NCBI RefSeq assembly: GCF_009674665.1
Contig: NZ_WKJD01000004.1
Location: 62,001-126,000, forward strand
Length of the DNA stretch: 64,000 bases
Reading direction: 5' to 3'
Source of the DNA: Agromyces kandeliae
GTDB taxonomy: Bacteria > Actinomycetota > Actinomycetes > Actinomycetales > Microbacteriaceae
Under the pieces are notes generated by a model. It was given only the letters and a program-made list of their open reading frames with translations, was not told where the DNA came from and ran no database searches. Below, in pieces: positions 1-64,000 of the stretch. The translations under genes and the position numbers were made by a program. Position 1 is the first letter of the stretch. Every line of letters begins with the position of its first letter.

Positions 1-2253
1 CAGATCAGCCCGCACTTCGACTCGATGCTCGCGAAGCTCATCTGCCGCGGACGCGACTACCAGCAGGCCGTCACGCGCACGAAGCGCGCCCTCGCCGAGT
101 TCCGCATCCGGGGTGTGTCCACGAACATCCCGTTCCTGCAGGCGGTCATGGACGACCCGCAGTTCATGGTCGGCGACCTCAGCACGTCGTTCATCGACGA
201 GCGGCCGCAGCTGGTCCGCGGCCGGGTCTCGAAGGACCGCGGTACCAAGATCCTGAACTGGCTGGCCGACGTCACCGTGAACCAGCCGAACGGCTCGGCG
301 CCGACGACGGTGGCACCCGCCGAGAAGCTTCCCGAGATCGACCTCACGGCCCCCGCGCCCGCCGGTTCGCGCCAGCGACTGCTGGAGCTCGGGCCGACCG
401 GGTTCGCGGCCGCGCTGCGCGCGCAGACGCCGCTCGCGGTCACGGAGACCACGTTCCGCGACGCTCACCAGTCGCTCCTCGCGACGCGTGTGCGCACGAA
501 GGACCTCGTCGCGGTCGCGCCGTACGTCTCGCGCATGACCCCGCAGCTGCTCTCGGTCGAAGCCTGGGGCGGTGCCACGTACGACGTCGCACTGCGCTTC
601 CTCGGCGAGGACCCGTGGGAGCGGCTCGCCTCGCTCCGCGAGGCCCTGCCCAACATCAACATCCAGATGCTCCTGCGCGGCCGGAACACCGTGGGCTACA
701 CGCCGTATCCGACGGAGGTCACGGACGCCTTCGTGCAGGAGGCGGCGACGACCGGCGTCGACATCTTCCGCATCTTCGACGCGCTGAACGACGTCGCCCA
801 GATGCGGCCGGCGATCGAGGCGGTCCTCGCGGCCGGAACCCCGATCGCGGAGGTCGCGCTCTGCTACACCGGCGACCTCCTCGACCCGAACGAAGACCTG
901 TACACGCTCGACTACTACCTGCGACTGGCCGACGAGATCGTCGCGGCGGGCGCCCACGTCCTCGCGATCAAGGACATGGCGGGCCTCCTGCGCCCTGCGG
1001 CGGCCGAGAAGCTGGTCGCAGCGCTCCGCGAGCGGTTCGACCTGCCCGTGCACCTCCACACGCACGACACGGCGGGCGGGCAGCTCGCGACCCTGCTCGC
1101 GGCCAGCCGTGCAGGCGTCGACGCGGTGGACGTCGCCAGCGCGCCGATGGCGGGGACCACGAGCCAGCCGTCGGCATCCGCACTCGTCGCGGCCCTCGCG
1201 CACACGGATCGCGACACGGGCATCCCGCTCGACGCCGTCTCGGACCTCGAACCGTACTGGGAGGCGGTCCGGCGCATCTACCGTCCGTTCGAATCGGGCC
1301 TGCCCGGCCCCACGGGCCGGGTCTACCACCACGAGATCCCCGGCGGCCAGCTGTCGAACCTCCGCCAGCAGGCGATCGCCCTCGGACTCGCCGACGACTT
1401 CGAGCTCATCGAGGACATGTACGCCGCGGCGAACGAGATCCTCGGTCGGGTCCCGAAGGTCACGCCGTCGTCGAAGGTGGTCGGCGACCTCGCCCTGCAC
1501 CTCGCGGCGGTCAAGGCCGACCCGGCCGACTTCGCTGAGAACCCCGACAAGTACGACGTGCCCGACTCCGTGATCGGCTTCATGGCGGGCGAGCTCGGCG
1601 ACCTGCCCGGCGGGTGGCCGGAGCCGTTCCGCACGAAGGTGCTCGCCGGCCGCGACGTCCGCGTCGGGGTCGCGGAGCTCACCCACGCCCAGCGCCGCGG
1701 GCTCGCCGAGCCGGGCGTCGAGCGCCAGGCGCTCCTCAACTCGCTGCTCTTCCCGGCACCGACGCGCCAGTTCGAGCAGATCCGCGAACTGTTCGGCGAC
1801 CTGTCGGTCATCGACACCGCGGACTACCTGTACGGACTGCGACCGGGATCCGAGCACGTCGTCGAGATCGACCGGGGCGTCAGGCTCTACGCGGGGCTCG
1901 AGGCGATCGGCGAGGCCGACGACAAGGGCATGCGCACCGTCATGACGATCCTGAACGGCCAACTCCGGCCGGTCTTCGTCCGCGACCGCAGCATCACCGT
2001 CGAGTCCAGGGCCGCTGAGAAGGCGGATGCCTCGCAGCCCGGGCACATCGCGGCGCCGTTCTCCGGCGTGGTCACCCTGCAGGTCGAGGCGGGCGCCGAG
2101 ATCGAGGTGGGCCAGGCCGTCGCGTCCATCGAGGCGATGAAGATGGAGGCCGCGATCACGTCGCCGGTCGCCGGCGTCCTCGAGCGAGTCGCCATCCCGA
2201 AGACCCAGCAGGTGGAGGCGGGTGATCTGCTCGTCGTCGTGCGCCCGGGTTAG
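1..2253 (+). CDS. pyc: Pyruvate carboxylase, 5'-truncated by window edge
   Basis: This is the C-terminal 750 residues of a biotin-dependent pyruvate carboxylase, which makes oxaloacetate from pyruvate and bicarbonate (anaplerosis). The frame is open to base 1, so about 385 N-terminal residues (most of the biotin carboxylase domain) lie outside. Visible parts in order are the end of the biotin carboxylase domain, the carboxyltransferase TIM barrel (FRDAHQSLLATR near its start, AIKDMAGLL and HLHTHDTAGG metal-site strands), the PYC_OADA/allosteric segment, and the C-terminal biotinyl domain with EAMKMEA. The biotinylated Lys codon is 2140-2142. The single-chain order is that of actinobacterial PYC rather than a split oxaloacetate decarboxylase. 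Identity is very secure; the start cannot be seen. Confidence 0.97.
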   Translation, partial: QISPHFDSMLAKLICRGRDYQQAVTRTKRALAEFRIRGVSTNIPFLQAVMDDPQFMVGDLSTSFIDERPQLVRGRVSKDRGTKILNWLADVTVNQPNGSAPTTVAPAEKLPEIDLTAPAPAGSRQRLLELGPTGFAAALRAQTPLAVTETTFRDAHQSLLATRVRTKDLVAVAPYVSRMTPQLLSVEAWGGATYDVALRFLGEDPWERLASLREALPNINIQMLLRGRNTVGYTPYPTEVTDAFVQEAATTGVDIFRIFDALNDVAQMRPAIEAVLAAGTPIAEVALCYTGDLLDPNEDLYTLDYYLRLADEIVAAGAHVLAIKDMAGLLRPAAAEKLVAALRERFDLPVHLHTHDTAGGQLATLLAASRAGVDAVDVASAPMAGTTSQPSASALVAALAHTDRDTGIPLDAVSDLEPYWEAVRRIYRPFESGLPGPTGRVYHHEIPGGQLSNLRQQAIALGLADDFELIEDMYAAANEILGRVPKVTPSSKVVGDLALHLAAVKADPADFAENPDKYDVPDSVIGFMAGELGDLPGGWPEPFRTKVLAGRDVRVGVAELTHAQRRGLAEPGVERQALLNSLLFPAPTRQFEQIRELFGDLSVIDTADYLYGLRPGSEHVVEIDRGVRLYAGLEAIGEADDKGMRTVMTILNGQLRPVFVRDRSITVESRAAEKADASQPGHIAAPFSGVVTLQVEAGAEIEVGQAVASIEAMKMEAAITSPVAGVLERVAIPKTQQVEAGDLLVVVRPG

Positions 2254-2256
2254 ACT
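2251..2256 (+). promoter_or_regulatory. Candidate -10 box TAGACT for the MinD-like gene
   Basis: TAGACT fits the actinobacterial TANNNT -10 consensus. Its first three bases are the TAG stop of pyc. It would give a transcript starting near 2263 and a leader of about 29 nt with a GAGGAGGGG ribosome binding site. No convincing -35 is visible. Confidence 0.45.
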
Positions 2257-2291
2257 CGGGACTGTTCCGCACTGATGAGGAGGGGAAATCG

Positions 2292-3653
2292 GTGGCAGAG
2301 CACGAGGACGATCCGGACCGCGGCGGCCGCCGCCCGGTTTCCCGCACCACCGCCGACCGTGCACGGTCGGGCGGTGCGCACGCGGCCGACGAGGTCGACG
2401 TGCGCGTCGACCTCCCGCCGGCTCCGGCACGGGTCATGCCGGATGACGAGGTGGCCGTGGCGATCGATGACGTCGCGGTCGACCCGGGTGACCTGACCGC
2501 CGTGACGACCGGGACGACGTCCGTCGACGTGGTGCCCGCGCTGGCCGGTGCCGCGTACCGTTCCGCCGCGCGACACGATCCGTCGCCGTACGGCGCCCTC
2601 CTCGCGGCGGACGGCGCCCGCCTGCGTCGCGAGCGAGTGACCACCGACACCGGTTCGCACGTCGCGATCGTGGCCGACGGCGAGACGGCGGTCGCGCCGG
2701 CCGAGGTGCCCGAGACCGCCGAGTCGCTGACGGCGGATCGCCTGATCGACGTGAACCGGACGACGCGGCCGGCGCCGCAGGGCGGAATGAACCGCTTCCT
2801 CTACGAGGCGACCTTCCACTTGGTGAACCTCGGCGACTCGGCGAAGGTCCGAGCCCATCGCGAGATGAGCGAGCGCATCCGTCGTCGGTTCGAGGGCGGG
2901 GCACGCTTCGTCCCGGTGCTCACCCGCAAGGGCGGCGTCGGCAAGACGACCGTGACCACCCTGCTCGGCATGGCCCTCGCCGACGCGCGCGACGACCGGA
3001 TCATCGCCATCGACGCGAACCCGGATCGGGGCACGCTCGCCGAACGCGTCGACCGGCAGACGAGGGAGACGGTGCGCGACGTCGTCGCGAAGGCGTCCTC
3101 GATCGGCGGGTACACCGACTTCTCGCGGTTCGTCTCGCGCGACGAGACGCGCCTGGACATCCTCGCGTCCGACACCGACCCGTCGTTGTCCGAGGCGTTC
3201 GACGACAACGACTACAACGTGGTCGCCGGACTCGCGGCACGCTACTACTCGCTCGTGCTGACCGACTGCGGGACCGGGATCGTCCACTCGGTGATGCGGG
3301 CGACGCTGCAGCGGGCCGACTCGATCGTGATCGTCTCGGGCGGCAGCGTCGACGAGGCGCGGCTCGCGAGCGAGACCCTCACGTGGCTCGAGGCGAACGG
3401 GTACGGCGAACTCGTCCGCAACGCCGTCGTCGCGATCAACCTGGCCACGCAGGGCACGCACCTCGTCAAGGTCGACGAGATCGAGGCCCATTTCCAGTCT
3501 CGCGTGCGCGAGATCGTGCGGATCCCGTACGACCCGCAGCTCGCAGCGGGGTCGGTGGTGAACTGGAGCGACCTGCGTCCGGTGACCCAGCACTCGGCCC
3601 GCGAACTCGCCGCCCTCGTGGTGGAAGGCCTGCCCGTCGAACGCGGGCACTGA
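2292..3653 (+). CDS. MinD/ParA-type P-loop ATPase with long disordered N-terminus
   Basis: A 453-residue SIMIBI-class ATPase. The deviant Walker A is KGGVGKTT at residues 213-220, followed by the switch region [12 protein letters not shown] and a Walker B-like LTDCGTG. The first ~150 residues are Pro/Ala/Asp-rich, of low complexity, and probably disordered. The GTG start follows the strong site GAGGAGGGG. Such proteins dimerise on ATP and position partners on membrane or nucleoid. The architecture (disordered arm plus MinD-like domain) resembles ATPases of mycobacterial ESX or polar-growth systems, but no ESX gene is nearby. It is not the parA of parABS, because no parB or parS is seen. The target is unknown. 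It lies between pyc and def, 13 bp before def, so co-transcription with def is likely. Confidence 0.85.
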
Positions 3654-3666
3654 ACACGGAGCACCA

Positions 3667-4158
3667 TTGCCGGAACGTCCCATTCGCCTGTTCGGCGACC
3701 CTGTCCTGAAGACCGTCTCGAGCCCCGTCGACCTCGTCGACGACCGCGTCCGATCACTCGTCGAGGATCTCGTCGACAGCGTGCGCCTGCCCGGGCGCGC
3801 GGGTGTCGCCGCGCCGCAGATCGGGGTGAACCTCCGCGTGTTCAGCTACAACGTGGACGGCGAGGTGGGATACATCATCAACCCCGTGCTCATCGAGGTC
3901 ACGGGGGATCCCGAGCTCATCGACGAGGGGTGCCTCTCGGTTCCGGGGCTCTGGCACAAGACCCCGCGGCATCCGTTCGCCCGCGTGCGCGGGATCGACC
4001 TCGACGGGAACGAGATCGAACTCGCGGGCGAGGGGCTCATGGCGCAGGCACTGCAGCACGAGACCGACCACCTCGACGGCGTGCTCTACCTCGATCGCCT
4101 CGAGAAGGACGAACGCCGCGCGGCGATGCGCGCCGTGCGCGAATCCGACTGGTTCTGA
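3667..4158 (+). CDS. def: Peptide deformylase
   Basis: A 163-residue metallo-enzyme that removes the N-formyl group from nascent proteins in the cytosol. All three family motifs are present: motif I as GVAAPQ (residues 46-51), motif II EGCLS (87-91, metal-binding Cys) and motif III QHETDHL (130-136, two metal-binding His and the catalytic Glu). The start is TTG, chosen because the conserved [14 protein letters not shown]-terminus begins immediately after it and no ATG or GTG precedes it in frame. Length is normal. It lies 13 bp after the MinD-like gene, converges on fadD, and is followed by a very strong terminator hairpin. Confidence 0.96.
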
Positions 4159-4203
4159 GCGACTCGCGCGGTCTCCGGCACGGTCGTGCCGTGGCGGCGC
4201 GGC

Positions 4204-4255
4204 GTGCAGACGACGGATGCCCCGCGGCTCGCGCCGCGGGGCATCCGTCGTGCAC
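4204..4255. terminator. Bidirectional terminator between def and fadD
   Basis: A perfect 18-bp stem (4211-4228 with 4233-4250) closed by the loop TCGC, extended by GTGCA/TGCAC (4204-4208 with 4251-4255) across a 2-nt bulge. It lies exactly between the two convergent stop codons. There is no T-run on either strand, as is common for high-GC actinobacteria. The stem contains GGATGCC and its complement GGCATCC, a word enriched throughout the window. Confidence 0.85.
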
Positions 4256-4265
4256 GTCCAGCGCG

Positions 4266-6101
4266 TCAGCTGATGATCGAGTGACCCTCGGTCGCCGGTG
4301 CGCCCGAGTAGAGGCCGTCGATCTCCGAAGAGAAGTCGTCGAGGATGACGTTGCGCTTGATGCTCATCTTCGGAGTGAGGTGACCGCTGTCCTCGGTGAA
4401 CTCGATCGGCAGGATGACGAACTTGCGGATCGACTCGGCGCGCGAGACGTTCTCGTTCGCGGCGTCGATCGCACGCTGCACCTCGGCGAGGACCACGGGG
4501 CTCTTCGCCGCCTCGTCGACGCTCATCCCGGCGTCCTCGCCGTGGTTGTTCAGCCACACGGGGAGCATCTCGGGGTCGAGCGTGACGAGCGCCGAGATGA
4601 ACGGCTTCTGGTCGCCGACGACGACGACCTGCCCGACGAGCGGGTTCGCACGGATCGGGTCCTCGAGCGCGGCGGGGGCGACGTTCTTGCCGCCGGCCGT
4701 GACGATGATCTCCTTCTTCCGGCCGGTGATCGTGAGGAAGCCGTCGGAGTCGAACGCGCCGATGTCGCCGGTCTTGAACCACTCGCCGTCGAAGGTCGCC
4801 GCCGTGGCCTCGGGGTTCTTCCAGTACTCCTTGAAGACGTTGACGCCCTTGACCTGGATCTCGCCGTCGTCTGCGAGCCGCACCGAGACGCCCGGGAGCG
4901 CCGGGCCGACGGTGCCGATCTTGGACCTGTGGGCGAGGTTCACGGTCGCCGGCGCGGTCGTCTCGGTGAGGCCGTAGCCCTCGAGGATCGTGATGCCGAG
5001 CGCGTGGTAGAAGTGGCCGAGTCGAGGGCCGAGCGGTGCGGAGCCCGAGACGGCGTACTTGACGTTGCCGCCCATCGCCGCGCGGAGCTTGGAGTAGACG
5101 AGGCGATCGAACAGCGCGAACTTGAGCCGGAGCCCGAGCGGGATCTTCCCGCCCGCCTCCTGCGCCGTGGAGTACGCGACGGCGGTCTCGGCTGCGGCGT
5201 GGAAGATCTTGCCCTTGCCGCCGGCCTCGGCCTTCTGCTCGGAGACGTTGTAGACCTTCTCGAACACGCGGGGGACCGCGAGGAGGAAGGTCGGCTTGAA
5301 GCTGCCGAGCGAGGGCAGGAGCTGCTTGGTGTCGGGCTGGTGTCCGACGCGCACTCCTGCGTGCACGCAGAGCACCGAGATGAAGCGGGCGAAGATGTGC
5401 GCCGTGGTGATGAACAGGAGCGTCGATGCGCCGTTCGGGTCGAGCACGACCTCCTCGAGCGCGAGGGCCGAGTTGCGGCAGAGTTCCACGAAGTTCGCGT
5501 GCGTGAGCACGCAGCCCTTCGGCTTGCCGGTCGAGCCAGAGGTGTAGATGAGGGTGGCGATGTCGGAGCCGACGGCGAGGTTGCGACGTCGCTCGATCTC
5601 GTCGTCGGGGACGTCGGAGCCCGACGCGGCGAGCTTGTCGAGGTCGCCGAGATCGATCTGCCAGACGTTGCGGATGGCCGGGAGGTCGGGGTGCACCTCG
5701 TCGAACCGGGCGAAGTGATCGGCCGTCTCGAGGATCACCGCGATGGCGCCGGAGTCGCTCAGGTTCCAGCGGACCTGGGCCGGCGAACTCGTCTCGTAGA
5801 CCGGGACGAGGATGGCACCTGCGAACCACGCCGCGAAGTCGATGAGCGTCCACTCGTACCGGGTCTTGCTCATGAGCCCGATCTTGTCGCCGGGCTGGAT
5901 GCCGGCAGCGACGAGGCCCTTCGCGAGCCGGACGACCTGCTCGTGGAACTCGCGCGTCGTGACCGGGCTCCAACCGCCGTCGGCGGTGGGCAGCGAGAAG
6001 AGCACCGAGTCGGGCGTGGCCTTGACCCGGTCGACCAAGAGGTCTGTGGTGTTCGCGTCGGGGTCGGCGGGGACCAGTGGCGCGGTGGTGAATTCGATCA
6101 C
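4266..6101 (-). CDS. Long-chain fatty acid-CoA ligase (FadD15-like AMP-dependent synthetase)
   Basis: A 611-residue ANL-superfamily enzyme that activates a fatty acid through an acyl-AMP to acyl-CoA. The P-loop-like AMP motif TLIYTSGSTGKPKGCVLTH is followed by GYGLTETTAPATVN (adenine and acyl site), then FKTGDIGAFDSDGFLTITGR and the catalytic-lysine region KEIIVTAGGKNVAP. Length and a start of type MIEFTT.APLVP match the long bacterial FadD15 group. The GTG at 6101 was chosen because GGAG sits 5 nt upstream on the minus strand; the frame stays open further upstream but that part lacks conservation. It is divergent from the glucokinase gene with overlapping promoters. FadD15 also lies near the pknL locus in Mycobacterium, so this belongs to conserved synteny. 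The exact chain-length preference is not visible. Confidence 0.92.
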   Translation of the reverse strand: MIEFTTAPLVPADPDANTTDLLVDRVKATPDSVLFSLPTADGGWSPVTTREFHEQVVRLAKGLVAAGIQPGDKIGLMSKTRYEWTLIDFAAWFAGAILVPVYETSSPAQVRWNLSDSGAIAVILETADHFARFDEVHPDLPAIRNVWQIDLGDLDKLAASGSDVPDDEIERRRNLAVGSDIATLIYTSGSTGKPKGCVLTHANFVELCRNSALALEEVVLDPNGASTLLFITTAHIFARFISVLCVHAGVRVGHQPDTKQLLPSLGSFKPTFLLAVPRVFEKVYNVSEQKAEAGGKGKIFHAAAETAVAYSTAQEAGGKIPLGLRLKFALFDRLVYSKLRAAMGGNVKYAVSGSAPLGPRLGHFYHALGITILEGYGLTETTAPATVNLAHRSKIGTVGPALPGVSVRLADDGEIQVKGVNVFKEYWKNPEATAATFDGEWFKTGDIGAFDSDGFLTITGRKKEIIVTAGGKNVAPAALEDPIRANPLVGQVVVVGDQKPFISALVTLDPEMLPVWLNNHGEDAGMSVDEAAKSPVVLAEVQRAIDAANENVSRAESIRKFVILPIEFTEDSGHLTPKMSIKRNVILDDFSSEIDGLYSGAPATEGHSIIS

Positions 6102-6169
6102 GGTAGCTCCTTCGGCACCGGGAGGGTCGCACGGGGTTCGGGGTCGCACGACCACGGCAGTGGGTTGAC

Positions 6170-6178
6170 TACACTCTA
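6170..6178. promoter_or_regulatory. Overlapping divergent -10 boxes for glk and fadD
   Basis: TACACT on the plus strand (6170-6175) and TAGAGT on the minus strand (complement of 6173-6178) overlap by 3 bp. Each is a TANNNT -10 placed about 60-65 nt before its gene's start codon. Polymerase cannot occupy both at once, so fadD and glk transcription would compete. This is inference from sequence only. Confidence 0.5.
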
Positions 6179-6243
6179 GTCGGTGCGGCGCGGAGCATCC
6201 CGGCCGCTCCACACCCACGCATCCCCGGCGAAAGGCGTTCGAC

Positions 6244-7191
6244 GTGCACGCGATCGGCATCGACATCGGCGGCACGAAGATCGCCGGCGCAGTGGTCGAC
6301 GAACTCGGCGGCATCGTCCGCTCCTCGCGGGTTCCCACCCCGGTCGACACCGCAGCCCTCGAGGACGCGGTCGTCGAGATGATCGGCGAGCTCGAGGCCG
6401 GCGAACGGGTCGACGCCGTCGGCGTCGCCGCGGCCGGCTTCATCGACGCCGCGCAGTCGACCGTGTACTACGCGCCGAACATCGACTGGCGCAACGAGCC
6501 CTTCCGCGAGAAGCTCGAGGCCCGCGTGGGCGGCAGCGTCGTCATCGAGAACGACGCGAACGCCGCAGGCTGGGCGGAGTTCCGATTCGGCGCCGGCCGG
6601 ATGGTCAGCGACATGGTCATGCTGACGATCGGGACCGGCGTCGGCGGCGCCATCGTCGCCGGCGACCGCCTGTTCCGGGGCGGGTTCGGCGCGGGCGCAG
6701 AGCTCGGCCACCTGCGGCTCGTGCCGAACGGCGTGGCGTGCGGCTGCGGACAGCACGGATGCCTCGAGCAGTACGGGTCGGGTCGTGCCCTCATGCGCAT
6801 GGCGAACGAGATCGCCGATGCCGGAGGGATCGGCCAGAGCCTCGCGCGGGCGAGGGAGGAGCACGGCGCGCTGGACGGGACGATCGTGGGTGGGCTGATC
6901 GCCGCCGAGGATCCCGGGGCGGTCGCGGCGCTCCGGCACCTCGGCCGCTGGCTGGGCGAGGCGTCGGCGAGCCTCGCGGCGGTCCTCGACCCGCAGCGCT
7001 TCGTATTCGGCGGCGGGGTCGCGGTCGCGGGGGAGCTGCTGCTCGCGCCGATCCGGGAGTCCTTCCTCGAGCACCTCCCGGCGCGGGGCTACCACCCCGA
7101 GCCCGACTTCGTGATCGCCGAGCTCGTCAACGACGCCGGCGTCGTCGGCGCCGCCGACCTCGCGCGGGTCTGGGTCGAGGAGCACGCCTGA
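6244..7191 (+). CDS. glk: ROK-family glucokinase
   Basis: A 315-residue sugar kinase that phosphorylates glucose to glucose-6-phosphate in the cytosol. The N-terminal phosphate-binding strand is IGIDIGGTKIAG. The ROK catalytic/sugar segment IENDANAAGW (101-110) and ELGHLR (His156) precede the ROK zinc motif with Cys166, Cys168 and Cys173 in CGCGQHGC. There is no N-terminal helix-turn-helix, so this is an enzyme and not a ROK repressor. The GTG start begins directly at the conserved domain. It resembles Streptomyces GlkA, whose gene also lies near an acyl-CoA ligase and a DAHP synthase. ATP or polyphosphate as donor cannot be told from the sequence. Confidence 0.92.
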   Translation: MHAIGIDIGGTKIAGAVVDELGGIVRSSRVPTPVDTAALEDAVVEMIGELEAGERVDAVGVAAAGFIDAAQSTVYYAPNIDWRNEPFREKLEARVGGSVVIENDANAAGWAEFRFGAGRMVSDMVMLTIGTGVGGAIVAGDRLFRGGFGAGAELGHLRLVPNGVACGCGQHGCLEQYGSGRALMRMANEIADAGGIGQSLARAREEHGALDGTIVGGLIAAEDPGAVAALRHLGRWLGEASASLAAVLDPQRFVFGGGVAVAGELLLAPIRESFLEHLPARGYHPEPDFVIAELVNDAGVVGAADLARVWVEEHA

Positions 7192-7203
7192 CGCCGGCGG
7201 CGC

Positions 7204-7209
7204 TAGGCT
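7204..7209 (+). promoter_or_regulatory. Candidate -10 box TAGGCT for plsC
   Basis: TAGGCT lies 12 bp after the glk stop. A start near 7216 gives a leader of about 25 nt containing the site GAGGAC before the GTG at 7241. Confidence 0.45.
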
Positions 7210-7240
7210 TGCCGGCAGCGGGACGAGACGGAGGACCTGG

Positions 7241-7936
7241 GTGTTCTACTGGATCATGAAGCACATCGTGGTGGGGCCGCTCCTCCTCTCGATCTTCCGT
7301 CCGTGGGTCGTCGGGCTCGAACGGGTGCCGAAGGAGGGGCCCGTCATCCTGGCGTCGAACCACCTCTCCTTCATCGACTCGATCTTCCTGCCGCTCATCG
7401 TCGACCGGCCGGTCGTGTTCCTCGCCAAGAGCGAGTACTTCACGGGCAAGGGCCTCAAGGGCTGGGCGACCCGCATGTTCTTCCAGGCGGCGGGGCAGCT
7501 GCCCATCGACCGCTCGGGCGGCAAGGCGTCCGAGGCGTCGCTCAACACCGGCCTGCGCGTGCTCGGCGAGGGCCGCATCCTCGGCATCTACCCCGAGGGC
7601 ACCCGCAGCCCCGACGGCAAGCTCTACCGGGGGCGCACGGGCGTCGCCCGGATGGTCCTCGAGGCGGGCGTCCCCGTGGTCCCGGTCGCGATGATCGGGA
7701 CGGCCGAGATCATGCCGATCGGCACACGGCTGCCGAAGGTGCGGCGCGTCGGCATCGTCTTCGGCGAGCCGCTCGACTTCTCGCGGTTCCACGGCATGGA
7801 GGGCGACCGCTTCGTGCTCCGGTCGGTCACCGACGAGCTCGTCTACGACCTGCGGGCGCTCAGCGAGCAGGAGTACGTCGACGTGTACGCGAGCACGCTC
7901 CGGGAGCAGCGGGCCGCACAGACCCCGTCGAGGTAA
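7241..7936 (+). CDS. plsC: 1-acyl-sn-glycerol-3-phosphate acyltransferase (PlsC family)
   Basis: A 231-residue LPLAT-family acyltransferase, probably forming phosphatidic acid from lysophosphatidate and acyl donor at the inner face of the membrane. The acceptor/catalytic motif NHLSFIDSIFLP (HX4D), the EGTRSPDGKLYRGRTG block and the VPVVPVAMIGT block of the family are all present in order. GTG is used as start because it is preceded by GAGGAC and by the first conserved residues. The orthologous position in Mycobacterium (Rv2182c, near aroG and pknL) supports a role in phospholipid or mannoside lipid assembly. Which lysolipid it uses cannot be read from the sequence. Confidence 0.9.
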   Translation: MFYWIMKHIVVGPLLLSIFRPWVVGLERVPKEGPVILASNHLSFIDSIFLPLIVDRPVVFLAKSEYFTGKGLKGWATRMFFQAAGQLPIDRSGGKASEASLNTGLRVLGEGRILGIYPEGTRSPDGKLYRGRTGVARMVLEAGVPVVPVAMIGTAEIMPIGTRLPKVRRVGIVFGEPLDFSRFHGMEGDRFVLRSVTDELVYDLRALSEQEYVDVYASTLREQRAAQTPSR

Positions 7937-7954
7937 CGAGCCTCCGCCCCACGG

Positions 7955-7960
7955 TAGGCT
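7955..7960 (+). promoter_or_regulatory. Candidate -10 box TAGGCT for the DAHP synthase gene
   Basis: TAGGCT lies 18 bp after the plsC stop and would start an mRNA near 7967 with a leader of about 70 nt. No attenuator-like peptide rich in aromatic residues is visible in that leader. Confidence 0.4.
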
Positions 7961-8037
7961 GGGTCCACGGCGTCGCGACGTGCGGCGCCCGTTCCGTTCC
8001 AGCGCCCCGTGCGCCCGCACCCCCTCAGGACACTCCA

Positions 8038-9408
8038 GTGGTACAGCTCGTCGAGCCGGTCGTGAATGCAGATCCCTCCGTGATTGCCGGCCTCGACTAT
8101 TGGCGCACGCTCCCCATCAAGCAGCAGCCGACCTGGCCCGACGCCGAAGCCGCGCACGCGGCATCCGCCGAGCTGGCCACGCTCCCGCCGCTCGTGTTCG
8201 CGGGCGAGGTCGACATGCTGCGCGACCGGCTCGCGGCCGCGTCGCGCGGCGAGGCGTTCCTGCTGCAGGGCGGCGACTGCGCCGAGACGTTCGCCGGGGC
8301 GACCGCCGACCAGATCCGCAATCGGGTGAAGACCGTGCTGCAGATGGCCGTCGTGCTGACCTACGGCGCATCGATGCCCGTCGTGAAGATGGGGCGGATG
8401 GCGGGCCAGTTCGCCAAGCCGCGCTCGAGCGACACCGAGACCCGTGGCGGCGTCACGCTGCCGGCGTACCGCGGCGACATCGTCAACGGCTACGACTTCA
8501 CGCCGGAGTCGCGCGCGGCCGACCCGTCGCGCCTGCTTCAGGGCTACCACATGGCGGCATCGACGCTGAACCTGATCCGCGCCTTCACGCAGGGCGGCTT
8601 CGCCGACCTGCGTCAGGTCCACGCGTGGAACCAGGGCTTCGCGGCGAACCCCGCGAACGCCCGGTACGAGAAGCTCGCTCGCGAGATCGACCGCGCGGTG
8701 AAGTTCATGGACGCCTGCGGCGCCGACTTCGACGAGCTCCGACGCACGGAGTTCTACACGGGTCACGAAGGCCTGCTGATGGACTACGAGCGCCCCATGA
8801 CCCGCATCGACTCGCGGACCGGCACGCCGTACAACACCTCGGCGCACTTCATCTGGATCGGCGAGCGCACTCGCGAACTCGACGGAGCCCACGTCGACTT
8901 CCTGTCGCGCGTGCGGAACCCGATCGGCGTGAAGCTCGGTCCGACCACGACGCCCGAGGTCATGCTCGAACTGGTCGAGAAGCTCGACCCGAACCGGGAG
9001 CCCGGCCGCCTCACGTTCATCACGCGTATGGGCGCCGGCAAGATCCGGGATGCGCTGCCTCCGCTGCTGGAGGCGATCAAGGCGTCCGACGCGAACCCGC
9101 TGTGGGTGACCGACCCGATGCACGGCAACGGCATCACGACGCCCACGGGCTACAAGACGCGCCGGTTCGACGACGTCGTCGACGAGGTCACGGGCTTCTT
9201 CGAGGCGCACCGTGCGGTGGGCACGCACCCGGGCGGCATCCACGTCGAGCTCACCGGCGACGACGTGACCGAGTGCCTCGGCGGCTCGGAGCACATCGAC
9301 GAGGACACGCTCGCCACCCGCTACGAGTCGCTCTGCGACCCGCGACTGAACCACATGCAGTCACTGGAGCTCGCGTTCCTGGTCGCGGAGGAGCTCGCCG
9401 TGCGCTGA
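8038..9408 (+). CDS. aroG: 3-deoxy-7-phosphoheptulonate synthase, class II
   Basis: A 456-residue class II (plant/actinobacterial) DAHP synthase. It condenses phosphoenolpyruvate with erythrose-4-phosphate as the first step of the shikimate pathway. Class II signatures are FLLQGGDCAETF, VVKMGRMAGQFAKPRS, HVDFLSRVRNPIGVKLGP, VTDPMHGN (metal His) and THPGGIHVELTG (metal Glu). Length matches the 450-470 residue norm. The GTG at 8038 was chosen because AGGAC lies 6 nt upstream; the longer open frame into plsC is not protein-like. The gene is next to pknL here as in Mycobacterium (Rv2178c). Convergent with pknL. Confidence 0.95.
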   Translation: MVQLVEPVVNADPSVIAGLDYWRTLPIKQQPTWPDAEAAHAASAELATLPPLVFAGEVDMLRDRLAAASRGEAFLLQGGDCAETFAGATADQIRNRVKTVLQMAVVLTYGASMPVVKMGRMAGQFAKPRSSDTETRGGVTLPAYRGDIVNGYDFTPESRAADPSRLLQGYHMAASTLNLIRAFTQGGFADLRQVHAWNQGFAANPANARYEKLAREIDRAVKFMDACGADFDELRRTEFYTGHEGLLMDYERPMTRIDSRTGTPYNTSAHFIWIGERTRELDGAHVDFLSRVRNPIGVKLGPTTTPEVMLELVEKLDPNREPGRLTFITRMGAGKIRDALPPLLEAIKASDANPLWVTDPMHGNGITTPTGYKTRRFDDVVDEVTGFFEAHRAVGTHPGGIHVELTGDDVTECLGGSEHIDEDTLATRYESLCDPRLNHMQSLELAFLVAEELAVR

Positions 9409-9410
9409 CC

Positions 9411-9467
9411 CGCGAACGACGCCGACGGGCGGTCGTGGCAGACGGATGCCGCGGCCGCCCGTTCGCG
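9411..9467. terminator. Possible hairpin between aroG and pknL
   Basis: CGCGAAC (9411-9417) pairs with GTTCGCG (9461-9467) and GGGCGG (9427-9432) with CCGCCC (9455-9460), leaving a 9-nt bulge and a large loop that contains GGATGCCGC. It is positioned to end aroG mRNA. There is no T-tract and the bulge makes it weak. Confidence 0.35.
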
Positions 9468-9540
9468 TCCGAGCCGCCGGATTCGAGTGACGCTCGGGCG
9501 CGACGCGGAGCCGGAGGCTCGCCGGTCGCGCGATCGACGA

Positions 9541-11445
9541 CTACGGCTGGAAGTTCACCGTGATCTCGGACCCGCGCGCGACGGATTCGCCGGCCGCCGG
9601 GTCCTGCACGGATGCGACGACCGCGCCCTCGAGGAAGCCCGGCACGTTCGACGCCACGGAGAACCCGGCCTCCTCGAGCTGCGCGCGCGCCTCGGCGATG
9701 GTCTGGCCCGTGACGACGTTCGGGACCTCCACGAGGTCGGGTCCCTTCGACAGCGTGAGGCGGACGACGTCGCCCGGGTTCATCGGATCGTCCAGCCACT
9801 CGGCGGTGATGACCACGTCGACGGCGATGTCGTCGGAGAACTGCGGATCGGCGAACTCCACGGTGAGGCCCGCGCCGTCGAGCCGCGCCTGGGCCTCGCC
9901 GACGGCCAGCCCCTCCACCGGCGGAACGGGACCGACGGACACGACGAGCGTCAGGGCTCCGCGCTCCGGGTACTCCGTGCCGACGGAGGCGCCGTCCGCA
10001 TCGAGCACCGCGAGGACGAGCCCCTGCTCGACATCCGCCGAGAACTGCTGCGCGCTCTCATCGGCGACGGTGAAGTCGGCCAGCTGCCCGCGGGCATCGT
10101 CCTCGGGCTGGCCGACGACGTCGGGCACGGGCAGGATCTGCGGGCCGGTCGAGACGAGCATCGTCACGGTCGATCCGCGCCGCGCGAGGTCGCCGGCCGG
10201 GGGGTCGGTGCCGATGACCTGGCCGGCCGGCACGACGGGGTCGTTGCGCTCGGCGGGTTCGACGCCGAATCCGGCCTCCTCGAGCGCCTGGGTCGCGTTC
10301 TGGGGGAGCATCTCGGCGGTGTCCGGGATGCTCGCCAGCGCGCCCGGGCCGGCTCCGAAGTACCACCCGGTGCCGACCGAGAGTCCGGTGAGCAGGAGCA
10401 CCAGCGCGAGCAGCCAGTACCCCCGGTTCCGACGGCGATTCGCGGACTGCTCGAGCGCGGCCGCGTCGTCGTCGCCCTCGTCGAGCGCCGTCGCGAGCGC
10501 CGCGCCGCCGGGCGCGAGCACGCGGGTCTCGGCGGTGGGCACGTCGGCGGCGCCGCCGATGACGAGCGTGTCGTGCATCGCCGTGTGCGGGCGCGCCGGA
10601 CGCAGGCCCGGCTCGATCTCGCGCAGGCGGTCGAGCATGATCCGCGCATCCGCCGGGCGCTGGTCCGGGTCGCGTGACGTGGCCCAGAGCACGAGCGCGT
10701 CGAGCTCGGGCGGAACGGACGGGGTCCGGGCGCTCGGCGCGGGCACCGACTCGTTGGCGTGCTGGTACGCGATCTGCATCGGTGCCTCGCCGACGTAGGG
10801 CTGTTCGCCCGTCAGCATCTCGTACGCCATGATGCCGAGCGCGTAGATGTCGCTGCGGGCGTCGGCGACGCCTCGCGTGACGAGCTCGGGGGAGAGGTAG
10901 GCGATGGTCCCGAGCAGCGCCTGCCCGGTCGCGGTGTTCGCGCTCGCGGCCCGGGCGAGGCCGAAGTCGCCGAGCTTGATGCGCCCGTCGTCGGCGAGCA
11001 GCACGTTCTCGGGCTTGAGGTCGCGATGGACGATGCCCGCCTTGTGCGCCGCCGCGAGGCCAGAGAGCACGGCATCGAGGATGTCGACGGTCTGCTCCGG
11101 CGTGAGCCGCTTGTAGTCCTTGAGCAGGTCGCGCAGGGTGATGCCGGGAAGGTACTCCATGACGAGGTACGCCATGTCGGCGTCCTGGCCCTGGTCGAAG
11201 ACGTTGACCACGTTCGGATGCGCGAGGCGTGCGGCCGAGCGCGCCTCCTGCACGAACCGCGTCTTGAACGTGTTGTCGTCGGCCAGGTGGCCGTGCATGA
11301 TCTTGATCGCGACCCGTCGCTCCAGGCGGAGGTCGGTCGCGAGGTAGACGGTTGCCATTCCGCCCCGCGCGATGCGCGAGCGCACCTGGTACCGGCCGTC
11401 GACCAGACGGCCGATCATCGGGTCCGCGGGCGGGGCTGTGGTCAC
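9541..11445 (-). CDS. pknL: Membrane Ser/Thr protein kinase with four PASTA domains (PknL-like)
   Basis: A 634-residue Hanks-type kinase. Glycine loop ARGGMATVY, ATP lysine in AIKIMHG (Lys48), catalytic loop HRDLKPEN, DFGLARA, activation segment with several Ser/Thr, then a juxtamembrane stretch, one transmembrane helix (LLALVLLLTGLSVGTGWYF) and about four extracellular PASTA repeats ending in a typical PASTA strand. PASTA domains bind muropeptides or lipid II, so it should couple wall status to phosphorylation of cytosolic proteins. Context (LysM protein, Rv2175c-like protein, polyprenyl synthase) is the mycobacterial pknL locus, though I recall M. tuberculosis PknL as lacking this PASTA array, so this protein looks more like the corynebacterial form. 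The GTG at 11445 was chosen since a -10 box lies 6 bp before it. Confidence 0.93.
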   Translation of the reverse strand: MTTAPPADPMIGRLVDGRYQVRSRIARGGMATVYLATDLRLERRVAIKIMHGHLADDNTFKTRFVQEARSAARLAHPNVVNVFDQGQDADMAYLVMEYLPGITLRDLLKDYKRLTPEQTVDILDAVLSGLAAAHKAGIVHRDLKPENVLLADDGRIKLGDFGLARAASANTATGQALLGTIAYLSPELVTRGVADARSDIYALGIMAYEMLTGEQPYVGEAPMQIAYQHANESVPAPSARTPSVPPELDALVLWATSRDPDQRPADARIMLDRLREIEPGLRPARPHTAMHDTLVIGGAADVPTAETRVLAPGGAALATALDEGDDDAAALEQSANRRRNRGYWLLALVLLLTGLSVGTGWYFGAGPGALASIPDTAEMLPQNATQALEEAGFGVEPAERNDPVVPAGQVIGTDPPAGDLARRGSTVTMLVSTGPQILPVPDVVGQPEDDARGQLADFTVADESAQQFSADVEQGLVLAVLDADGASVGTEYPERGALTLVVSVGPVPPVEGLAVGEAQARLDGAGLTVEFADPQFSDDIAVDVVITAEWLDDPMNPGDVVRLTLSKGPDLVEVPNVVTGQTIAEARAQLEEAGFSVASNVPGFLEGAVVASVQDPAAGESVARGSEITVNFQP

Positions 11446-11451
11446 CGTACG

Positions 11452-11473
11452 AGTGTACGAAGTGGCATATGCC
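11452..11473 (-). promoter_or_regulatory. Leaderless promoter and palindrome of pknL
   Basis: On the minus strand TACACT (complement of 11452-11457) ends 6 nt before the GTG of pknL, the geometry of a leaderless actinobacterial mRNA; no Shine-Dalgarno sequence is present. Just upstream is the perfect palindrome GGCATATGCC (11464-11473), a possible operator. Confidence 0.5.
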
Positions 11474-11542
11474 GTTACGTGAACAAACGCCGGGACCGTC
11501 GTGATCGAAACGGCATCGTGACGAACGGACGGAGCCCTCCGT

Positions 11543-12766
11543 TCAGCCCAGTTCGTCGAGCCACCTGCGGGCCGACGCCTCCCACTTCGCGTAGTGCTGC
11601 GGGTGGGCGCTGCGCTGCACGGCCTGCGCGGCATCCGTCACCGACATGTCCGCCCAGCCGGCGATGTCGAGCAGTCCGGGCGTCCGACCGTCGTTCGGGG
11701 TCGTCGGCCCGCCGTAGAAGGCCGTCGCGGCCCGCACGGGGTCGAGCACCTGCTCGGGCGTGCCCCAGCCCTGGCTGGGACGCTGCTGGAAGAGACCGAG
11801 CGAGTCGCGATCGCCGTGCCGGACGTTGCGGAGGCCCGATTCCTGCGCCGCCGCGGCGAGAGCCACCACGATGCCGTGGTCCGGGACCCCGAGCGACCGG
11901 CCCACGTCGACGATGAGCTTCGCATTCGCCCGCATCTCGTCGTCGAGGCGGACATCGAGGGCGGCGACGCTCGTCGCCTCGACGACCGCTCGGACGACGA
12001 TCCGCTGGTCGGGGACGATGATGCTCGCTGCCGTCAGCCCGTTGAGCTCGAGGAGGCGATCGAGCGCGACGCCGTACCGCTCGCCGATCCCGATGAGCGT
12101 GTCGCCGGCGACGACGAGGTGGGACTCCGGCGCGGCAGGAGTCGGCGGAGGAGCGTCCGCCGAGTCGGGGGATGCCGCGGCGCTGCCCGTGCCGGGGATC
12201 GTGATGGCCTGACCCGGGAAGATCAGGCTCGCCCGGCCGAGGCCGTTCGCGCTCAGCACCACCTCCACGTCGAGGCCGTACTCGGCCGCGATCGCGCTCA
12301 CGGTGTCGCCTGGGGCGACGATGTGCCGCGCGATGCCCGCATCGGGTCCGGCGACGACCGTCGGCGTCCCGCCGGGCAGGGCGAGTCGCTGGCCGGGGAA
12401 GATCAGGCTGGACCAGCTCAGGCCGTTCTCGGCGAGCACCTCGGCGGTGGAGAGTCCGTAGCGCTCGGCGATCGCGCTCACGGTGTCGCCCTGCGCGACG
12501 ACCACCTCGTTCGGGATCGTGGCGGTGGCCGGCATCGCCTGACGGAGCATCGGCGTGGCCGGTGTCGCCTTCGGCTTCGGCTGTCGCTTCACGGACTGCG
12601 GCGCGGCGTCGGCGGGCTGGGCGATCCCGAGGGTCACTGCGACGGCCCCGACGACCGCGACGGGGATGGTGAGCAGGCGCCGCATCCCGGGTCGCCGGAG
12701 CACGGGTTCCCGGTCGCCGGCGTCCGCCGCGTCCCCCGTTGGCGTGTCGCCCGAGTACTGCCTCAT
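11543..12766 (-). CDS. Secreted triple-LysM protein with lytic transglycosylase-like C-terminus
   Basis: A 407-residue exported cell-wall protein. A signal-type helix (MRRLLTIPVAVVGAVAVTLG, about residues 28-47) ends at a DAA-type cleavage region. Three LysM modules follow, each with VVAxGDTxxxIAxRYG and a SLIFPGQ- or SIIVPDQ-type end, joined by Pro/Ala linkers. The C-terminal ~140 residues contain VALAAAAQESGLRN, LGLFQQRPSQGWG and AATAFYGG, resembling SLT-fold muramidases with a candidate catalytic Glu. It probably binds and trims peptidoglycan. The ATG at 12766 was chosen for its GGAGGGGG site; a second ATG at 12685 is possible. It lies 97 bp before pknL on the same strand and may be co-regulated with it. 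Confidence 0.85.
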   Translation of the reverse strand: MRQYSGDTPTGDAADAGDREPVLRRPGMRRLLTIPVAVVGAVAVTLGIAQPADAAPQSVKRQPKPKATPATPMLRQAMPATATIPNEVVVAQGDTVSAIAERYGLSTAEVLAENGLSWSSLIFPGQRLALPGGTPTVVAGPDAGIARHIVAPGDTVSAIAAEYGLDVEVVLSANGLGRASLIFPGQAITIPGTGSAAASPDSADAPPPTPAAPESHLVVAGDTLIGIGERYGVALDRLLELNGLTAASIIVPDQRIVVRAVVEATSVAALDVRLDDEMRANAKLIVDVGRSLGVPDHGIVVALAAAAQESGLRNVRHGDRDSLGLFQQRPSQGWGTPEQVLDPVRAATAFYGGPTTPNDGRTPGLLDIAGWADMSVTDAAQAVQRSAHPQHYAKWEASARRWLDELG

Positions 12767-12797
12767 GTTCCCCCTCCGCCTGCAAGCGGATGTCGTC

Positions 12798-12826
12798 ACG
12801 GTCTCACGGCGACAGGGGCGAGTCAA
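12798..12826 (-). promoter_or_regulatory. Candidate promoter of the LysM gene
   Basis: On the minus strand TTGACT (complement of 12821-12826) is separated by 17 bp from GACCGT (complement of 12798-12803). The -35 is near-consensus, the -10 poor. The start would be about 25 nt before the ATG at 12766. Confidence 0.4.
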
Positions 12827-12899
12827 ACTCATCGTCGCGAGTCGCGCAGCGCGGGTCGGAGCGGTTCCGACGGAAGCCCGGTCGTGGCAGGCTGGTGCT

Positions 12900-13238
12900 G
12901 TGACCGACGTCGAACAGACCGAGTGGCTGACCATCCCCGAGCTGGTCGAACGGCTGGGCCAGAGCCCCGGCCGGATCCGGCGCCTCATCGACGACCGCCA
13001 CCTCCTCGGGGCGCGCATCGACGGTGTCCTGAAGGTGCCCGCATCCTTCCTCCGCGACGATGCTCCGCTGCCGGAGCTGCACGGGACGGCGATCGTCCTC
13101 GCCGATGCGGGGTTCTCGGACGACGAGGCGCTCGAGTGGTTCCTCGCCGAGGAGGACAGCCTCGGGACCACGCCGATCGCGGCGCTCAGGGCGGGGCGGA
13201 AGTCCGAGGTGCGACGGGTCGCCCAGGCGCTCGCCTGA
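12900..13238 (+). CDS. Small helix-turn-helix protein, Rv2175c-like
   Basis: A 112-residue cytosolic protein. Residues 9-45 (WLTIPELVERLGQSPGRIRR onwards) form a winged-helix/excisionase-like HTH, and the second half (LADAGFSDDEALEWFLAEE) is the acidic helical tail of the Rv2175c family. In M. tuberculosis, Rv2175c is a DNA-binding substrate of the neighbouring kinase PknL, whose phosphorylation abolishes binding. The conserved neighbourhood suggests the same partnership here. The GTG at 12900 starts right at the conserved region and is preceded at 6 nt by CAGGCT, an imperfect -10, so the mRNA may be leaderless. It is divergent from the LysM gene and converges on the polyprenyl synthase gene with a 13-bp gap. 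Confidence 0.85.
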   Translation: MTDVEQTEWLTIPELVERLGQSPGRIRRLIDDRHLLGARIDGVLKVPASFLRDDAPLPELHGTAIVLADAGFSDDEALEWFLAEEDSLGTTPIAALRAGRKSEVRRVAQALA

Positions 13239-13251
13239 CCGAGCGGGTGCC

Positions 13252-14361
13252 TCAGCTCTCGCGCCGGGTGACCGCGCGCGCGAGGTCGGCGAGGTCCCGG
13301 GCGGCCTCGCGGTCCATGCCGCTCGAGCCGAGCGCTGCGAGGGCGCGATCGGTGTTCGTCGTGATCTCGGTCTCGACCTCGTCGACCGCGCCGCAGTCGC
13401 GGATCGTGTCCTGCAGCATCCGGATCTGCTCGGCGTCGAGTGCAGGATCGCCGAGGAGCTCGTCGAGCAGCCTGCGCTGTCCGGTGGACAGGCGTTCACG
13501 TGCGATCGCGATGAGCACCGTGCGCTTGCCCTCGCGGAGGTCGTCGCCGGCAGGCTTCCCGGTGACCGCCGGGTCGCCGTAGACGCCGAGCAGGTCGTCG
13601 CGGAGCTGGAAGGCGATGCCGAGTGGGAGGCCGAACGCGCGGAGCGCCTCGAGCTGGCTCGCGGTACCGCCGGCGATCGCGCCGCCGATGGTGAGCGGGG
13701 CCTCGATGCTGTACCTCGCCGACTTGTGGACGACGACCCGCTCGGCACGGAAGCGCTGCTCCGCCTCGGGGCGGGTGAGCCAGGCGCGTTCCTCGAGGAT
13801 GTCGAGGTACTGGCCGACGGTGACCTCCGTGCGCATGCGGTTGAACTCGACGCGGGTCTCGCGGGCGGCGGACTGGTCGCGAAGCGCGGCGAGCCCCTCG
13901 TCGAGCAGCTCGTCGCTCCACCCGAGCAGGAGGTCGCCGAGCAGGATCGCGGTCGCCCGGCCGTACTCCTCGCCGTCGCCGGCCCAGCGTCCGTCGCGGT
14001 GCTGCGCCTCGAACACGCGGTGGGCGGCCGGCGCGCCGCGACGGGTGTCGGAGTTGTCGATCAGGTCGTCGTGGACGAGCGCCGCCGCGTGGAACACCTC
14101 GAGCGCGGCGGAGGCCGAGACGACGGCGTACCGCTCCGCGGTCGCCGCCGCGTCGTGCCCTCGTCGGCTCCCGCGGACGGCATCGAACCCGAGGCTGCAG
14201 AACCTCGCCCGGAAGCGCTTGCCTCCGCTGAGAAACCGCTCCGAGAATGCGGCGAGCGGGTCGAGGTCGTCACTGATCGAGCGGAGAATGGATGCACGGT
14301 CGGCGAGAAACTCCTCGAGGCGTTCGTTCACCGCATCGACGAGTCGGGGAGCAGGGGCCAC
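13252..14361 (-). CDS. Polyprenyl (geranylgeranyl-type) diphosphate synthase
   Basis: A 369-residue all-helical isoprenyl synthase that condenses isopentenyl diphosphate onto an allylic diphosphate. The first aspartate-rich motif is DDLIDNSDTRRG (DDxxD followed by RR as usual) and the second is FQLRDDLLGVYGDP. GGKRFRARF near residue 45 binds isopentenyl diphosphate. It corresponds in position to mycobacterial idsA2 next to Rv2175c. The product may feed carotenoids, menaquinone or lipid carriers; chain length is set by residues before the first motif (ALEVFHAAALVHDD), which I cannot interpret safely. The GTG start is preceded at 6 nt by TAGGCT, indicating a leaderless mRNA. Confidence 0.92.
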   Translation of the reverse strand: MAPAPRLVDAVNERLEEFLADRASILRSISDDLDPLAAFSERFLSGGKRFRARFCSLGFDAVRGSRRGHDAAATAERYAVVSASAALEVFHAAALVHDDLIDNSDTRRGAPAAHRVFEAQHRDGRWAGDGEEYGRATAILLGDLLLGWSDELLDEGLAALRDQSAARETRVEFNRMRTEVTVGQYLDILEERAWLTRPEAEQRFRAERVVVHKSARYSIEAPLTIGGAIAGGTASQLEALRAFGLPLGIAFQLRDDLLGVYGDPAVTGKPAGDDLREGKRTVLIAIARERLSTGQRRLLDELLGDPALDAEQIRMLQDTIRDCGAVDEVETEITTNTDRALAALGSSGMDREAARDLADLARAVTRRES

Positions 14362-14367
14362 CTGCCT

Positions 14368-14373
14368 AGCCTA
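14368..14373 (-). promoter_or_regulatory. Leaderless -10 box TAGGCT of the polyprenyl synthase gene
   Basis: On the minus strand TAGGCT ends 6 nt before the GTG at 14361. The first transcribed base would be the start codon itself. No ribosome binding site precedes the GTG. Confidence 0.55.
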
Positions 14374-14390
14374 GCGAGGCCGCGGAGGAC

Positions 14391-14396
14391 TAGAAT
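14391..14396 (+). promoter_or_regulatory. -10 box TAGAAT of the DUF3040 gene
   Basis: TAGAAT is close to the TATAAT optimum and lies 47 bp before the ATG, giving a leader of about 35 nt that contains GAGGGG. It is back-to-back with the polyprenyl synthase -10, 17 bp away. Confidence 0.5.
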
Positions 14397-14437
14397 GGCC
14401 TCACGAAGCGTCGGTCCCGAGAACTGAGGGGAATGAG

Positions 14438-14824
14438 ATGCCGCTTTCGGAGCAGGAGCAACGCCTTCTCGAGGAGATGGAGCGGAACCTCTACAAGAAC
14501 GACGCCGACTTCGTCGCGACCGTCGGAGGTGGCGGGCGCGGGCGCCCGAACTACCGGGCGATCGTGCTCGGCGTGCTTCTGGCCGTCGCCGGAGCCGGCG
14601 CCCTCATCGGTGGCGTCGCCTCCCAGATCACGGTCGTGGGCGTGCTCGGCTTCGCGCTGATGTTCGTCGGCGTCCTCGTCGCCATCACGCCGTCCAAGCG
14701 CCGCGGCGCGGCCGCGACCGCGATGCCGGCAGGGGGTGCCTCGGCGAAGCCCGCCAAGCCGCAGGCCGGCTTCATGGACCGACTGAACGAGCGATGGGAT
14801 CGCCGCCAGGAGGGTCGCGACTGA
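14438..14824 (+). CDS. DUF3040 small membrane protein
   Basis: A 128-residue protein with the DUF3040 N-terminus (MPLSEQEQRLLEEMERNLY, amphipathic helix), then two hydrophobic segments at about residues 47-65 and 68-86, then a basic cytosolic tail (KRRGAA, DRLNERWDRRQEGRD). The family is found in actinobacteria almost always just upstream of mraZ and the division cluster, as here, and its function is not known. The ATG follows GAGGGGAATGAG. A rho-independent-like hairpin follows the stop, so it is probably monocistronic. Confidence 0.9.
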   Translation: MPLSEQEQRLLEEMERNLYKNDADFVATVGGGGRGRPNYRAIVLGVLLAVAGAGALIGGVASQITVVGVLGFALMFVGVLVAITPSKRRGAAATAMPAGGASAKPAKPQAGFMDRLNERWDRRQEGRD

Positions 14825-14854
14825 CCGTCGTGATCGACTGACCGGAACCGACTG

Positions 14855-14884
14855 ACGGGCTGATCGCGGATCGGCCCGTTTTTC
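14855..14884 (+). terminator. Terminator after the DUF3040 gene
   Basis: ACGGGCTGATC pairs with GATCGGCCCGT (one wobble pair) around the loop GCG and is followed by TTTTT at 14879-14883. This is the most classical rho-independent terminator in the window. Confidence 0.88.
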
Positions 14885-15160
14885 GTGCGTCCGCCCAGTG
14901 CGGGGCGCACCGAGGCGTCAGGCGCGCGGCGCTCCACCGCGATGCGCCGAACCCTCCACTTCCCACCACCGGGCGGCGGGCACGCGGCACGCTGCCGCGA
15001 GTCGCTGCTCGAATCGCGGACGGAGACCGCCCGCCACGGCGCGTCCCCGGGTGGTTCCGCGCCTCGCCGCGCCACGAGGCATCCACTTCCCTCCACCTTC
15101 GAGAAGCCTGAGAATCCGGGCCTGCACTGAGCACGATGCGGCGAAAACGGAGGAATGTCG
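14885..15160. promoter_or_regulatory. Gene-free mraZ upstream region with two inverted MraZ-box-like elements
   Basis: No convincing gene is seen between the terminator and the mraZ promoter. On the minus strand the region holds GGTGGTGGGAAGTGGAG (complement of 14954-14970) and GGTGGAGGGAAGTGGAT (complement of 15081-15097). Both match the box inside the mraZ promoter (GGTGGAGGGTAGTGGAG) at 15 of 17 positions. Their role is inferred; they could be auxiliary MraZ sites in inverted orientation. Confidence 0.5.
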
Positions 15161-15193
15161 TTGTTCGGTGGAGGGTAGTGGAGTAAAGTGGGG
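15161..15193 (+). promoter_or_regulatory. mra promoter overlapped by three 10-bp-spaced MraZ boxes
   Basis: TTGTTC (15161-15166), a 17-bp spacer and TAAAGT (15184-15189) form a good promoter. It is covered by three direct repeats, GTGGAG (15168-15173), GTGGAG (15178-15183) and GTGGGG (15188-15193), exactly 10 bp apart. MraZ is known to bind short G-rich direct repeats with this period in front of its own operon, so the boxes should mediate autoregulation of the division cluster. Confidence 0.8.
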
Positions 15194-15232
15194 ACCGCAC
15201 CTGGTTCCTGGCCGGAGGATGGGGGTGACGGG

Positions 15233-15664
15233 ATGTTCCTCGGAAGCTACGAACCGAAGCTCGATGAGAAGGGTCGCGTCATTCTTCCGGCGAAGTTCCG
15301 GGATGAGTTGTCGAACGGCCTCGTGCTCACGCGAGGTCAGGAGCGCTGCATCTACGTGTTCAGCGCGCGGGAGTTCGAGGACATGAGCGAGAAGATCCGC
15401 CAAGCCCCCGTCACGAGCAAGCAGGCGCGCGACTACATGCGCGTCTTCCTCTCCGGGGCCTCCGCGGAGACCCCCGACAAGCAGCATCGGGTCACCATCC
15501 CTGCGAACCTCCGCGCGTATGCGGGGCTCGACCGAGACCTGACGGTCATCGGAGCGGGGAGCCGGGTGGAGATCTGGGATGCGACGGCGTGGCAGACGTA
15601 CCTCGCCGAGCAGGAGGCGGCCTTCGCAGAGACGGCGGAGGAGGTGATCCCCGGACTCTTCTGA
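15233..15664 (+). CDS. mraZ: Transcriptional regulator MraZ
   Basis: A 143-residue protein of two SpoVT-AbrB-like repeats. The first carries the [20 protein letters not shown]-terminus and the second [21 protein letters not shown]; the DxKGR/DxxxR residues of each repeat form the DNA-binding ring. It controls the dcw operon by binding repeats in its own promoter (seen at 15168-15193). The ATG at 15233 is chosen over the in-frame GTG at 15188 because family proteins begin MFLG and the latter lies within the operator. It is the first gene of the division and wall cluster; rsmH follows after 103 bp. Confidence 0.96.
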
Positions 15665-15767
15665 GTCCCCGGGCCCCGACTCCCAGCCGTGCGAGCCTGC
15701 TGCACTTCCCCGCAGCAGGACGAACGGATGGGGATCGGGACCCGGAGGCCCGGAGGGAGGGAGACTC

Positions 15768-16721
15768 ATGGACATCGAACGGATCCACACGCCGGTGATG
15801 CTCGAGCGGACGCTCGAGCTGCTGGCTCCGGCACTCGACCGCGAGGGTGCCGTGTACGTCGACGCGACGCTCGGCATGGGGGGCCACGCGCGGGCCGTCC
15901 TCGAGCGGTTCCCGAAGGCGATCGCCATCGGCCTGGACCGCGACACCGACGCGATCGCGATCGCGACCGAGCGGCTGGCGAAGTTCGGCGACCGGGCGCA
16001 CTTCGTGCACACCGTCTACGACGGCATCGCCGAGGCGGTCCGCGGCGAGGGGTTCGCCGAGGTCGACGCGATCCTGTTCGACCTGGGCGTCTCGTCGTTG
16101 CAGCTCGACCGCGCGGAACGCGGCTTCGCGTACGCGAAGGACGCGCCCCTCGACATGCGCATGGACTCCACGCGCGGCAGGACCGCAGCCGACGTCATCG
16201 CGGAGTACTCGGAGGACGAGCTTCGACGGATCTTCCGGGACTACGGCGAGGAGAAGCTCGCGGCGCGGTACGCCCGCGCGATCGTGCGGGCGCGTGCCGA
16301 GGCGCCGATCACGCGTTCCGGCCGGCTCGTCGAGGTGCTCCACGACGCCACGCCCGCTGCCGTGCAGCGGGCAGGACACCCGGCCAAGCGCGTCTTCCAG
16401 GCGCTTCGGATCGAGGTCAACGAGGAGCTGTCGGTGCTCGAACGGGCACTGCCCGCCGCGCTCGAGCTCGTCGCCGTGGGCGGTCGGATCGTCGTGCTGT
16501 CCTACCAGTCGCTCGAAGACCGCCTCGTCAAGCGCGTCCTCGCAGCGGCATCCACCTCCACGGCGCCCGCAGGGCTGCCGATGGAGCTTCCGGAGCATCG
16601 CCCGCAGTTCAAGCTCCTCGTCCGGGGCGCCGAACTCGCCGACGAGTCGGAGCAGGCGGAGAACCCGCGTGCGAAGCCGGTGCGCCTGCGTGCCGCAGAA
16701 CGAGTGAGGAGGCCGTCGTGA
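15768..16721 (+). CDS. rsmH: 16S rRNA (cytosine-1402 N4) methyltransferase RsmH
   Basis: A 317-residue SAM-dependent methyltransferase (formerly MraW) that modifies C1402 in the ribosomal decoding centre. It begins with the family hallmark [13 protein letters not shown], then the SAM site [15 protein letters not shown] and [32 protein letters not shown] and the C-terminal [11 protein letters not shown] are all present. The ATG has the strong site GGAGGGAGGGAG. Its TGA overlaps the GTG of ftsL in a GTGA junction, so the two are translationally coupled. Confidence 0.97.
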
Positions 16722-17296
16722 GCGCACTGCCGGCCCAGACCCGACCCGCGCGGCGGTGGGCGCCGACCGCGGCGCCCCGGCTCCGCCCGGCGCCCGAGCG
16801 GGGCGAGCGACGCGCCCGCCCTCGGCTCGCCTACGCCGTGGTCGCACTCGCCTCGATCGGAGCGATCGCGATCGTCCAGCTGCTCCTGTCCATCGCGATG
16901 ACCCAGGGCGCCTACGAGATGGACGAGCAGCTCCTCCGCCAGGCCGAGCTGCAGCGCGAGCAGCAGAAGCTCTCCGACGACCTCGACCGACTCGAGTCGC
17001 CGCAGTTCCTCGCGGCCAACGCCGAGGCGCTCGGCATGGTCCCGAACTCCGCTCCGGTCTACCTCCGGCTCTCCGACGGCGCGGTGCTCGGGGACCCGAC
17101 CGCCGCCGCGGGGGCTGCGACCTCGTCGGCGTCACTCGTTCCCAATGCGCTCATCGACGGCGTGCCGCTCGTGACCGAACGCGCCGAGGGGGAGACTGCG
17201 AAGGGCGGGGAGGGGAAGCCCGCGACGCCCGCGGACGGCACGCCTGCCGCTCCGCCGGCGCTGACGGGCGGACTTCCCACACCGGCGACGCACTGA
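16718..17296 (+). CDS. ftsL: Cell division protein FtsL
   Basis: A 192-residue single-pass membrane protein at the position of ftsL. A basic Pro-rich cytosolic arm of ~36 residues is followed by one transmembrane helix (about 37-60), then a coiled coil ([20 protein letters not shown]) and the FtsL-type [13 protein letters not shown] element that contacts the FtsB/FtsQ complex. The Ala/Pro-rich tail is long. FtsL sequences diverge strongly, so the call rests on topology, coiled coil and synteny between rsmH and ftsI. The GTG start overlaps the rsmH stop (GTGA). Confidence 0.85.
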
Positions 17297-17348
17297 CCGC
17301 GCCGGCGACCCAGACCACGACCCGACGCCGGACGGAGCGAACCAGCCG

Positions 17349-19142
17349 ATGAACCGAGTGAGCCGTCACCCGATGCGCCGCATCATCGCATCCGGGCTCG
17401 CCCTCGTGCTGATCGTCGGCTGGTTCGTGGTGCGCCTCGTCGACATCCAGGTGGTCCGCGCCGCCGAACTCAACGAGGCCTCGAAGGACGTGCGCTCGGA
17501 GACCCGGGTGCTCTACGGCGAGCGGGGCGCCATCCTCGATGCGAACGGCACCGTGCTCGCCGAGAGCGCGATGCGCTACAACATCACGATCTCGCCGAAG
17601 CAGGCGATGGCGACCGGCTCGTTCGAGCGGGCCGGGTCGGACGGCGAGGAGGTCGACGTGACGCTCGACGACGCCCTCGCCGAGCTCGGCGGGGTGATCG
17701 GGCGATCGGCGGGCGAGTTGCGCACGCAGATCGAGGGCGAGCTCGCGAAGGACCCCGGCGCCGACTTCTCGTACGTCTCCAAGCGCGTCGACACCGACGT
17801 CTACGAGCAGGTGAAGGCGCTGCGCATCCCGTTCGTCTACTCCGAGGAGGTGCCGAGCCGTCGATACCCGAACGGCGCCGTCGGCGGCAACCTGCTCGGC
17901 TTCGTCACCGACGAGGGTGAGCCGGGCGCCGGGCTGGAGTACTCGGAGAACGCGTGCCTCGCGAGCGAGGACGGCGAGATGACCTGGCTGCACAGCCTCA
18001 AGGACTGGGTCGCGATCCCGGGCTCCGAGGTCGTGAACTCGGCCGCGCACGACGGCGGGGACCTGCAGCTCACGATCGACGCGGACCTGCAGTACTTCGT
18101 GCAGCGGGTCGCCGCCGCCCGGGTCGCCGAGACCGGTGCCGACTGGGCGACCGTCACCGTGATGGAGGCCCGGACGGGCAGGCTCCTCGCGGTCGCCGAC
18201 GTCCCGACGGTCGACCCGAACTCGCCGAGCTCGGTCGACGCCGCCGACCGCGGCTCGCGCGCGTTCTCGTCGCCGTTCGAGCCCGGTTCGACCTTCAAGG
18301 CGCTGACGTCGGCGTCGGTCATCGACGCGGGCGAGGGGTCGCCGACCAGCGGCGTCACGGCCGACTACCGGTACCTTCCGCCGAACGGCGCCAACATCAA
18401 CGACAGCCACTACCACGGCCCGACGAACTACACGATGACGGGCATGCTCATCGACTCCTCGAACACGGCCATGTCGATGTTCGGCGAGAAGGTGAGCGAC
18501 GAGCGCCGCTACCAGGACATGCTCGACTTCGGCCTCGGCGCGGTGTCCGAGGTCGGCTTCGCGGGGGAGGAGCCGGGCGACCTCCACGGTGGACCCGAGG
18601 GCTGGGACAACCAGACGAAGTACGCGACGATGTTCGGCCAGGGCCTGACGACGACGGCGATCCAGATCACGAGCGCGTACCAAGCGCTCGCCAACGGCGG
18701 TGTGCGCATGCCGGTGACGCTCGTCGACGGGTGCCGCAACGCGGACGGGACCGTCACCGAGGTGCCGGCCGTCGAGGGGCGGCGCGTGGTGTCCGAGGAG
18801 GCCGCCGACCAGACGAGCCGGATGCTCGAACAGGTCTACCTGAACGGTTGGCTGGCCGACCAGTGGCAGGTCCCGGGCTACCGCGTCGCGGCCAAGACCG
18901 GCACGGCCCAGGTGCCGGACGGCAACGGCGGGTACCAGTCGGGCTACCTGGTGTCGGTATCCGGCTTCGCTCCGGCGGACGACCCTGAGTTCGTCGTTTC
19001 GGTCAGCATCATGAACCCCGTTAAGATGAACTCGTCCGCCGCATCGGCTCCCGTCTTCCAGCAGGTGATGAGCCAGGTGCTGAAGAAGTATCGGACCGTT
19101 CCGTCCGGCGCCCAGGCGCCCGAGTTACCAGCCACCTGGTGA
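17349..19142 (+). CDS. ftsI: Septal peptidoglycan transpeptidase FtsI (PBP3)
   Basis: A 597-residue class B penicillin-binding protein. It has a short cytosolic tail, a membrane anchor (IIASGLALVLIVGWFVVRLV), a non-penicillin-binding pedestal beginning RGAILDANGTVLAES, and a transpeptidase domain with active-site STFK (in FEPGSTFKALTS), SSN (IDSSNTAMSM) and KTGT (VAAKTGTAQVP). It cross-links septal peptidoglycan together with FtsW. No C-terminal PASTA domain is present. The ATG lies 52 bp after ftsL. It is essential in all related bacteria and a beta-lactam target. Confidence 0.96.
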   Translation: MNRVSRHPMRRIIASGLALVLIVGWFVVRLVDIQVVRAAELNEASKDVRSETRVLYGERGAILDANGTVLAESAMRYNITISPKQAMATGSFERAGSDGEEVDVTLDDALAELGGVIGRSAGELRTQIEGELAKDPGADFSYVSKRVDTDVYEQVKALRIPFVYSEEVPSRRYPNGAVGGNLLGFVTDEGEPGAGLEYSENACLASEDGEMTWLHSLKDWVAIPGSEVVNSAAHDGGDLQLTIDADLQYFVQRVAAARVAETGADWATVTVMEARTGRLLAVADVPTVDPNSPSSVDAADRGSRAFSSPFEPGSTFKALTSASVIDAGEGSPTSGVTADYRYLPPNGANINDSHYHGPTNYTMTGMLIDSSNTAMSMFGEKVSDERRYQDMLDFGLGAVSEVGFAGEEPGDLHGGPEGWDNQTKYATMFGQGLTTTAIQITSAYQALANGGVRMPVTLVDGCRNADGTVTEVPAVEGRRVVSEEAADQTSRMLEQVYLNGWLADQWQVPGYRVAAKTGTAQVPDGNGGYQSGYLVSVSGFAPADDPEFVVSVSIMNPVKMNSSAASAPVFQQVMSQVLKKYRTVPSGAQAPELPATW

Positions 19143-19155
19143 GAAAGTTGGGTTC

Positions 19156-20700
19156 GTGACCGGATCGCCTCCCACGGCACTCCGGCCGCAGCACCCGAGT
19201 CCTCGATCGCTCCGCGGCCTCGCGGACGCGTTCGGATTCGAGGTGCGCGGCGGGATCGACGACCTCGACGTGACCGGCGTCGCGATCGCCTCCGGCGCGG
19301 TCCACGGCGGCGACCTGTACGTGGGGGTCCCCGGCCGCCACGCCCACGGCGCCGACTACGCCGCCCAGGCGGCGGCGAACGGCGCCGTCGCGCTGCTGAC
19401 CGATGCCGCAGGCGCCGAGCGGGCGATCGATGCCGGCATCCCGGTCCTCGTGACCCCAGACGCGCGCGCCGCGCTCGGCGACGTCGCGGCCTGGATCCAC
19501 CGAACGTCCGACAACCCGGCGACCCTGTTCGGCGTCACCGGCACGAACGGCAAGACGAGCGTCGTCTACCTTCTGTACGCGGTGCTCCGCCAGCTCGGCA
19601 CGACCGCCGGTCTCACCTCGACCGCCGAGCGCCGGATCGGCGACGAGGCCGTGACGAGCTCGCTCACGACCCCGGAGGCCAGCGAGCTGCACGCCCTCCT
19701 CGCGCGCATGCGCGAGGTCGACGTGCGGGCCGTGGGCATCGAGGTCTCCGCGCAGGCGCTCAGTCGCCACCGCGTCGACGGGATCGTCTTCGACGTGGTC
19801 GGATTCACGAACCTGTCGCACGACCACCTCGACGACTACGCGTCGATGCAGGAGTACTTCGACGCGAAGCGCGAGCTCTTCACGCCCGAGCGAGCGCGCC
19901 GCGGCGTCGTCACGGTGGACTCGGAGTGGGGCGAGCGTCTCGTGGCGGAGTCGCGCATCCCGGTCACGACCCTCGCGGTCGAGCCCGGCGTCGACGCCGA
20001 CTGGCGGCTGGAGGTCCTCGACGAGACGCCGACTCGGACGAGCTTCCGACTCGACGGACCCGACGGCCGATCGCTCGAGACCAGCATCCCGCTCATCGGG
20101 CGGTACAACGCCGCGAACGCGGCCCTCGCGATCGTGATGCTCGTCGAGGCGGGGAACGACCTCGAGCTGATCGCCGCGGCGGTCGGAGCGCACGGCATCG
20201 ACGCCTACATCCCCGGCCGGACCGAGCGGGTCTCCGGTGAGCGCGGCCCGGTGGTCTACATCGACTACGGCCACACGCCCGACGCGTTCGCGCAGGCGCT
20301 CGAGGCGATCCGCCGCACCACCGACGGTCGCGTCGTGATGGTCTTCGGCGCCGACGGCGACCGCGACACGACGAAGCGCGCCGAGATGGGCGCGATCGCG
20401 GCGCGCGGCGCCGACGTGCTGGTCATCACCGACTTCCACCCCCGATGGGAGGACCCGGCGGCCATCCGCGCGGCGCTGATCGCCGGTGCCAGGGCCGCCG
20501 TCCCCGATCGCGAGATCCACGAGATCGCCGATCAGCGCGCCGCGTTCCGTCACGCGCTCGCGCTCGTCGGAGAGGGCGACGCCGTCCTCTACGCGGGACC
20601 GGGCCACGAGGACTACCAGGAGGTCGCCGGAGTGAAGCACCCGTACTCGGCCCGGGACGACGCCCGGCTGGCACTGCAGGAAGCGGGGTGGCTCGGATGA
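19156..20700 (+). CDS. murE: UDP-MurNAc-tripeptide ligase MurE with unusual amino-acid specificity motif
   Basis: A 514-residue ATP-dependent Mur ligase adding the third stem-peptide residue to UDP-MurNAc-L-Ala(Gly)-D-Glu. The P-loop [10 protein letters not shown] lies at 126-135, the carbamylated-lysine region is YFDAKRELF, and FGADGDRDTTKR is in the C-terminal domain. The recognition loop reads TDFHPRWEDP (Asp426, Phe427, His428, Pro429, Arg430) where DAP-type enzymes have DNPR followed by xEEP/xEDP. Arg is kept but the Asn that contacts meso-DAP is replaced. The usual N-terminal DSR near the uridine site is also altered (GVAIASGAVHGGDL). This fits another diamino acid such as diaminobutyrate, ornithine or lysine. 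GTG start; stop overlaps murF. Confidence 0.93.
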   Translation: MTGSPPTALRPQHPSPRSLRGLADAFGFEVRGGIDDLDVTGVAIASGAVHGGDLYVGVPGRHAHGADYAAQAAANGAVALLTDAAGAERAIDAGIPVLVTPDARAALGDVAAWIHRTSDNPATLFGVTGTNGKTSVVYLLYAVLRQLGTTAGLTSTAERRIGDEAVTSSLTTPEASELHALLARMREVDVRAVGIEVSAQALSRHRVDGIVFDVVGFTNLSHDHLDDYASMQEYFDAKRELFTPERARRGVVTVDSEWGERLVAESRIPVTTLAVEPGVDADWRLEVLDETPTRTSFRLDGPDGRSLETSIPLIGRYNAANAALAIVMLVEAGNDLELIAAAVGAHGIDAYIPGRTERVSGERGPVVYIDYGHTPDAFAQALEAIRRTTDGRVVMVFGADGDRDTTKRAEMGAIAARGADVLVITDFHPRWEDPAAIRAALIAGARAAVPDREIHEIADQRAAFRHALALVGEGDAVLYAGPGHEDYQEVAGVKHPYSARDDARLALQEAGWLG

Positions 20701-22109
20701 TCGCGCTGACCATGGCCGAGATCGCGGCCGCCACCTCCGGACGATTCGAGCCGGCCGGCACCGACGCATCGACCGGGACCGTCATCGACGGCGCCGTCAC
20801 GACCGACTCGCGTGAGGTCGAGCCGGGCGGGATCTTCGTCGCCAAGCGCGGCGAGTTCGACGACGGGCACCGCTTCGCGCCCGCCGCGGTCGAGCGGGGC
20901 GCTGCGCTCCTCATCGTCGAGCACCTGCTGGAGCTGCCGGTCGCCCAGATCGTGGTGGAGGACTCCGTGGACGCGCTCGGCGCGCTCGCGACCGAGGTCG
21001 TCCGGCGCGTGCGCGCGCACGGCCGGCTGAGGATCGTGGGCGTGACCGGGTCGAACGGCAAGACCACCACCAAGAACCTGCTGCGCACGGTGTTGGAGCA
21101 GGTCGGCCCGACGGTCGCCGCCCGCAAGAGCTACAACAACGAGGTCGGCGCGCCGACCACCATGCTCGAGCTGACCGAGGACACGGAGTTCCTGGTCGCC
21201 GAGATGGGCGCGTCGGGGGTCGGCGAGATCGCCCGACTCATCCGCATGGCCCGGCCCGACGTGGGCATCGTCCTGAAGGTCGGGCTCGCCCATGCCGGCG
21301 AGTTCGGCGGCATCGAGAAGACCGTCCAGGCCAAGTCCGAGATGGTCACCGACCTGCTGCCGACGGATGTCGCGGTGCTGAACGCCGACGACCCGCGAGT
21401 GGTCCCCATGGCCGAGCGGACGGCCGCTCGCGTCGTGTGGTTCGGGCTCGGCGAAGGTGCGGACGTCCGCGCGACCGACCTCGTCGTGCACCCGAGGGGC
21501 ACGGAGTTCACGATCACCGCGCCCGGCGGCGAGTCCGCGCGGGTGCGCTTCTCGGTGCTCGGCGAGCATCACGTCATGAACGCCCTCGCCGCGACATCCG
21601 CCGCCCTCGAACTCGGCGTGCCGCTCGCCACCGTCGTCACGGGCCTGGAGCGCGTCACGCTCGCCGAGCAGTGGCGCATGCAGGTCATGGGCGGGCGCGA
21701 CGACATCACGGTGATCAACGACGCGTACAACGCGAGCCCCGATTCGATGGCGGCCGCGCTGAAGACGCTCGCACAGGTGAAGCGACCGGGTTCCCGCACC
21801 ATCGCCGTGCTCGGCGAGATGAGCGAGCTCGGCGAGTTCTCCGGCGAGGAGCACGACCGCATCGGCCTGCTCGCTGTGCGGCTCGGCATCTCGCAGCTCG
21901 TCGTCGTGGGGGAGGGCGCGCGGCGCCTGCACATCACGACGATCAACGAGGGCTCGTGGGACGGCGAGTCGGCGTACGTGGAGTCCGCGGACGAGGCGTT
22001 CGACCTCGTGACCGGGATGGCCCGACCGGGGGACACCGTGCTCGTGAAATCGTCGAACTCGGCGGGCCTCCGCCACCTCGGCGACCGACTGGGAGAATGG
22101 TTCGCGTGA
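20697..22109 (+). CDS. murF: UDP-MurNAc-tripeptide-D-Ala-D-Ala ligase MurF
   Basis: A 470-residue Mur ligase that adds the D-Ala-D-Ala dipeptide, completing the cytosolic pentapeptide precursor. It has the N-terminal [22 protein letters not shown] motif of MurF in two parts, P-loop [23 protein letters not shown], and the C-terminal [15 protein letters not shown] characteristic of MurF. The ATG overlaps the murE stop (ATGA) and its own TGA overlaps the GTG of mraY, giving two coupled junctions. Length is normal. Confidence 0.96.
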
Positions 22110-23200
22110 GAGCACTTCTGACCGCCGGAGCCCTGTCGCTCTCGTTCACCCTGTTCCTGACCCCCCTGTTCATCCGGCTGTTCACGAGGCTCGGGTGGGG
22201 CCAGTTCATCCGCGACGACGGTCCGAAGACGCACCACGTCAAGCGCGGGACGCCCACGATGGGCGGCATCATCTTCATCCTGGGCACGCTGTTCGGGTAC
22301 TTCGTCGCGACGACCCTCGTGGGGGACGGCCCGACCGCCTCCGGGCTGCTCGTGCTGTTCATGATGGTGGGACTCGGCCTCGTCGGCTTCCTCGACGACT
22401 TCCTGAAGACGCGGAAGAAGCAGAGCCTCGGACTCGGCGGCTGGGCGAAGATCGCCGGCCAGACGCTCGTCGCGGCCGTCTTCGCGCTGCTCGCGCTGCA
22501 GTTCCCGAACGCGGAGGGGGCCACTCCCGCCTCGACGAAGATCTCGTTCATCCGCGACCTCCCGCTCGACTTCATGGTGCTCGGGACGATCGTCGGCATC
22601 ATCGCGTACGTCGCCTGGATCGTGCTGCTCACCGCGGCCGCCTCCAACGGCGTGAACGTCACGGACGGCCTGGACGGGCTCGCATCGGGCGCGTCGATCC
22701 TCGCAATCGGCTCGTTCATCATCATCGGGTTCTGGCAGTTCAACCAGTCGCGGTTCAGCGAGAACCTCAATCCGAGCGACCTCTATCGCAGCTACGACGT
22801 GCGCGACCCGCTCGACCTCGCGATCGTCGCGACCGCGATCGTCGGCGCCGTCGTCGGGTTCCTGTGGTGGAACACCAATCCCGCCCACATCTACATGGGC
22901 GACACGGGCTCGCTCGCCCTGGGCGGCGCCCTCGCGGCGCTCGCGGTCACGAGCCAGACCGAGCTGCTGCTCCTGCTCATCGGTGGCCTGTTCGTGATCG
23001 AGACGGGTTCGGTGATCGTGCAGCGCGCGTACTTCAAGGTGACGGGAGGCAAGCGGATCTTCCTCATGAGCCCGATCCACCACCACTTCGAGTTGAAGGG
23101 GTGGGCCGAGGTCACGATCGTGGTGCGGTTCTGGATCATCGCCGGGCTGTTCGTCGCCGCGGGCGTCGGCGCCTTCTACTTCGAATGGCTCCAGAGTTGA
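22106..23200 (+). CDS. mraY: Phospho-MurNAc-pentapeptide transferase MraY
   Basis: A 364-residue polytopic membrane enzyme (about ten helices) that joins phospho-MurNAc-pentapeptide to undecaprenyl phosphate, giving lipid I. Signatures are [15 protein letters not shown] after the first helix, the catalytic Asp pair in [33 protein letters not shown] and [13 protein letters not shown]. The GTG at 22106 in a GTGA overlap with murF was preferred over ATG 22097 because the neighbours show the same arrangement and the protein then begins at the first helix. It ends by overlapping murD. Confidence 0.96.
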
Positions 23201-24741
23201 CGGATTCCGCGGCCGGGGCGGCGCGCCTCGAGGGGCTGACCAGCTGGCACTCCGACGGATGGCGCGACCTGCGCGTCGCCGTGCTGGGCCTCGGGGTCAC
23301 CGGATTCGCCGTCGCCGACACCCTCGCCGAGCTCGGCTCGACGGTGACGGTCTACGCGGCCGCTCCCGACGACGAGCGCGCACGCATCCTGGAGGTGATC
23401 GAGGTCGGCTTCGTCGTGCACCCGCTCGATCGCGTGCCCGACGATCTCGCGGCATCCGCCCCCGACCTCGTCGTCGTGTCGCCCGGATTCCGGCCCGACC
23501 ACCCGATGCTCCGCTGGGCGGCCGAGACCGGGGTGCCCGTCTGGGGCGACATCGAACTGGCGTGGCGCGTGCGCGACAAGGTGAAGGCGTCCGAGTGGAT
23601 GCTCGTCACCGGCACGAACGGCAAGACCACGACCGTGCAGCTGGCCGCGACGCTGATCTCGGCGGGCGGGGCGCGCGTAACGCCGTGCGGCAACATCGGG
23701 GTGCCCGTGCTCGATGCCGTGCGCGACCCGATCGGGTACGACGTGCTCGTCGTGGAGCTCTCGAGCTTCCAGCTCCACCACCTGCCGACGACCGGGCCGG
23801 GCGCCGTGCACCCGGTCGCGAGCGTGTGCCTGAACCTCGCCGACGACCACTACGACTGGCACGGTTCGCCCGGGGCCTATCGCGACGCCAAGGCGAAGGT
23901 GTACGCCAACACCAAGGTGGCCTGCGTCTACAACCGCGCCGATGAGGCGACCCGGTCGATGGTCGAGGACGCCGAGGTCGAGGAGGGTGCGCGGGCGATC
24001 GGCTTCGGCCTCGACACGCCCGGTCCGAGCGACTTCGGGGTGGTCGACGGCATCCTCTGCGATCGCGCGTTCCTCGAGGACCGTCGGACCGCGGCACTCG
24101 AACTCACCACGCTCGAGGAGCTCGAGCCGCTCGGGCTCGCCGTTCCGCACGTCGTGGCGAACATCCTCGCCGCCGCGGCGCTCGCACGATCCATCGACGT
24201 CCCGGTCGCGGCGATCCACGATGCGCTCGCGGCATTCCGCCTCGACGCCCACCGCATCCAGACGGTCGCGACGGTGGGCGGCATCCGCTGGATCGACGAC
24301 TCGAAGGCCACGAATCCGCACGCCGCCGAGGCGTCGCTGCGGGCGTTCAGCCCGGTCGTCTGGATCGTCGGCGGGCTGCTCAAGGGCGTCGACGCCGACG
24401 AACTCGTGGCGCGGCACGCCCCTCGCCTCCGCGCGGCCGTCGTGATCGGCGTCGATCGGTCGGCGCTCGTCGAGGCGTTCCGCCGACACGCGCCCGGACT
24501 GCCCCTCTTCGAGGTCGCGACGGATGACACTGAGAGCGTGATGCCCGACGCGGTCGCCCTCGCGGCCTCGGTCGCAGAGGAGGGGGACACCGTGCTCCTC
24601 GCGCCCGCGGCGGCATCGATGGACCAGTTCGCGGACTACGCCGACCGCGGCCGGCGCTTCCACGACGCCGTCCGCGACCGGCTCGGAGGGGAGGGGCATG
24701 ACCAGCCCGCCTCGGACGACCCGGCCGGCCAAGCGGACTGA
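23185..24741 (+). CDS. murD: UDP-MurNAc-L-alanyl-D-glutamate synthetase MurD
   Basis: A ligase of about 518 residues that adds D-glutamate to UDP-MurNAc-dipeptide. A Rossmann-like N-domain ([17 protein letters not shown]) is followed by P-loop [28 protein letters not shown] and the carbamylated-Lys region DAKAKVY. The [11 protein letters not shown] segment and GGLLKGVD complete the MurD C-domain. Two starts are possible: ATG 23185, 16 nt inside mraY, or TTG 23197 in a TTGA overlap like the GTGA/ATGA junctions nearby (514 residues). The ATG is listed; the choice is uncertain. It overlaps ftsW by 44 nt. Confidence 0.94.
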
Positions 24742-25945
24742 GCGGACCGGGCTCGCCGCCCGGATCCGGCTCGGCGCGTTCCGCCCCGAGTCGAAGGACT
24801 ACTTCCTGCTCCTCGGCACGGTGCTGTTCCTCGTCGTGCTCGGCCTCGTGATGGTGCTCTCCTCGTCGCAGGTCGAGTCGGCCCTGGCGAACGACGGGGA
24901 CTTCACGTCCCGTGCCGCGCAGCAGGCGACGTACGCCCTGATCGGGGTCCCGGTGATGCTGCTCGCCGGCAGGATGCCCGAGGGGTTCTGGATGCGCATC
25001 GCCTGGCTCGTGCTCGGCGCGGCCTGCGTGCTCCAGCTGCTCGTCGTCGCCACCCCGCTCGGCGTCGAGGTCGGCGGCAACACGAACTGGCTGCGACTCG
25101 GCCCGGTCCAGTTCCAGCCGTCCGAGCTCATCAAGGTCGCGCTCGTGCTCTGGCTGGGCCTCATCGTGACCAAGAAGCAGGACCACCTCGGCGACTTCGG
25201 GAAGGGCATCATGCCGATCCTGCTCGTCGGGGGCGGGGCGATCGGGCTGGTGCTGCTCGGCGGCGACCTCGGGACGGTCATGGTCATGGCGGTGATGCTG
25301 CTCGGCACGCTCTTCCTCATCGGGGTCCCCCTGCGGCTGCTCGCGGTGCCCGTGCTGTTCGGCGGGGCGGCGTTCGCGCTCGTCGCGGTGTCGAGCGAGA
25401 GCCGCATGCGACGGATCACCGCGTTCCTCGAGGAGGACTGCGCCAGGTACAACCTCGGCGACTGCTGGCAGATCCAGCACGGCACGTTCGCGATGGCGAA
25501 CGGCGGCGTCTTCGGGGTCGGCCTCGGCAACTCGGCGGCGAAGTGGTCGTGGCTGCCCGCCGCCGACAACGACTTCATCTTCGCGATCATCGGCGAGGAG
25601 CTCGGACTGATCGGCGCGGTCGTCGTGATCGGGCTCTTCGTCGTGCTCGCGATCGCCCTCGCCAGGGTCATGCGCTCGGCGGCGACCCCGTTCGGCCGTA
25701 CGGTCGCCGCGGCCGTCCTCGTGTGGGTCGTCGGGCAGGCGTGTGTCAATATCGGTGTCGTGCTCGGCGTCTTCCCCGTCCTCGGTGTCCCGTTGCCGCT
25801 CGTGTCGGCCGGTGGCACCGCCCTCCTCACGACCCTGTTCGCGATCGGCGTGGTGCTCTCCGTCGCGCGGGACCCCGGCGTCCCGGCGCGGTCGGGGGCA
25901 CGGTCGTCCGCGCGTCGCACCTCGAAGGCGACCCGCTCGCGATGA
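24698..25945 (+). CDS. ftsW: Septal peptidoglycan glycosyltransferase FtsW (SEDS)
   Basis: A 415-residue SEDS-family membrane protein with about ten helices that polymerises lipid II into glycan strands with FtsI. It shows the SEDS features: KDYFLLLGTVLFLVVLGLVMVLSSS first helix, QFQPSELIKVALVLW, GGDLGTVMVM, the large outer loop with AKWSWLPAADNDFIFAIIGEELG (catalytic Asp region), and VLGVFPVLGVPLPLVSAGGTA. The ATG follows GAGGGGAGGGGC and lies 44 nt inside murD. The C-terminal cytosolic tail is short and basic. Its stop overlaps murG (ATGA). Confidence 0.95.
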   Translation: MTSPPRTTRPAKRTERTGLAARIRLGAFRPESKDYFLLLGTVLFLVVLGLVMVLSSSQVESALANDGDFTSRAAQQATYALIGVPVMLLAGRMPEGFWMRIAWLVLGAACVLQLLVVATPLGVEVGGNTNWLRLGPVQFQPSELIKVALVLWLGLIVTKKQDHLGDFGKGIMPILLVGGGAIGLVLLGGDLGTVMVMAVMLLGTLFLIGVPLRLLAVPVLFGGAAFALVAVSSESRMRRITAFLEEDCARYNLGDCWQIQHGTFAMANGGVFGVGLGNSAAKWSWLPAADNDFIFAIIGEELGLIGAVVVIGLFVVLAIALARVMRSAATPFGRTVAAAVLVWVVGQACVNIGVVLGVFPVLGVPLPLVSAGGTALLTTLFAIGVVLSVARDPGVPARSGARSSARRTSKATRSR

Positions 25946-27042
25946 CGACGTACCTCCTCGCCGGCGGCGGCACCGCCGGCCACGTGAACCCGCTGCTCGC
26001 CGTCGCCGACCGGCTGCGCGAGCACGACCCGGAGGCGGTCGTCCTCGTGCTCGGCACGGCCGAGGGCCTCGAGTCGCGCCTCGTGCCCGCCCGAGGCTAC
26101 GAGCTGCTCACCATCGAGAAGGTCCCATTCCCGCGCCGGCCGAACGGAGCAGCGCTCCGGTTCCCGGCTCGCTTCCGTCGCTCGATCGCCGACGTGCGCG
26201 AGATGATCGCCGATCGCGGCGTGGACGTCGTCGTCGGCTTCGGCGGGTACGTGTCGACGCCCGCCTACCTCGCGGCGCGCGGCGCCGGCATCCCGGTGGT
26301 GATCCACGAGGCGAACGCACGGCCCGGCCTCGCCAATCGGCTGGGTGCGCGCTTCGCGGCCGGGGTCGGGGTCGCGTTCGCGGGAACGCCGCTTCCGCAT
26401 GCCGAGTTCGTCGGGATGCCGCTGCGGCGCGAGATCGAGACCCTCGACCGGGCGGCGCGGCGCGAGGAGGCCGCCGCGTTCTTCGGGCTCGATCCCGAAC
26501 GACCGGTGCTGCTCGTGACCGGCGGGTCGCTCGGCGCCCGCCGGATCAACCGGACGACGGTCGACAGCGCGGACGTGCTGACGACGAGCGGCTGGCAGGT
26601 GCTCCACGTGACCGGTGCGAAGTCCGAGGTCGAGGACCCGGGCATCGCCGACTACCGGATGGTCGAGTACGCCGACCGGATGGACCTCGCACTCGCGATC
26701 GCCGACGCCGCGGTCTCCCGCGCCGGCGCCGCGACGGTGAGCGAGCTCTCCGCGCTCGGCATCCCGGCCCTGTACGTGCCGTACCCGGTCGGCAACGGCG
26801 AGCAGCGCTTCAACGCCGCGGGCGTGGTCGAGGCCGGAGGCGGCGTCCTCGTCGACGACGCCGACTTCCTGCCGGGCCGGGTCGCGAGCGAACTGGTGCC
26901 CCTGCTCGCCGACCGCGACCGCCTCGGGCGGATGGCGCGGGCCGCGGCATCCGTCGGCGCACTCGACGGCACCGACCGCATGATCGCGCTCGTCGACGGC
27001 GCGCTGCACCGCGACGGCGGCGTCGGCGCCGCAGGCGCGTAA
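25942..27042 (+). CDS. murG: UDP-GlcNAc:lipid I GlcNAc transferase MurG
   Basis: A 366-residue GT28 glycosyltransferase acting at the inner membrane face to convert lipid I to lipid II. The N-terminal glycine loop [17 protein letters not shown], the second [38 protein letters not shown] and the UDP-GlcNAc site [24 protein letters not shown] are present in order. ATG overlaps the ftsW stop. A 43-bp gap separates it from murC. Confidence 0.96.
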
Positions 27043-27085
27043 CGTTGAACCGACCGAACCACTCTCCAGGAAGCACCGCGACACC

Positions 27086-28492
27086 GTGACGATCAAGCCC
27101 GACCTCTCCATCGCGATCCCCGCCGACCTCGGCGCCGTGCACTTCGTCGGCATCGGCGGGTCGGGCATGAGCGGCATCGCGCGGCTCGCCCTCGGCGCCG
27201 GCCATCGCGTGACCGGCTCCGACGTCCGCGACTCGGCCAACGTCGCGGCGCTGCGCGAGCTCGGCGCCACGATCGCGATCGGCCACGCGGCCGAGAACCT
27301 GCCGGACGACGTCGACACGGTCGTGGTGACGGGTGCGCTCTGGCAGGACAACCCGGAGTACCAGTTGGCGCTCGAGCGCGGGCTGCCCGTGCTGCACCGC
27401 TCCCAGGCGCTCGCCTCCGTGATCTCCGGCCAGCGGCTCGTCTCGGTCGCGGGCGCGCACGGCAAGACCACCTCGACGGGCATGATCATCACCGGGCTGC
27501 TCGCGCTCGGCGAGGATCCGAGCTTCGTCAACGGCGGTGTCATCGAGGAGCTGGGCGTCAGCGCGGCATCCGGCTCGGGGGAGCTGTTCGTCGTCGAGGC
27601 CGACGAATCGGACGGTTCCTTCCTGCTCTACGACACCTCGGTGGCGCTCATCACGAACGTCGACCCCGACCACCTCGACCACTACGGTTCACTCGACGCG
27701 TTCGAGCAGGCGTTCGTCGACTTCGCCGACCGGGCGAGCGAGTTCGTGGTGATCTCCTCCGATGACGCCGGCGCGACGCGCGTGCGGGACCGGCTCTCGC
27801 ACGAGCGCGTGCTCACGTTCGGCGAGGCGGCGGATGCGACGATCCGCGTGCACTCGATCTCGACCGACGGGCCCGTGTCGTTCGCCGTCGACCACGAGGG
27901 CCAGACCCATCGCGCGCAGCTGCGGATCCCCGGCCGGCACAACGCGATCAACGCGGCCGGCGCGTTCGCGGTGCTGGTCGGCCTCGGCTTCGACCCTGCG
28001 GCATCGCTCGAGGGCATCGCTCGGTTCGCCGGCACCGGGCGGCGGTTCGAACTGCACGGCGTCGTCGACGGCGTCAGCGTGTACGACGACTACGCCCACC
28101 ACCCGACGGAGGTCGCCGCGGCGCTCGCGGCGGCCCGCACCGTCGTCGGCGACGGCCGCATCATCGCCGTGCACCAACCGCACCTCTACAGCCGCACGCG
28201 CCTGTTCGCGAAGGAGTTCGCAGAGGTGCTGGAGCGATACGCCGACGAGACCGTGGTGCTCGACGTGTACGGCGCCCGCGAGGACCCGGAGCCGGGGGTC
28301 ACCGGCGCGTTGGTCAGCGAGAGATTCGAGCATCCCGGGCGGGTGGCGTTCATCGCCGACTGGCAGGAGGCCGCCGACCACACCGCGCGCATCGCGCGTC
28401 CCGGTGACTTCGTGATCACCCTCGGCTGCGGCGACGTCTACCGGATCGTGCCGCAGCTGCTCGGCTCGCTCGAACGCGAGCGGGACGCCTGA
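27086..28492 (+). CDS. murC: UDP-MurNAc-L-alanine ligase MurC
   Basis: A 468-residue Mur ligase adding the first stem residue (L-Ala, or Gly in many group B peptidoglycan organisms) to UDP-MurNAc. Rossmann motif [18 protein letters not shown]-loop [34 protein letters not shown] with the lysine region, and [10 protein letters not shown] with YSRTRLF are all present. GTG start after CCAGGAAGC. The next gene ftsQ begins 10 bp after the stop. Confidence 0.96.
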
Positions 28493-28502
28493 TCGGAGTC
28501 CG

Positions 28503-29558
28503 GTGAAGCGGCCGCAGGGATTCGACGGGGCGCGACCGGCTCGCGGCGGTGGGGCGTCGTCGACGACCGCGGCTCCGGCCGCGGGGTCGGCGGCGGCCGC
28601 GACGGGCATGCGCACCGGCGGCGCCGGCCGCGACGCGACGCCGGCGCGGGGCGCGACCCGCCAGGACCGGAACGCGACGGAACCCATCGCGCTGCCCGTC
28701 GGCGGCGTCGCGGTCCTGGAGGGGGCGGCCGGTGACGACAGCGGGGGCGACGAGGGTCGCAGCGCCGATGCCGCGGCTCCGTCCCGGCGCGACGATCGTG
28801 CGTCACGTCGTGCACTGGCCGCTGCCGAGCGGGCACGACGCAGGTACGAGCGGCAGGAGGTGCGGCGCTTCACGCGGCGGAGCCGGCTCCGCCGGGCGAC
28901 GTGGATCACCATCGTCGCGTCGATCGTCGCGATCGGCGTCGCCGCGGTCGCGATCGCGTACTCGCCGCTCATGGCGCTCCGCGAGGTGCGCGTCGAGGGG
29001 GCGTCCCGGATCGCCGAGGCCGACGTCCGGGCCGCCTTCGACGACCGCGTCGGCACGCCGCTTCCCCTCATCGCCCCCGACGAGGTCCAGCGCGCGCTCT
29101 CCGCGTTCCCGCTGATCGAGACCTACTCGACCGAGACCGTGCCTCCGGGCACGCTCGTCGTGCGGATCGTCGAGCGGTCGCCGGTCGGGGTGCTCGACAC
29201 GTCCTCGGGCCTGATGGCGGTGGACGCCGCGGGCGTGGTCGTCGAGCGCGTCGACGCGGTGCCGGACGGGCTTCCGCTCATCCAGGTCGAGGGCGGCATC
29301 GACGATCCGTCGTTCCGGGCGGCCGGGCGAGTGCTGCGGAGCCTTCCCGCCGAGTTGCGTGCGGAGATCGCGTCGGTCACGGCGGTCTCCGCGGACGACG
29401 TGCGGTTCGAGTTGGACGGCGGCGCGAGCGTGATCTGGGGGAGCGCGGACGATGCGGCCCTGAAGACCACCGTGCTCCAGGACCTGATGGCGGCGGTCCC
29501 GCCCGACCAGGTCGCGCGATACGACGTCTCCGCTCCGCTCAGCCCGGTCACCGGGTGA
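28503..29558 (+). CDS. ftsQ: Cell division protein FtsQ
   Basis: A 351-residue single-pass protein. The first ~135 residues are an Ala/Gly/Arg-rich, low-complexity cytosolic arm, unusually long. One transmembrane helix (TWITIVASIVAIGVAAVAIAY at about 137-157) is followed by the POTRA domain (ALREVRVEGASRIAEADVRA) and the FtsQ beta domain with ERSPVGVLDTSSGLMAVDAAG. It bridges FtsL/FtsB to the rest of the divisome. GTG start. There is no separate promoter from murC, 10 bp upstream. Confidence 0.92.
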   Translation: MKRPQGFDGARPARGGGASSTTAAPAAGSAAAATGMRTGGAGRDATPARGATRQDRNATEPIALPVGGVAVLEGAAGDDSGGDEGRSADAAAPSRRDDRASRRALAAAERARRRYERQEVRRFTRRSRLRRATWITIVASIVAIGVAAVAIAYSPLMALREVRVEGASRIAEADVRAAFDDRVGTPLPLIAPDEVQRALSAFPLIETYSTETVPPGTLVVRIVERSPVGVLDTSSGLMAVDAAGVVVERVDAVPDGLPLIQVEGGIDDPSFRAAGRVLRSLPAELRAEIASVTAVSADDVRFELDGGASVIWGSADDAALKTTVLQDLMAAVPPDQVARYDVSAPLSPVTG

Positions 29559-29637
29559 TCCCGGTCGGTCGGGATCGCGACACGCCGGGCTCGCCGTGCG
29601 GGCCGTCCGTCGGCGCCCCATACCTTCGATTCAGGAA

Positions 29638-29695
29638 TTGCATACTCGGCATAACTTTAACCTTCGAGTAGAGGTTCAGGGTTCAGAGTTCGCAG
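29638..29695 (+). promoter_or_regulatory. AT-rich ftsZ leader with stem-loop and tandem GGTTCAG
   Basis: An AT-rich island in very GC-rich DNA just before ftsZ, with TTGCAT (29638-29643) and -10-like TAACTT (29652-29657) and TAACCT (29658-29663). AACCT (29659-29663) can pair with AGGTT (29672-29676). GGTTCAG occurs twice in tandem (29673-29686), followed by a degenerate third copy. This is probably the ftsZ promoter and leader; the exact -10 cannot be fixed from sequence. Confidence 0.5.
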
Positions 29696-29707
29696 AGAGG
29701 GCCGGAC

Positions 29708-30907
29708 ATGTCGACAAACCAGAACTACCTCGCCGTCATCAAGGTCGTCGGCATCGGCGGAGGCGGCGTCAACGCCGTCAACCGCATGATCGAACTCGGC
29801 CTCCGCGGCGTCGAGTTCATCGCGATCAACACCGACGCCCAGGCATTGCTCATGTCCGACGCCGACGTCAAGCTCGACGTCGGCCGGGACCTGACCCGCG
29901 GACTCGGGGCGGGCGCCGACCCCGAGGTCGGCCGCCGGGCCGCCGAGGACCACGCAGAGGAGATCGAGGAGGCGCTCGCCGGCGCCGACATGGTCTTCGT
30001 CACCGCGGGCGAGGGCGGAGGCACTGGGACCGGCGGCGCTCCGGTCGTGGCGCGGATCGCGAAGTCGATCGGCGCGCTGACGATCGGCGTCGTCACCAAG
30101 CCGTTCAGCTTCGAGGGCAAGCGCCGCCAGACCCAGGCCGAGCAGGGCGTCGGGCGCCTGAAGGAGGAGGTCGACACCCTCATCGTGGTGCCGAACGACC
30201 GCCTGCTCGAGATCAGCGACCGCGGGATCTCGATGCTCGAGGCGTTCGCCACCGCAGACCAGGTGCTGCTCGCCGGTGTGCAGGGCATCACCGACCTCAT
30301 CACGACGCCCGGCCTCATCAACCTCGACTTCGCCGACGTGAAGTCGGTCATGCAGGGAGCCGGCTCGGCACTCATGGGCATCGGGTCCTCCCGGGGAGCC
30401 GACCGGGCGATCAAGGCCGCCGAGCTGGCGGTCGCGAGTCCGCTGCTCGAGGCCTCCATCGACGGCGCCCACGGCGTGCTCCTCTCGATCCAGGGCGGCT
30501 CGAACCTCGGCATCTTCGAGATCAACGACGCCGCACGACTCGTGCAGGAGGCCGTCCACCCCGAGGCGAACATCATCTTCGGCGCGGTGATCGACGACAC
30601 GCTCGGCGACGAAGTCCGGGTGACGGTCATCGCCGCCGGGTTCGATGGCGGAGACCCGACGCCGAGAGCCGCGGAGGTCCGCCAGCCGAGCGCCGTACCG
30701 GCGGCCGTCGGAGCGGCCGGCGCCGGCGGAGCCGGGGCCGGACTGCTCGGCGGGGACGCGGTCGAGGGCATCACGGAGATCGACATCGAGGAACTCGTCG
30801 AGACGGCGAACTGGGGCGAGGCGAGTACGACCGCCGACCAGATCGTGTCGGACCCCGCGTTCGGGGACGACTCGGACGACCTCGACATCCCCGACTTCCT
30901 GAAGTGA
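29708..30907 (+). CDS. ftsZ: Cell division GTPase FtsZ
   Basis: A 399-residue tubulin homologue that forms the Z ring. Nucleotide site [13 protein letters not shown], tubulin signature [12 protein letters not shown], synergy-loop [11 protein letters not shown] and the GSGLMGIGS equivalent are intact. A short Gly/Ala linker leads to the conserved tail [10 protein letters not shown], which binds SepF (encoded 750 bp downstream) and other partners. The ATG follows GAGAGGGCC. It has its own AT-rich leader, so it is likely transcribed from an internal promoter as well as with ftsQ. Confidence 0.98.
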
Positions 30908-30953
30908 TTGCCGGGACTCCGCGGCGCCGTCCGACCAGCGCGGGCGGCGCCGC

Positions 30954-31619
30954 GTGAGCGGGCTCGCCGAACGCCTCGAGACCGTTCGCTGCGGCATCGC
31001 GGACGCGGCTCGCGACGCAGGTCGCGAGCCCGGGGAGATCACCACGATCGTCGTGACGAAGTTCCATCCGGAGTCGCTCATCCGCGAACTCGCGAGCCTG
31101 GGCGTCCGCGACATCGGCGAGAACCGGCACCAGGAGGCGCAGGCGAAGGCTCGTGCGCTCGCCGACCTCGACCTCCGCTGGCACTTCGTCGGGCAGCTGC
31201 AGAGCAAGAAGGCCCGACAGGTGCGCACCTACGCCTCGGTGATCCACTCGATCGACCGGGACTCGCTCGTCGACGCGCTGCGCTCCGACGAGGACGAGGT
31301 CGACGGCTTCATCCAGGTCAACCTGACCACGGATCCCAACCGCGGCGGCGTCGCACCCGACGAGCTCGAACCGATGGTCGAACGCGTCCTCGCCACGCCG
31401 GGGATCCGGCTGCTCGGGCTGATGGCCGTCGCGCCGCTCGACGAGTCCGCCCGGGTGGCCTTCGCGCGAACGCGTGCGCTCTCCGAGCGGGTCCGGTCGC
31501 TCGCGCCCGCGGCGACCGCGCTGTCCATGGGCATGTCCCACGACTATCGGGACGCGATCCTGGAGGGCGCGACACACCTTCGGATCGGCACGGCAATCAC
31601 GGGCAAGCGCCCGGCCTGA
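30954..31619 (+). CDS. PLP homeostasis protein, YggS/PROSC family
   Basis: A 221-residue single-domain TIM-barrel protein that binds pyridoxal phosphate on the Lys in IVVTKFHP. IGENRHQEA, WHFVGQLQSKK, SIDR and GLMAVAPL, and the C-terminal SMGMSHDYRDAILEGATHLRIGTAI are family hallmarks. It balances PLP and amino acid pools rather than catalysing a known reaction. In most actinobacteria a laccase-domain gene (yfiH/pgeF) stands between ftsZ and this gene; here only 46 bp separate them. GTG start. Confidence 0.93.
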   Translation: MSGLAERLETVRCGIADAARDAGREPGEITTIVVTKFHPESLIRELASLGVRDIGENRHQEAQAKARALADLDLRWHFVGQLQSKKARQVRTYASVIHSIDRDSLVDALRSDEDEVDGFIQVNLTTDPNRGGVAPDELEPMVERVLATPGIRLLGLMAVAPLDESARVAFARTRALSERVRSLAPAATALSMGMSHDYRDAILEGATHLRIGTAITGKRPA

Positions 31620-31622
31620 GGC

Positions 31623-31628
31623 TAGCCT
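31623..31628 (+). promoter_or_regulatory. Candidate -10 box TAGCCT for sepF
   Basis: TAGCCT begins 4 bp after the YggS-family stop codon and lies 30 bp before the sepF ATG, giving a leader of about 24 nt with the ribosome binding site GGAGG. Confidence 0.4.
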
Positions 31629-31658
31629 CGAAGCACGGAACCACTGACGGAGGCAGCG

Positions 31659-32135
31659 ATGTCGAACCCGCTCAAGAAGACCATGGTCTACCTGGGACTC
31701 GCCGACGAGGAGCTCGAGCCCGAGTCGCCCCCGGCCGCGGCGTCGCCGGCGCCGGTCGTGCACGCTGCGCCCACGCCGGCCCCCAAGGGCGGCGCCGCCG
31801 TCACCCCCCTCCGAAAGCACCACGTGCAACCGACACCCCCGCAGGCGGAGATGAACGAGATCCTCACGGTGCACCCGCGCCAGTACCGAGACGCCCAGGT
31901 GATCGCCGAGTCCTTCCGCGAGGGGGTTCCGGTCATCATCAACCTGTCGCAGATGTCGGACGCCGACGCGCGTCGCCTCATCGACTTCGCGAGCGGCCTC
32001 TCGCAGGGCCTCTACGGCAAGATCGAGCGCGTGACGAGCAAGGTGTTCCTGCTCTCCCCGGCGCACGTCGTCGTGTCGGGCGAGGCCGGCGAGGCGGAGG
32101 GGGACGTGGAGTCCTCCTTCTTCTCGCACGCGTAG
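31659..32135 (+). CDS. sepF: Cell division protein SepF
   Basis: A 158-residue protein that anchors FtsZ filaments to the membrane. An N-terminal amphipathic helix ([16 protein letters not shown]) is followed by a Pro/Ala linker, then the SepF core from [18 protein letters not shown] to [15 protein letters not shown]. Actinobacteria generally lack FtsA, so SepF is the main FtsZ tether. The ATG follows GGAGGCAGCG. Its TAG stop is the start of the -10 box for yggT. Confidence 0.95.
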
Positions 32136-32138
32136 ACT
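32133..32138 (+). promoter_or_regulatory. -10 box TAGACT for yggT, built into the sepF stop codon
   Basis: TAGACT ends 7 nt before the GTG of yggT, so a near-leaderless transcript is possible. The first three bases are the TAG stop of sepF. Confidence 0.45.
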
Positions 32139-32145
32139 CCCGGAC

Positions 32146-32463
32146 GTGAGCGCACTCGCAGTCGTCTGGAACCTCGTCTACTCGCTCCTCCTCATCTACT
32201 TCTTCGTGATGTGGGCGCGGTTCGTCCTCGACCTCGTGCGGACGTTCAACCGGTCCTGGCGGCCGCGAGGTGTCGTGCTGGTGATCGTCGAGGCCGTGTA
32301 CACCGTCACCGACCCGCTCGTGCGGTTCTTCCGTCGCCTCATCCCGCCGATCCGCCTGGGGCAGATCGCCCTCGACCTCGGCTGGAGCGTCGCGATGCTC
32401 GTGGTCATCATCGCGATGACCGTCGTATCGTGGCTCGCGGCAGGTGCCGCCGCGGCGGCGTGA
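32146..32463 (+). CDS. YggT family membrane protein
   Basis: A 105-residue integral membrane protein with two long hydrophobic helices (about 5-30 and 75-100) flanking VYTVTDPLVRFFRRLIPP, the YggT signature. In Gram-positive bacteria it sits between sepF and divIVA and is thought to help division or membrane organisation; no biochemical function is established. GTG start, 10 bp after sepF. Confidence 0.92.
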   Translation: MSALAVVWNLVYSLLLIYFFVMWARFVLDLVRTFNRSWRPRGVVLVIVEAVYTVTDPLVRFFRRLIPPIRLGQIALDLGWSVAMLVVIIAMTVVSWLAAGAAAAA

Positions 32464-32501
32464 GCCGAGGCGCGATGAGGGCGCGCCGACCGGCCGGCGC
32501 A

Positions 32502-32535
32502 CTGCATCGGCGAGGTTCTCTTGCTACCGTTAGCA
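32502..32535 (+). promoter_or_regulatory. Candidate divIVA promoter with inverted repeat
   Basis: CTGCAT (32502-32507), 17 bp, TACCGT (32525-32530) form a possible promoter. TGCTA (32522-32526) and TAGCA (32531-32535) make a perfect inverted repeat around CCGT, directly on the -10, a possible operator. The leader to divIVA would be about 40 nt. Confidence 0.4.
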
Positions 32536-32577
32536 GAACGTGATCGAACCGTTCGACAGATTTGAGGGTGGGAAGCC

Positions 32578-33249
32578 ATGGCGCTAACTCCGGAAGATGT
32601 GGTCAACAAGCGCTTCCAGGCGACGAAGTTCCGGGAGGGCTACGACCAGGACGAAGTCGACGACTTCCTCGACGAGGTGGTGGTCGAGCTCCGCCGCCTG
32701 AACCAGGAGAACGAGGAGCTGCGCCAGCGCCTCTCCGCCGCCGAGTCGCGGGCAGCCGAGGGTGCCGGAGCCCCCGCCGCCGCGCCCGCTCCGGCTCCGA
32801 CGTACGCCGAGCCCGCAGCCGCCGCCCCGACGGTCGCCGTACCCACCCAGGCCGCGGTTCCGCAGTCCGAGATCGACGAGCAGACGAGCACCACGAACCT
32901 GCTTCAGCTCGCACGTCGGCTCCACGAGGAGCACGTCCGCGAGGGCGTCGAGAAGCGCGATGCGCTCATCGCCGAGGGGCACGCCACCGCGGCGCGCATC
33001 GTCGCGGAGGCCGAGGCGAAGCAGCGAGCCCAGATGGGCATCCTCGACCAGGAGCGCGTCGCGCTCGAGAAGCGCGTGGACGAGCTCCGCGTCTTCGAGC
33101 GGGACTACCGCGCCAAGCTGAAGAGCTACATCGAGGGTCAGCTGCGCGACCTCGACACGGCGCAGCCGGTGCAGGTCGGCGGCGCCGGCTACGGCCAGAC
33201 CGTCTCGGGCGAGCAGCCCGCACCGACCTTCCAGGGCTTTGGCGGCTGA
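32578..33249 (+). CDS. divIVA: Polar growth protein DivIVA (Wag31-like)
   Basis: A 223-residue coiled-coil protein that binds curved membrane at poles and septa and directs polar wall growth. The N-terminal DivIVA domain (MALTPEDVVNKRFQATKF, GYDQDEVDDFLDEV) is followed by a first coiled coil, an Ala/Pro-rich linker (residues ~60-100), a second coiled coil (EGVEKRDALIAEGHATAARI) and a short Gly-rich tail. In mycobacteria and relatives the homologue is phosphorylated by PASTA kinases, so pknL upstream could act on it. ATG after GAGGGTGGGAAG. Its 3' end overlaps lspA by 11 nt. Confidence 0.96.
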   Translation: MALTPEDVVNKRFQATKFREGYDQDEVDDFLDEVVVELRRLNQENEELRQRLSAAESRAAEGAGAPAAAPAPAPTYAEPAAAAPTVAVPTQAAVPQSEIDEQTSTTNLLQLARRLHEEHVREGVEKRDALIAEGHATAARIVAEAEAKQRAQMGILDQERVALEKRVDELRVFERDYRAKLKSYIEGQLRDLDTAQPVQVGGAGYGQTVSGEQPAPTFQGFGG

Positions 33250-33847
33250 GCGGCGGGCCAGGCTCGGCGTCACCGCACTGCTGGTCCTGGTCGGCGTCGC
33301 GATCACGGTCTACGCCGTCGACCAGGTCAGCAAGTACTTCGTGGTCACCACCCTCGCGGAGGGTGAGACCGTCCAGGTGATCGGCGACCTGCTGCACTGG
33401 CAGTTCGTACGGAACCCGGGTGCCGCCTTCTCGTTCGCGAGCGGCATGACCTGGGTGTTCACGATCCTCGCCGCCGGCGTGATCACGTTCATCATCTGGT
33501 TCGCCCGTCGGATCCGCTCGATCGCCTGGGCGCTCGTGTTCGGGCTCCTGCTCGGCGGCGTGCTCGGCAACCTCACCGACCGCCTCCTCCGTGAGCCGGG
33601 CTTCGGCATCGGGCACGTGATCGACTTCATCTCGACGCCCTGGATGCTCCCGGCGATCTACAACGTCGCCGACATCGCGATCGTGTCGAGCATGATCCTG
33701 TTCATGATCCTGACCATCCGGGGGATCGGCCTGGATGGATCCCGGCCCGTGAAGCCCGTCGAGGACGGCACCGGTTCGGCGGAGGCGGACGCCGCGGGGC
33801 ACGACGCCCGCGGCGGGGCGCCGGCCGAGCTCGCACGCGAGTCCTGA
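33239..33847 (+). CDS. lspA: Lipoprotein signal peptidase LspA
   Basis: A 202-residue four-helix membrane aspartyl protease that removes signal peptides from prolipoproteins. VDQVSKYFV in the first helix, [12 protein letters not shown], the catalytic Asp in LGNLTDRLL and the second in YNVADIAI are all present. A hydrophilic Gly/Ala/Asp-rich tail of ~30 residues follows. The only start before the first helix is TTG at 33239, 11 nt inside divIVA, so the start is somewhat uncertain. It is needed for lipoproteins such as the OpuC-like binding protein in this window. Confidence 0.95.
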
Positions 33848-33848
33848 C

Positions 33849-34769
33849 GTGGAGCACCGTTCGCTGCCCGTCCCGGACGGGCTCGACGGGGTCCGCGTCG
33901 ATTCCGGGCTGGCGAAGCTGCTCGGCTTCTCGCGCACCCAGGCGGCCGAGATCGCCGCGGCCGGCGGCGCCAGCCTCGACGGCACCGTCGTCGACAAGTC
34001 GGACAGGCTCCGCGCGGGCGCCTGGCTCGAGGTGAGCTGGGCGCCTCCGCGGACGCTGCAGGTCGAGCCGATCCCCGTCCCGGACCTCGGGATCGTGCAC
34101 GACGACGACGAGATCGTCGTCGTCGACAAGCCCGCCGGCGTCGCCGCCCATCCGTCGCTCGGGTGGGAGGGCCCGACCGTGGTCGGGGCGCTCGCGGCAT
34201 CCGGCTACCGCATCTCGACCTCCGGCGCCCCCGAGCGCCAGGGCGTCGTGCACCGCCTCGACGCGGGCACGAGCGGCCTCATGGTCGTGGCGAAGTCGGA
34301 GTACGCGTACACGATGCTCAAGCGCGCATTCCACGATCGCGAGGTCGAGAAGATCTACCACGCGGTCGTGCAGGGGCACCCGGACCCCCTCGCGGGCACG
34401 ATCGACGCTCCGGTCGGCCGGCACCCCCGCTCGGAGTGGAAGTTCGCGGTGACCGTCGACGGCAAGCACGCCGTGACCCACTACGAGACGATCGAGGCGT
34501 TCCCGTACGCCTCGCTCCTCGAGATCCACCTCGAGACCGGGCGGACCCACCAGATCCGCGTGCACATGTCCGCGCAGCGGCACCCGTGCGCGGGCGACAC
34601 GATGTACGGCGCCGATCCGACGCTGAGCGCCCGGCTGGGGCTCACCCGGCAGTGGCTTCATGCGCGGCAGCTGTCGTTCGTGCACCCCGGCACAGGGGAG
34701 TGGTCGACGTACGAGTCGGACTACCCGGCCGACCTGGAGCACGCGCTCGACGTGCTCTCCGGCGACTGA
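33849..34769 (+). CDS. RluD-type pseudouridine synthase
   Basis: A 306-residue RluA-family enzyme that isomerises uridines in 23S rRNA. An S4-like N-domain ([20 protein letters not shown]) is followed by the catalytic motif [15 protein letters not shown] (Asp after RL) and the late family block [13 protein letters not shown] and [10 protein letters not shown]. The usual partner of lspA in bacteria. GTG start 1 bp after the lspA stop. Confidence 0.94.
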
Positions 34770-34806
34770 AACGCGCGCTGCCACCCGCTCGACGGGGGTT
34801 CGCCCA

Positions 34807-34812
34807 TAGACT
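34807..34812 (+). promoter_or_regulatory. Candidate -10 box TAGACT of dnaE
   Basis: TAGACT lies 46 bp before the dnaE GTG, giving a leader of about 40 nt that ends in GAAGAGGAG. Confidence 0.45.
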
Positions 34813-34858
34813 GAAATCACCCCAGAACCGCTCGCTGCACCATTCGAAGAGGAGCCCT

Positions 34859-37800
34859 GTGGCCGCCGATTCCTTCGTCCACCTGCACGTCCATTCCGAG
34901 TACTCGATGCTCGACGGGGCGGCCCGGGTGGGCGAGCTGATGAAGGCCGCCGCGGCCGAGGGCATGCCCGCCGTCGCGGTGACCGACCACGGGAACGTCT
35001 TCGGCGCGTACGACTTCTGGAAGCAGGCGACGGATGCCGGGGTGAAGCCCATCATCGGCACCGAGGCGTACCTCACTCCCGGCACCCATCGCACCGACAA
35101 GACGCGCATCCGCTGGGGCAACGGCGGCGGCGACGACGTGTCGGGATCGGGCGCGTACACGCACATGACGCTGCTCTCAGAGACCACCGAGGGCATGCAC
35201 AACCTGTTCCGCCTCTCGAGTCGCGCATCCATCGAGGGGTACTACTTCAAGCCGCGCATGGACCGCGAGCTGCTGCAGACCTACGCGAAGGGGCTCATCG
35301 CGACGACCGGGTGCCCGTCCGGCGAGGTGCAGACACGCCTGCGGCTCGGACAGTACGACGAGGCGGTGCAGGCCGCGGCGGAGTTCCGCGACATCTTCGG
35401 CAAGGAGAACTTCTTCGCCGAGGTGATGGACCACGGCCTCGGCATCGAGAAGCGCATCATGGACGACCTCCTTCGGCTCGCGAAGGAGCTCGACCTGCCG
35501 CTCGTCGCCACGAACGACCTGCACTACACGCACGCCCACGACGCGAAGAGCCATGCGGCACTGCTCTGCGTGCAGTCCGGCTCGACGCTCGACGACCCGA
35601 ACCGCTTCAAGTTCGACGCCGACGAGTTCTACCTGAAGTCCGCCGCCGAGATGCGGCACCTGTTCCGCGACCACCCCGAGGCGTGCGACAACACGCTCCT
35701 CATCGCCGAGCGATGCGACGTGCAGTTCAACACCAGTGCGAACTACATGCCGCGCTACCCTGTGCCGGCCGGGGAGGACGAGCAGAGCTGGTTCGTGAAG
35801 GAGGTCGAGAAGGGCCTGCACGAGCGCTACCCCGCGGGCATCCCCGACGACGTGCGGAAGCAGGCCGACTACGAGGTCGGCGTCATCTCGCAGATGGGGT
35901 TCCCCGGCTACTTCCTCGTGGTGGCCGACTTCATCAACTGGTCGAAGGACAACGGGATCCGCGTGGGGCCGGGCCGCGGATCCGGCGCCGGCTCGATGGC
36001 CGCCTACGCGATGCGGATCACCGACCTCGACCCGCTCCAGCACGGCCTCATCTTCGAGCGGTTCCTCAACCCCGACCGCGTCTCCATGCCCGACTTCGAC
36101 GTGGACTTCGACGAGCGTCGTCGCGGCGAGGTCATCAAGTACGTGACCGAGAAGTACGGCGACGAGCGCGTCGCGCAGATCGTGACCTACGGCACGATCA
36201 AGGCCAAGCAGGCGCTGAAGGACTCCAGCCGCGTGCTCGGGTTCCCGTTCGGCATGGGGGAGAAGCTCACCAAGGCGATGCCGCCCGCCGTGATGGGCAA
36301 GGACATCCCGCTGTCGGGCATCCTCGACACGGAGCACGCGCGCTACAAGGAGGCCGGGGACATCCGCGCCCTCATCGAGACGGACGCCGAGGCGAAGACC
36401 GTCTTCGAGACGGCGCTCGGGCTCGAGAACCTCAAGCGCCAGTGGGGCGTGCATGCGGCCGGCGTCATCATGTCGAGCGAGCCGCTCATCGACATCATCC
36501 CGATCATGAAGCGGGAGCAGGACGGCCAGATCGTCACGCAGTTCGACTACCCGGCCTGCGAGTCGCTCGGCCTCATCAAGATGGACTTCCTGGGCCTCAG
36601 GAACCTCACGATCATCGACGACGCGCTCGACAACATCGAGGCCAACCGCGGGTTCCGCCCGGTGCTGGAGGACCTCGCGCTCGACGACCCCGAGGCGTAC
36701 GCGCTGCTCTCGCGAGGCGACACGCTCGGCGTCTTCCAGCTCGACGGCGGTCCGATGCGCTCGCTGCTGCGCCAGATGAAGCCCGACAACTTCGAGGACA
36801 TCTCGGCCGTCATCGCGCTGTACCGTCCCGGACCGATGGGAGCGAACTCCCACATCAACTACGCGCTGCGCAAGAACGGGCTGCAGCCGATCACGCCCAT
36901 CCATCCCGAGCTCGAGGAACCGCTCAGGGACATCCTCGACACCTCCTACGGCCTGATCATCTACCAGGAGCAGGTCATGGCCATCGCGCAGCGCGTGGCC
37001 GGGTTCAGTCTCGGCCAGGCCGACATCCTCCGACGCGCGATGGGCAAGAAGAAGAAGTCCGAGCTCGACAAGCAGTACGAGGGCTTCTCGGGCGGGATGA
37101 AGGCCAACGGCTACTCGGATGCCGCGGTCAAGACCCTGTGGGACATCCTGCTGCCGTTCTCGGACTACGCCTTCAACAAGGCGCACTCGGCCGCGTACGG
37201 CGTGCTGAGCTACTGGACGGCGTACCTCAAGGCGCACTACCCGGCCGAGTACATGGCCGCGCTGCTGACGAGCGTCGGCGATGCGCGCGACAAGCTCGCG
37301 CTCTACCTCAACGAGTGCCGTCGCATGGGCATCAAGGTCCTGCCGCCCGACGTGAACGAGTCGATCGGGTTCTTCGCGGCCGTCGGCGACGACATCCGAT
37401 TCGGCCTCGGCGCGGTCCGGAACGTCGGCTTCAACGTGGTCGACGCGATCCGCGCCGCGCGCGACGCGAAGGGGCGCTTCGAGTCGTTCCACGACTTCCT
37501 GAAGAAGGTGCCGACGCAGGTCGCGAACAAGCGCACCGTCGAGTCGCTCGTCAAGGCGGGTGCGTTCGACTCGCTCGGGCACACGCGACGTGCGCTCGTC
37601 GAGATCCACGAGGGTGCCGTCGAGGCCGCCGTCAAGGAGAAGCGTGCGGAGGAGAACGGCGACGTCGGCTTCGACTTCGACAGCCTCTTCGAGGACCACG
37701 AGAAGGAGGCCGCGCCTTCCCCGGTGCCGGAGCGGCCCGAGTGGGCCAAGCGCGACAAGCTCGCCTTCGAGCGCGAGATGCTCGGGCTCTACGTGTCCGA

Positions 37801-38377
37801 CCACCCGCTCGCCGGCCTCGAGGCGACGCTCGCGAAGCACGCGTCGACGACGATCACCGACCTCATGACCTCGGATGCCACGCAGGACGGCGACGTCGCC
37901 ACGATCGCCGGGCTCGTGACGAGCGTGCAGCACCGCGTCGCCCGCCAGTCCGGCAACCAGTACGGCATGATCCAGGTCGAGGACTTCTCGGGCGAGATCA
38001 CGGTGATGTTCATGGGCAAGGCGTACCAGGAGTTCGCGCCGGCGCTGAAGGGCGACTCGATCGTCGTCGTGCGGGGCCGCGTGAGCATGCGCGACGACGG
38101 AATGAACCTGCACGCGTACAGCGTGTTCGAACCCGAGGTCGGACAGGACGACGGCACCGGTCCGGTCGTGATCTCGCTGCCCGACGTCCGGGCGACGACC
38201 GACACCATCACGGCGCTCGGCGACGTGCTCATCCGGCACCGCGGCGACACCGAGGTCCGGCTGAAGCTCACCAAGGGCCGGACGGCCCGCGTGTTCGAAC
38301 TGCCGTATCCGGTCGCGGTGAGCGCCGACTTCTACGGCGAGTTGAAGAGCCTCCTCGGTCCGAACTGCCTCGCGTGA
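34859..38377 (+). CDS. dnaE: DNA polymerase III alpha subunit (replicative, DnaE1 type)
   Basis: A 1172-residue C-family polymerase. The PHP domain opens with VHLHVHSEYSMLDGAARVGE and TDHGNVFGAYDF. The palm holds catalytic aspartates in PDFDVDFDERRRGE and GSGAGSMAAYAMRITDLDPL. Then come the fingers, helix-hairpin-helix region, the beta-clamp-binding part and a C-terminal OB fold (DVATIAGLVTSVQ to GEITVMFMGKAY). Full length and position next to lspA/rluD identify the replicative DnaE1 and not the mutagenic DnaE2. The GTG at 34859 follows GAAGAGGAGCCCT; an open frame extends further upstream but is not conserved. Confidence 0.96.
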   Translation: MAADSFVHLHVHSEYSMLDGAARVGELMKAAAAEGMPAVAVTDHGNVFGAYDFWKQATDAGVKPIIGTEAYLTPGTHRTDKTRIRWGNGGGDDVSGSGAYTHMTLLSETTEGMHNLFRLSSRASIEGYYFKPRMDRELLQTYAKGLIATTGCPSGEVQTRLRLGQYDEAVQAAAEFRDIFGKENFFAEVMDHGLGIEKRIMDDLLRLAKELDLPLVATNDLHYTHAHDAKSHAALLCVQSGSTLDDPNRFKFDADEFYLKSAAEMRHLFRDHPEACDNTLLIAERCDVQFNTSANYMPRYPVPAGEDEQSWFVKEVEKGLHERYPAGIPDDVRKQADYEVGVISQMGFPGYFLVVADFINWSKDNGIRVGPGRGSGAGSMAAYAMRITDLDPLQHGLIFERFLNPDRVSMPDFDVDFDERRRGEVIKYVTEKYGDERVAQIVTYGTIKAKQALKDSSRVLGFPFGMGEKLTKAMPPAVMGKDIPLSGILDTEHARYKEAGDIRALIETDAEAKTVFETALGLENLKRQWGVHAAGVIMSSEPLIDIIPIMKREQDGQIVTQFDYPACESLGLIKMDFLGLRNLTIIDDALDNIEANRGFRPVLEDLALDDPEAYALLSRGDTLGVFQLDGGPMRSLLRQMKPDNFEDISAVIALYRPGPMGANSHINYALRKNGLQPITPIHPELEEPLRDILDTSYGLIIYQEQVMAIAQRVAGFSLGQADILRRAMGKKKKSELDKQYEGFSGGMKANGYSDAAVKTLWDILLPFSDYAFNKAHSAAYGVLSYWTAYLKAHYPAEYMAALLTSVGDARDKLALYLNECRRMGIKVLPPDVNESIGFFAAVGDDIRFGLGAVRNVGFNVVDAIRAARDAKGRFESFHDFLKKVPTQVANKRTVESLVKAGAFDSLGHTRRALVEIHEGAVEAAVKEKRAEENGDVGFDFDSLFEDHEKEAAPSPVPERPEWAKRDKLAFEREMLGLYVSDHPLAGLEATLAKHASTTITDLMTSDATQDGDVATIAGLVTSVQHRVARQSGNQYGMIQVEDFSGEITVMFMGKAYQEFAPALKGDSIVVVRGRVSMRDDGMNLHAYSVFEPEVGQDDGTGPVVISLPDVRATTDTITALGDVLIRHRGDTEVRLKLTKGRTARVFELPYPVAVSADFYGELKSLLGPNCLA

Positions 38378-38410
38378 CGTCGCTCCCAGCGGCCGTTCCG
38401 CGCGGCTCGC

Positions 38411-38416
38411 TAGGCT
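38411..38416 (+). promoter_or_regulatory. -10 box TAGGCT of hisD, nearly leaderless
   Basis: TAGGCT ends 9 nt before the hisD ATG, so the leader would be only 2-4 nt. The same 9-nt spacing is seen before nrdR and pyrD. Confidence 0.5.
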
Positions 38417-38425
38417 GAGCGGGCC

Positions 38426-39739
38426 ATGCTACGCACGATCGACCTCCGCGGCACCCGTCCGACCCCGTCAGAGCTGCTCGCACTCGTCCCGAGGGCGGCG
38501 ACCGACGTCGCCGCCGCGCTCGAGCCCGCCCGCGCCCTGATCGACGACGTGCGCGCCCGCGGCGAGGCGGCGCTGCTCGACCAGGCCGAGCGGTTCGACC
38601 GCGTGCGGCCGTCGGCCGTCCGGGTCGGTGCCGGTGAGCTCGCGGCCGCACGCGATGCGCTGCGGCCCGACGTGCGGCGCGCCGTCGAGTCCACCGTCGA
38701 ACGGGTGCGCGCCGCGAGCGCGGCGCAGGTGCCGGCGCCGGAGCGCACGGTGCTCGCGACGGGCGCCGTCGTCGAGCAGCGGTGGCAGCCGGTCGGCCGC
38801 GTCGGGCTCTACGTGCCCGGCGGCAAGGCCGTCTACCCCTCGAGCGTCGTGATGAACGTCGTGCCCGCCCAGGTCGCGGGGGTGCGATCGATCGCGCTCG
38901 CCTCGCCCGCCCAGGCGGCGCACGCCGGGCGCATCCACCCGACGATCGCCGGCGTCGCGGCGCTCCTCGGCATCGACGAGGTCTACGCCATGGGCGGTGC
39001 CGGCGCGATCGGCGCGTTCGCCTACGGCGTTCCCGACCTCGGGCTCGATCCCGTGCAGCGCGTCACCGGGCCCGGGAACGTCTTCGTCGCCGCGGCCAAG
39101 CGGGTCGTGCAGGGCGTCACGGGCATCGATGCCGAGGCGGGCCCCACCGACATCCTCGTCATCGCCGACGATGGGGCCGACGCCGACTTCGTGGCATCCG
39201 ACCTCGTGAGCCAGGCCGAGCACGACGAGCTCGCCGCGGCCGTCCTCGTGACCGACTCGGCCGCGTTCGCCGAGCGCGTGCTGGAGCGGCTCGTCGTCCG
39301 CGCGACCGAGACCCGACACTCGGAGCGGATCCGCGCCGCGCTCGACGGCGCCCAATCGGCGGTCGTGCTGGTGGACGACCTGGAGCAGGCGGCGGACTTC
39401 GCGAACGCGTTCGGCGCCGAGCACCTCGAGATCCAGGTGCGGGACGCCGACGCGGTCCTCGAACGCATCGAGAACGCCGGGGCGATCTTCATCGGCCCGT
39501 ACTCGCCGGTCAGCCTCGGCGACTACGCCGCGGGCTCGAACCACGTGCTGCCGACGGGCGGTCAGTCACGGCACGCCGCCGGGCTCTCCGCGGCCACCTT
39601 CCTGCGCCCCCAGCAGGTCGTGCGGTACGACGAGGGGGCGCTCCGCGAGGTCGCGCCCGTCATCGCGACGCTCTCCGAGGAGGAGGACCTCCCCGCGCAC
39701 GGCGAAGCGGTGAGCGCCCGCTTCGGCGACCGCCGCTGA
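38426..39739 (+). CDS. hisD: Histidinol dehydrogenase
   Basis: A 437-residue NAD- and zinc-dependent enzyme that oxidises L-histidinol to L-histidine, the last step of histidine synthesis. Conserved blocks: GLYVPGGKAVYPSSVVMN, YAMGGAGAIGAFAYG, VTGPGNVFVAAAKR, EAGPTDILVIAD, SQAEHDELAA (metal-binding Gln/His) and a C-terminal NHVLPTGG with HAAGLSAATF. It stands alone here without hisC or hisB. The ATG is fixed by the conserved MLRTIDLRG start. Confidence 0.96.
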   Translation: MLRTIDLRGTRPTPSELLALVPRAATDVAAALEPARALIDDVRARGEAALLDQAERFDRVRPSAVRVGAGELAAARDALRPDVRRAVESTVERVRAASAAQVPAPERTVLATGAVVEQRWQPVGRVGLYVPGGKAVYPSSVVMNVVPAQVAGVRSIALASPAQAAHAGRIHPTIAGVAALLGIDEVYAMGGAGAIGAFAYGVPDLGLDPVQRVTGPGNVFVAAAKRVVQGVTGIDAEAGPTDILVIADDGADADFVASDLVSQAEHDELAAAVLVTDSAAFAERVLERLVVRATETRHSERIRAALDGAQSAVVLVDDLEQAADFANAFGAEHLEIQVRDADAVLERIENAGAIFIGPYSPVSLGDYAAGSNHVLPTGGQSRHAAGLSAATFLRPQQVVRYDEGALREVAPVIATLSEEEDLPAHGEAVSARFGDRR

Positions 39740-39748
39740 TCCCGACGC

Positions 39749-39754
39749 TACGCT
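39749..39754 (+). promoter_or_regulatory. -10 box TACGCT of nrdR, nearly leaderless
   Basis: TACGCT ends 9 nt before the nrdR ATG; the short leader GGGAGCACC could still hold a weak ribosome binding site. Confidence 0.45.
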
Positions 39755-39763
39755 GGGAGCACC

Positions 39764-40237
39764 ATGTACTGCCCCTTCTGCCGCCACCCCGATTCCCGCG
39801 TCATCGACTCGAGGACGAGCGACGACGGACTCTCGATCCGACGCCGACGCCAGTGCCCGGAGTGCGGCCGTCGCTTCTCGACGACCGAGACCGCGAGCCT
39901 CGCGGTCATCAAGCGGTCGGGCGTGATCGAGCCGTTCAGCCGCGAGAAGGTCGTGCTGGGCGTGAAGAAGGCCTGCCAGGGCCGGCCGGTCACCGACTCC
40001 GACCTCGCGGTGCTCGCCCAGAAGGTGGAGGAGACGATCCGGTCGACGGGCGCGTCGCAGATCGAGGCCAACGACATCGGCCTGGCCATCCTGCCGCCGC
40101 TCCGCGAGCTCGACGAGGTCGCGTACCTGCGCTTCGCGAGCGTGTACCAGGCCTTCGAGTCGCTCGACGACTTCGAGTCGGCGATCGAGGCGCTCCGCGA
40201 GGAGCACGGACGGCTCCCGGCCCGACCTGCGGAGTGA
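39764..40237 (+). CDS. nrdR: Ribonucleotide reductase repressor NrdR
   Basis: A 157-residue repressor of nrd genes. The N-terminal zinc ribbon has Cys3, Cys6, Cys31 and Cys34 (MYCPFC and CPECGRRF), followed by the ATP-cone domain ([20 protein letters not shown]) that senses ATP/dATP. It represses ribonucleotide reductase operons when dATP is high. No nrd gene or obvious NrdR box is present in the window. Confidence 0.96.
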
Positions 40238-40269
40238 CGTGCGCGTCGGGCGGCCCGACGCCGCTCGGG

Positions 40270-40275
40270 TAGCCT
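40270..40275 (+). promoter_or_regulatory. -10 box TAGCCT of pyrD, nearly leaderless
   Basis: TAGCCT ends 9 nt before the pyrD ATG, as for hisD and nrdR. Confidence 0.45.
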
Positions 40276-40284
40276 GATCCAGGC

Positions 40285-41340
40285 ATGTATCGACTCCTCT
40301 TCTCCCTCGGCTTCTCGCGCATGGATCCCGAGCGCGCCCACCACCTCGCGTTCCGCGTCATCCGCGCCCTCCCGGCGCTCGGCATCGGCCGTCTCGTGGA
40401 GCGCGCCACCGGGCCCTCGCCCGAACTCGCGGTCGAGGCGCTCGGCCTGCGATTCCCCTCGCCGTTCGGCGTCGCCGCCGGGTTCGACAAGGACGCCCTC
40501 GCCGTCGTCGGCCTCGGGAACCTGGGCTTCGGCCATGTCGAGGTCGGCACGATCACGGCCGTGCCGCAGCCCGGCAACGAGCGGCCCCGGCTGTTCCGCC
40601 TGATCGCGGACCGAGCCCTGATCAACCGCATGGGATTCAACAACGGCGGGGCGGATGCCGCGGCCGGCCGCGTCTCGCGGCTGTCGCGCCGTCGGCACCG
40701 CCCCGTGCTCGGCGTGAACATCGGCAAGAGCCGGGTCACGCCCGTCGAGCGGGCCACCGAGGACTACGTGCGGAGCACGAAGGTGCTCGCGCCGCACGCC
40801 GACTACCTCGTCGTCAACGTCAGTTCGCCGAACACGCCGGGTCTCCGCGGGCTGCAGGAGCTCGACGCGCTCGCGCCACTGCTCGAAGCCGTCCGCGCGG
40901 CGGCAGGCCGCACGCCGCTCCTGGTCAAGATCGCACCCGACCTCGACGACACCGAGGTCGTGCGGATCTGCGAGCTCGTGGTCCGCCTCGGCCTCGACGG
41001 CATCATCGCCACGAACACCACGATCTCGCGGGCGGGGCTCGTCACTCCCGCCGCGGAGGTCGAGGCGATCGGTGCAGGCGGGCTCTCCGGGGCGCCGCTC
41101 GCGGCGCGTTCGCTCGCGGTGCTGAAGCTCATCCGCGAGCACGTGCCCGGCGACCTCTGCGTGGTGTCGGTGGGCGGCGTCGAGACCGCCGAGGACGTGC
41201 AGGAGCGGCTCGACGCGGGTGCCACGCTCGTGCAGGGCTACTCCGCGTTCATCTACCGCGGACCGTCGTGGGCGCGGCAGGTCAATCGGGGCCTCGAGCG
41301 GATCCGTCGCGAGCGCCACGCCGCGGCATCCGTCGCCTGA
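40285..41340 (+). CDS. pyrD: Dihydroorotate dehydrogenase (quinone), class 2
   Basis: A 351-residue FMN enzyme of pyrimidine synthesis. The N-terminal ~45 residues (MYRLLFSLGFSRMDPERAHHLAF, then an amphipathic helix) are the membrane/quinone-tunnel extension that marks class 2. The barrel has FGVAAGFDKDA, GHVEVGTITAVPQPGN, RLINRMGFNNGG equivalent, NVSSPNTPGLRGLQ with the catalytic Ser region, and TNTTISR. It passes electrons to menaquinone. Convergent with the App1-type gene across 57 bp with no clear terminator. Confidence 0.96.
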   Translation: MYRLLFSLGFSRMDPERAHHLAFRVIRALPALGIGRLVERATGPSPELAVEALGLRFPSPFGVAAGFDKDALAVVGLGNLGFGHVEVGTITAVPQPGNERPRLFRLIADRALINRMGFNNGGADAAAGRVSRLSRRRHRPVLGVNIGKSRVTPVERATEDYVRSTKVLAPHADYLVVNVSSPNTPGLRGLQELDALAPLLEAVRAAAGRTPLLVKIAPDLDDTEVVRICELVVRLGLDGIIATNTTISRAGLVTPAAEVEAIGAGGLSGAPLAARSLAVLKLIREHVPGDLCVVSVGGVETAEDVQERLDAGATLVQGYSAFIYRGPSWARQVNRGLERIRRERHAAASVA

Positions 41341-41397
41341 CCAGCGACGCCCGCAGCCGGCTCGAGGCGTGAACGAGCGAGCGCGCGGGAGTGGGTC

Positions 41398-42456
41398 TCA
41401 GAGCATGCCGACGTCGGACAACCGGTCGGCGAGGGTCGCGCCGTCGCTCGCGGACACCCACGGCACGTCGGCGCCGTGCTGCTCGGACCTCGAGCGGCCG
41501 CCGGCGAGGACCGCCTCGCCGGGGGAGAGTTCGCGGATGGCGACCGCCGCGACGCGGCCGGGGTGCTCCCGGGCGAAGGCGGCGTAGAGTTCCTCGTCGT
41601 GCTGCCCGTCGTCGCCGATCATCAGCCAGCGGATGTTCGGGAACTCCTCGGCGAGGCGGCGGAGGTTGTCGCTCTTGTGCTCACGTCCGCTGCGGAACCA
41701 CCGGTCGTGGGTGGGACCCCAGTCGGTGAGCAGCAGCGGGCCCGCGGGATACAGGTTCCGCGAGAGGAAGCGGGTGAGCGTGGGGGCGACGTTCCATGCA
41801 CCGGTGGAGAGGTAGATGACCGGAGACCCCGGGTGACGGCGGGCGAGGCGCTCGTACAGGACCGCCATGCCGGGCGTGGGGCTGCGGGCGTGCTCGTCGA
41901 GGACGAACGTGTTCCATGCCGCCACGAAGGGGCGGGGGAGGGCCGTCACCATGACGGTGTCGTCGACGTCGGAGATGATGCCGAAGTCGACCTCGGGCCC
42001 GACGATCCGGATCGGCGCATCGACCGGCTCAGCGCCGTGGACGCTGAGCACCGCGTGGGTCCAGCCGGGCTCGAGCGTGACCGGGACCCTGGTGTCGACG
42101 ACCCCGCCGCGGTCGGCGAGCACCTCGATCCGCTGGCCGCCGACCTCGATCGTGACCGGCACGTCGCCGACGGGCACGCTGGTGAAGCTCCGCCAGCCGC
42201 GGATGCCCTGTTCGCGTCGCTGCCGGCGACGCTTGGACGTCTCGTCGGGGCGGATCGGCTTCGAGAGCAGCACCCGGCAGAACACGCGGACCCACTCGGT
42301 CGAACCGTAGCCGGTGTAGGGGACGACCGTCGGGACGTGGCCCCGGCTCCTCGCCCACCGTTCGCGCACCTCGTGGACCCAGTCCTCGGCGCGCGCGGCA
42401 CCGTGCCGGGCCGGCCGTTGCCGGGGACCGGCCGGGTCGGGGGAACTCGCCGGCAT
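41398..42456 (-). CDS. App1-type (DUF2183) phosphatase
   Basis: A 352-residue protein. The C-terminal half is a HAD-like App1 catalytic domain: GIISDVDDTVMVT (nucleophile Asp163 in DxDDT), VIYLSTGAWNVAPTL (motif II Ser/Thr), the Lys in EHKSDNLRRL and acidic IGDDGQHDEELY. The N-terminal half holds YTGYGSTEWVRVFCRVLL and a small beta domain (VTIEVGGQRIEVL). In yeast, App1 is a phosphatidate phosphatase; bacterial members are uncharacterised, so the substrate is unknown. No signal peptide or membrane helix is seen. The ATG is preceded at 6 nt by AAGACT, a poor -10. Confidence 0.88.
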   Translation of the reverse strand: MPASSPDPAGPRQRPARHGAARAEDWVHEVRERWARSRGHVPTVVPYTGYGSTEWVRVFCRVLLSKPIRPDETSKRRRQRREQGIRGWRSFTSVPVGDVPVTIEVGGQRIEVLADRGGVVDTRVPVTLEPGWTHAVLSVHGAEPVDAPIRIVGPEVDFGIISDVDDTVMVTALPRPFVAAWNTFVLDEHARSPTPGMAVLYERLARRHPGSPVIYLSTGAWNVAPTLTRFLSRNLYPAGPLLLTDWGPTHDRWFRSGREHKSDNLRRLAEEFPNIRWLMIGDDGQHDEELYAAFAREHPGRVAAVAIRELSPGEAVLAGGRSRSEQHGADVPWVSASDGATLADRLSDVGML

Positions 42457-42533
42457 CCCGTCAGTCTTTCACGGACCATGGGGCGGATGCGAAACCCGCC
42501 GGGCACGGGGAGCGACTTCCGTCCGGACACAGG

Positions 42534-42539
42534 TAGAGT
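42534..42539 (+). promoter_or_regulatory. -10 box TAGAGT of the TetR gene
   Basis: TAGAGT lies 23 bp before the GTG; the leader of about 17 nt contains AAGGAGG. Confidence 0.45.
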
Positions 42540-42562
42540 GGACCGGCGAACAAGGAGGACCC

Positions 42563-43222
42563 GTGCCGAACATCGACCTGATCCTGGGGGCCGATCACGG
42601 GCGGAGGCGCTCGGTGCGAACCGAGCCGACGCAGCGACGCAGCTCCCAGCGGCTCGACGCCCTGCTGGACGCCGCCGCCGAGATCGTCGACGAACTCGGA
42701 TTCGAGCGGCTGACCACGCAGATGGTCGCCGAGCGTGCCGGTGCGTCGATCGGCACCGTGTACCGGTACTTCCCGGACCGCGTCGCCGTCCTCCACGCGT
42801 TGCGCGAGCGGAGCGTCCGGCGCTTCCGGGAGCGGTTGGCCGAGGCGGTCGACGGCGCCGAGCTCGTCGCCTGGTGGGACGTCGTCGACCTGGCGCTCGA
42901 TGTCTGCACCGAGCTCTACCGGGACGAGCCGGGGTTCGCCGTGGTCTACTCGGCGCCGCGCGAGGCGTCGGAGGTCGACGGAGAGCCCGAGATCGCGCAC
43001 CGCGTCGCGCGGCTCCTCGAGCACGACTTCGGCGTGATCGACGACGCAGAGGTCCGCCTCCGGCTCGGCATCGCGCTGGAGATCGGCGCCACGCTGATCC
43101 ACCGCGCGTTCGTCCGAGACGGCGCCGGCGATGCCCGATACCTCGACGAGGCGCACCGAGTGGTCAGGGACTACCTCGGGCGGCATCTGGCCGACCAGCT
43201 CGCGGCAGCCCCCGCGGCCTGA
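42563..43222 (+). CDS. TetR-family regulator
   Basis: A 219-residue regulator. The N-terminal HTH (RLDALLDAAAEIVDELGFERL, then TTQMVAERAGASIGTVYRYF) is typical of TetR, with a C-terminal ligand domain of helices. The GTG start follows AAGGAGGACCC. It is 103 bp upstream of, and in the same direction as, the OpuC-like transporter, so it may regulate that operon or be autonomous. The ligand is unknown. Confidence 0.9.
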   Translation: MPNIDLILGADHGRRRSVRTEPTQRRSSQRLDALLDAAAEIVDELGFERLTTQMVAERAGASIGTVYRYFPDRVAVLHALRERSVRRFRERLAEAVDGAELVAWWDVVDLALDVCTELYRDEPGFAVVYSAPREASEVDGEPEIAHRVARLLEHDFGVIDDAEVRLRLGIALEIGATLIHRAFVRDGAGDARYLDEAHRVVRDYLGRHLADQLAAAPAA

Positions 43223-43250
43223 ACATCCGCGGCGAACCGCCGCACGCCCG

Positions 43251-43279
43251 TTGCCACGTCGCCGCCGAGGTGTTTGGCT
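43251..43279 (+). promoter_or_regulatory. Candidate promoter of the OpuC-like operon
   Basis: TTGCCA (43251-43256), 17 bp, TTGGCT (43274-43279). A start near 43286 leaves a leader of about 40 nt to the ATG at 43326 with GAGAGGCAGC. The -10 is imperfect. Confidence 0.4.
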
Positions 43280-43325
43280 TGTGGACGCGGCGCCGGACGG
43301 CGCCCGGGACCGACGGAGAGGCAGC

Positions 43326-44138
43326 ATGATCGAGTTCCGCGGCGTCACCAAGCAGTTCCCAGACGGGACGATCGCCGTCCACGACGTGGACATCGTCATC
43401 CCGCCGCGCAAGACCACGGTCCTCGTCGGCTCGTCGGGCTCGGGCAAGACGACGCTCCTTCGGATGATCAACCGCATGGTCGACCCGACCGGCGGGCAGG
43501 TGCTCATCGACGGCACGGACGTCGCGACCGTCGATCCGGTCAAGCTCCGCCGGGGCATCGGCTACGTGATGCAGAACTCCGGGCTCCTGCCGCATCGGAA
43601 GGTCATCGACAACGTCGCGACGGTCCCGCTCCTGCGCGGTGAGTCGCGGCGGGCGGCGCACGCGCACGCCCTCGAGCTGCTCGACACGGTCGGGCTCGAT
43701 CGGTCGCTGGCCGACAGGTACCCCGCGCAGCTCTCGGGTGGACAGCAGCAGCGCGTCGGCGTGGCCCGCGGGCTCGCGGTCGATCCGAACATCCTGCTGA
43801 TGGACGAGCCCTTCGGGGCGGTCGACCCGATCGTGCGGGCGGAACTGCAGCAGGAGCTCCTCAGGCTCCAGGGCGAGCTCGGCAAGACCGTGGTCTTCGT
43901 CACGCACGACATCGACGAGGCGTTCCTCCTCGGCGACCAGGTCGTCATCATGCAGCAGGGCGGACTGATCTCCCAGGCCGCGTCGCCGGCGGAGATCCTC
44001 GCGCATCCGGCCGACTCGTTCGTGGCGGACTTCGTGGGCGCCGACCGCGGCAAGCGGGCCCTGCACGTCACCGAGGTCGACGGACGTCGCGTGGTCGTGG
44101 ATGCGGACGGCAGGGCGGCGGGAGTCCTGGCCTCGTGA
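43326..44138 (+). CDS. opuCA: Osmolyte (betaine/choline-type) ABC transporter ATPase
   Basis: A 270-residue ABC ATPase of the OpuCA/ProV type. Walker A GSSGSGKTTLLRMINRM with the MINRM extension typical of quaternary-amine importers, Q-loop VMQNSGLLPHRKV, signature LSGGQQQRVGVAR, Walker B LLMDEPFGAVDP and His-switch FVTHDIDEA. It energises import by the two permeases downstream. The C-terminal CBS pair used by OpuA/OpuC for ionic-strength sensing is absent; only ~30 residues follow the ATPase domain. ATG at 43326. Stop overlaps the next gene (GTGA). Confidence 0.9.
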   Translation: MIEFRGVTKQFPDGTIAVHDVDIVIPPRKTTVLVGSSGSGKTTLLRMINRMVDPTGGQVLIDGTDVATVDPVKLRRGIGYVMQNSGLLPHRKVIDNVATVPLLRGESRRAAHAHALELLDTVGLDRSLADRYPAQLSGGQQQRVGVARGLAVDPNILLMDEPFGAVDPIVRAELQQELLRLQGELGKTVVFVTHDIDEAFLLGDQVVIMQQGGLISQAASPAEILAHPADSFVADFVGADRGKRALHVTEVDGRRVVVDADGRAAGVLAS

Positions 44139-44821
44139 ACTGGCTGTGGTCGAACCTCGACCTCGTCGGCGAGCTCATGCTCGTCCACCTCGCGCTGTCG
44201 GTGCCGGCGATCATACTGAGCTTCGTGGTCTCGGTGCCGATCGGCTGGCTCGCCCACCGCTACCGGTGGTCGAGGGGCGTCCTCCTGTCGATCTGCGGGC
44301 TGCTCTACGCCATCCCGTCGCTCGCCCTGTTCATCGCCCTGCCGGCCTTCACCGGCCTCAGCCTGCGATCTCCGGTGAACCTCGTCATCGCACTCACGCT
44401 CTACGGCGTCGCGGTGATCGTGCGCACCTCGGCCGACGCGTTCGACTCCGTCGAGCGCGACATCCGGCAGTCGGCGACGGCGGTGGGCTATTCCGCGGCC
44501 GGGCGGTTCTGGGGGGTCGAGCTGCCCCTCGCAGGGCCGGTGCTCCTCTCCGGCCTCCGCGTCGTCATCGTGAGCACCGTGAGCCTCGCGACGGTCGGTG
44601 CGGTGATCGGAGTGCCGAGCCTCGGGAGCCTCTTCACGGACGGATTCCAGCGCGGCATCCAGATCGAGATCATCACCGGGATCGTGGCGACGATCGTGCT
44701 CGCGCTCGGACTCGATGCGCTCAGCGTGCTGCTCGGTCGCCTCCTGATGCCGTGGACGCGCCGTGCGTCGAGCAACGGCCGGGTCCTGACGGCGCGCCGA
44801 GTCCGGGAGGAGACCGCATGA
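44135..44821 (+). CDS. opuCB: OpuC-like permease, first subunit
   Basis: A 228-residue membrane permease with about five to six helices. The binding-protein-dependent transport block is DSVERDIRQSATAVGYSAAGRF, matching the EAA loop that docks the ATPase. GTG start overlaps the ATPase stop and the TGA overlaps the next ATG (ATGA). It forms the channel with the second permease for quaternary-amine or similar osmolytes. The true substrate is not proven by sequence. Confidence 0.88.
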   Translation: MNWLWSNLDLVGELMLVHLALSVPAIILSFVVSVPIGWLAHRYRWSRGVLLSICGLLYAIPSLALFIALPAFTGLSLRSPVNLVIALTLYGVAVIVRTSADAFDSVERDIRQSATAVGYSAAGRFWGVELPLAGPVLLSGLRVVIVSTVSLATVGAVIGVPSLGSLFTDGFQRGIQIEIITGIVATIVLALGLDALSVLLGRLLMPWTRRASSNGRVLTARRVREETA

Positions 44822-45561
44822 ACCTCTTCCTCGACGCGTTCGCCTGGCTCGCCGACCCGGCGAACTGGACCGGTCCCGGGAGCATCCCGCAGCGGATCGC
44901 CGAGCACCTGTGGGTCTCGGCGCTCGTGCTCGTCATCGCGTCCGCCATCGCGCTGCCGCTCGGTGCCCTCGTCGGCCACACGGGGCGGGGTCGGGAGCCC
45001 GCGGTCATGGTCTCGGGCGGCCTCCGTGCGCTGCCGACGCTCGGCGTGCTCACGCTCTTCGGCATCTGGATCGGGATCGGCCTCGCCGCACCGGTGATCG
45101 CGCTCGTCATCCTCGCCATCCCGCCGCTGCTGGCCGGCGCGTACGCCGGCTTCGAGTCCGTCGATCGGCGCACCATCGACGCGGCCCGGGCGATGGGGAT
45201 GCGCGAACTCCAGGTGGTCGGGAAGGTCGAGCTCCCGCTGGGGATGCCGATCGTCGTGGGCGGCATCCGTTCAGCGACCCTCCAGATCATCGCGACCGCG
45301 ACCCTCGCGGCCTACATCGCCGACGAGGGCCTCGGCAGATTCATCTTCGCGGGGCTGAAGACCCGCGACTACGGCGAGATGCTGGGCGGGTCGATCCTCG
45401 TCATCCTCCTCGCGCTCGTCATCGACGGATGCTTCGCGCTCACGCAGCGCGTCGTCGTCCCGGCCGGCGTCCGAGCGACGCGGACCGCAGAGCTCCGTTC
45501 GGGACCGACCCGGTCGCGAACGATCGTGGGGCGACCCAACACCGAAGGGAACCAGGAATGA
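44818..45561 (+). CDS. opuCD: OpuC-like permease, second subunit
   Basis: A 247-residue permease with about five to six helices and the EAA loop RTIDAARAMGMRELQVVGKVELP. It starts with a short periplasm-facing segment (FAWLADPANWTGPGSIPQRI) typical of the OpuCD/YehY class. The ATG overlaps the preceding stop, and the TGA overlaps the ATG of the binding-protein gene, so all four genes are translationally linked. Confidence 0.88.
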   Translation: MNLFLDAFAWLADPANWTGPGSIPQRIAEHLWVSALVLVIASAIALPLGALVGHTGRGREPAVMVSGGLRALPTLGVLTLFGIWIGIGLAAPVIALVILAIPPLLAGAYAGFESVDRRTIDAARAMGMRELQVVGKVELPLGMPIVVGGIRSATLQIIATATLAAYIADEGLGRFIFAGLKTRDYGEMLGGSILVILLALVIDGCFALTQRVVVPAGVRATRTAELRSGPTRSRTIVGRPNTEGNQE

Positions 45562-46484
45562 TCACAGCAGGAAAAGGCCGGCTCGTTGCGCTCGCAGCGG
45601 TCGCGGTCGGGGCGACAGTGGCCCTGGCAGGGTGCGCATCGGGTGATCCGCTCGACAGCGGATCGGATGGCGGCGACGCGACGAGCGAGACCATCGTCGT
45701 CGGCTCGCAGGACTACTACTCCAACGAGATCATCGCCGAGATCTACGCCCAGGCGCTCGAGGAGAACGGCTACACGGTCGACCGGCAGTTCCGGATCGGC
45801 CAGCGCGAGGTCTACATCCCGGAGATCGAGTCGGGCGCGATCGACGTCTTCCCCGAGTACACGGGCAACCTCCTCCAGTACTACGTGCCCGACACCACCG
45901 CCACGACGAGCGACGACGTCTACGCGGAGCTCTCGACGTCGCTGCCCGACGGGCTCCGCGTGCTCGAGCAGTCGCCGGCGACCGACCAGGACTCGTACAA
46001 CGTCACCCGGACGTTCTCCGACGACAACGGGGTCACGAGCCTCGCCGACCTCAAGGACGTCTCGACGCCGATCACGCTCGGCGGCAACTCCGAACTGGAG
46101 ACGCGCCCGTACGGGCCCGAGGGGCTGCAGTCGGTGTACGGCGTCGAGGTGGCGTTCACCCCGATCGAGGACAGCGGCGGGCCGCTCACCCTCAAGGCGC
46201 TCGTCGACGACCAGGTGCAGATGGTGAACATCTACAGCGCCGACCCGAACATCGCCGCGAACGACCTCGTGACGCTCGAGGACCCGGAGGGCCTCTTCCT
46301 CGCCTCGAACGTCGTGCCGGTCGTGAGCGACAAGGTGAACGACGAGATCGCCGAGATCATCGACACGGTGAGCGCGGCGCTCACCGCCGAAGAGCTCGTC
46401 GCCCTCAACGCGTTGAGCGTCAACGAGCAGCAGTCCGCGGAGCAGATCGCGACCGACTGGCTCGCGGAGCAGTCGCTCTTCTAG
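45558..46484 (+). CDS. opuCC: OpuC/OsmF-like substrate-binding lipoprotein
   Basis: A 308-residue exported lipoprotein. The signal peptide ends in the lipobox LAGC (Cys26). The mature protein begins ETIVVGSQDYYSNEIIAEIYAQAL, then IPEIESGAIDVFPEYTGNLL, typical of the OsmF/OpuCC glycine-betaine and choline binding class, and ends in a helical QQSAEQIATDWLAEQ. It presents substrate to the two permeases. Its TAG stop overlaps the TAG of the convergent DedA gene in a shared CTAG. Confidence 0.9.
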   Translation: MITAGKGRLVALAAVAVGATVALAGCASGDPLDSGSDGGDATSETIVVGSQDYYSNEIIAEIYAQALEENGYTVDRQFRIGQREVYIPEIESGAIDVFPEYTGNLLQYYVPDTTATTSDDVYAELSTSLPDGLRVLEQSPATDQDSYNVTRTFSDDNGVTSLADLKDVSTPITLGGNSELETRPYGPEGLQSVYGVEVAFTPIEDSGGPLTLKALVDDQVQMVNIYSADPNIAANDLVTLEDPEGLFLASNVVPVVSDKVNDEIAEIIDTVSAALTAEELVALNALSVNEQQSAEQIATDWLAEQSLF

Positions 46485-47230
46485 GACGCGGGATCCTCGC
46501 GCGAGGGGTCGGCGGCTTCGGCCGCCGGCCCCTTCGTCGGGTCGGTCGGGGCGATGTGCGGGGGGATCGCGGGGTGCGCGGCCGACTCGGCGGCATCCGT
46601 CATGTGCCGCGCCTCGAGGCGGAGGAGGACCTTCTTGCCGAGCCAGGTGAGCACGAGGAAGAGGATGATGGCGCCGACGAAGAGGTATCCCGCCCAGTGG
46701 AGGTTCTCGCTCAGTTCGCGATAGCCGCCCGCCGCGGCCGAGCCGACGCCGACGTAGGCGAACGACCAGATGATGCACGCGGGCGTGGTCCATGCCATGA
46801 ACCGCCGATACGACATGTCGCTCATGCCCACCGTCAGCGGGACGAGCGAGTGCAGGACCGGCAGGAACCGGGAGATGAAGACGGCGGGGCCGCCGCGCCG
46901 CGCCAGGTACCGTTGCGCGCGGTGCCAGTTGTGCTCGCCGATGCGGCGGCCGAGGCGCGAATGCTGGATGTGCGGCCCGAACCAGCGGCCCAGCGCGAAT
47001 CCGATGCTCTCGCCGATCAGGGCGCCCACGATCACCGCGAGCGCGAGCGCGACGAACTCGACCGGACCCTCGACCCCGGTCGCCGCGACGATGACGATCG
47101 TGTCGCCCGGGACGATGAGGCCGATGAGCACGGACGTCTCGAGCATGATGCCGATGCCGGCGAGCAGCGTGCGGACGATCGGGTCGACGCTCTGCACCGT
47201 CTCGAGGATGCCGTCGAGCAGCTCGTTCAC
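46481..47230 (-). CDS. DedA-family membrane protein
   Basis: A 249-residue DedA/SNARE-associated integral membrane protein with four to five helices. Family motifs are GLIVPGDTIVIVAA, GESIGFALGRWFG and the FISRFLPVLHSLVPLTVGMSDM box with conserved Arg, and a re-entrant region. Homologues act as undecaprenyl-phosphate or phospholipid translocases and aid envelope integrity. The C-terminal 50 residues are Pro/Ala/Glu-rich and cytosolic. GTG start at 47230, 7 nt after a TAGGCT -10. It ends in a 4-nt overlap with the transporter operon. Confidence 0.9.
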   Translation of the reverse strand: MNELLDGILETVQSVDPIVRTLLAGIGIMLETSVLIGLIVPGDTIVIVAATGVEGPVEFVALALAVIVGALIGESIGFALGRWFGPHIQHSRLGRRIGEHNWHRAQRYLARRGGPAVFISRFLPVLHSLVPLTVGMSDMSYRRFMAWTTPACIIWSFAYVGVGSAAAGGYRELSENLHWAGYLFVGAIILFLVLTWLGKKVLLRLEARHMTDAAESAAHPAIPPHIAPTDPTKGPAAEAADPSREDPAS

Positions 47231-47237
47231 GATTCAG

Positions 47238-47243
47238 AGCCTA
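47238..47243 (-). promoter_or_regulatory. -10 box TAGGCT of the dedA-type gene
   Basis: On the minus strand TAGGCT ends 7 nt before the GTG at 47230, giving an almost leaderless transcript. Confidence 0.5.
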
Positions 47244-47264
47244 GGCGCTGGCGCCGTTCGGTGC

Positions 47265-48197
47265 TCAGGCGGCGATCGCGGCGAGTACGCACACGGGGAC
47301 TGCGACGATCGCCGTCGCGAGCAGCCACGTCGCGCTCCTCGCACGCGGGTCGAGGGGATGGAGGTCGGCCTCGAGTCGCGCGAGCCGGCGTTCGAGCACG
47401 CGTTCGTCGGAGGCGGCCGACGCGGTCGGCGAGTCATCGTACGCCGCCGACGCGCCGGAGCTGCCGACCCTGAGCAGTGCCGTGCGCAGCGGCTCGACGC
47501 CGACCCGCCGACGGGGTGCGTCGTCGGCGAGCATCTCGGTGAGCATCGCGACCGACCGCTCGGCGCGGTTCGCGATCGGGAACCAGGGGAGTGCCGCGTG
47601 CCAGGCGCGGAAGGCGAGCAGGACGAGGTGGTGGAGCTGGTCGAGGTGCGCGCGCTCGTGACCGACGACGGCGCGGAGCTCGGCCTCGTCGAGGAGCTCG
47701 ACGAGGCCGTCGGTGATGACGGTGGCCGTCCGCAGGCCGGGCACGCAGTAGGCGGCCGGGACCGGATGCGCGAGCACTCGCGCACCGGTCGACTCGCTGG
47801 CGGGGCTCGCGAGGAGGTCGATGAGCCGGTGCTGGCGTCGCCGGGCGCGCTCGGCGCGGACGGCCGTCGTCGCGAGGTTGAGCGCGAGGTGGACGGCGAG
47901 GCCCACCGCGAGCGTGAGGGCCGCGAGGTGCACGACGCCGAAGCCCTCGGGGATCGGACCGGCGGCGGCCATGGGGAGCAGCGCGTTCGCGGCGCCGGCC
48001 AGGGATCCGGCGGGCGATGCCCCGAACGCGAGCAGGGCGCCGATCATGGACAGGCCGCCGCCCAGCGCGATGCCCTGCCAGAGCACGAGCGCGGTCGCGG
48101 GGGAGCGCGCCGGCCACTCCGCGCGAGAGAGCGCGACGGGAACGGGCCACGCGAGCGCGAAGGCGAGGGCGCCGAGCGCCACGGCGGCGACGATCAC
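47265..48197 (-). CDS. M56-family membrane metalloprotease (BlaR1-like, no sensor domain)
   Basis: A 310-residue membrane protein of the BlaR1/MecR1 peptidase family. Hydrophobic segments at about 1-22, 38-60 and 88-112 precede a cytosolic zinc-protease domain with HERAH (His180-His184) in ELRAVVGHERAHLDQ, and one C-terminal helix (WLLATAIVAVPVCVLAAIAA) closes it. The extracellular penicillin-binding sensor domain of true BlaR1 is missing. It should cleave or inactivate the BlaI repressor encoded just upstream, on an unknown signal. The GTG at 48197 lies 1 nt after the blaI stop, so the pair is translationally coupled. Confidence 0.88.
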   Translation of the reverse strand: MIVAAVALGALAFALAWPVPVALSRAEWPARSPATALVLWQGIALGGGLSMIGALLAFGASPAGSLAGAANALLPMAAAGPIPEGFGVVHLAALTLAVGLAVHLALNLATTAVRAERARRRQHRLIDLLASPASESTGARVLAHPVPAAYCVPGLRTATVITDGLVELLDEAELRAVVGHERAHLDQLHHLVLLAFRAWHAALPWFPIANRAERSVAMLTEMLADDAPRRRVGVEPLRTALLRVGSSGASAAYDDSPTASAASDERVLERRLARLEADLHPLDPRARSATWLLATAIVAVPVCVLAAIAA

Positions 48198-48198
48198 G

Positions 48199-48570
48199 TC
48201 AGTGGCGGACCACGTCGTCGAGCAGGCGGCGCAGCGTGTTCGCCTCACCGGCGCTCACGGTTCCGACGAACCGCGCGAGCGCGGCATCTCGATCGGACGA
48301 GGCGGAGAGGACCTCGTGCATGAGCTCGGCGGTGTGCTCGGCGCGCGACAGGAGCGCCGAGTAGCGATGCGGGCGCGTGTCGCGGCTGCGCCCGACGAAC
48401 CCCTTGCGCTCGAGGCGCGAGAGGACGGTCAGCACCGTGGTCGTCGCCGGGGCGCGACCGGGGGCGGACGCCGACGCGAGCCGGTCGCGGACCTCGTTCG
48501 CCGTGAGCGCCGAATCGCCCATCCAGAGCTGTTCCATCACGGAGCGCTCCAGCTCGCCGAGACCTGCCAT
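48199..48570 (-). CDS. blaI: BlaI/MecI/CopY-family repressor
   Basis: A 123-residue winged-helix repressor: GELERSVMEQLWMGDSALTANEVRDRL (helix-turn-helix), ATTTVLTVLSRLERKGFV (recognition helix) and a dimerisation tail. Family repressors bind palindromes of TAC/GTA type and are removed by proteolysis from the partner M56 protease. Two TCTAC-N5-GTAGA palindromes lie in the intergenic region shared with cydA. The ATG at 48570 is preceded at 6 nt by TATCCT, a leaderless arrangement. Confidence 0.9.
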   Translation of the reverse strand: MAGLGELERSVMEQLWMGDSALTANEVRDRLASASAPGRAPATTTVLTVLSRLERKGFVGRSRDTRPHRYSALLSRAEHTAELMHEVLSASSDRDAALARFVGTVSAGEANTLRRLLDDVVRH

Positions 48571-48576
48571 ATCTCG

Positions 48577-48582
48577 AGGATA
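48577..48582 (-). promoter_or_regulatory. Leaderless -10 box TATCCT of blaI
   Basis: On the minus strand TATCCT ends 6 nt before the ATG of blaI. The upstream palindrome (48602-48618) covers the zone where the -35 contact would fall. Confidence 0.5.
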
Positions 48583-48601
48583 CCGCGCAAGGGCCCAACG
48601 G

Positions 48602-48641
48602 TTCTACGTCGTGTAGAAAACATGCTCTACTCTCTGTAGAA
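48602..48641. promoter_or_regulatory. Double BlaI-like operator between blaI and cydA
   Basis: TTCTAC-N5-GTAGAA (48602-48618, perfect) and CTCTAC-N5-GTAGAA (48625-48641) share the core TCTAC-N5-GTAGA and have centres 23 bp apart. A -10-like TACTCT (48628-48633) for cydA lies inside the second. BlaI-family repressors bind such palindromes, often in pairs, at shared divergent promoters. No terminator role is likely, because no gene ends here. Confidence 0.7.
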
Positions 48642-48681
48642 GTGTCGCGTCGACGATCGTTCCCATGAAAGGGGCCCCCGC

Positions 48682-50094
48682 GTGAACGAGTTGCTCGATC
48701 CGCTCCTGCTCGCCAGGTGGCAGTTCGGTCTCACCACGGTCTACCACTTCCTCTTCGTCCCGATCACGATCGGGCTCGCGACCTCGGCGGCGATCTTCCA
48801 GACCGCCTGGGTGCGCACCGGCAAGGTCGAGTACCTGCGGATCACGCGGTTCTTCGGCACGATCTTCCTCATCAACTTCGCCATGGGCGTCGTGACGGGC
48901 ATCGTGCAGGAGTTCCAGTTCGGCATGAACTGGTCGGAGTACTCGCGCTTCGTCGGCGACGTGTTCGGCGCCCCGCTCGCGCTCGAGGGCCTGCTCGCGT
49001 TCTTCCTCGAAGCCACGTTCATCGGCCTCTGGATCTTCGGCTGGAACCGGCTCCCGCAGAAGCTGCACCTGGCCACGATCTGGGCGACGGCGATCGGCAC
49101 CATCCTCTCGGCCTACTTCATCATCGCGGCCAACGCATTCATGCAGAACCCGGTCGGCTACGAGATGAACGCCGAGCGCGGCCGCGCCGAACTCGTCGAC
49201 ATCTGGGCGCTGCTGACCAACCCGGTCGCCCTCGCCGCGTTCCCGCACACCATCGCGGCCTGCTTCATGGTGAGCTCCGGCCTCATCATCAGCGCCGCCG
49301 CGTGGCACCTGGCACGCAACCAGCACCTCGACACGATGCGACCGGCGCTCAAGTTCGGCCTCTGGGGGATGCTCGTCGCCGGTGCGCTCACCACGTTCTT
49401 CGGCGACCAGCTCAGCCTCGCGATGGTCGCCACCCAGCCGATGAAGATGGCGGCGGCAGAGGCGACCTACGACACCGTGTGCGGGGCGGCCGCCTCGTTC
49501 TCGCTGTTCACGCTCGGCACGCCCGACGGCACGACCGAGCTCTTCTCGATCCGCGTGCCGTACCTCCTGTCGCTGCTGTCGACGCACTCGTTCGACGGGT
49601 GCGTCGAGGGCATCAACGACCTCCAGGCGCAGTACGCCGAGCTCTACGGCCCCGGCGACTACGCGCCCATCATCTGGGTCACGTACTGGGCGTTCCGCTG
49701 GATGATCGGCCTCGGCGTGCTGCACGTGCTGATCGCGCTCGTCGGGCTCTGGCTCACCCGCAAGGGCCGCATGCCGAAGCAGCGCTGGGTCTGGACGGTC
49801 GCCGTGTGGAGCTTCCCGCTCTCGCTCGCGGCGATGATCGTCGGCTGGGTGTTCACCGAGATGGGCCGCCAGCCGTGGATCGTGTTCAGCCTCCTGCCGA
49901 CCGAGTCGGCGGTCTCGCCCAACGTCACCGGCCTCGACGTGCTGATCTCGCTCGTCGCGTTCACGCTGATCTACGGCATCCTCGCCGTCGTCGAGGTGAA
50001 GCTCATCGTGCAGGCGGTGCGGAAGGGCCCGCCCGAGATCGCCCCGCCCGACCCGGAGACGGGCAAGGTCGAACACACCGCAACGGTCTACTAG
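48682..50094 (+). CDS. cydA: Cytochrome bd ubiquinol/menaquinol oxidase subunit I
   Basis: A 470-residue membrane protein with about nine helices carrying haems b558, b595 and d. It oxidises menaquinol and reduces oxygen with high affinity. ARWQFGLTTVYHFLFVPITIGL carries the first haem His. Also present are the GRQPWIV motif, AAWHLARNQH, and the Q-loop region of the short type between helices VI and VII (no CydAqau-type insert). GTG start after AAAGGGGCCC. It is first in cydABDC and divergent from blaI. Confidence 0.96.
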   Translation: MNELLDPLLLARWQFGLTTVYHFLFVPITIGLATSAAIFQTAWVRTGKVEYLRITRFFGTIFLINFAMGVVTGIVQEFQFGMNWSEYSRFVGDVFGAPLALEGLLAFFLEATFIGLWIFGWNRLPQKLHLATIWATAIGTILSAYFIIAANAFMQNPVGYEMNAERGRAELVDIWALLTNPVALAAFPHTIAACFMVSSGLIISAAAWHLARNQHLDTMRPALKFGLWGMLVAGALTTFFGDQLSLAMVATQPMKMAAAEATYDTVCGAAASFSLFTLGTPDGTTELFSIRVPYLLSLLSTHSFDGCVEGINDLQAQYAELYGPGDYAPIIWVTYWAFRWMIGLGVLHVLIALVGLWLTRKGRMPKQRWVWTVAVWSFPLSLAAMIVGWVFTEMGRQPWIVFSLLPTESAVSPNVTGLDVLISLVAFTLIYGILAVVEVKLIVQAVRKGPPEIAPPDPETGKVEHTATVY

Positions 50095-50106
50095 GAGGAC
50101 ACGGAC

Positions 50107-51111
50107 ATGGATCTCGCAGTGCTCTGGTTCTGGATCGTCGCGTTCCTCTTCGTCGGCTACTTCGTCCTCGACGGGTTCGACTTCGGCGTCGGGATGTCGC
50201 TGCCCTTCCTCGGGAGGGACGACACCGACCGCCGGGTCCTCATCAACACCATCGGGCCGGTCTGGGACCTCAACGAGACGTGGGTCATCGTCGCGGGCGC
50301 CGCCCTGTTCGCGGCGTTCCCCGAGTGGTACGCGACGCTCTTCTCGGGGTTCTACCTCGCGTTGCTGCTCATCCTGCTGGCGCTCATCGCACGCGGCGTG
50401 TCGTTCGAGTACCGCCACCAGCGGCCGGAAGCCGCATGGAAGCGGCGCTTCGACTGGATGATCATCGTGGGCTCGGCCGTGCCGGCGCTGCTGTGGGGCG
50501 TCGCGTTCGCGAACATCGTCCAGGGCGTGCCGCTCGACGCCGACCACAACTACACGGGCACGCTCTTCGACCTGCTGAACCCGTACGCGCTGCTCGGCGG
50601 ACTCACGACGCTGATGCTGTTCTTCACGCACGGCGTGGTGTTCGTCGCCCTGAAGACGGACGGCGACATCCGGCAGCGCGCGCGGCGCCTCGCGGCGCGA
50701 GCCGGTGCGATCACCGTCGTGGTCGCCGCGGCCTTCCTCGTCTGGACGGGATTCGCGTACGGCACGGCCTGGTTCTGGGGGCTCGCCGCCGTCGCCGCGC
50801 TCGCGCTCATCGGCTCGTGGCTGGCGAACGGTCGCGGTGCGGAGCGGGTCGCGTTCGCGCTCATGGCGGTGACGATCGGCGCGGCCGTCTTCGCTCTCTT
50901 CGCCGCGCTGTTCCCCGACGTCATGCCCGCATCGAACGATCCGGCGAACAGCCTGACGATCGCGAACGCCTCGAGCACGCCCTACACGCTGACGGTCATG
51001 AGCTGGACGGCGCTGATCTTCCTGCCGCTGATCCTCGCCTACCAGGGCTGGACCTACTGGGTCTTCCGCAAGCGCGTCACCCGGCAGACGATCGACGCCG
51101 CCGCGCACTGA
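50107..51111 (+). CDS. cydB: Cytochrome bd oxidase subunit II
   Basis: A 334-residue polytopic membrane protein (about eight helices) that stabilises the haem sites of CydA. Family features are MDLAVLWFWIVAFLFVGYFV, LDGFDFGVGMSLPFL, IGPVWDLNETWVIVAGAALFAAFP and SFEYRHQ. ATG with AGGAGGACACGG upstream; 12 bp after cydA. It probably has an internal translation dependence on cydA. Confidence 0.96.
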   Translation: MDLAVLWFWIVAFLFVGYFVLDGFDFGVGMSLPFLGRDDTDRRVLINTIGPVWDLNETWVIVAGAALFAAFPEWYATLFSGFYLALLLILLALIARGVSFEYRHQRPEAAWKRRFDWMIIVGSAVPALLWGVAFANIVQGVPLDADHNYTGTLFDLLNPYALLGGLTTLMLFFTHGVVFVALKTDGDIRQRARRLAARAGAITVVVAAAFLVWTGFAYGTAWFWGLAAVAALALIGSWLANGRGAERVAFALMAVTIGAAVFALFAALFPDVMPASNDPANSLTIANASSTPYTLTVMSWTALIFLPLILAYQGWTYWVFRKRVTRQTIDAAAH

Positions 51112-51112
51112 C

Positions 51113-52774
51113 GTGCGCCCGCTCGATCCCAGACTGCTCCGGCGTTCGCGCGCCGCCCGCGGCTTCATGGTCGCGGGCGGCGCGCTCGCGCTGCTCCAGG
51201 CGGGGGCCGCGGTCGCGTTCGCATGGGCCCTCGCCGCGCTCGTCGTCGGCCTGATCGAGGGGGATGTCCCGGGCGGAGCGAGCACGATCGTGGCCGTCAT
51301 GCTGGTCGCGGCATCCGTTCGGGCGCTCACGGGGTGGCTGTGGGAGTGGCTCGGGTCGGCCGGGGCCATGCGCGTCAAGGCCGAGCTGCGGGACGCCCTG
51401 CTCGGACGGCTCGAGGACCGCGCGGGCCGGCGGTCGGTCACGACTGCGCGGGCGGCGACGCTGCTCGGGCCCGGCCTGGACGCCCTCGACGAGTACTTCG
51501 GACGCTACCTCCCGCAACTCGTGCTGACGGCGGTCGCGACGCCGGTGCTCGTGGTCGCGGCGTGGACCGCGGACTGGGTCTCCGGACTGATCCTCGTGAT
51601 CGTCCTGCCCCTCATCCCGGTGTTCATGGCGCTCATCGGCATGGCGACCGAGGTCGTCCAGCGTCGGCAGTGGGACCGCCTGCAGGCCCTCTCCCGCGGC
51701 TTCCTCGAGGTGCTGGGCGGCCTGTCGACGCTCATGGTCTTCGGCCGCGCCGAACGGCAGTCGCGTCGCATCCGGACGGTCACCGACGAGTACCGCTCGA
51801 GCACCATGAAGGTGCTCCGGGTGACCTTCCTGTCGGGGTTCACGCTCGAGCTGGCCGGGAGCCTCTCGGTCGCGCTCGTCGCCGTCTCGATCGGGCTCCG
51901 CCTGGTCGCGGGGGACATGGCGTTCGCCCCGGGACTGTTCGTGCTGATCCTCGCACCCGACGTCTTCCTCCCGATCCGGAACGTCGGTGCCGCGTTCCAT
52001 TCCGCGACGGCCGGCCTCGAGGCGTCCCGCGAGGCGCTCGACCTGCTCGACGCGGACGAACCCCACGGCCCGGTGCGCGGCGATCGTGCCGAACGGACGG
52101 ATGCCGCGGCGTCCGGCTCCCACGATCCGATCACGGATGGTCTGCGCGGGGGCCTGCGGGTCCGCGACCTCGTCGTCCTCCGCGACGGGCAGCCGGTCAC
52201 CGCTCCGCTCGACCTCGACGCCGCGCGCGGCGAACTCGTGGCGCTGACGGGGGCGAGCGGGTCGGGGAAGTCGTCGCTGCTCGCCGCGATGCTCGGGTTC
52301 GCCGACCGCACCGGCGAGCTCGACCTCGACGGCGTCTCGCTCGGAGCTCGGACGCGCCGGCTCGTGGCCTGGTCCGGACAGGTGCCGCAGCTCGTGGAGG
52401 GCACGATCGCCGCGAACATCCGCCTCGGCTCCGAGGACGCCGACCCGGCGCTGCTGCTCCACGCGGCGGCGGTCGCCGGCGTCGACGTCGACCCGGGGCT
52501 GCGGCTCGGACCGGCCGGTGCGGGCCTCTCGGGCGGGCAGGCGCAGCGCGTCGCCGTCGCGCGTGCCGTGCACCGAGCGCTCGCGATCGACGCGCCGCTC
52601 GTCCTCCTCGACGAACCCACGTCGGCCCTCGACGTCGACCGGGAACGGGCGATGGCGGTCGCGCTCCGTGATCTCGCGCGCTCCGGTCGGATCGTGCTCG
52701 TCGCGACCCATCGCGGCGGCCTCGCCGATGCCGCCGACCGCGTCATCCCGATCCGGGAGGCGATCCGTGCCTGA
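51113..52774 (+). CDS. cydD: CydD subunit of the thiol/haem ABC exporter
   Basis: A 553-residue ABC half-transporter (six-helix membrane domain, then ATPase). Walker A LTGASGSGKSSLLAAML, signature GLSGGQAQRVAVARAV, Walker B LVLLDEPTSALD and H-loop VATHRGG. With CydC it is needed to assemble cytochrome bd, by exporting cysteine/glutathione or moving haem. GTG start 1 bp after cydB. The stop is inside the start of cydC (8-nt overlap). Confidence 0.94.
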   Translation: MRPLDPRLLRRSRAARGFMVAGGALALLQAGAAVAFAWALAALVVGLIEGDVPGGASTIVAVMLVAASVRALTGWLWEWLGSAGAMRVKAELRDALLGRLEDRAGRRSVTTARAATLLGPGLDALDEYFGRYLPQLVLTAVATPVLVVAAWTADWVSGLILVIVLPLIPVFMALIGMATEVVQRRQWDRLQALSRGFLEVLGGLSTLMVFGRAERQSRRIRTVTDEYRSSTMKVLRVTFLSGFTLELAGSLSVALVAVSIGLRLVAGDMAFAPGLFVLILAPDVFLPIRNVGAAFHSATAGLEASREALDLLDADEPHGPVRGDRAERTDAAASGSHDPITDGLRGGLRVRDLVVLRDGQPVTAPLDLDAARGELVALTGASGSGKSSLLAAMLGFADRTGELDLDGVSLGARTRRLVAWSGQVPQLVEGTIAANIRLGSEDADPALLLHAAAVAGVDVDPGLRLGPAGAGLSGGQAQRVAVARAVHRALAIDAPLVLLDEPTSALDVDRERAMAVALRDLARSGRIVLVATHRGGLADAADRVIPIREAIRA

Positions 52775-54569
52775 TCGTTCCCGTCCGGTCCTGCGGCAGG
52801 CGGTCCCGCCCGTGCGCAGGCTCGTGCCGTCGGTGCTCCTCGGCATGCTCGCCGGCCTCTCGAGCGTCGCACTGCTCGCCTCGAGCGCCTGGCTCATCGC
52901 CCGCGCCGCCGAGCAGCCTCCGGTGCTGTACCTCTCGCTCGGCGTGGTCGGCGTCCGCGCGTTCGCGCTCGGGCGCGCGGTCTTCCGCTACCTCGAGCGG
53001 CTCGCCGGTCACGACGCGGCGTTCCGGCAGCTCGCCGAGATCCGGGTCGGCGTGTTCGAGCGGATGCTCCCGCTCGCGCCCGACGGGCTCGCATCGTCGC
53101 GGCGCGGCGACCTGCTCTCGCGCTTCGTCGGCGACGTCGACGAGTTGCAGAACGTGAGCCTGCGGATCGTGCAGCCCGTCGCGAGCGCCGTGATCGTCCT
53201 CGCCGCGGCGTTCGCGGGGCTCGCCTGGCTCGCACCGGGCGCCGCGGTGGCCGTGACCGTGGTCCTCGTGATCGGCATCGGCGGCGCCGTGCTCGCCCAG
53301 GTGCTGCTCGCCGCTCGCGCGGACGACCGGCTCGCGCCGCTCCGCGGCGAGCTGCAGGCGGCCGTCGTCGAGCACGTGCAGGCGCTCGACGTGCTCGTGG
53401 CATTCGGTGCCGCCGACGCCGGGCGCGACCGCATCCGCCGGCTCGGCCGTCGACTCGAGCGCGCGACCCGCGCCCGGGCGTCCGCGGTCGGTCTCGCGGC
53501 GGCCGCGATGAGCGCCGTCGGCGCGTTCGCGGCGGCGGCGAGCCTGGGCGCCGCGCAGCCGCTCCTCGAGGGGGGTCGGATCGACGGGCCGACGTTCGCG
53601 GTGCTCTGCCTGGTGCCGCTCGCGATCGCCGAGGTCGCCGCGGCGATCCCCGTGGCGCTCGGGTCGCTGCGCGTGGTCCGAGCCAGCGCGCGTCGGGTCG
53701 CCGACGCGGTGCCGGAGGTCGTCCCGCCCGAGATCCCGGCACGTCGGCAGGGCGAGCGGGTCGCGACATCCGGGTCTCGATCGCTCACGCCCGCCCCCGG
53801 CGGGCGGGGCGTTCCGGCGATCGCGCTCCGAGGTGCGAGTGCGCGATGGCCCGCGATCACGGGCGACATGACGGCTCCGGGTGCCGCCGGCGCATCCGCT
53901 CGCCCCGCGCTCGCGCCGCTCGACCTCGACCTCGTCTCGGGCGAGCGAGTGCTCGTCGCCGGACCCTCCGGGTCGGGCAAGACGACGCTGGCGCACGTGC
54001 TGGTCCGATTCCTGGAGTACGGCGGCTCGTACCGGATCGGCGGCGTCGAAGCGCGCGACCTCGACCCACGGGACGTCCGCCGCACGGTCGGCCTCGTCGA
54101 GCAGCGGCCGTGGCTCTTCGACGAGGACCTCCGGCAGAACCTCGTCTTCGCACGCGACACCGCGACCGACGCGGAACTGCTCGACGTGCTGGAGCGCGTC
54201 GGCCTGGCGGAATGGGCGGCCGCGCGCGGCGGCCTCGACGCGCGGGTCGGCGAGCGCGGCGCGCTCGTCTCCGGCGGACAGGCGCAGCGGATCGCGCTGG
54301 CCAGGGCGATGCTCGCCGACTTCCCGGTGCTCGTGCTCGACGAGCCGACGGCGAGCGTCGACCCTGCGCAGGCCGACGAGCTCCTGACGGACCTGCTGGC
54401 CGCGGCCGGCGACCGGTCGGTGGTGCTGATCTCGCACACCGGCGCGCCGACCGGACTCGTCGATCGCGCCGTCGCGCTCGGCGCCGAGGAGATCGGGCCG
54501 GCGGGGTCCGTCGACGAGGATTCCGTGCGTATCGCGCACGGTCGTTGCGGCGAGCGGGGAACCCCCTAG
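52767..54569 (+). CDS. cydC: CydC subunit of the thiol/haem ABC exporter
   Basis: A 600-residue ABC half-transporter and partner of CydD. The membrane domain is about residues 15-300, followed by a long Pro/Arg-rich linker and the ATPase domain with VAGPSGSGKTTLAHVL, LVSGGQAQRIALARAML and LVLDEPTASVDPAQ, and ISHTG at the H-loop. The GTG at 52767 is chosen because the conserved RLVPSVLLGMLAGLSSVALL helix follows. It overlaps cydD by 8 nt. A longer open frame upstream is cydD read out of frame. Confidence 0.93.
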   Translation: MPDRSRPVLRQAVPPVRRLVPSVLLGMLAGLSSVALLASSAWLIARAAEQPPVLYLSLGVVGVRAFALGRAVFRYLERLAGHDAAFRQLAEIRVGVFERMLPLAPDGLASSRRGDLLSRFVGDVDELQNVSLRIVQPVASAVIVLAAAFAGLAWLAPGAAVAVTVVLVIGIGGAVLAQVLLAARADDRLAPLRGELQAAVVEHVQALDVLVAFGAADAGRDRIRRLGRRLERATRARASAVGLAAAAMSAVGAFAAAASLGAAQPLLEGGRIDGPTFAVLCLVPLAIAEVAAAIPVALGSLRVVRASARRVADAVPEVVPPEIPARRQGERVATSGSRSLTPAPGGRGVPAIALRGASARWPAITGDMTAPGAAGASARPALAPLDLDLVSGERVLVAGPSGSGKTTLAHVLVRFLEYGGSYRIGGVEARDLDPRDVRRTVGLVEQRPWLFDEDLRQNLVFARDTATDAELLDVLERVGLAEWAAARGGLDARVGERGALVSGGQAQRIALARAMLADFPVLVLDEPTASVDPAQADELLTDLLAAAGDRSVVLISHTGAPTGLVDRAVALGAEEIGPAGSVDEDSVRIAHGRCGERGTP

Positions 54570-54639
54570 CGGTATCCACCGGGCGCTGGTTGAATCCGTG
54601 CATCCGCACCACCCCGATCGCGAAGGAGCCATCACCCCC

Positions 54640-56493
54640 ATGAGAGCACTACGCACCGGTACCGCCGTCGTCGCCGTCGCGGCGCTCGCACTCGGCGCCG
54701 GACCGGCATTCGCCCACGACGACACCCCGTGGATCGACGACGGCGTCCTGGATTCCGGCAAGGAGACCCACCAGCACCACGCGCACGACCAGCAGCACGG
54801 TGAAGAGGACGGACACCTGCCGCCGTCGAGCGAGAACGTGACGAAGATCGCGAACCTCGATCTCTTCGAGGACGAGGAGGAACCGGGTCGCATCGCCGAC
54901 GTGTCGGCCTACGGGAACTACGCCTACCTCACGGCCTTCTGGGAGCCCGAGTGCGACCGCGGCGGCGTCTACATCGTCGACATCTCCGACCCGGAGGCAC
55001 CCGAGCTCGTTACGCTCATCCCGAGCCACCGCGGCACGTTCAGCGGTGAGGGGTCGCAGGTGATCCACCTGGAGACGCCGTACTTCACGGGCGAGGTGCT
55101 CGCGTACCAGAACGAGATCTGCCCCGGAGAGACCAAGGGCGTGGGGGGCATGACGCTCGTCGACGTGACCGACCCGACGAAGCCGAAGAAGCTCGTCGAG
55201 GGTGCGGGTGACTTCTCGGTCGCGGGCAAGGCCCAGACGAAGTCGAACGAGACCCACTCGGTGCGCATGTGGGCCGACGGCGACAAGGCCTACGCGGTGC
55301 TCGTCGACGACCTCGAGGACACCGACATCGACATCCTCGACATCACGAACCCGTCGAAGCCGAAGCTCGTCTCCGAGACCTCGCTCGACGCGGACACCGC
55401 CCAGTCGCCCGGCGAGGTGCACGGCGACGCGGTCTTCCTCCACGACATGGTCGTCGAGGAGATCGACGGCGAGATGATCATGCTCGCGTCCTACTGGGAC
55501 GGCGGATACGCGCTGCTGAACGTCGACGACCCCGCCGACCCGGTCTTCCTCCGCGACACCGACTTCGAGGCGACCGACCCGGTGCGAGCGCTGTTCGGCC
55601 AGACCGTGACGCCCGAGGGCAACGCGCACCAGGCCGAGTTCACGAACGACCGCGAGTTCTTCATCGCGACGGACGAGGACTTCGACCCGTTCCGGGTCGT
55701 GGCGACCATGGAGGACGGCACGGAGTTCACCGCGATCCAGGGGTCCGACGTGCCGCAGGTCGACGCCGAGACCACGCTCGCGGGCGACACCCGCTTCGTC
55801 GGCCTCGCGTGCGACGCAGCGAGCGTTCCGGCCGCGAGCGCCGGCGAGATCGCGATCATCGAGCGCGGCGTGTGCGACTTCACGGTGAAGGTGCAGAACG
55901 TCGAGGCGAAGGGCTACGAGGGTGCGGTCGTCTTCAATCGCACGGGCGTCGACGGCTGCGACACGCTCATCTCGATGCTCGTCGAGGCCGGGATCCCCGC
56001 GGTCTTCGTCTCGCGGACCGACGGCTTCCGCATCCTGACGGGCGGCGTGCCCGGCGACTACACGTGCGACGCCTCCGGTGCGGGAACGACCGTTCCGACC
56101 CCGGTCGGCGGCCTCGGTCAGGACGTCGCCATCCAGGCGGTGTTCGACGGCTGGGGCTACGTGCACCTGTACGACGCCGAGACCATGGTGGACCTCGACC
56201 AGTACTGGGTGCCGGAGAGCCAGGACGCCGACTTCGCGTCGGGCTTCGGCGACCTCTCGGTGCACGAGGTCGCGACCGACCCCGATGAGGAGCTCGCCTA
56301 CATCTCGTACTACGCCGCGGGCTTCCGCGTCGTGAGCTACGCGGGTGGCGAGTTCGAGGAGCTCGGCCACTACATCGAGGACGGCGGGAACAACTTCTGG
56401 GGCGTCGAGGTGCACCAGCATCCGAACGGCCAGGAGTACGTGCTCGCCTCCGACCGCGACAGCGGCCTGTACATCTTCCAGTACACGCCGTGA
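54640..56493 (+). CDS. Secreted LVIVD-repeat protein with inserted PA domain
   Basis: A 617-residue exported protein. The signal peptide ends GPAFA|HD at residue 25. A His-rich stretch (ETHQHHAHDQQHGEEDGH) follows. Repeats of YIVDISDPEAPEL / LVDVTDPTKPKKL / ILDITNPSKPKL type are LVIVD repeats forming a beta-propeller. A protease-associated domain (about residues 385-470, IAIIERGVCDFTVKVQNVEAKG) is inserted in the propeller, and the chain ends in further propeller strands. No sortase motif or anchor is seen. Function is unknown; metal binding or protein binding is suggested. The ATG at 54640 (GAAGGAG 11 nt upstream) starts at the signal peptide. Confidence 0.8.
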   Translation: MRALRTGTAVVAVAALALGAGPAFAHDDTPWIDDGVLDSGKETHQHHAHDQQHGEEDGHLPPSSENVTKIANLDLFEDEEEPGRIADVSAYGNYAYLTAFWEPECDRGGVYIVDISDPEAPELVTLIPSHRGTFSGEGSQVIHLETPYFTGEVLAYQNEICPGETKGVGGMTLVDVTDPTKPKKLVEGAGDFSVAGKAQTKSNETHSVRMWADGDKAYAVLVDDLEDTDIDILDITNPSKPKLVSETSLDADTAQSPGEVHGDAVFLHDMVVEEIDGEMIMLASYWDGGYALLNVDDPADPVFLRDTDFEATDPVRALFGQTVTPEGNAHQAEFTNDREFFIATDEDFDPFRVVATMEDGTEFTAIQGSDVPQVDAETTLAGDTRFVGLACDAASVPAASAGEIAIIERGVCDFTVKVQNVEAKGYEGAVVFNRTGVDGCDTLISMLVEAGIPAVFVSRTDGFRILTGGVPGDYTCDASGAGTTVPTPVGGLGQDVAIQAVFDGWGYVHLYDAETMVDLDQYWVPESQDADFASGFGDLSVHEVATDPDEELAYISYYAAGFRVVSYAGGEFEELGHYIEDGGNNFWGVEVHQHPNGQEYVLASDRDSGLYIFQYTP

Positions 56494-56513
56494 TCCGCTG
56501 ACCGCACCGCACG

Positions 56514-56542
56514 GCGGGCGGGTGCCGACGGCACCCGCCCGC
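56514..56542 (+). terminator. Terminator hairpin after the LVIVD gene
   Basis: GCGGGCGGGTGCC pairs perfectly with GGCACCCGCCCGC around the loop GAC (13-bp stem). There is no T-run. It lies 20 bp after the stop. Confidence 0.75.
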
Positions 56543-56570
56543 TGCGCGCGCCGGCGGTGCTCCTCGGCCG

Positions 56571-56576
56571 TAGGCT
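56571..56576 (+). promoter_or_regulatory. Leaderless -10 box TAGGCT of pabB
   Basis: TAGGCT ends 6 nt before the ATG at 56583. The bases between (GAGGGG) also resemble a ribosome binding site but would lie upstream of the predicted start of transcription. Confidence 0.5.
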
Positions 56577-56582
56577 GAGGGG

Positions 56583-58031
56583 ATGCCCCGTCGGATCCGG
56601 AGTCTCGTGCTGCCCGAGTGGCGCGACCCGGCCGACGTGTTCCTCGCCCTCGCCGTCGGCGCGACCCGCGTCGCCTGGCTCGACGGCGGCGACGACGCGC
56701 GGGAGGGGCGGAGCGTGATCGCGATCGCCGCCGACGGCGCCCCCGTCGTGGTCGCGGGCGCCGATGCCGACCCGGATGCCGTCCAAGCGTCGCTCGCGGC
56801 CGGGCTCGGGGTCGATCCCGACGTGGCGCGCGAGCCCGGCGCGCGCGCCGCGGTCGGCTGGCACGGTTGGTTCGGCTACGAGTTCGGTGCGCGCATGCTC
56901 GGCGTGCCCGCGGCGCCCACCTCGACGCCCGAGGTCGCCTTCTTCCTCGCCGATCGCGTAGTGGTCTTCGAGCACGAGACGCGGCGGGTGCGGCTGGAGT
57001 GGATCGAGGACGACGCCGGCGTCCCCGGCGGACTCGACGGGTGGGTGCGCGAGACGACCCTGGCGATCGAACTGGTCGATCCCGGTCGCGGGCGAGCCGA
57101 GGCATCCGTCGCCCGAATCGGGGAGAACCCGGCGACGCCCGCGCGCACCCGCTGGCGCCACGACCCCGACGAGTACCGGCGCATGATCGCCGAGTGCCTG
57201 GCCGCCATCACGCGCGGCGACGCCTACCAGCTCTGCCTCACCAATCGCGTCGACGTCGACGTGCGGCCCGATCCGATCGCGGCCTACCTCGCCCTGCGGT
57301 CCTCGAGCCCGAGCCATCACGGCGGGTTCGTCCGCATCGACGACGTGGCCCTGCTCAGCGCATCGCCCGAGCAGTTCCTGCTCGTCGAGCCCGACCGCAC
57401 GGTCGCGACCAAGCCGATGAAGGGCACCCGGCCGCGCTCGGCCGATGCGGCGACGGATGCCGCGCTCCGCGCCGAGCTCCACTCGAGCGAGAAGGAGCGC
57501 GCCGAGAACCTCATGATCGTCGACCTCATGCGCAACGACCTCGGCCGCATCGCCGAGCTCGGCAGCGTCCGGGTGCCGCACCTGCTCGAGGTCGAGGAGT
57601 ACCCGCACGTCCACCAGCTCGTCTCGACGGTCACGGCGCGGCTGCGCCATCCGCTGACGGCCCTCGACGCCGTGCGCTCGGCGTTCCCCGCCGGATCGAT
57701 GACGGGAGCGCCCAAGCTGTCGGCCATGACCATCCTGCACCGACTGGAGCGCGGCCCGCGGGGCGTCTACTCCGGGGCGTTCGGATGCCTCGGGGTCGAC
57801 GGCACGGCCGACCTCGCGATGGTGATCCGCTCGATCGTGCTCACCCCCGACGGCGCGTCGATCGGCACCGGCGGCGGGATCACGGCGCTGTCCGACCCCG
57901 ACGAGGAGGTCGAGGAGACCCGCGTCAAGGCGCGCGCGCTCATCGCGGCGCTCGGCGGGGACGCGCCGGATGCGTGGACAGGTGACTCCGGCGGGTCCGC
58001 ATCGCCGGGCGCACCCGACGTGGACGCCTGA
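56583..58031 (+). CDS. pabB: Aminodeoxychorismate synthase component I (PabB)
   Basis: A 482-residue chorismate-utilising enzyme. The C-terminal half has the fold signature: YLALRSSSPSHHGGFV, ASPEQFLLVEPDRTVATKPMKGTRPR, ENLMIVDLMRNDLGRIA, FPAGSMTGAPKLSAM and YSGAFG. The PMKGT block, with Lys where TrpE has Ala in its PIAGT, marks PabB rather than anthranilate synthase. It makes aminodeoxychorismate for folate with ammonia from PabA. No pabA or pabC is adjacent, so the amidotransferase is elsewhere. The ATG is close to a leaderless -10. Confidence 0.92.
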   Translation: MPRRIRSLVLPEWRDPADVFLALAVGATRVAWLDGGDDAREGRSVIAIAADGAPVVVAGADADPDAVQASLAAGLGVDPDVAREPGARAAVGWHGWFGYEFGARMLGVPAAPTSTPEVAFFLADRVVVFEHETRRVRLEWIEDDAGVPGGLDGWVRETTLAIELVDPGRGRAEASVARIGENPATPARTRWRHDPDEYRRMIAECLAAITRGDAYQLCLTNRVDVDVRPDPIAAYLALRSSSPSHHGGFVRIDDVALLSASPEQFLLVEPDRTVATKPMKGTRPRSADAATDAALRAELHSSEKERAENLMIVDLMRNDLGRIAELGSVRVPHLLEVEEYPHVHQLVSTVTARLRHPLTALDAVRSAFPAGSMTGAPKLSAMTILHRLERGPRGVYSGAFGCLGVDGTADLAMVIRSIVLTPDGASIGTGGGITALSDPDEEVEETRVKARALIAALGGDAPDAWTGDSGGSASPGAPDVDA

Positions 58032-58065
58032 CGCGAACGGCCGACGCACGACTCCGGGCATTGAG

Positions 58066-58071
58066 TAGGCT
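58066..58071 (+). promoter_or_regulatory. -10 box TAGGCT of leuS
   Basis: TAGGCT with a start near 58078 gives a GC-rich leader of about 70 nt with short self-complementary pieces. No T-box or leucine attenuator peptide could be recognised. Confidence 0.45.
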
Positions 58072-58148
58072 TGATCCTCGGGCGCCCGTCGTGCGCGCCC
58101 GCATCCGGGCGACTCGCCCGCCCCCCGCGCATCACGATTGAGAGTCAC

Positions 58149-60722
<2,574 letters not shown>

Positions 60723-60735
60723 GTCGCGTCCGAAC

Positions 60736-60764
60736 CGAGCCGTCCTCCACAGCGAGGCGGCTCG
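60736..60764 (+). terminator. Possible terminator after leuS
   Basis: CGAGCCG and CCTC pair with GAGG and CGGCTCG, with a 1-nt bulge, directly after the leuS stop. No T-run follows. Confidence 0.45.
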
Positions 60765-60816
60765 ACCGGTGGATGTCGCGTGCCCGCCATGGGCCGAGTC
60801 CGGTCGCGCCTCGTCG

Positions 60817-60822
60817 TAGCGT
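60817..60822 (+). promoter_or_regulatory. Leaderless -10 box TAGCGT of comEA
   Basis: TAGCGT ends 6 nt before the GTG of comEA; no ribosome binding site is present before the GTG. Confidence 0.5.
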
Positions 60823-60828
60823 CACGGC

Positions 60829-61518
60829 GTGACCGTCGAACCCCCCGACCCGCTCGACCAGCTCGCCGGCGCGCGCGCCCGCCCGCGGTCGCGCGCGGCC
60901 GTGGGCGGGGCGGTCGTGCTGTTCGTCGCCGCGGTCGCAGTCTCCGCGGTGCTGTCGTTCGGGGCGGGCGGCGGGGGTGCGCAGGGCGAGATCGTCCGCG
61001 TCGAGGGCGACGGTGCGGGCGGCGCCGCTCCCGGCGTCGGCGCGACGGGCGGGGTTCCTCCCGCGACCGGCGCGGCGGCGATGCCGACGATCCTGGTGCA
61101 CGTGCTCGGCGCAGTGGCGGAGCCCGGCATCGTCGAGCTCACGACCGGAGCGCGCGTGGTCGACGCCATCGGCGCGGCGGGCGGACTCGCGGGCGACGCC
61201 GACCCGGCAGGGGTGAACCTCGCGCGCGTGCTCGTCGACGGCGAGCAGCTCGTCGTGCCGCGCGAAGGCGAGGTGCCGCAGCCGGCCGCCGTCGGCGGCG
61301 GCGGCAGCACCGTCGCGGGGAGCGACGGTCGGGTCAGCATCAACCGGGCGGATGTCGCCGCGCTCGACACGCTCCCGAGGATCGGGCCGGCGTTGGCGCA
61401 GCGCATCATCGACTGGCGTGAGGCGAACGGGCCCTTCACCGATGTCTCGCAGCTGATGGAGGTGGCGGGCATCGGCGATGCCGTGTACTCCGGGCTCGTC
61501 GACCTCGTGAGCCTCTGA
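60829..61518 (+). CDS. comEA: Competence-type DNA-binding protein ComEA
   Basis: A 229-residue membrane-anchored protein. One N-terminal transmembrane helix (AAVGGAVVLFVAAVAVSAVLSF), an extracellular Gly/Ala linker, a SLBB domain (PTILVHVLGAVAEPGIVELT) and the C-terminal helix-hairpin-helix pair (SINRADVAALDTLPRIGPALAQRIIDWR, then GDAVYSGLVDLVSL). It would bind double-stranded DNA on the outer face and hand it to ComEC. The GTG is preceded at 6 nt by TAGCGT. The next gene comEC starts at the base after its stop. Confidence 0.93.
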   Translation: MTVEPPDPLDQLAGARARPRSRAAVGGAVVLFVAAVAVSAVLSFGAGGGGAQGEIVRVEGDGAGGAAPGVGATGGVPPATGAAAMPTILVHVLGAVAEPGIVELTTGARVVDAIGAAGGLAGDADPAGVNLARVLVDGEQLVVPREGEVPQPAAVGGGGSTVAGSDGRVSINRADVAALDTLPRIGPALAQRIIDWREANGPFTDVSQLMEVAGIGDAVYSGLVDLVSL

Positions 61519-63921
61519 GTGCGCGGCCGCCACGACCTCCGCCTGCTCGCCCCGGCAGTGTCGGCGTGGTCGGCCGCATGGATCGCGACCAACGCGCCCG
61601 ATGCCGGCCTGCCGACGTGGGTGACCCCGATCACCGCCTGGGGCGTGGCGGGAGTCGCGCTCGGTGTCCTGCTCGTCCTTCGGGTGGGCGGTCGCGGGAG
61701 CACTGCCGTCCGCATCCACGCGGGCGCGCCGGTCCTCGTCCGTTCCGCTGCCGCGCTGCTGCTGGCGGCATCGGCCGCCGGCATGGTCACGGCCTCGGCG
61801 TGGGGTTCGCTCGAACGGCGCGCACCCGAGGCAGTCGCGGCCGCGGCATCCGGGCGCGAGGAGGTCGTGGCGAGCGTGAGGCTCGAGTCGGCGCCTCGCC
61901 CGGCGAGCGCGGCGCCCTGGTCGGGCGAGCCGAGGGTGCGCGCCGCCGCGACGCTCCTCGCACTGACCACGGACGGCGCCCCGACCGAGGTCGGGCGGAT
62001 CCGAGTCGACCTGTCGCTGCCCGCAGACGAGCACCCGCTGGGCTTCGGCTCGACCGTCGTCGTCGAGGGTCGGCTCGCGGAACTGCCGCCGTCCTCGCGC
62101 GCGGCGTTCCGGCTGTCCGCATCGAGGATCCTCGACACCGGCCAAGCACCACCGTGGCTCGCGTGGACGCATCCGCTTCGCGAGGGGCTGGCCGAGGCAT
62201 CCGCCCGGCTGGGCGGCGACGGCGGCGCCCTCGTGCCGGGTCTCGCGATCGGCGACACGTCGCGCGTCTCCGACGACCTGCGGGCCGCCATGACCACCGC
62301 GTCGCTCACGCACCTGACGGCGGTGTCCGGTGCGAACTGCGCGATCATCACGGCCGCCGCATTCTGGGTCGCGGGGCTCGCCGGCCTCCCACGGGCAGGC
62401 CGCGTGGTCGCGGCGCTCGTGGCGTTGACCGGCTTCGTCGCGCTCGTGACCCCGGAGGCCAGCGTCGTGCGGGCGTCCGCCATGGCGCTCGTCGTGCTCA
62501 CGGCCTGCGCGACCGCGCGCGCCGCCGGCGGCATGCCGGCCCTCGGCCTCGCGGTCGTCGCGCTGCTCGCGCTCGATCCGTGGTACGCCGGCGACGCCGG
62601 ATTCGCGCTCTCCGTGTGTGCCACGGCCGGACTCGTGCTGCTGTCCGGCCCGCTCGCGACCGTGCTCGCGAGGTGGGTTCCGCGGCCGCTCGCCACCGTC
62701 GTGGCGATCCCGCTCGCCGCACAGCTCGCGTGCCAGCCGGTCCTCATCCTCCTCGAGCCGGTCATCCCGGTCTACGGCGTGCCGGCGAACCTCCTCGCCG
62801 CGCCCGCCGCCCCGATCGCGACCATGGCCGGCCTGCTGGGCTGCCTCGTGCTGCCCGTGCTGCCGTCCGTGGGCCTCGCCGCCCTCCAGGTGGCCTGGGT
62901 GCCCGCGGCGTGGATCGCGCTGCTCGCCCGCGGCGTCGAGCGCATGCCGTTCACCGGCGTGCCGTGGCCGCCCGATGTCGGCGGTGCGATGCTCGCGGCG
63001 GCCGCGATCGGTGCCGGTCTCGTCCTCGCGCTCGGAGCCGGTCGGCCCGTGACGCGCGCACGGAGGGCCCTGCGGCGCGCGGCCGCCGTCGCACTCTGCA
63101 TGAGCGTCGGCATTCCGCTCGGGCTCGCCACCGGCCCACCGATCCTCGCGAGCGCGTCGCGCCCGGCCGATTGGGACGTGTGGCAGTGCGACGTCGGACA
63201 GGGGGACGCGGTCCTCGTCCGCAGCGAGGACGCGGTGATGCTCGTCGACGCCGGGCCCGACCCCGACGCCCTCGCCGGATGCCTCGCCGTCGCCGGCGTC
63301 GATCGCATCCAGCTCCTCGTGCTCACCCACTGGGACGCGGACCACGTGACGGGCACCGCTGCGCTCGCGGGCAAGGTCGACGACGTGCTCCACGGGCCGC
63401 TCGACGGCACCCGTTCAGCGCGCGCGCTCGAGCCGCTCGTCGACGGCGGCGCGACGCACGCCGAGGTCGTCGCCGGGGCGCACGGAACGCTCGGCGCCGC
63501 CGCGTGGCGGGTCGTCTGGCCGCGCCCGGACGCGGCACCGGGGAACGACGCGAGCGTCGTGCTCCACCTGGTGACACCCGACTTCGGCGCCCTCTTCCTC
63601 GGCGACCTCGGACGGGAGGCGCAGGACGCGATGCGCCGCGCGACGGCGGTCGGCCGCGTCGACCTGGTGAAGGTCGCCCATCACGGCAGTGCCGACCAGA
63701 GCGCCGATCTCTACGGCGAGCTCGGGGCATCCGTCGGGCTGATCGGCGTCGGCGCCGAGAACGGGTACGGGCATCCGACGGCATCCCTGCTCGAGGCGCT
63801 CGACGGCGCAGCGACGGCGCCCGTGCGCAGCGATACGTCGGGGGCGGCGGCGCTGCGGGCCGTGCCCGGCGGGTTCGAACTCTGGATCGAGCGGGGCGTG
63901 GGTGTCGCGGGTGCTCCGTAG
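61519..63921 (+). CDS. comEC: ComEC/Rec2-type DNA uptake channel
   Basis: An 800-residue membrane protein with an N-terminal OB-like region, a competence core (HLTAVSGANCAIITAAAF and further helices) and a C-terminal metallo-beta-lactamase-like domain (VGQGDAVLVRS, LTHWDADHVTG, HHGSADQS). It would form the channel moving single-stranded DNA into the cytosol. The MBL motif HWDADH keeps the metal ligands. GTG start directly follows the comEA stop, so the pair is coupled. Type IV pilus and DprA genes are not in the window; competence in the organism is unproven. Confidence 0.93.
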   Translation: MRGRHDLRLLAPAVSAWSAAWIATNAPDAGLPTWVTPITAWGVAGVALGVLLVLRVGGRGSTAVRIHAGAPVLVRSAAALLLAASAAGMVTASAWGSLERRAPEAVAAAASGREEVVASVRLESAPRPASAAPWSGEPRVRAAATLLALTTDGAPTEVGRIRVDLSLPADEHPLGFGSTVVVEGRLAELPPSSRAAFRLSASRILDTGQAPPWLAWTHPLREGLAEASARLGGDGGALVPGLAIGDTSRVSDDLRAAMTTASLTHLTAVSGANCAIITAAAFWVAGLAGLPRAGRVVAALVALTGFVALVTPEASVVRASAMALVVLTACATARAAGGMPALGLAVVALLALDPWYAGDAGFALSVCATAGLVLLSGPLATVLARWVPRPLATVVAIPLAAQLACQPVLILLEPVIPVYGVPANLLAAPAAPIATMAGLLGCLVLPVLPSVGLAALQVAWVPAAWIALLARGVERMPFTGVPWPPDVGGAMLAAAAIGAGLVLALGAGRPVTRARRALRRAAAVALCMSVGIPLGLATGPPILASASRPADWDVWQCDVGQGDAVLVRSEDAVMLVDAGPDPDALAGCLAVAGVDRIQLLVLTHWDADHVTGTAALAGKVDDVLHGPLDGTRSARALEPLVDGGATHAEVVAGAHGTLGAAAWRVVWPRPDAAPGNDASVVLHLVTPDFGALFLGDLGREAQDAMRRATAVGRVDLVKVAHHGSADQSADLYGELGASVGLIGVGAENGYGHPTASLLEALDGAATAPVRSDTSGAAALRAVPGGFELWIERGVGVAGAP

Positions 63922-63924
63922 ACT
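63919..63924 (+). promoter_or_regulatory. -10 box TAGACT for the next gene, built into the comEC stop
   Basis: The TAG stop of comEC begins TAGACT. A start near 63931 gives a leader of about 20 nt with GGGAAGGGAG before the GTG at 63951. Confidence 0.45.
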
Positions 63925-63950
63925 GGACCGGCACGAGGGAAGGGAGCGCC

Positions 63951-64000
63951 GTGGCGGCACGTCCGGGCACAGGCAGGTCGAAGACCGCGATCCCGCAGTT
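63951..64000 (+). CDS. holA: Start of a probable DNA polymerase III delta subunit gene (truncated by window edge)
   Basis: Only 16 codons are visible from a GTG preceded by GAGGGAAGGGAG. They read as a basic low-complexity start (MAARPGTGRSKTAIPQ) like that of actinobacterial HolA, the clamp-loader delta subunit, and holA commonly follows comEC in bacteria. The identity is by position and is not established by sequence. Confidence 0.5.
   Translation, partial: MAARPGTGRSKTAIPQ

Follow-up and report, generated by a model that had tools for sequence, protein, structure and literature searches.

The window, a 64,000-nucleotide stretch of the Agromyces kandeliae genome, contains the cytochrome bd genes cydABDC and, divergent from them, a gene for a BlaI/MecI/CopY-family repressor followed by one for a BlaR1-like membrane zinc protease. 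The features of the locus are collected in Table 1. The reading frame of the protease is open from position 48248; 48197 is the likelier start, judged by homologues. Following the protease gene is a DedA/UptA-like membrane gene with a VTT domain (46481-47230, minus strand), which scores below family cut-offs, and near it at 43131-46484 lies what appears by eye to be an osmoprotectant-type ABC transporter operon (ATPase, two permeases and substrate-binding protein). After cydC, positions 54598-56493 encode a protein of 631 aa that has an LVIVD repeat together with a PA domain.

Table 1. Features of the blaI-cyd locus, in window positions
Feature	Position	Strand	Remarks
BlaR1-like membrane zinc protease, 310 aa	47265..48197	-	HERAH and EMLADD motifs; no C-terminal sensor domain
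blaI, BlaI/MecI/CopY-family repressor, 123 aa	48199..48570	-	Pfam match; no cysteine
Divergent regulatory region blaI/cydA	48571..48681		111 bp
Candidate blaI -10 hexamer TATCCT	48577..48582	-	6 nt before ATG; leaderless transcript
Candidate blaI -35 hexamer TAGAAC	48601..48606	-	inside operator 1; 18-bp spacer to -10
Operator 1, TCTAC-N5-GTAGA, TCTACGTCGTGTAGA	48603..48617		centre 48610; overlaps candidate blaI -35
Operator 2, TCTAC-N5-GTAGA, TCTACTCTCTGTAGA	48626..48640		centre 48633; cydA-proximal
cydA, cytochrome bd subunit I	48682..50094	+	profile match
cydB, cytochrome bd subunit II	50107..51111	+	profile match
cydD	51113..52774	+	TIGR02857 above cut-off
cydC	52518..54569	+	open frame; TIGR02868 above cut-off, match from residue 90, about 52785

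A preliminary description of this DNA had reported twin TCTAC-N5-GTAGA palindromes with 23 bp between their centres in the 111-bp gap between blaI and cydABDC, and both the coordinates and the counts agree with it. The two operators are perfect palindromes, and operator 1 extends to TTCTAC-N5-GTAGAA at 48602-48618. With at most one mismatch, the core occurs four times in the window against 0.28 expected from shuffles, and none of 100 window shuffles attains four matches. Across the 3.78-Mb genome the exact core is found at operators 1 and 2 only, while the reversed control pattern occurs three times. A chance origin of the operators is ruled out by the shuffles, the genome count and the permuted half-site controls given below.

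The window's BlaI matches the Penicillinase_R profile (PF03965) with 82.3 bits, well above the cut-off of 22.6, with residues 4-118 aligned to profile positions 1-114 of 115; it is the only protein of the genome above that cut-off. Its closest solved structure by sequence is the BlaI of Mycobacterium tuberculosis (2g9w, E 1e-16). Phe101 aligns with the P1' residue of the Staphylococcus aureus cleavage site, and a phenylalanine occupies this position in all 81 BlaIs compared. None of the 81 contains a cysteine, which rules out a CopY-type cysteine metal site within BlaI, and the CopY/TcrY model TIGR02698 scores only 29 bits against a cut-off of 121.95, which leaves the protein outside that family.

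The protease carries the membrane zinc-protease domain with HExxH that characterizes BlaR1/MecR1. It had been described as an M56 partner without the penicillin sensor. The absence of the sensor holds: neither Pfam nor the predicted model places a C-terminal penicillin-binding sensor domain in the protein, and the model stops at residue 310, its last helix spanning 284-309, short of where the BlaR1 sensor domain would lie. In a second-look structural alignment, the predicted protease fold aligns best with residues 3-293 of S. aureus BlaR1, whereas Pfam gives M48 (43.3 bits) and does not report PF05569 (M56) at E 0.001; a relative of the protease at locus L151 matches M56 below cut-off. Foldseek's own search with the model returned no match at E <=0.001, nor did a PDB sequence search with the protease at E 1.

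These protein families are those of beta-lactam systems, and BlaI-BlaR is a textbook antibiotic-sensing switch. The locus could accordingly be read as an ordinary BlaI-BlaR pair that responds to beta-lactams or cell-wall damage and induces cytochrome bd as part of a stress response, a reading favored also by the DedA/UptA-like envelope gene (below family cut-offs) adjoining the pair. According to the available text of PMC5473688, blaC is under BlaI repression in M. tuberculosis, where a beta-lactam given with an inhibitor raises blaI-blaR and cydAB. However, we consider this reading unlikely: no beta-lactamase or penicillin-binding protein is among the eight proteins scanned between 46481 and 56493 (six besides the pair), the protease stops before the BlaR1 sensor domain, and the named operator-bearing genes in the regulon table described below are mostly respiratory, none being recognized as a cell-wall gene. 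At one operator locus (L192) the divergent gene was identified by eye as mannose-1-phosphate guanylyltransferase-like. The window's pair is thus BlaI and a BlaR1-like protease by architecture, and is not a BlaI/MecI beta-lactam system in the functional sense by the tests made.

Conservation was assessed in the best 80 of 553 relatives from a BlaI alignment search of named genomes, which include Agromyces, Leifsonia, Arthrobacter, Pseudarthrobacter, Cryobacterium, Subtercola and others; the nearest are Agromyces, with 98% BlaI identity. All 80 of these loci have blaI followed by the protease gene and a divergent cydA. At least one exact core lies between blaI and cydA in 79 of the 80, which gives blaI the dyad-symmetric operator in its own promoter that is characteristic of the family, and two or more are present in 69. 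The remaining locus (L065) has two cores with one mismatch. The palindromes are therefore retained in relatives that keep the same gene order, one of the two points on which the preliminary description had let its proposal stand or fall. In total, the 13.2 kb of intergenic DNA from these best 80 of 553 contain 184 exact cores, whereas each of 29 permuted half-sites scores 0. The double operator that had been described is present in the window and is not universal: of the best 80 of 553, 37 loci have three exact cores, 32 have two, ten have one and one has none. The 106 spacings between successive cores fall at 21-26 bp (68), 32-34 bp (11), 87-91 bp (26) and once at 58 bp, a spread that makes an operator pair typical, neither fixed nor obligatory. 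The DNA retrieved around the best 80 of 553 BlaI loci includes a relative of the VTT gene in 39 cases, and in L007 and L008 the VTT gene itself is divergent from cydA across the operators; the DedA/UptA-like gene may belong to the circuit.

Searches with the operator as query lead to the same genes. Of 299 family genomes, 27 contain the strict 38-bp double operator and none the reversed control; cydA adjoins it at 25 of these 27 loci, and 23 combine cydA, blaI and the protease. Among 394 class genomes, 21 have a variable-gap pattern; apart from two loci already known, 18 of the 19 new ones adjoin cydA and 13 of the 19 have blaI adjacent. Five cydA loci of family f25 (f1, f2, f6 and the like are family labels of the genome search) carry sites with blaI absent within about 1.5 kb on either side. 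Each of these five genomes encodes a close BlaI at another place (E 5e-42 to 4e-40); in two of them the distant blaI faces another gene that by eye looks like cydA and has a site. Two f1 genomes (L007, L008) have sites at cydA and only a weak BlaI was found in them. In place of cydA, a cytochrome b561-type/molybdopterin oxidoreductase gene faces the blaI-protease pair of locus L025, which has four tandem cores.

A sigma-70 consensus scan of the blaI-cydA region gave no match, and promoters were therefore approached by conservation, comparing 43 compact (short-gap) loci with 37 long-gap loci from the best 80 of 553 relatives. In the compact loci, a TANNNT box ends exactly 6 nt before the blaI start in 40/43, the operator half-site TAGAAN stands 17-19 bp before the TANNNT position in 41/43, and both are found in 39/43; the 37 long-gap loci lack this arrangement. 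As judged from the sequence, it is the geometry of a putative leaderless blaI promoter with its -35 within operator 1. The placement of both candidate elements in 39 of the 43 compact loci supports the earlier proposal that one palindrome covers the blaI -35 zone, and BlaI bound at operator 1 should then block the blaI promoter. The other proposed element, a -10-like TACTCT for cydA, fares less well: the sigma-70 scan is empty there, although TANNNT recurs at that offset inside an operator in many loci. We also considered a cydA -35/-10 pair set by the 23-bp operator period (TAGAAN-N17-TAGAAN) and dropped it because single-operator loci do not fit.

A single exact core is present in 10 of the 80 loci (best 80 of 553), in most of them, between the genes, near blaI, as would be expected if BlaI mainly regulated itself and the operators lay upstream of cydA by happenstance. 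This is very improbable in view of the sites at cyd genes themselves. In long-gap (Arthrobacter-type) loci the core pair is mostly 30-70 bp from cydA, with a third site nearer blaI; cydA genes without an adjacent blaI carry sites (L007, L008, L119, L120, L127-L129); and in two g85 genomes cydDC fusions have operators of their own upstream.

The operator also tracks the BlaI clade. Among 218 genomes of the order, 39 carry TTCTAC-N5-GTAGAA, at 164 sites, and 25 carry the reversed control, at 27 sites; control counts in this comparison were entered by hand. We defined a close BlaI as E < 1e-40, a line set at a gap in the results. By this definition, 33 of 35 genomes with a close BlaI have the site, and the total is 154 sites as compared with 11 control sites. 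Among the remaining 183 genomes six have a site, and their 10 sites, against 16 control sites in 16 genomes, are at chance level; four of the six are among 54 genomes with a weaker BlaI and two among 129 without BlaI. The difference between 33/35 and 6/183 corresponds to a Fisher p of 1.4e-30, a value that ignores kinship between genomes. Because sites and BlaI clade might have a common phylogeny, and because sites were found at cydA in two genomes (G135, G072) with only a weak BlaI, it is conceivable that another regulator binds the palindromes and that blaI is beside cydA by ancestral linkage only. We regard this as very unlikely, since the site recurs at the promoter of blaI even where cydA is not adjacent (L187, L219), only 2 of 129 BlaI-less genomes have the 17-mer, at one site each, and a close BlaI is encoded elsewhere in each of the five f25 genomes whose site-bearing cydA has no blaI within about 1.5 kb.

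In the window's own genome, sites with at most one mismatch are not enriched (44 against 111 for the reversed control), and 37 of 40 one-mismatch sites examined are coding, two more of the 42 in total lying inside the window. A wider regulon is therefore unsupported there, and the circuit seems confined to this locus, without any further convincing site. In relatives, the distribution of operators suggests that a larger regulon appears under the same BlaI clade, above all in the sister families f2 (Arthrobacter and kin) and f6. We compiled a regulon table of 121 sites from 21 of the 39 site-bearing genomes, mostly multi-site ones, taking 9 of 10 sites from G692 and all sites from the other 20. 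Outside the table are G000, G079, G142, G194, G240, G280, G700, G706, G742, G749, G754, G786, G818, G830, G840, G841, G842 and G852, as well as the double-operator loci L247 and L248. Gene labels come from BLAST comparison with 34 reference proteins and five window proteins; nearly all of the references came from the same loci, so 25 of the 113 labelled sites (124 in total) label themselves. Gene names rest on Pfam/NCBIfam matches of one or a few representatives and on similarity for the remainder, and the category table was compiled by hand.

In the 21 genomes, 102 loci bear the operator: 20 at cydA-blaI or at blaI alone and 82 elsewhere. As a raw count, 40 of these 82 precede respiration genes in the strict sense. 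HemQ and a flavohaemoglobin are each preceded by an operator in nine of the 21 genomes, a hypothetical gene followed by a PCuAC copper chaperone in five, a TlpA/ResA-like gene in three (four loci), and QcrC, CtaG and a CydDC fusion in two each; CtaC, CtaB, SURF1, SdhC, CopD-CtaG, CopC and DUF1775-CopC occur once each. Representatives confirmed by Pfam or NCBIfam are Chlor_dismutase, HemQ_actino, COX2, SURF1, heme o synthase, Sdh_cyt, Caa3_CtaG, CopD, CopC, PCuAC, a globin with FAD domain, CydD, CydC and a cytochrome c gene beside COX3. The remaining 42 loci comprise recurrent hypothetical membrane proteins, YceI or histidine phosphatase, pyridoxamine-oxidase-like and universal-stress genes and a few others, and five of the 42 lack a clear gene. 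Also in this group, and not scored as respiratory, are isocitrate lyase (L186), a NarK-like transporter (L236) and a globin-like protein without a Pfam match (L220). Beyond the regulon table, operators precede CopC-PCuAC (L024), CopC-CopD (L118) and the cytochrome b561-type gene of L025.

Some of these targets concern copper, and copper shortage is the strongest specific alternative to oxidase failure as the signal. A CopY-like copper sensor, responding to shortage or excess, would replace the aa3 oxidase with the copper-free bd enzyme and raise copper delivery. Operators precede CopC, CopC-CopD, DUF1775-CopC, PCuAC, CtaG and a PepSY gene beside a heavy-metal ATPase. Expression of cyd and atp genes is reported to be raised in an M. 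tuberculosis sigC mutant that its authors interpret as starved of copper (PMC7924339), and sigC is described as a member of the BlaI regulon (PMC8265638). On the other hand, the cysteine-free BlaIs (0/81) have no CopY-type metal site of their own, and the HemQ, flavohaemoglobin and CydDC targets are not copper genes. We hold direct copper sensing to be doubtful; copper could act through failure of aa3, which would merge it with the explanation given next.

BlaI and the BlaR1-like protease appear to control respiratory genes in soil actinobacteria, namely the backup oxidase cytochrome bd in A. kandeliae and, in some relatives, much of the apparatus that assembles the respiratory chain. Our best explanation is that BlaI represses cydABDC and itself, that the sensorless protease relieves this repression, and that some relatives have extended the scheme to a respiration regulon; as a whole we think it has a good chance of being correct. 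Sequence comparison demonstrates the conservation of the operator, its link with the BlaI clade, its overlap with a candidate promoter and the predicted target genes. From these we infer that BlaI very probably binds the operators and, only slightly less surely, represses cyd; cleavage of BlaI by the protease is likely, and for respiratory or oxidase insufficiency as the signal the balance is about even. By analogy with what is known of the family, BlaI dimers on repeated TTCTAC-N5-GTAGAA operators would repress both cydABDC and the blaI-protease genes, occupancy of operator 1 covering the candidate blaI -35. The sensorless BlaR1-like membrane zinc protease would be the receptor for a membrane or respiratory-chain signal; once activated, it would cut BlaI near residues 100-101 and so free the operators. 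The bd oxidase and the CydDC assembly factor would then be made, blaI and the protease would also be derepressed, and autoregulation would return the repressor-protease pair to its off state.

The nature of the regulon targets (aa3 subunits and assembly, cytochrome c, haem, copper, CydDC and NO-detoxifying globins) points to terminal-oxidase insufficiency as the signal, and the list fits a homeostatic reply to a failing terminal oxidase better than a reply to beta-lactams. More tentatively, and with somewhat less than even confidence, we suggest that the protease senses failing terminal-oxidase capacity and, through BlaI, acts as a master switch of aerobic respiration in Micrococcales that governs both the bd bypass and the aa3 supply chain. 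Possible cues would be NO, excessive reduction of the quinone pool, or a lack of haem or copper. If true, repressor proteolysis would be a way to sense electron transport.

The system has its closest known counterpart in BlaI-BlaR of M. tuberculosis (Rv1846c-Rv1845c), which includes the nearest solved relative of the window's BlaI by sequence, a BlaR without sensor domain and a cytochrome bd promoter bound by BlaI. The preliminary description had noted that M. tuberculosis BlaI touches energy-metabolism genes, and the available text of PMC5473688, citing Sala et al. 2009, indeed lists the blaC, cytochrome bd and ATP-synthase promoters as bound. The same text describes the mycobacterial BlaR as lacking the sensor domain and how M. 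tuberculosis responds to beta-lactams as unknown; sigC, copper starvation, cyd/atp expression and BlaI are tied together in the accessible parts of PMC7924339 and PMC8265638. Binding of BlaI to the cytochrome bd promoter is thus already reported in M. tuberculosis, and the Micrococcales arrangement is a variant of it. It differs in that the divergent blaI and cydA genes share tandem operators, an adjacency absent from the PMC5473688 account in the text available, as are the HemQ, aa3 assembly, cytochrome c, copper delivery and globin targets of the Micrococcales relatives. A BlaI respiration regulon in Micrococcales did not appear among the titles and abstract openings listed, a body of text with subscription papers largely outside it, which is weak evidence of novelty.

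More distant systems resemble it in part. The BlaI/MecI-BlaR1/MecR1 systems of S. aureus have the same repressor family (1sd4, 1okr), a cleavage position that aligns with Phe101 and the best structural match to the protease model. Their operator is TAC-N4-GTA, whereas that of the window is TAC-N5-GTA, and the window system lacks the penicillin sensor domain and, among the neighbours scanned, a beta-lactamase or PBP gene. CopY/TcrY is similar in the weak TIGR02698 match and in some copper-related targets in relatives, and is set apart by the cysteine-free BlaIs and a score far below the family cut-off. HrrSA of Corynebacterium glutamicum, a haem-responsive system that sets oxidase priority, is likewise an actinobacterial regulator of terminal oxidases and the haem response, as far as the available descriptions go. 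HrrSA is a two-component system, however, while the window has a repressor-protease pair.

Relatives of BlaI-BlaR thus mark respiratory genes in these actinobacteria. If confirmed, this would suggest a role for sensorless BlaR proteins, including the mycobacterial ones, and would provide a regulator for cytochrome bd, which is a tolerance factor against respiration inhibitors in mycobacteria. It would also supply, through the operator, a list of uncharacterized candidate respiratory genes, since genes that carry the same operator may be respiratory factors. A small membrane protein with a BlaI-type operator recurs in 7 of the 21 genomes (L185:1547-1975, L167:2107-2514, L178:1624-2016 and relatives) and is a candidate respiratory factor by this sequence criterion; the L167 protein has no NCBIfam match at the threshold used. 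Genes labelled hypA, hypD and hypF likewise recur with the operator, mostly in f6 genomes. At L142:2594-3305, a flavohaemoglobin gene downstream of an operator is present as two overlapping frames, and may be broken or contain a sequencing error. In genome G773 (f56), BlaI-type operators lie at a PepSY-TM gene adjoining a heavy-metal ATPase (L150/L151), and a blaI-protease pair adjoins another PepSY gene with operators; these loci are possibly a metal branch of the same regulator family.
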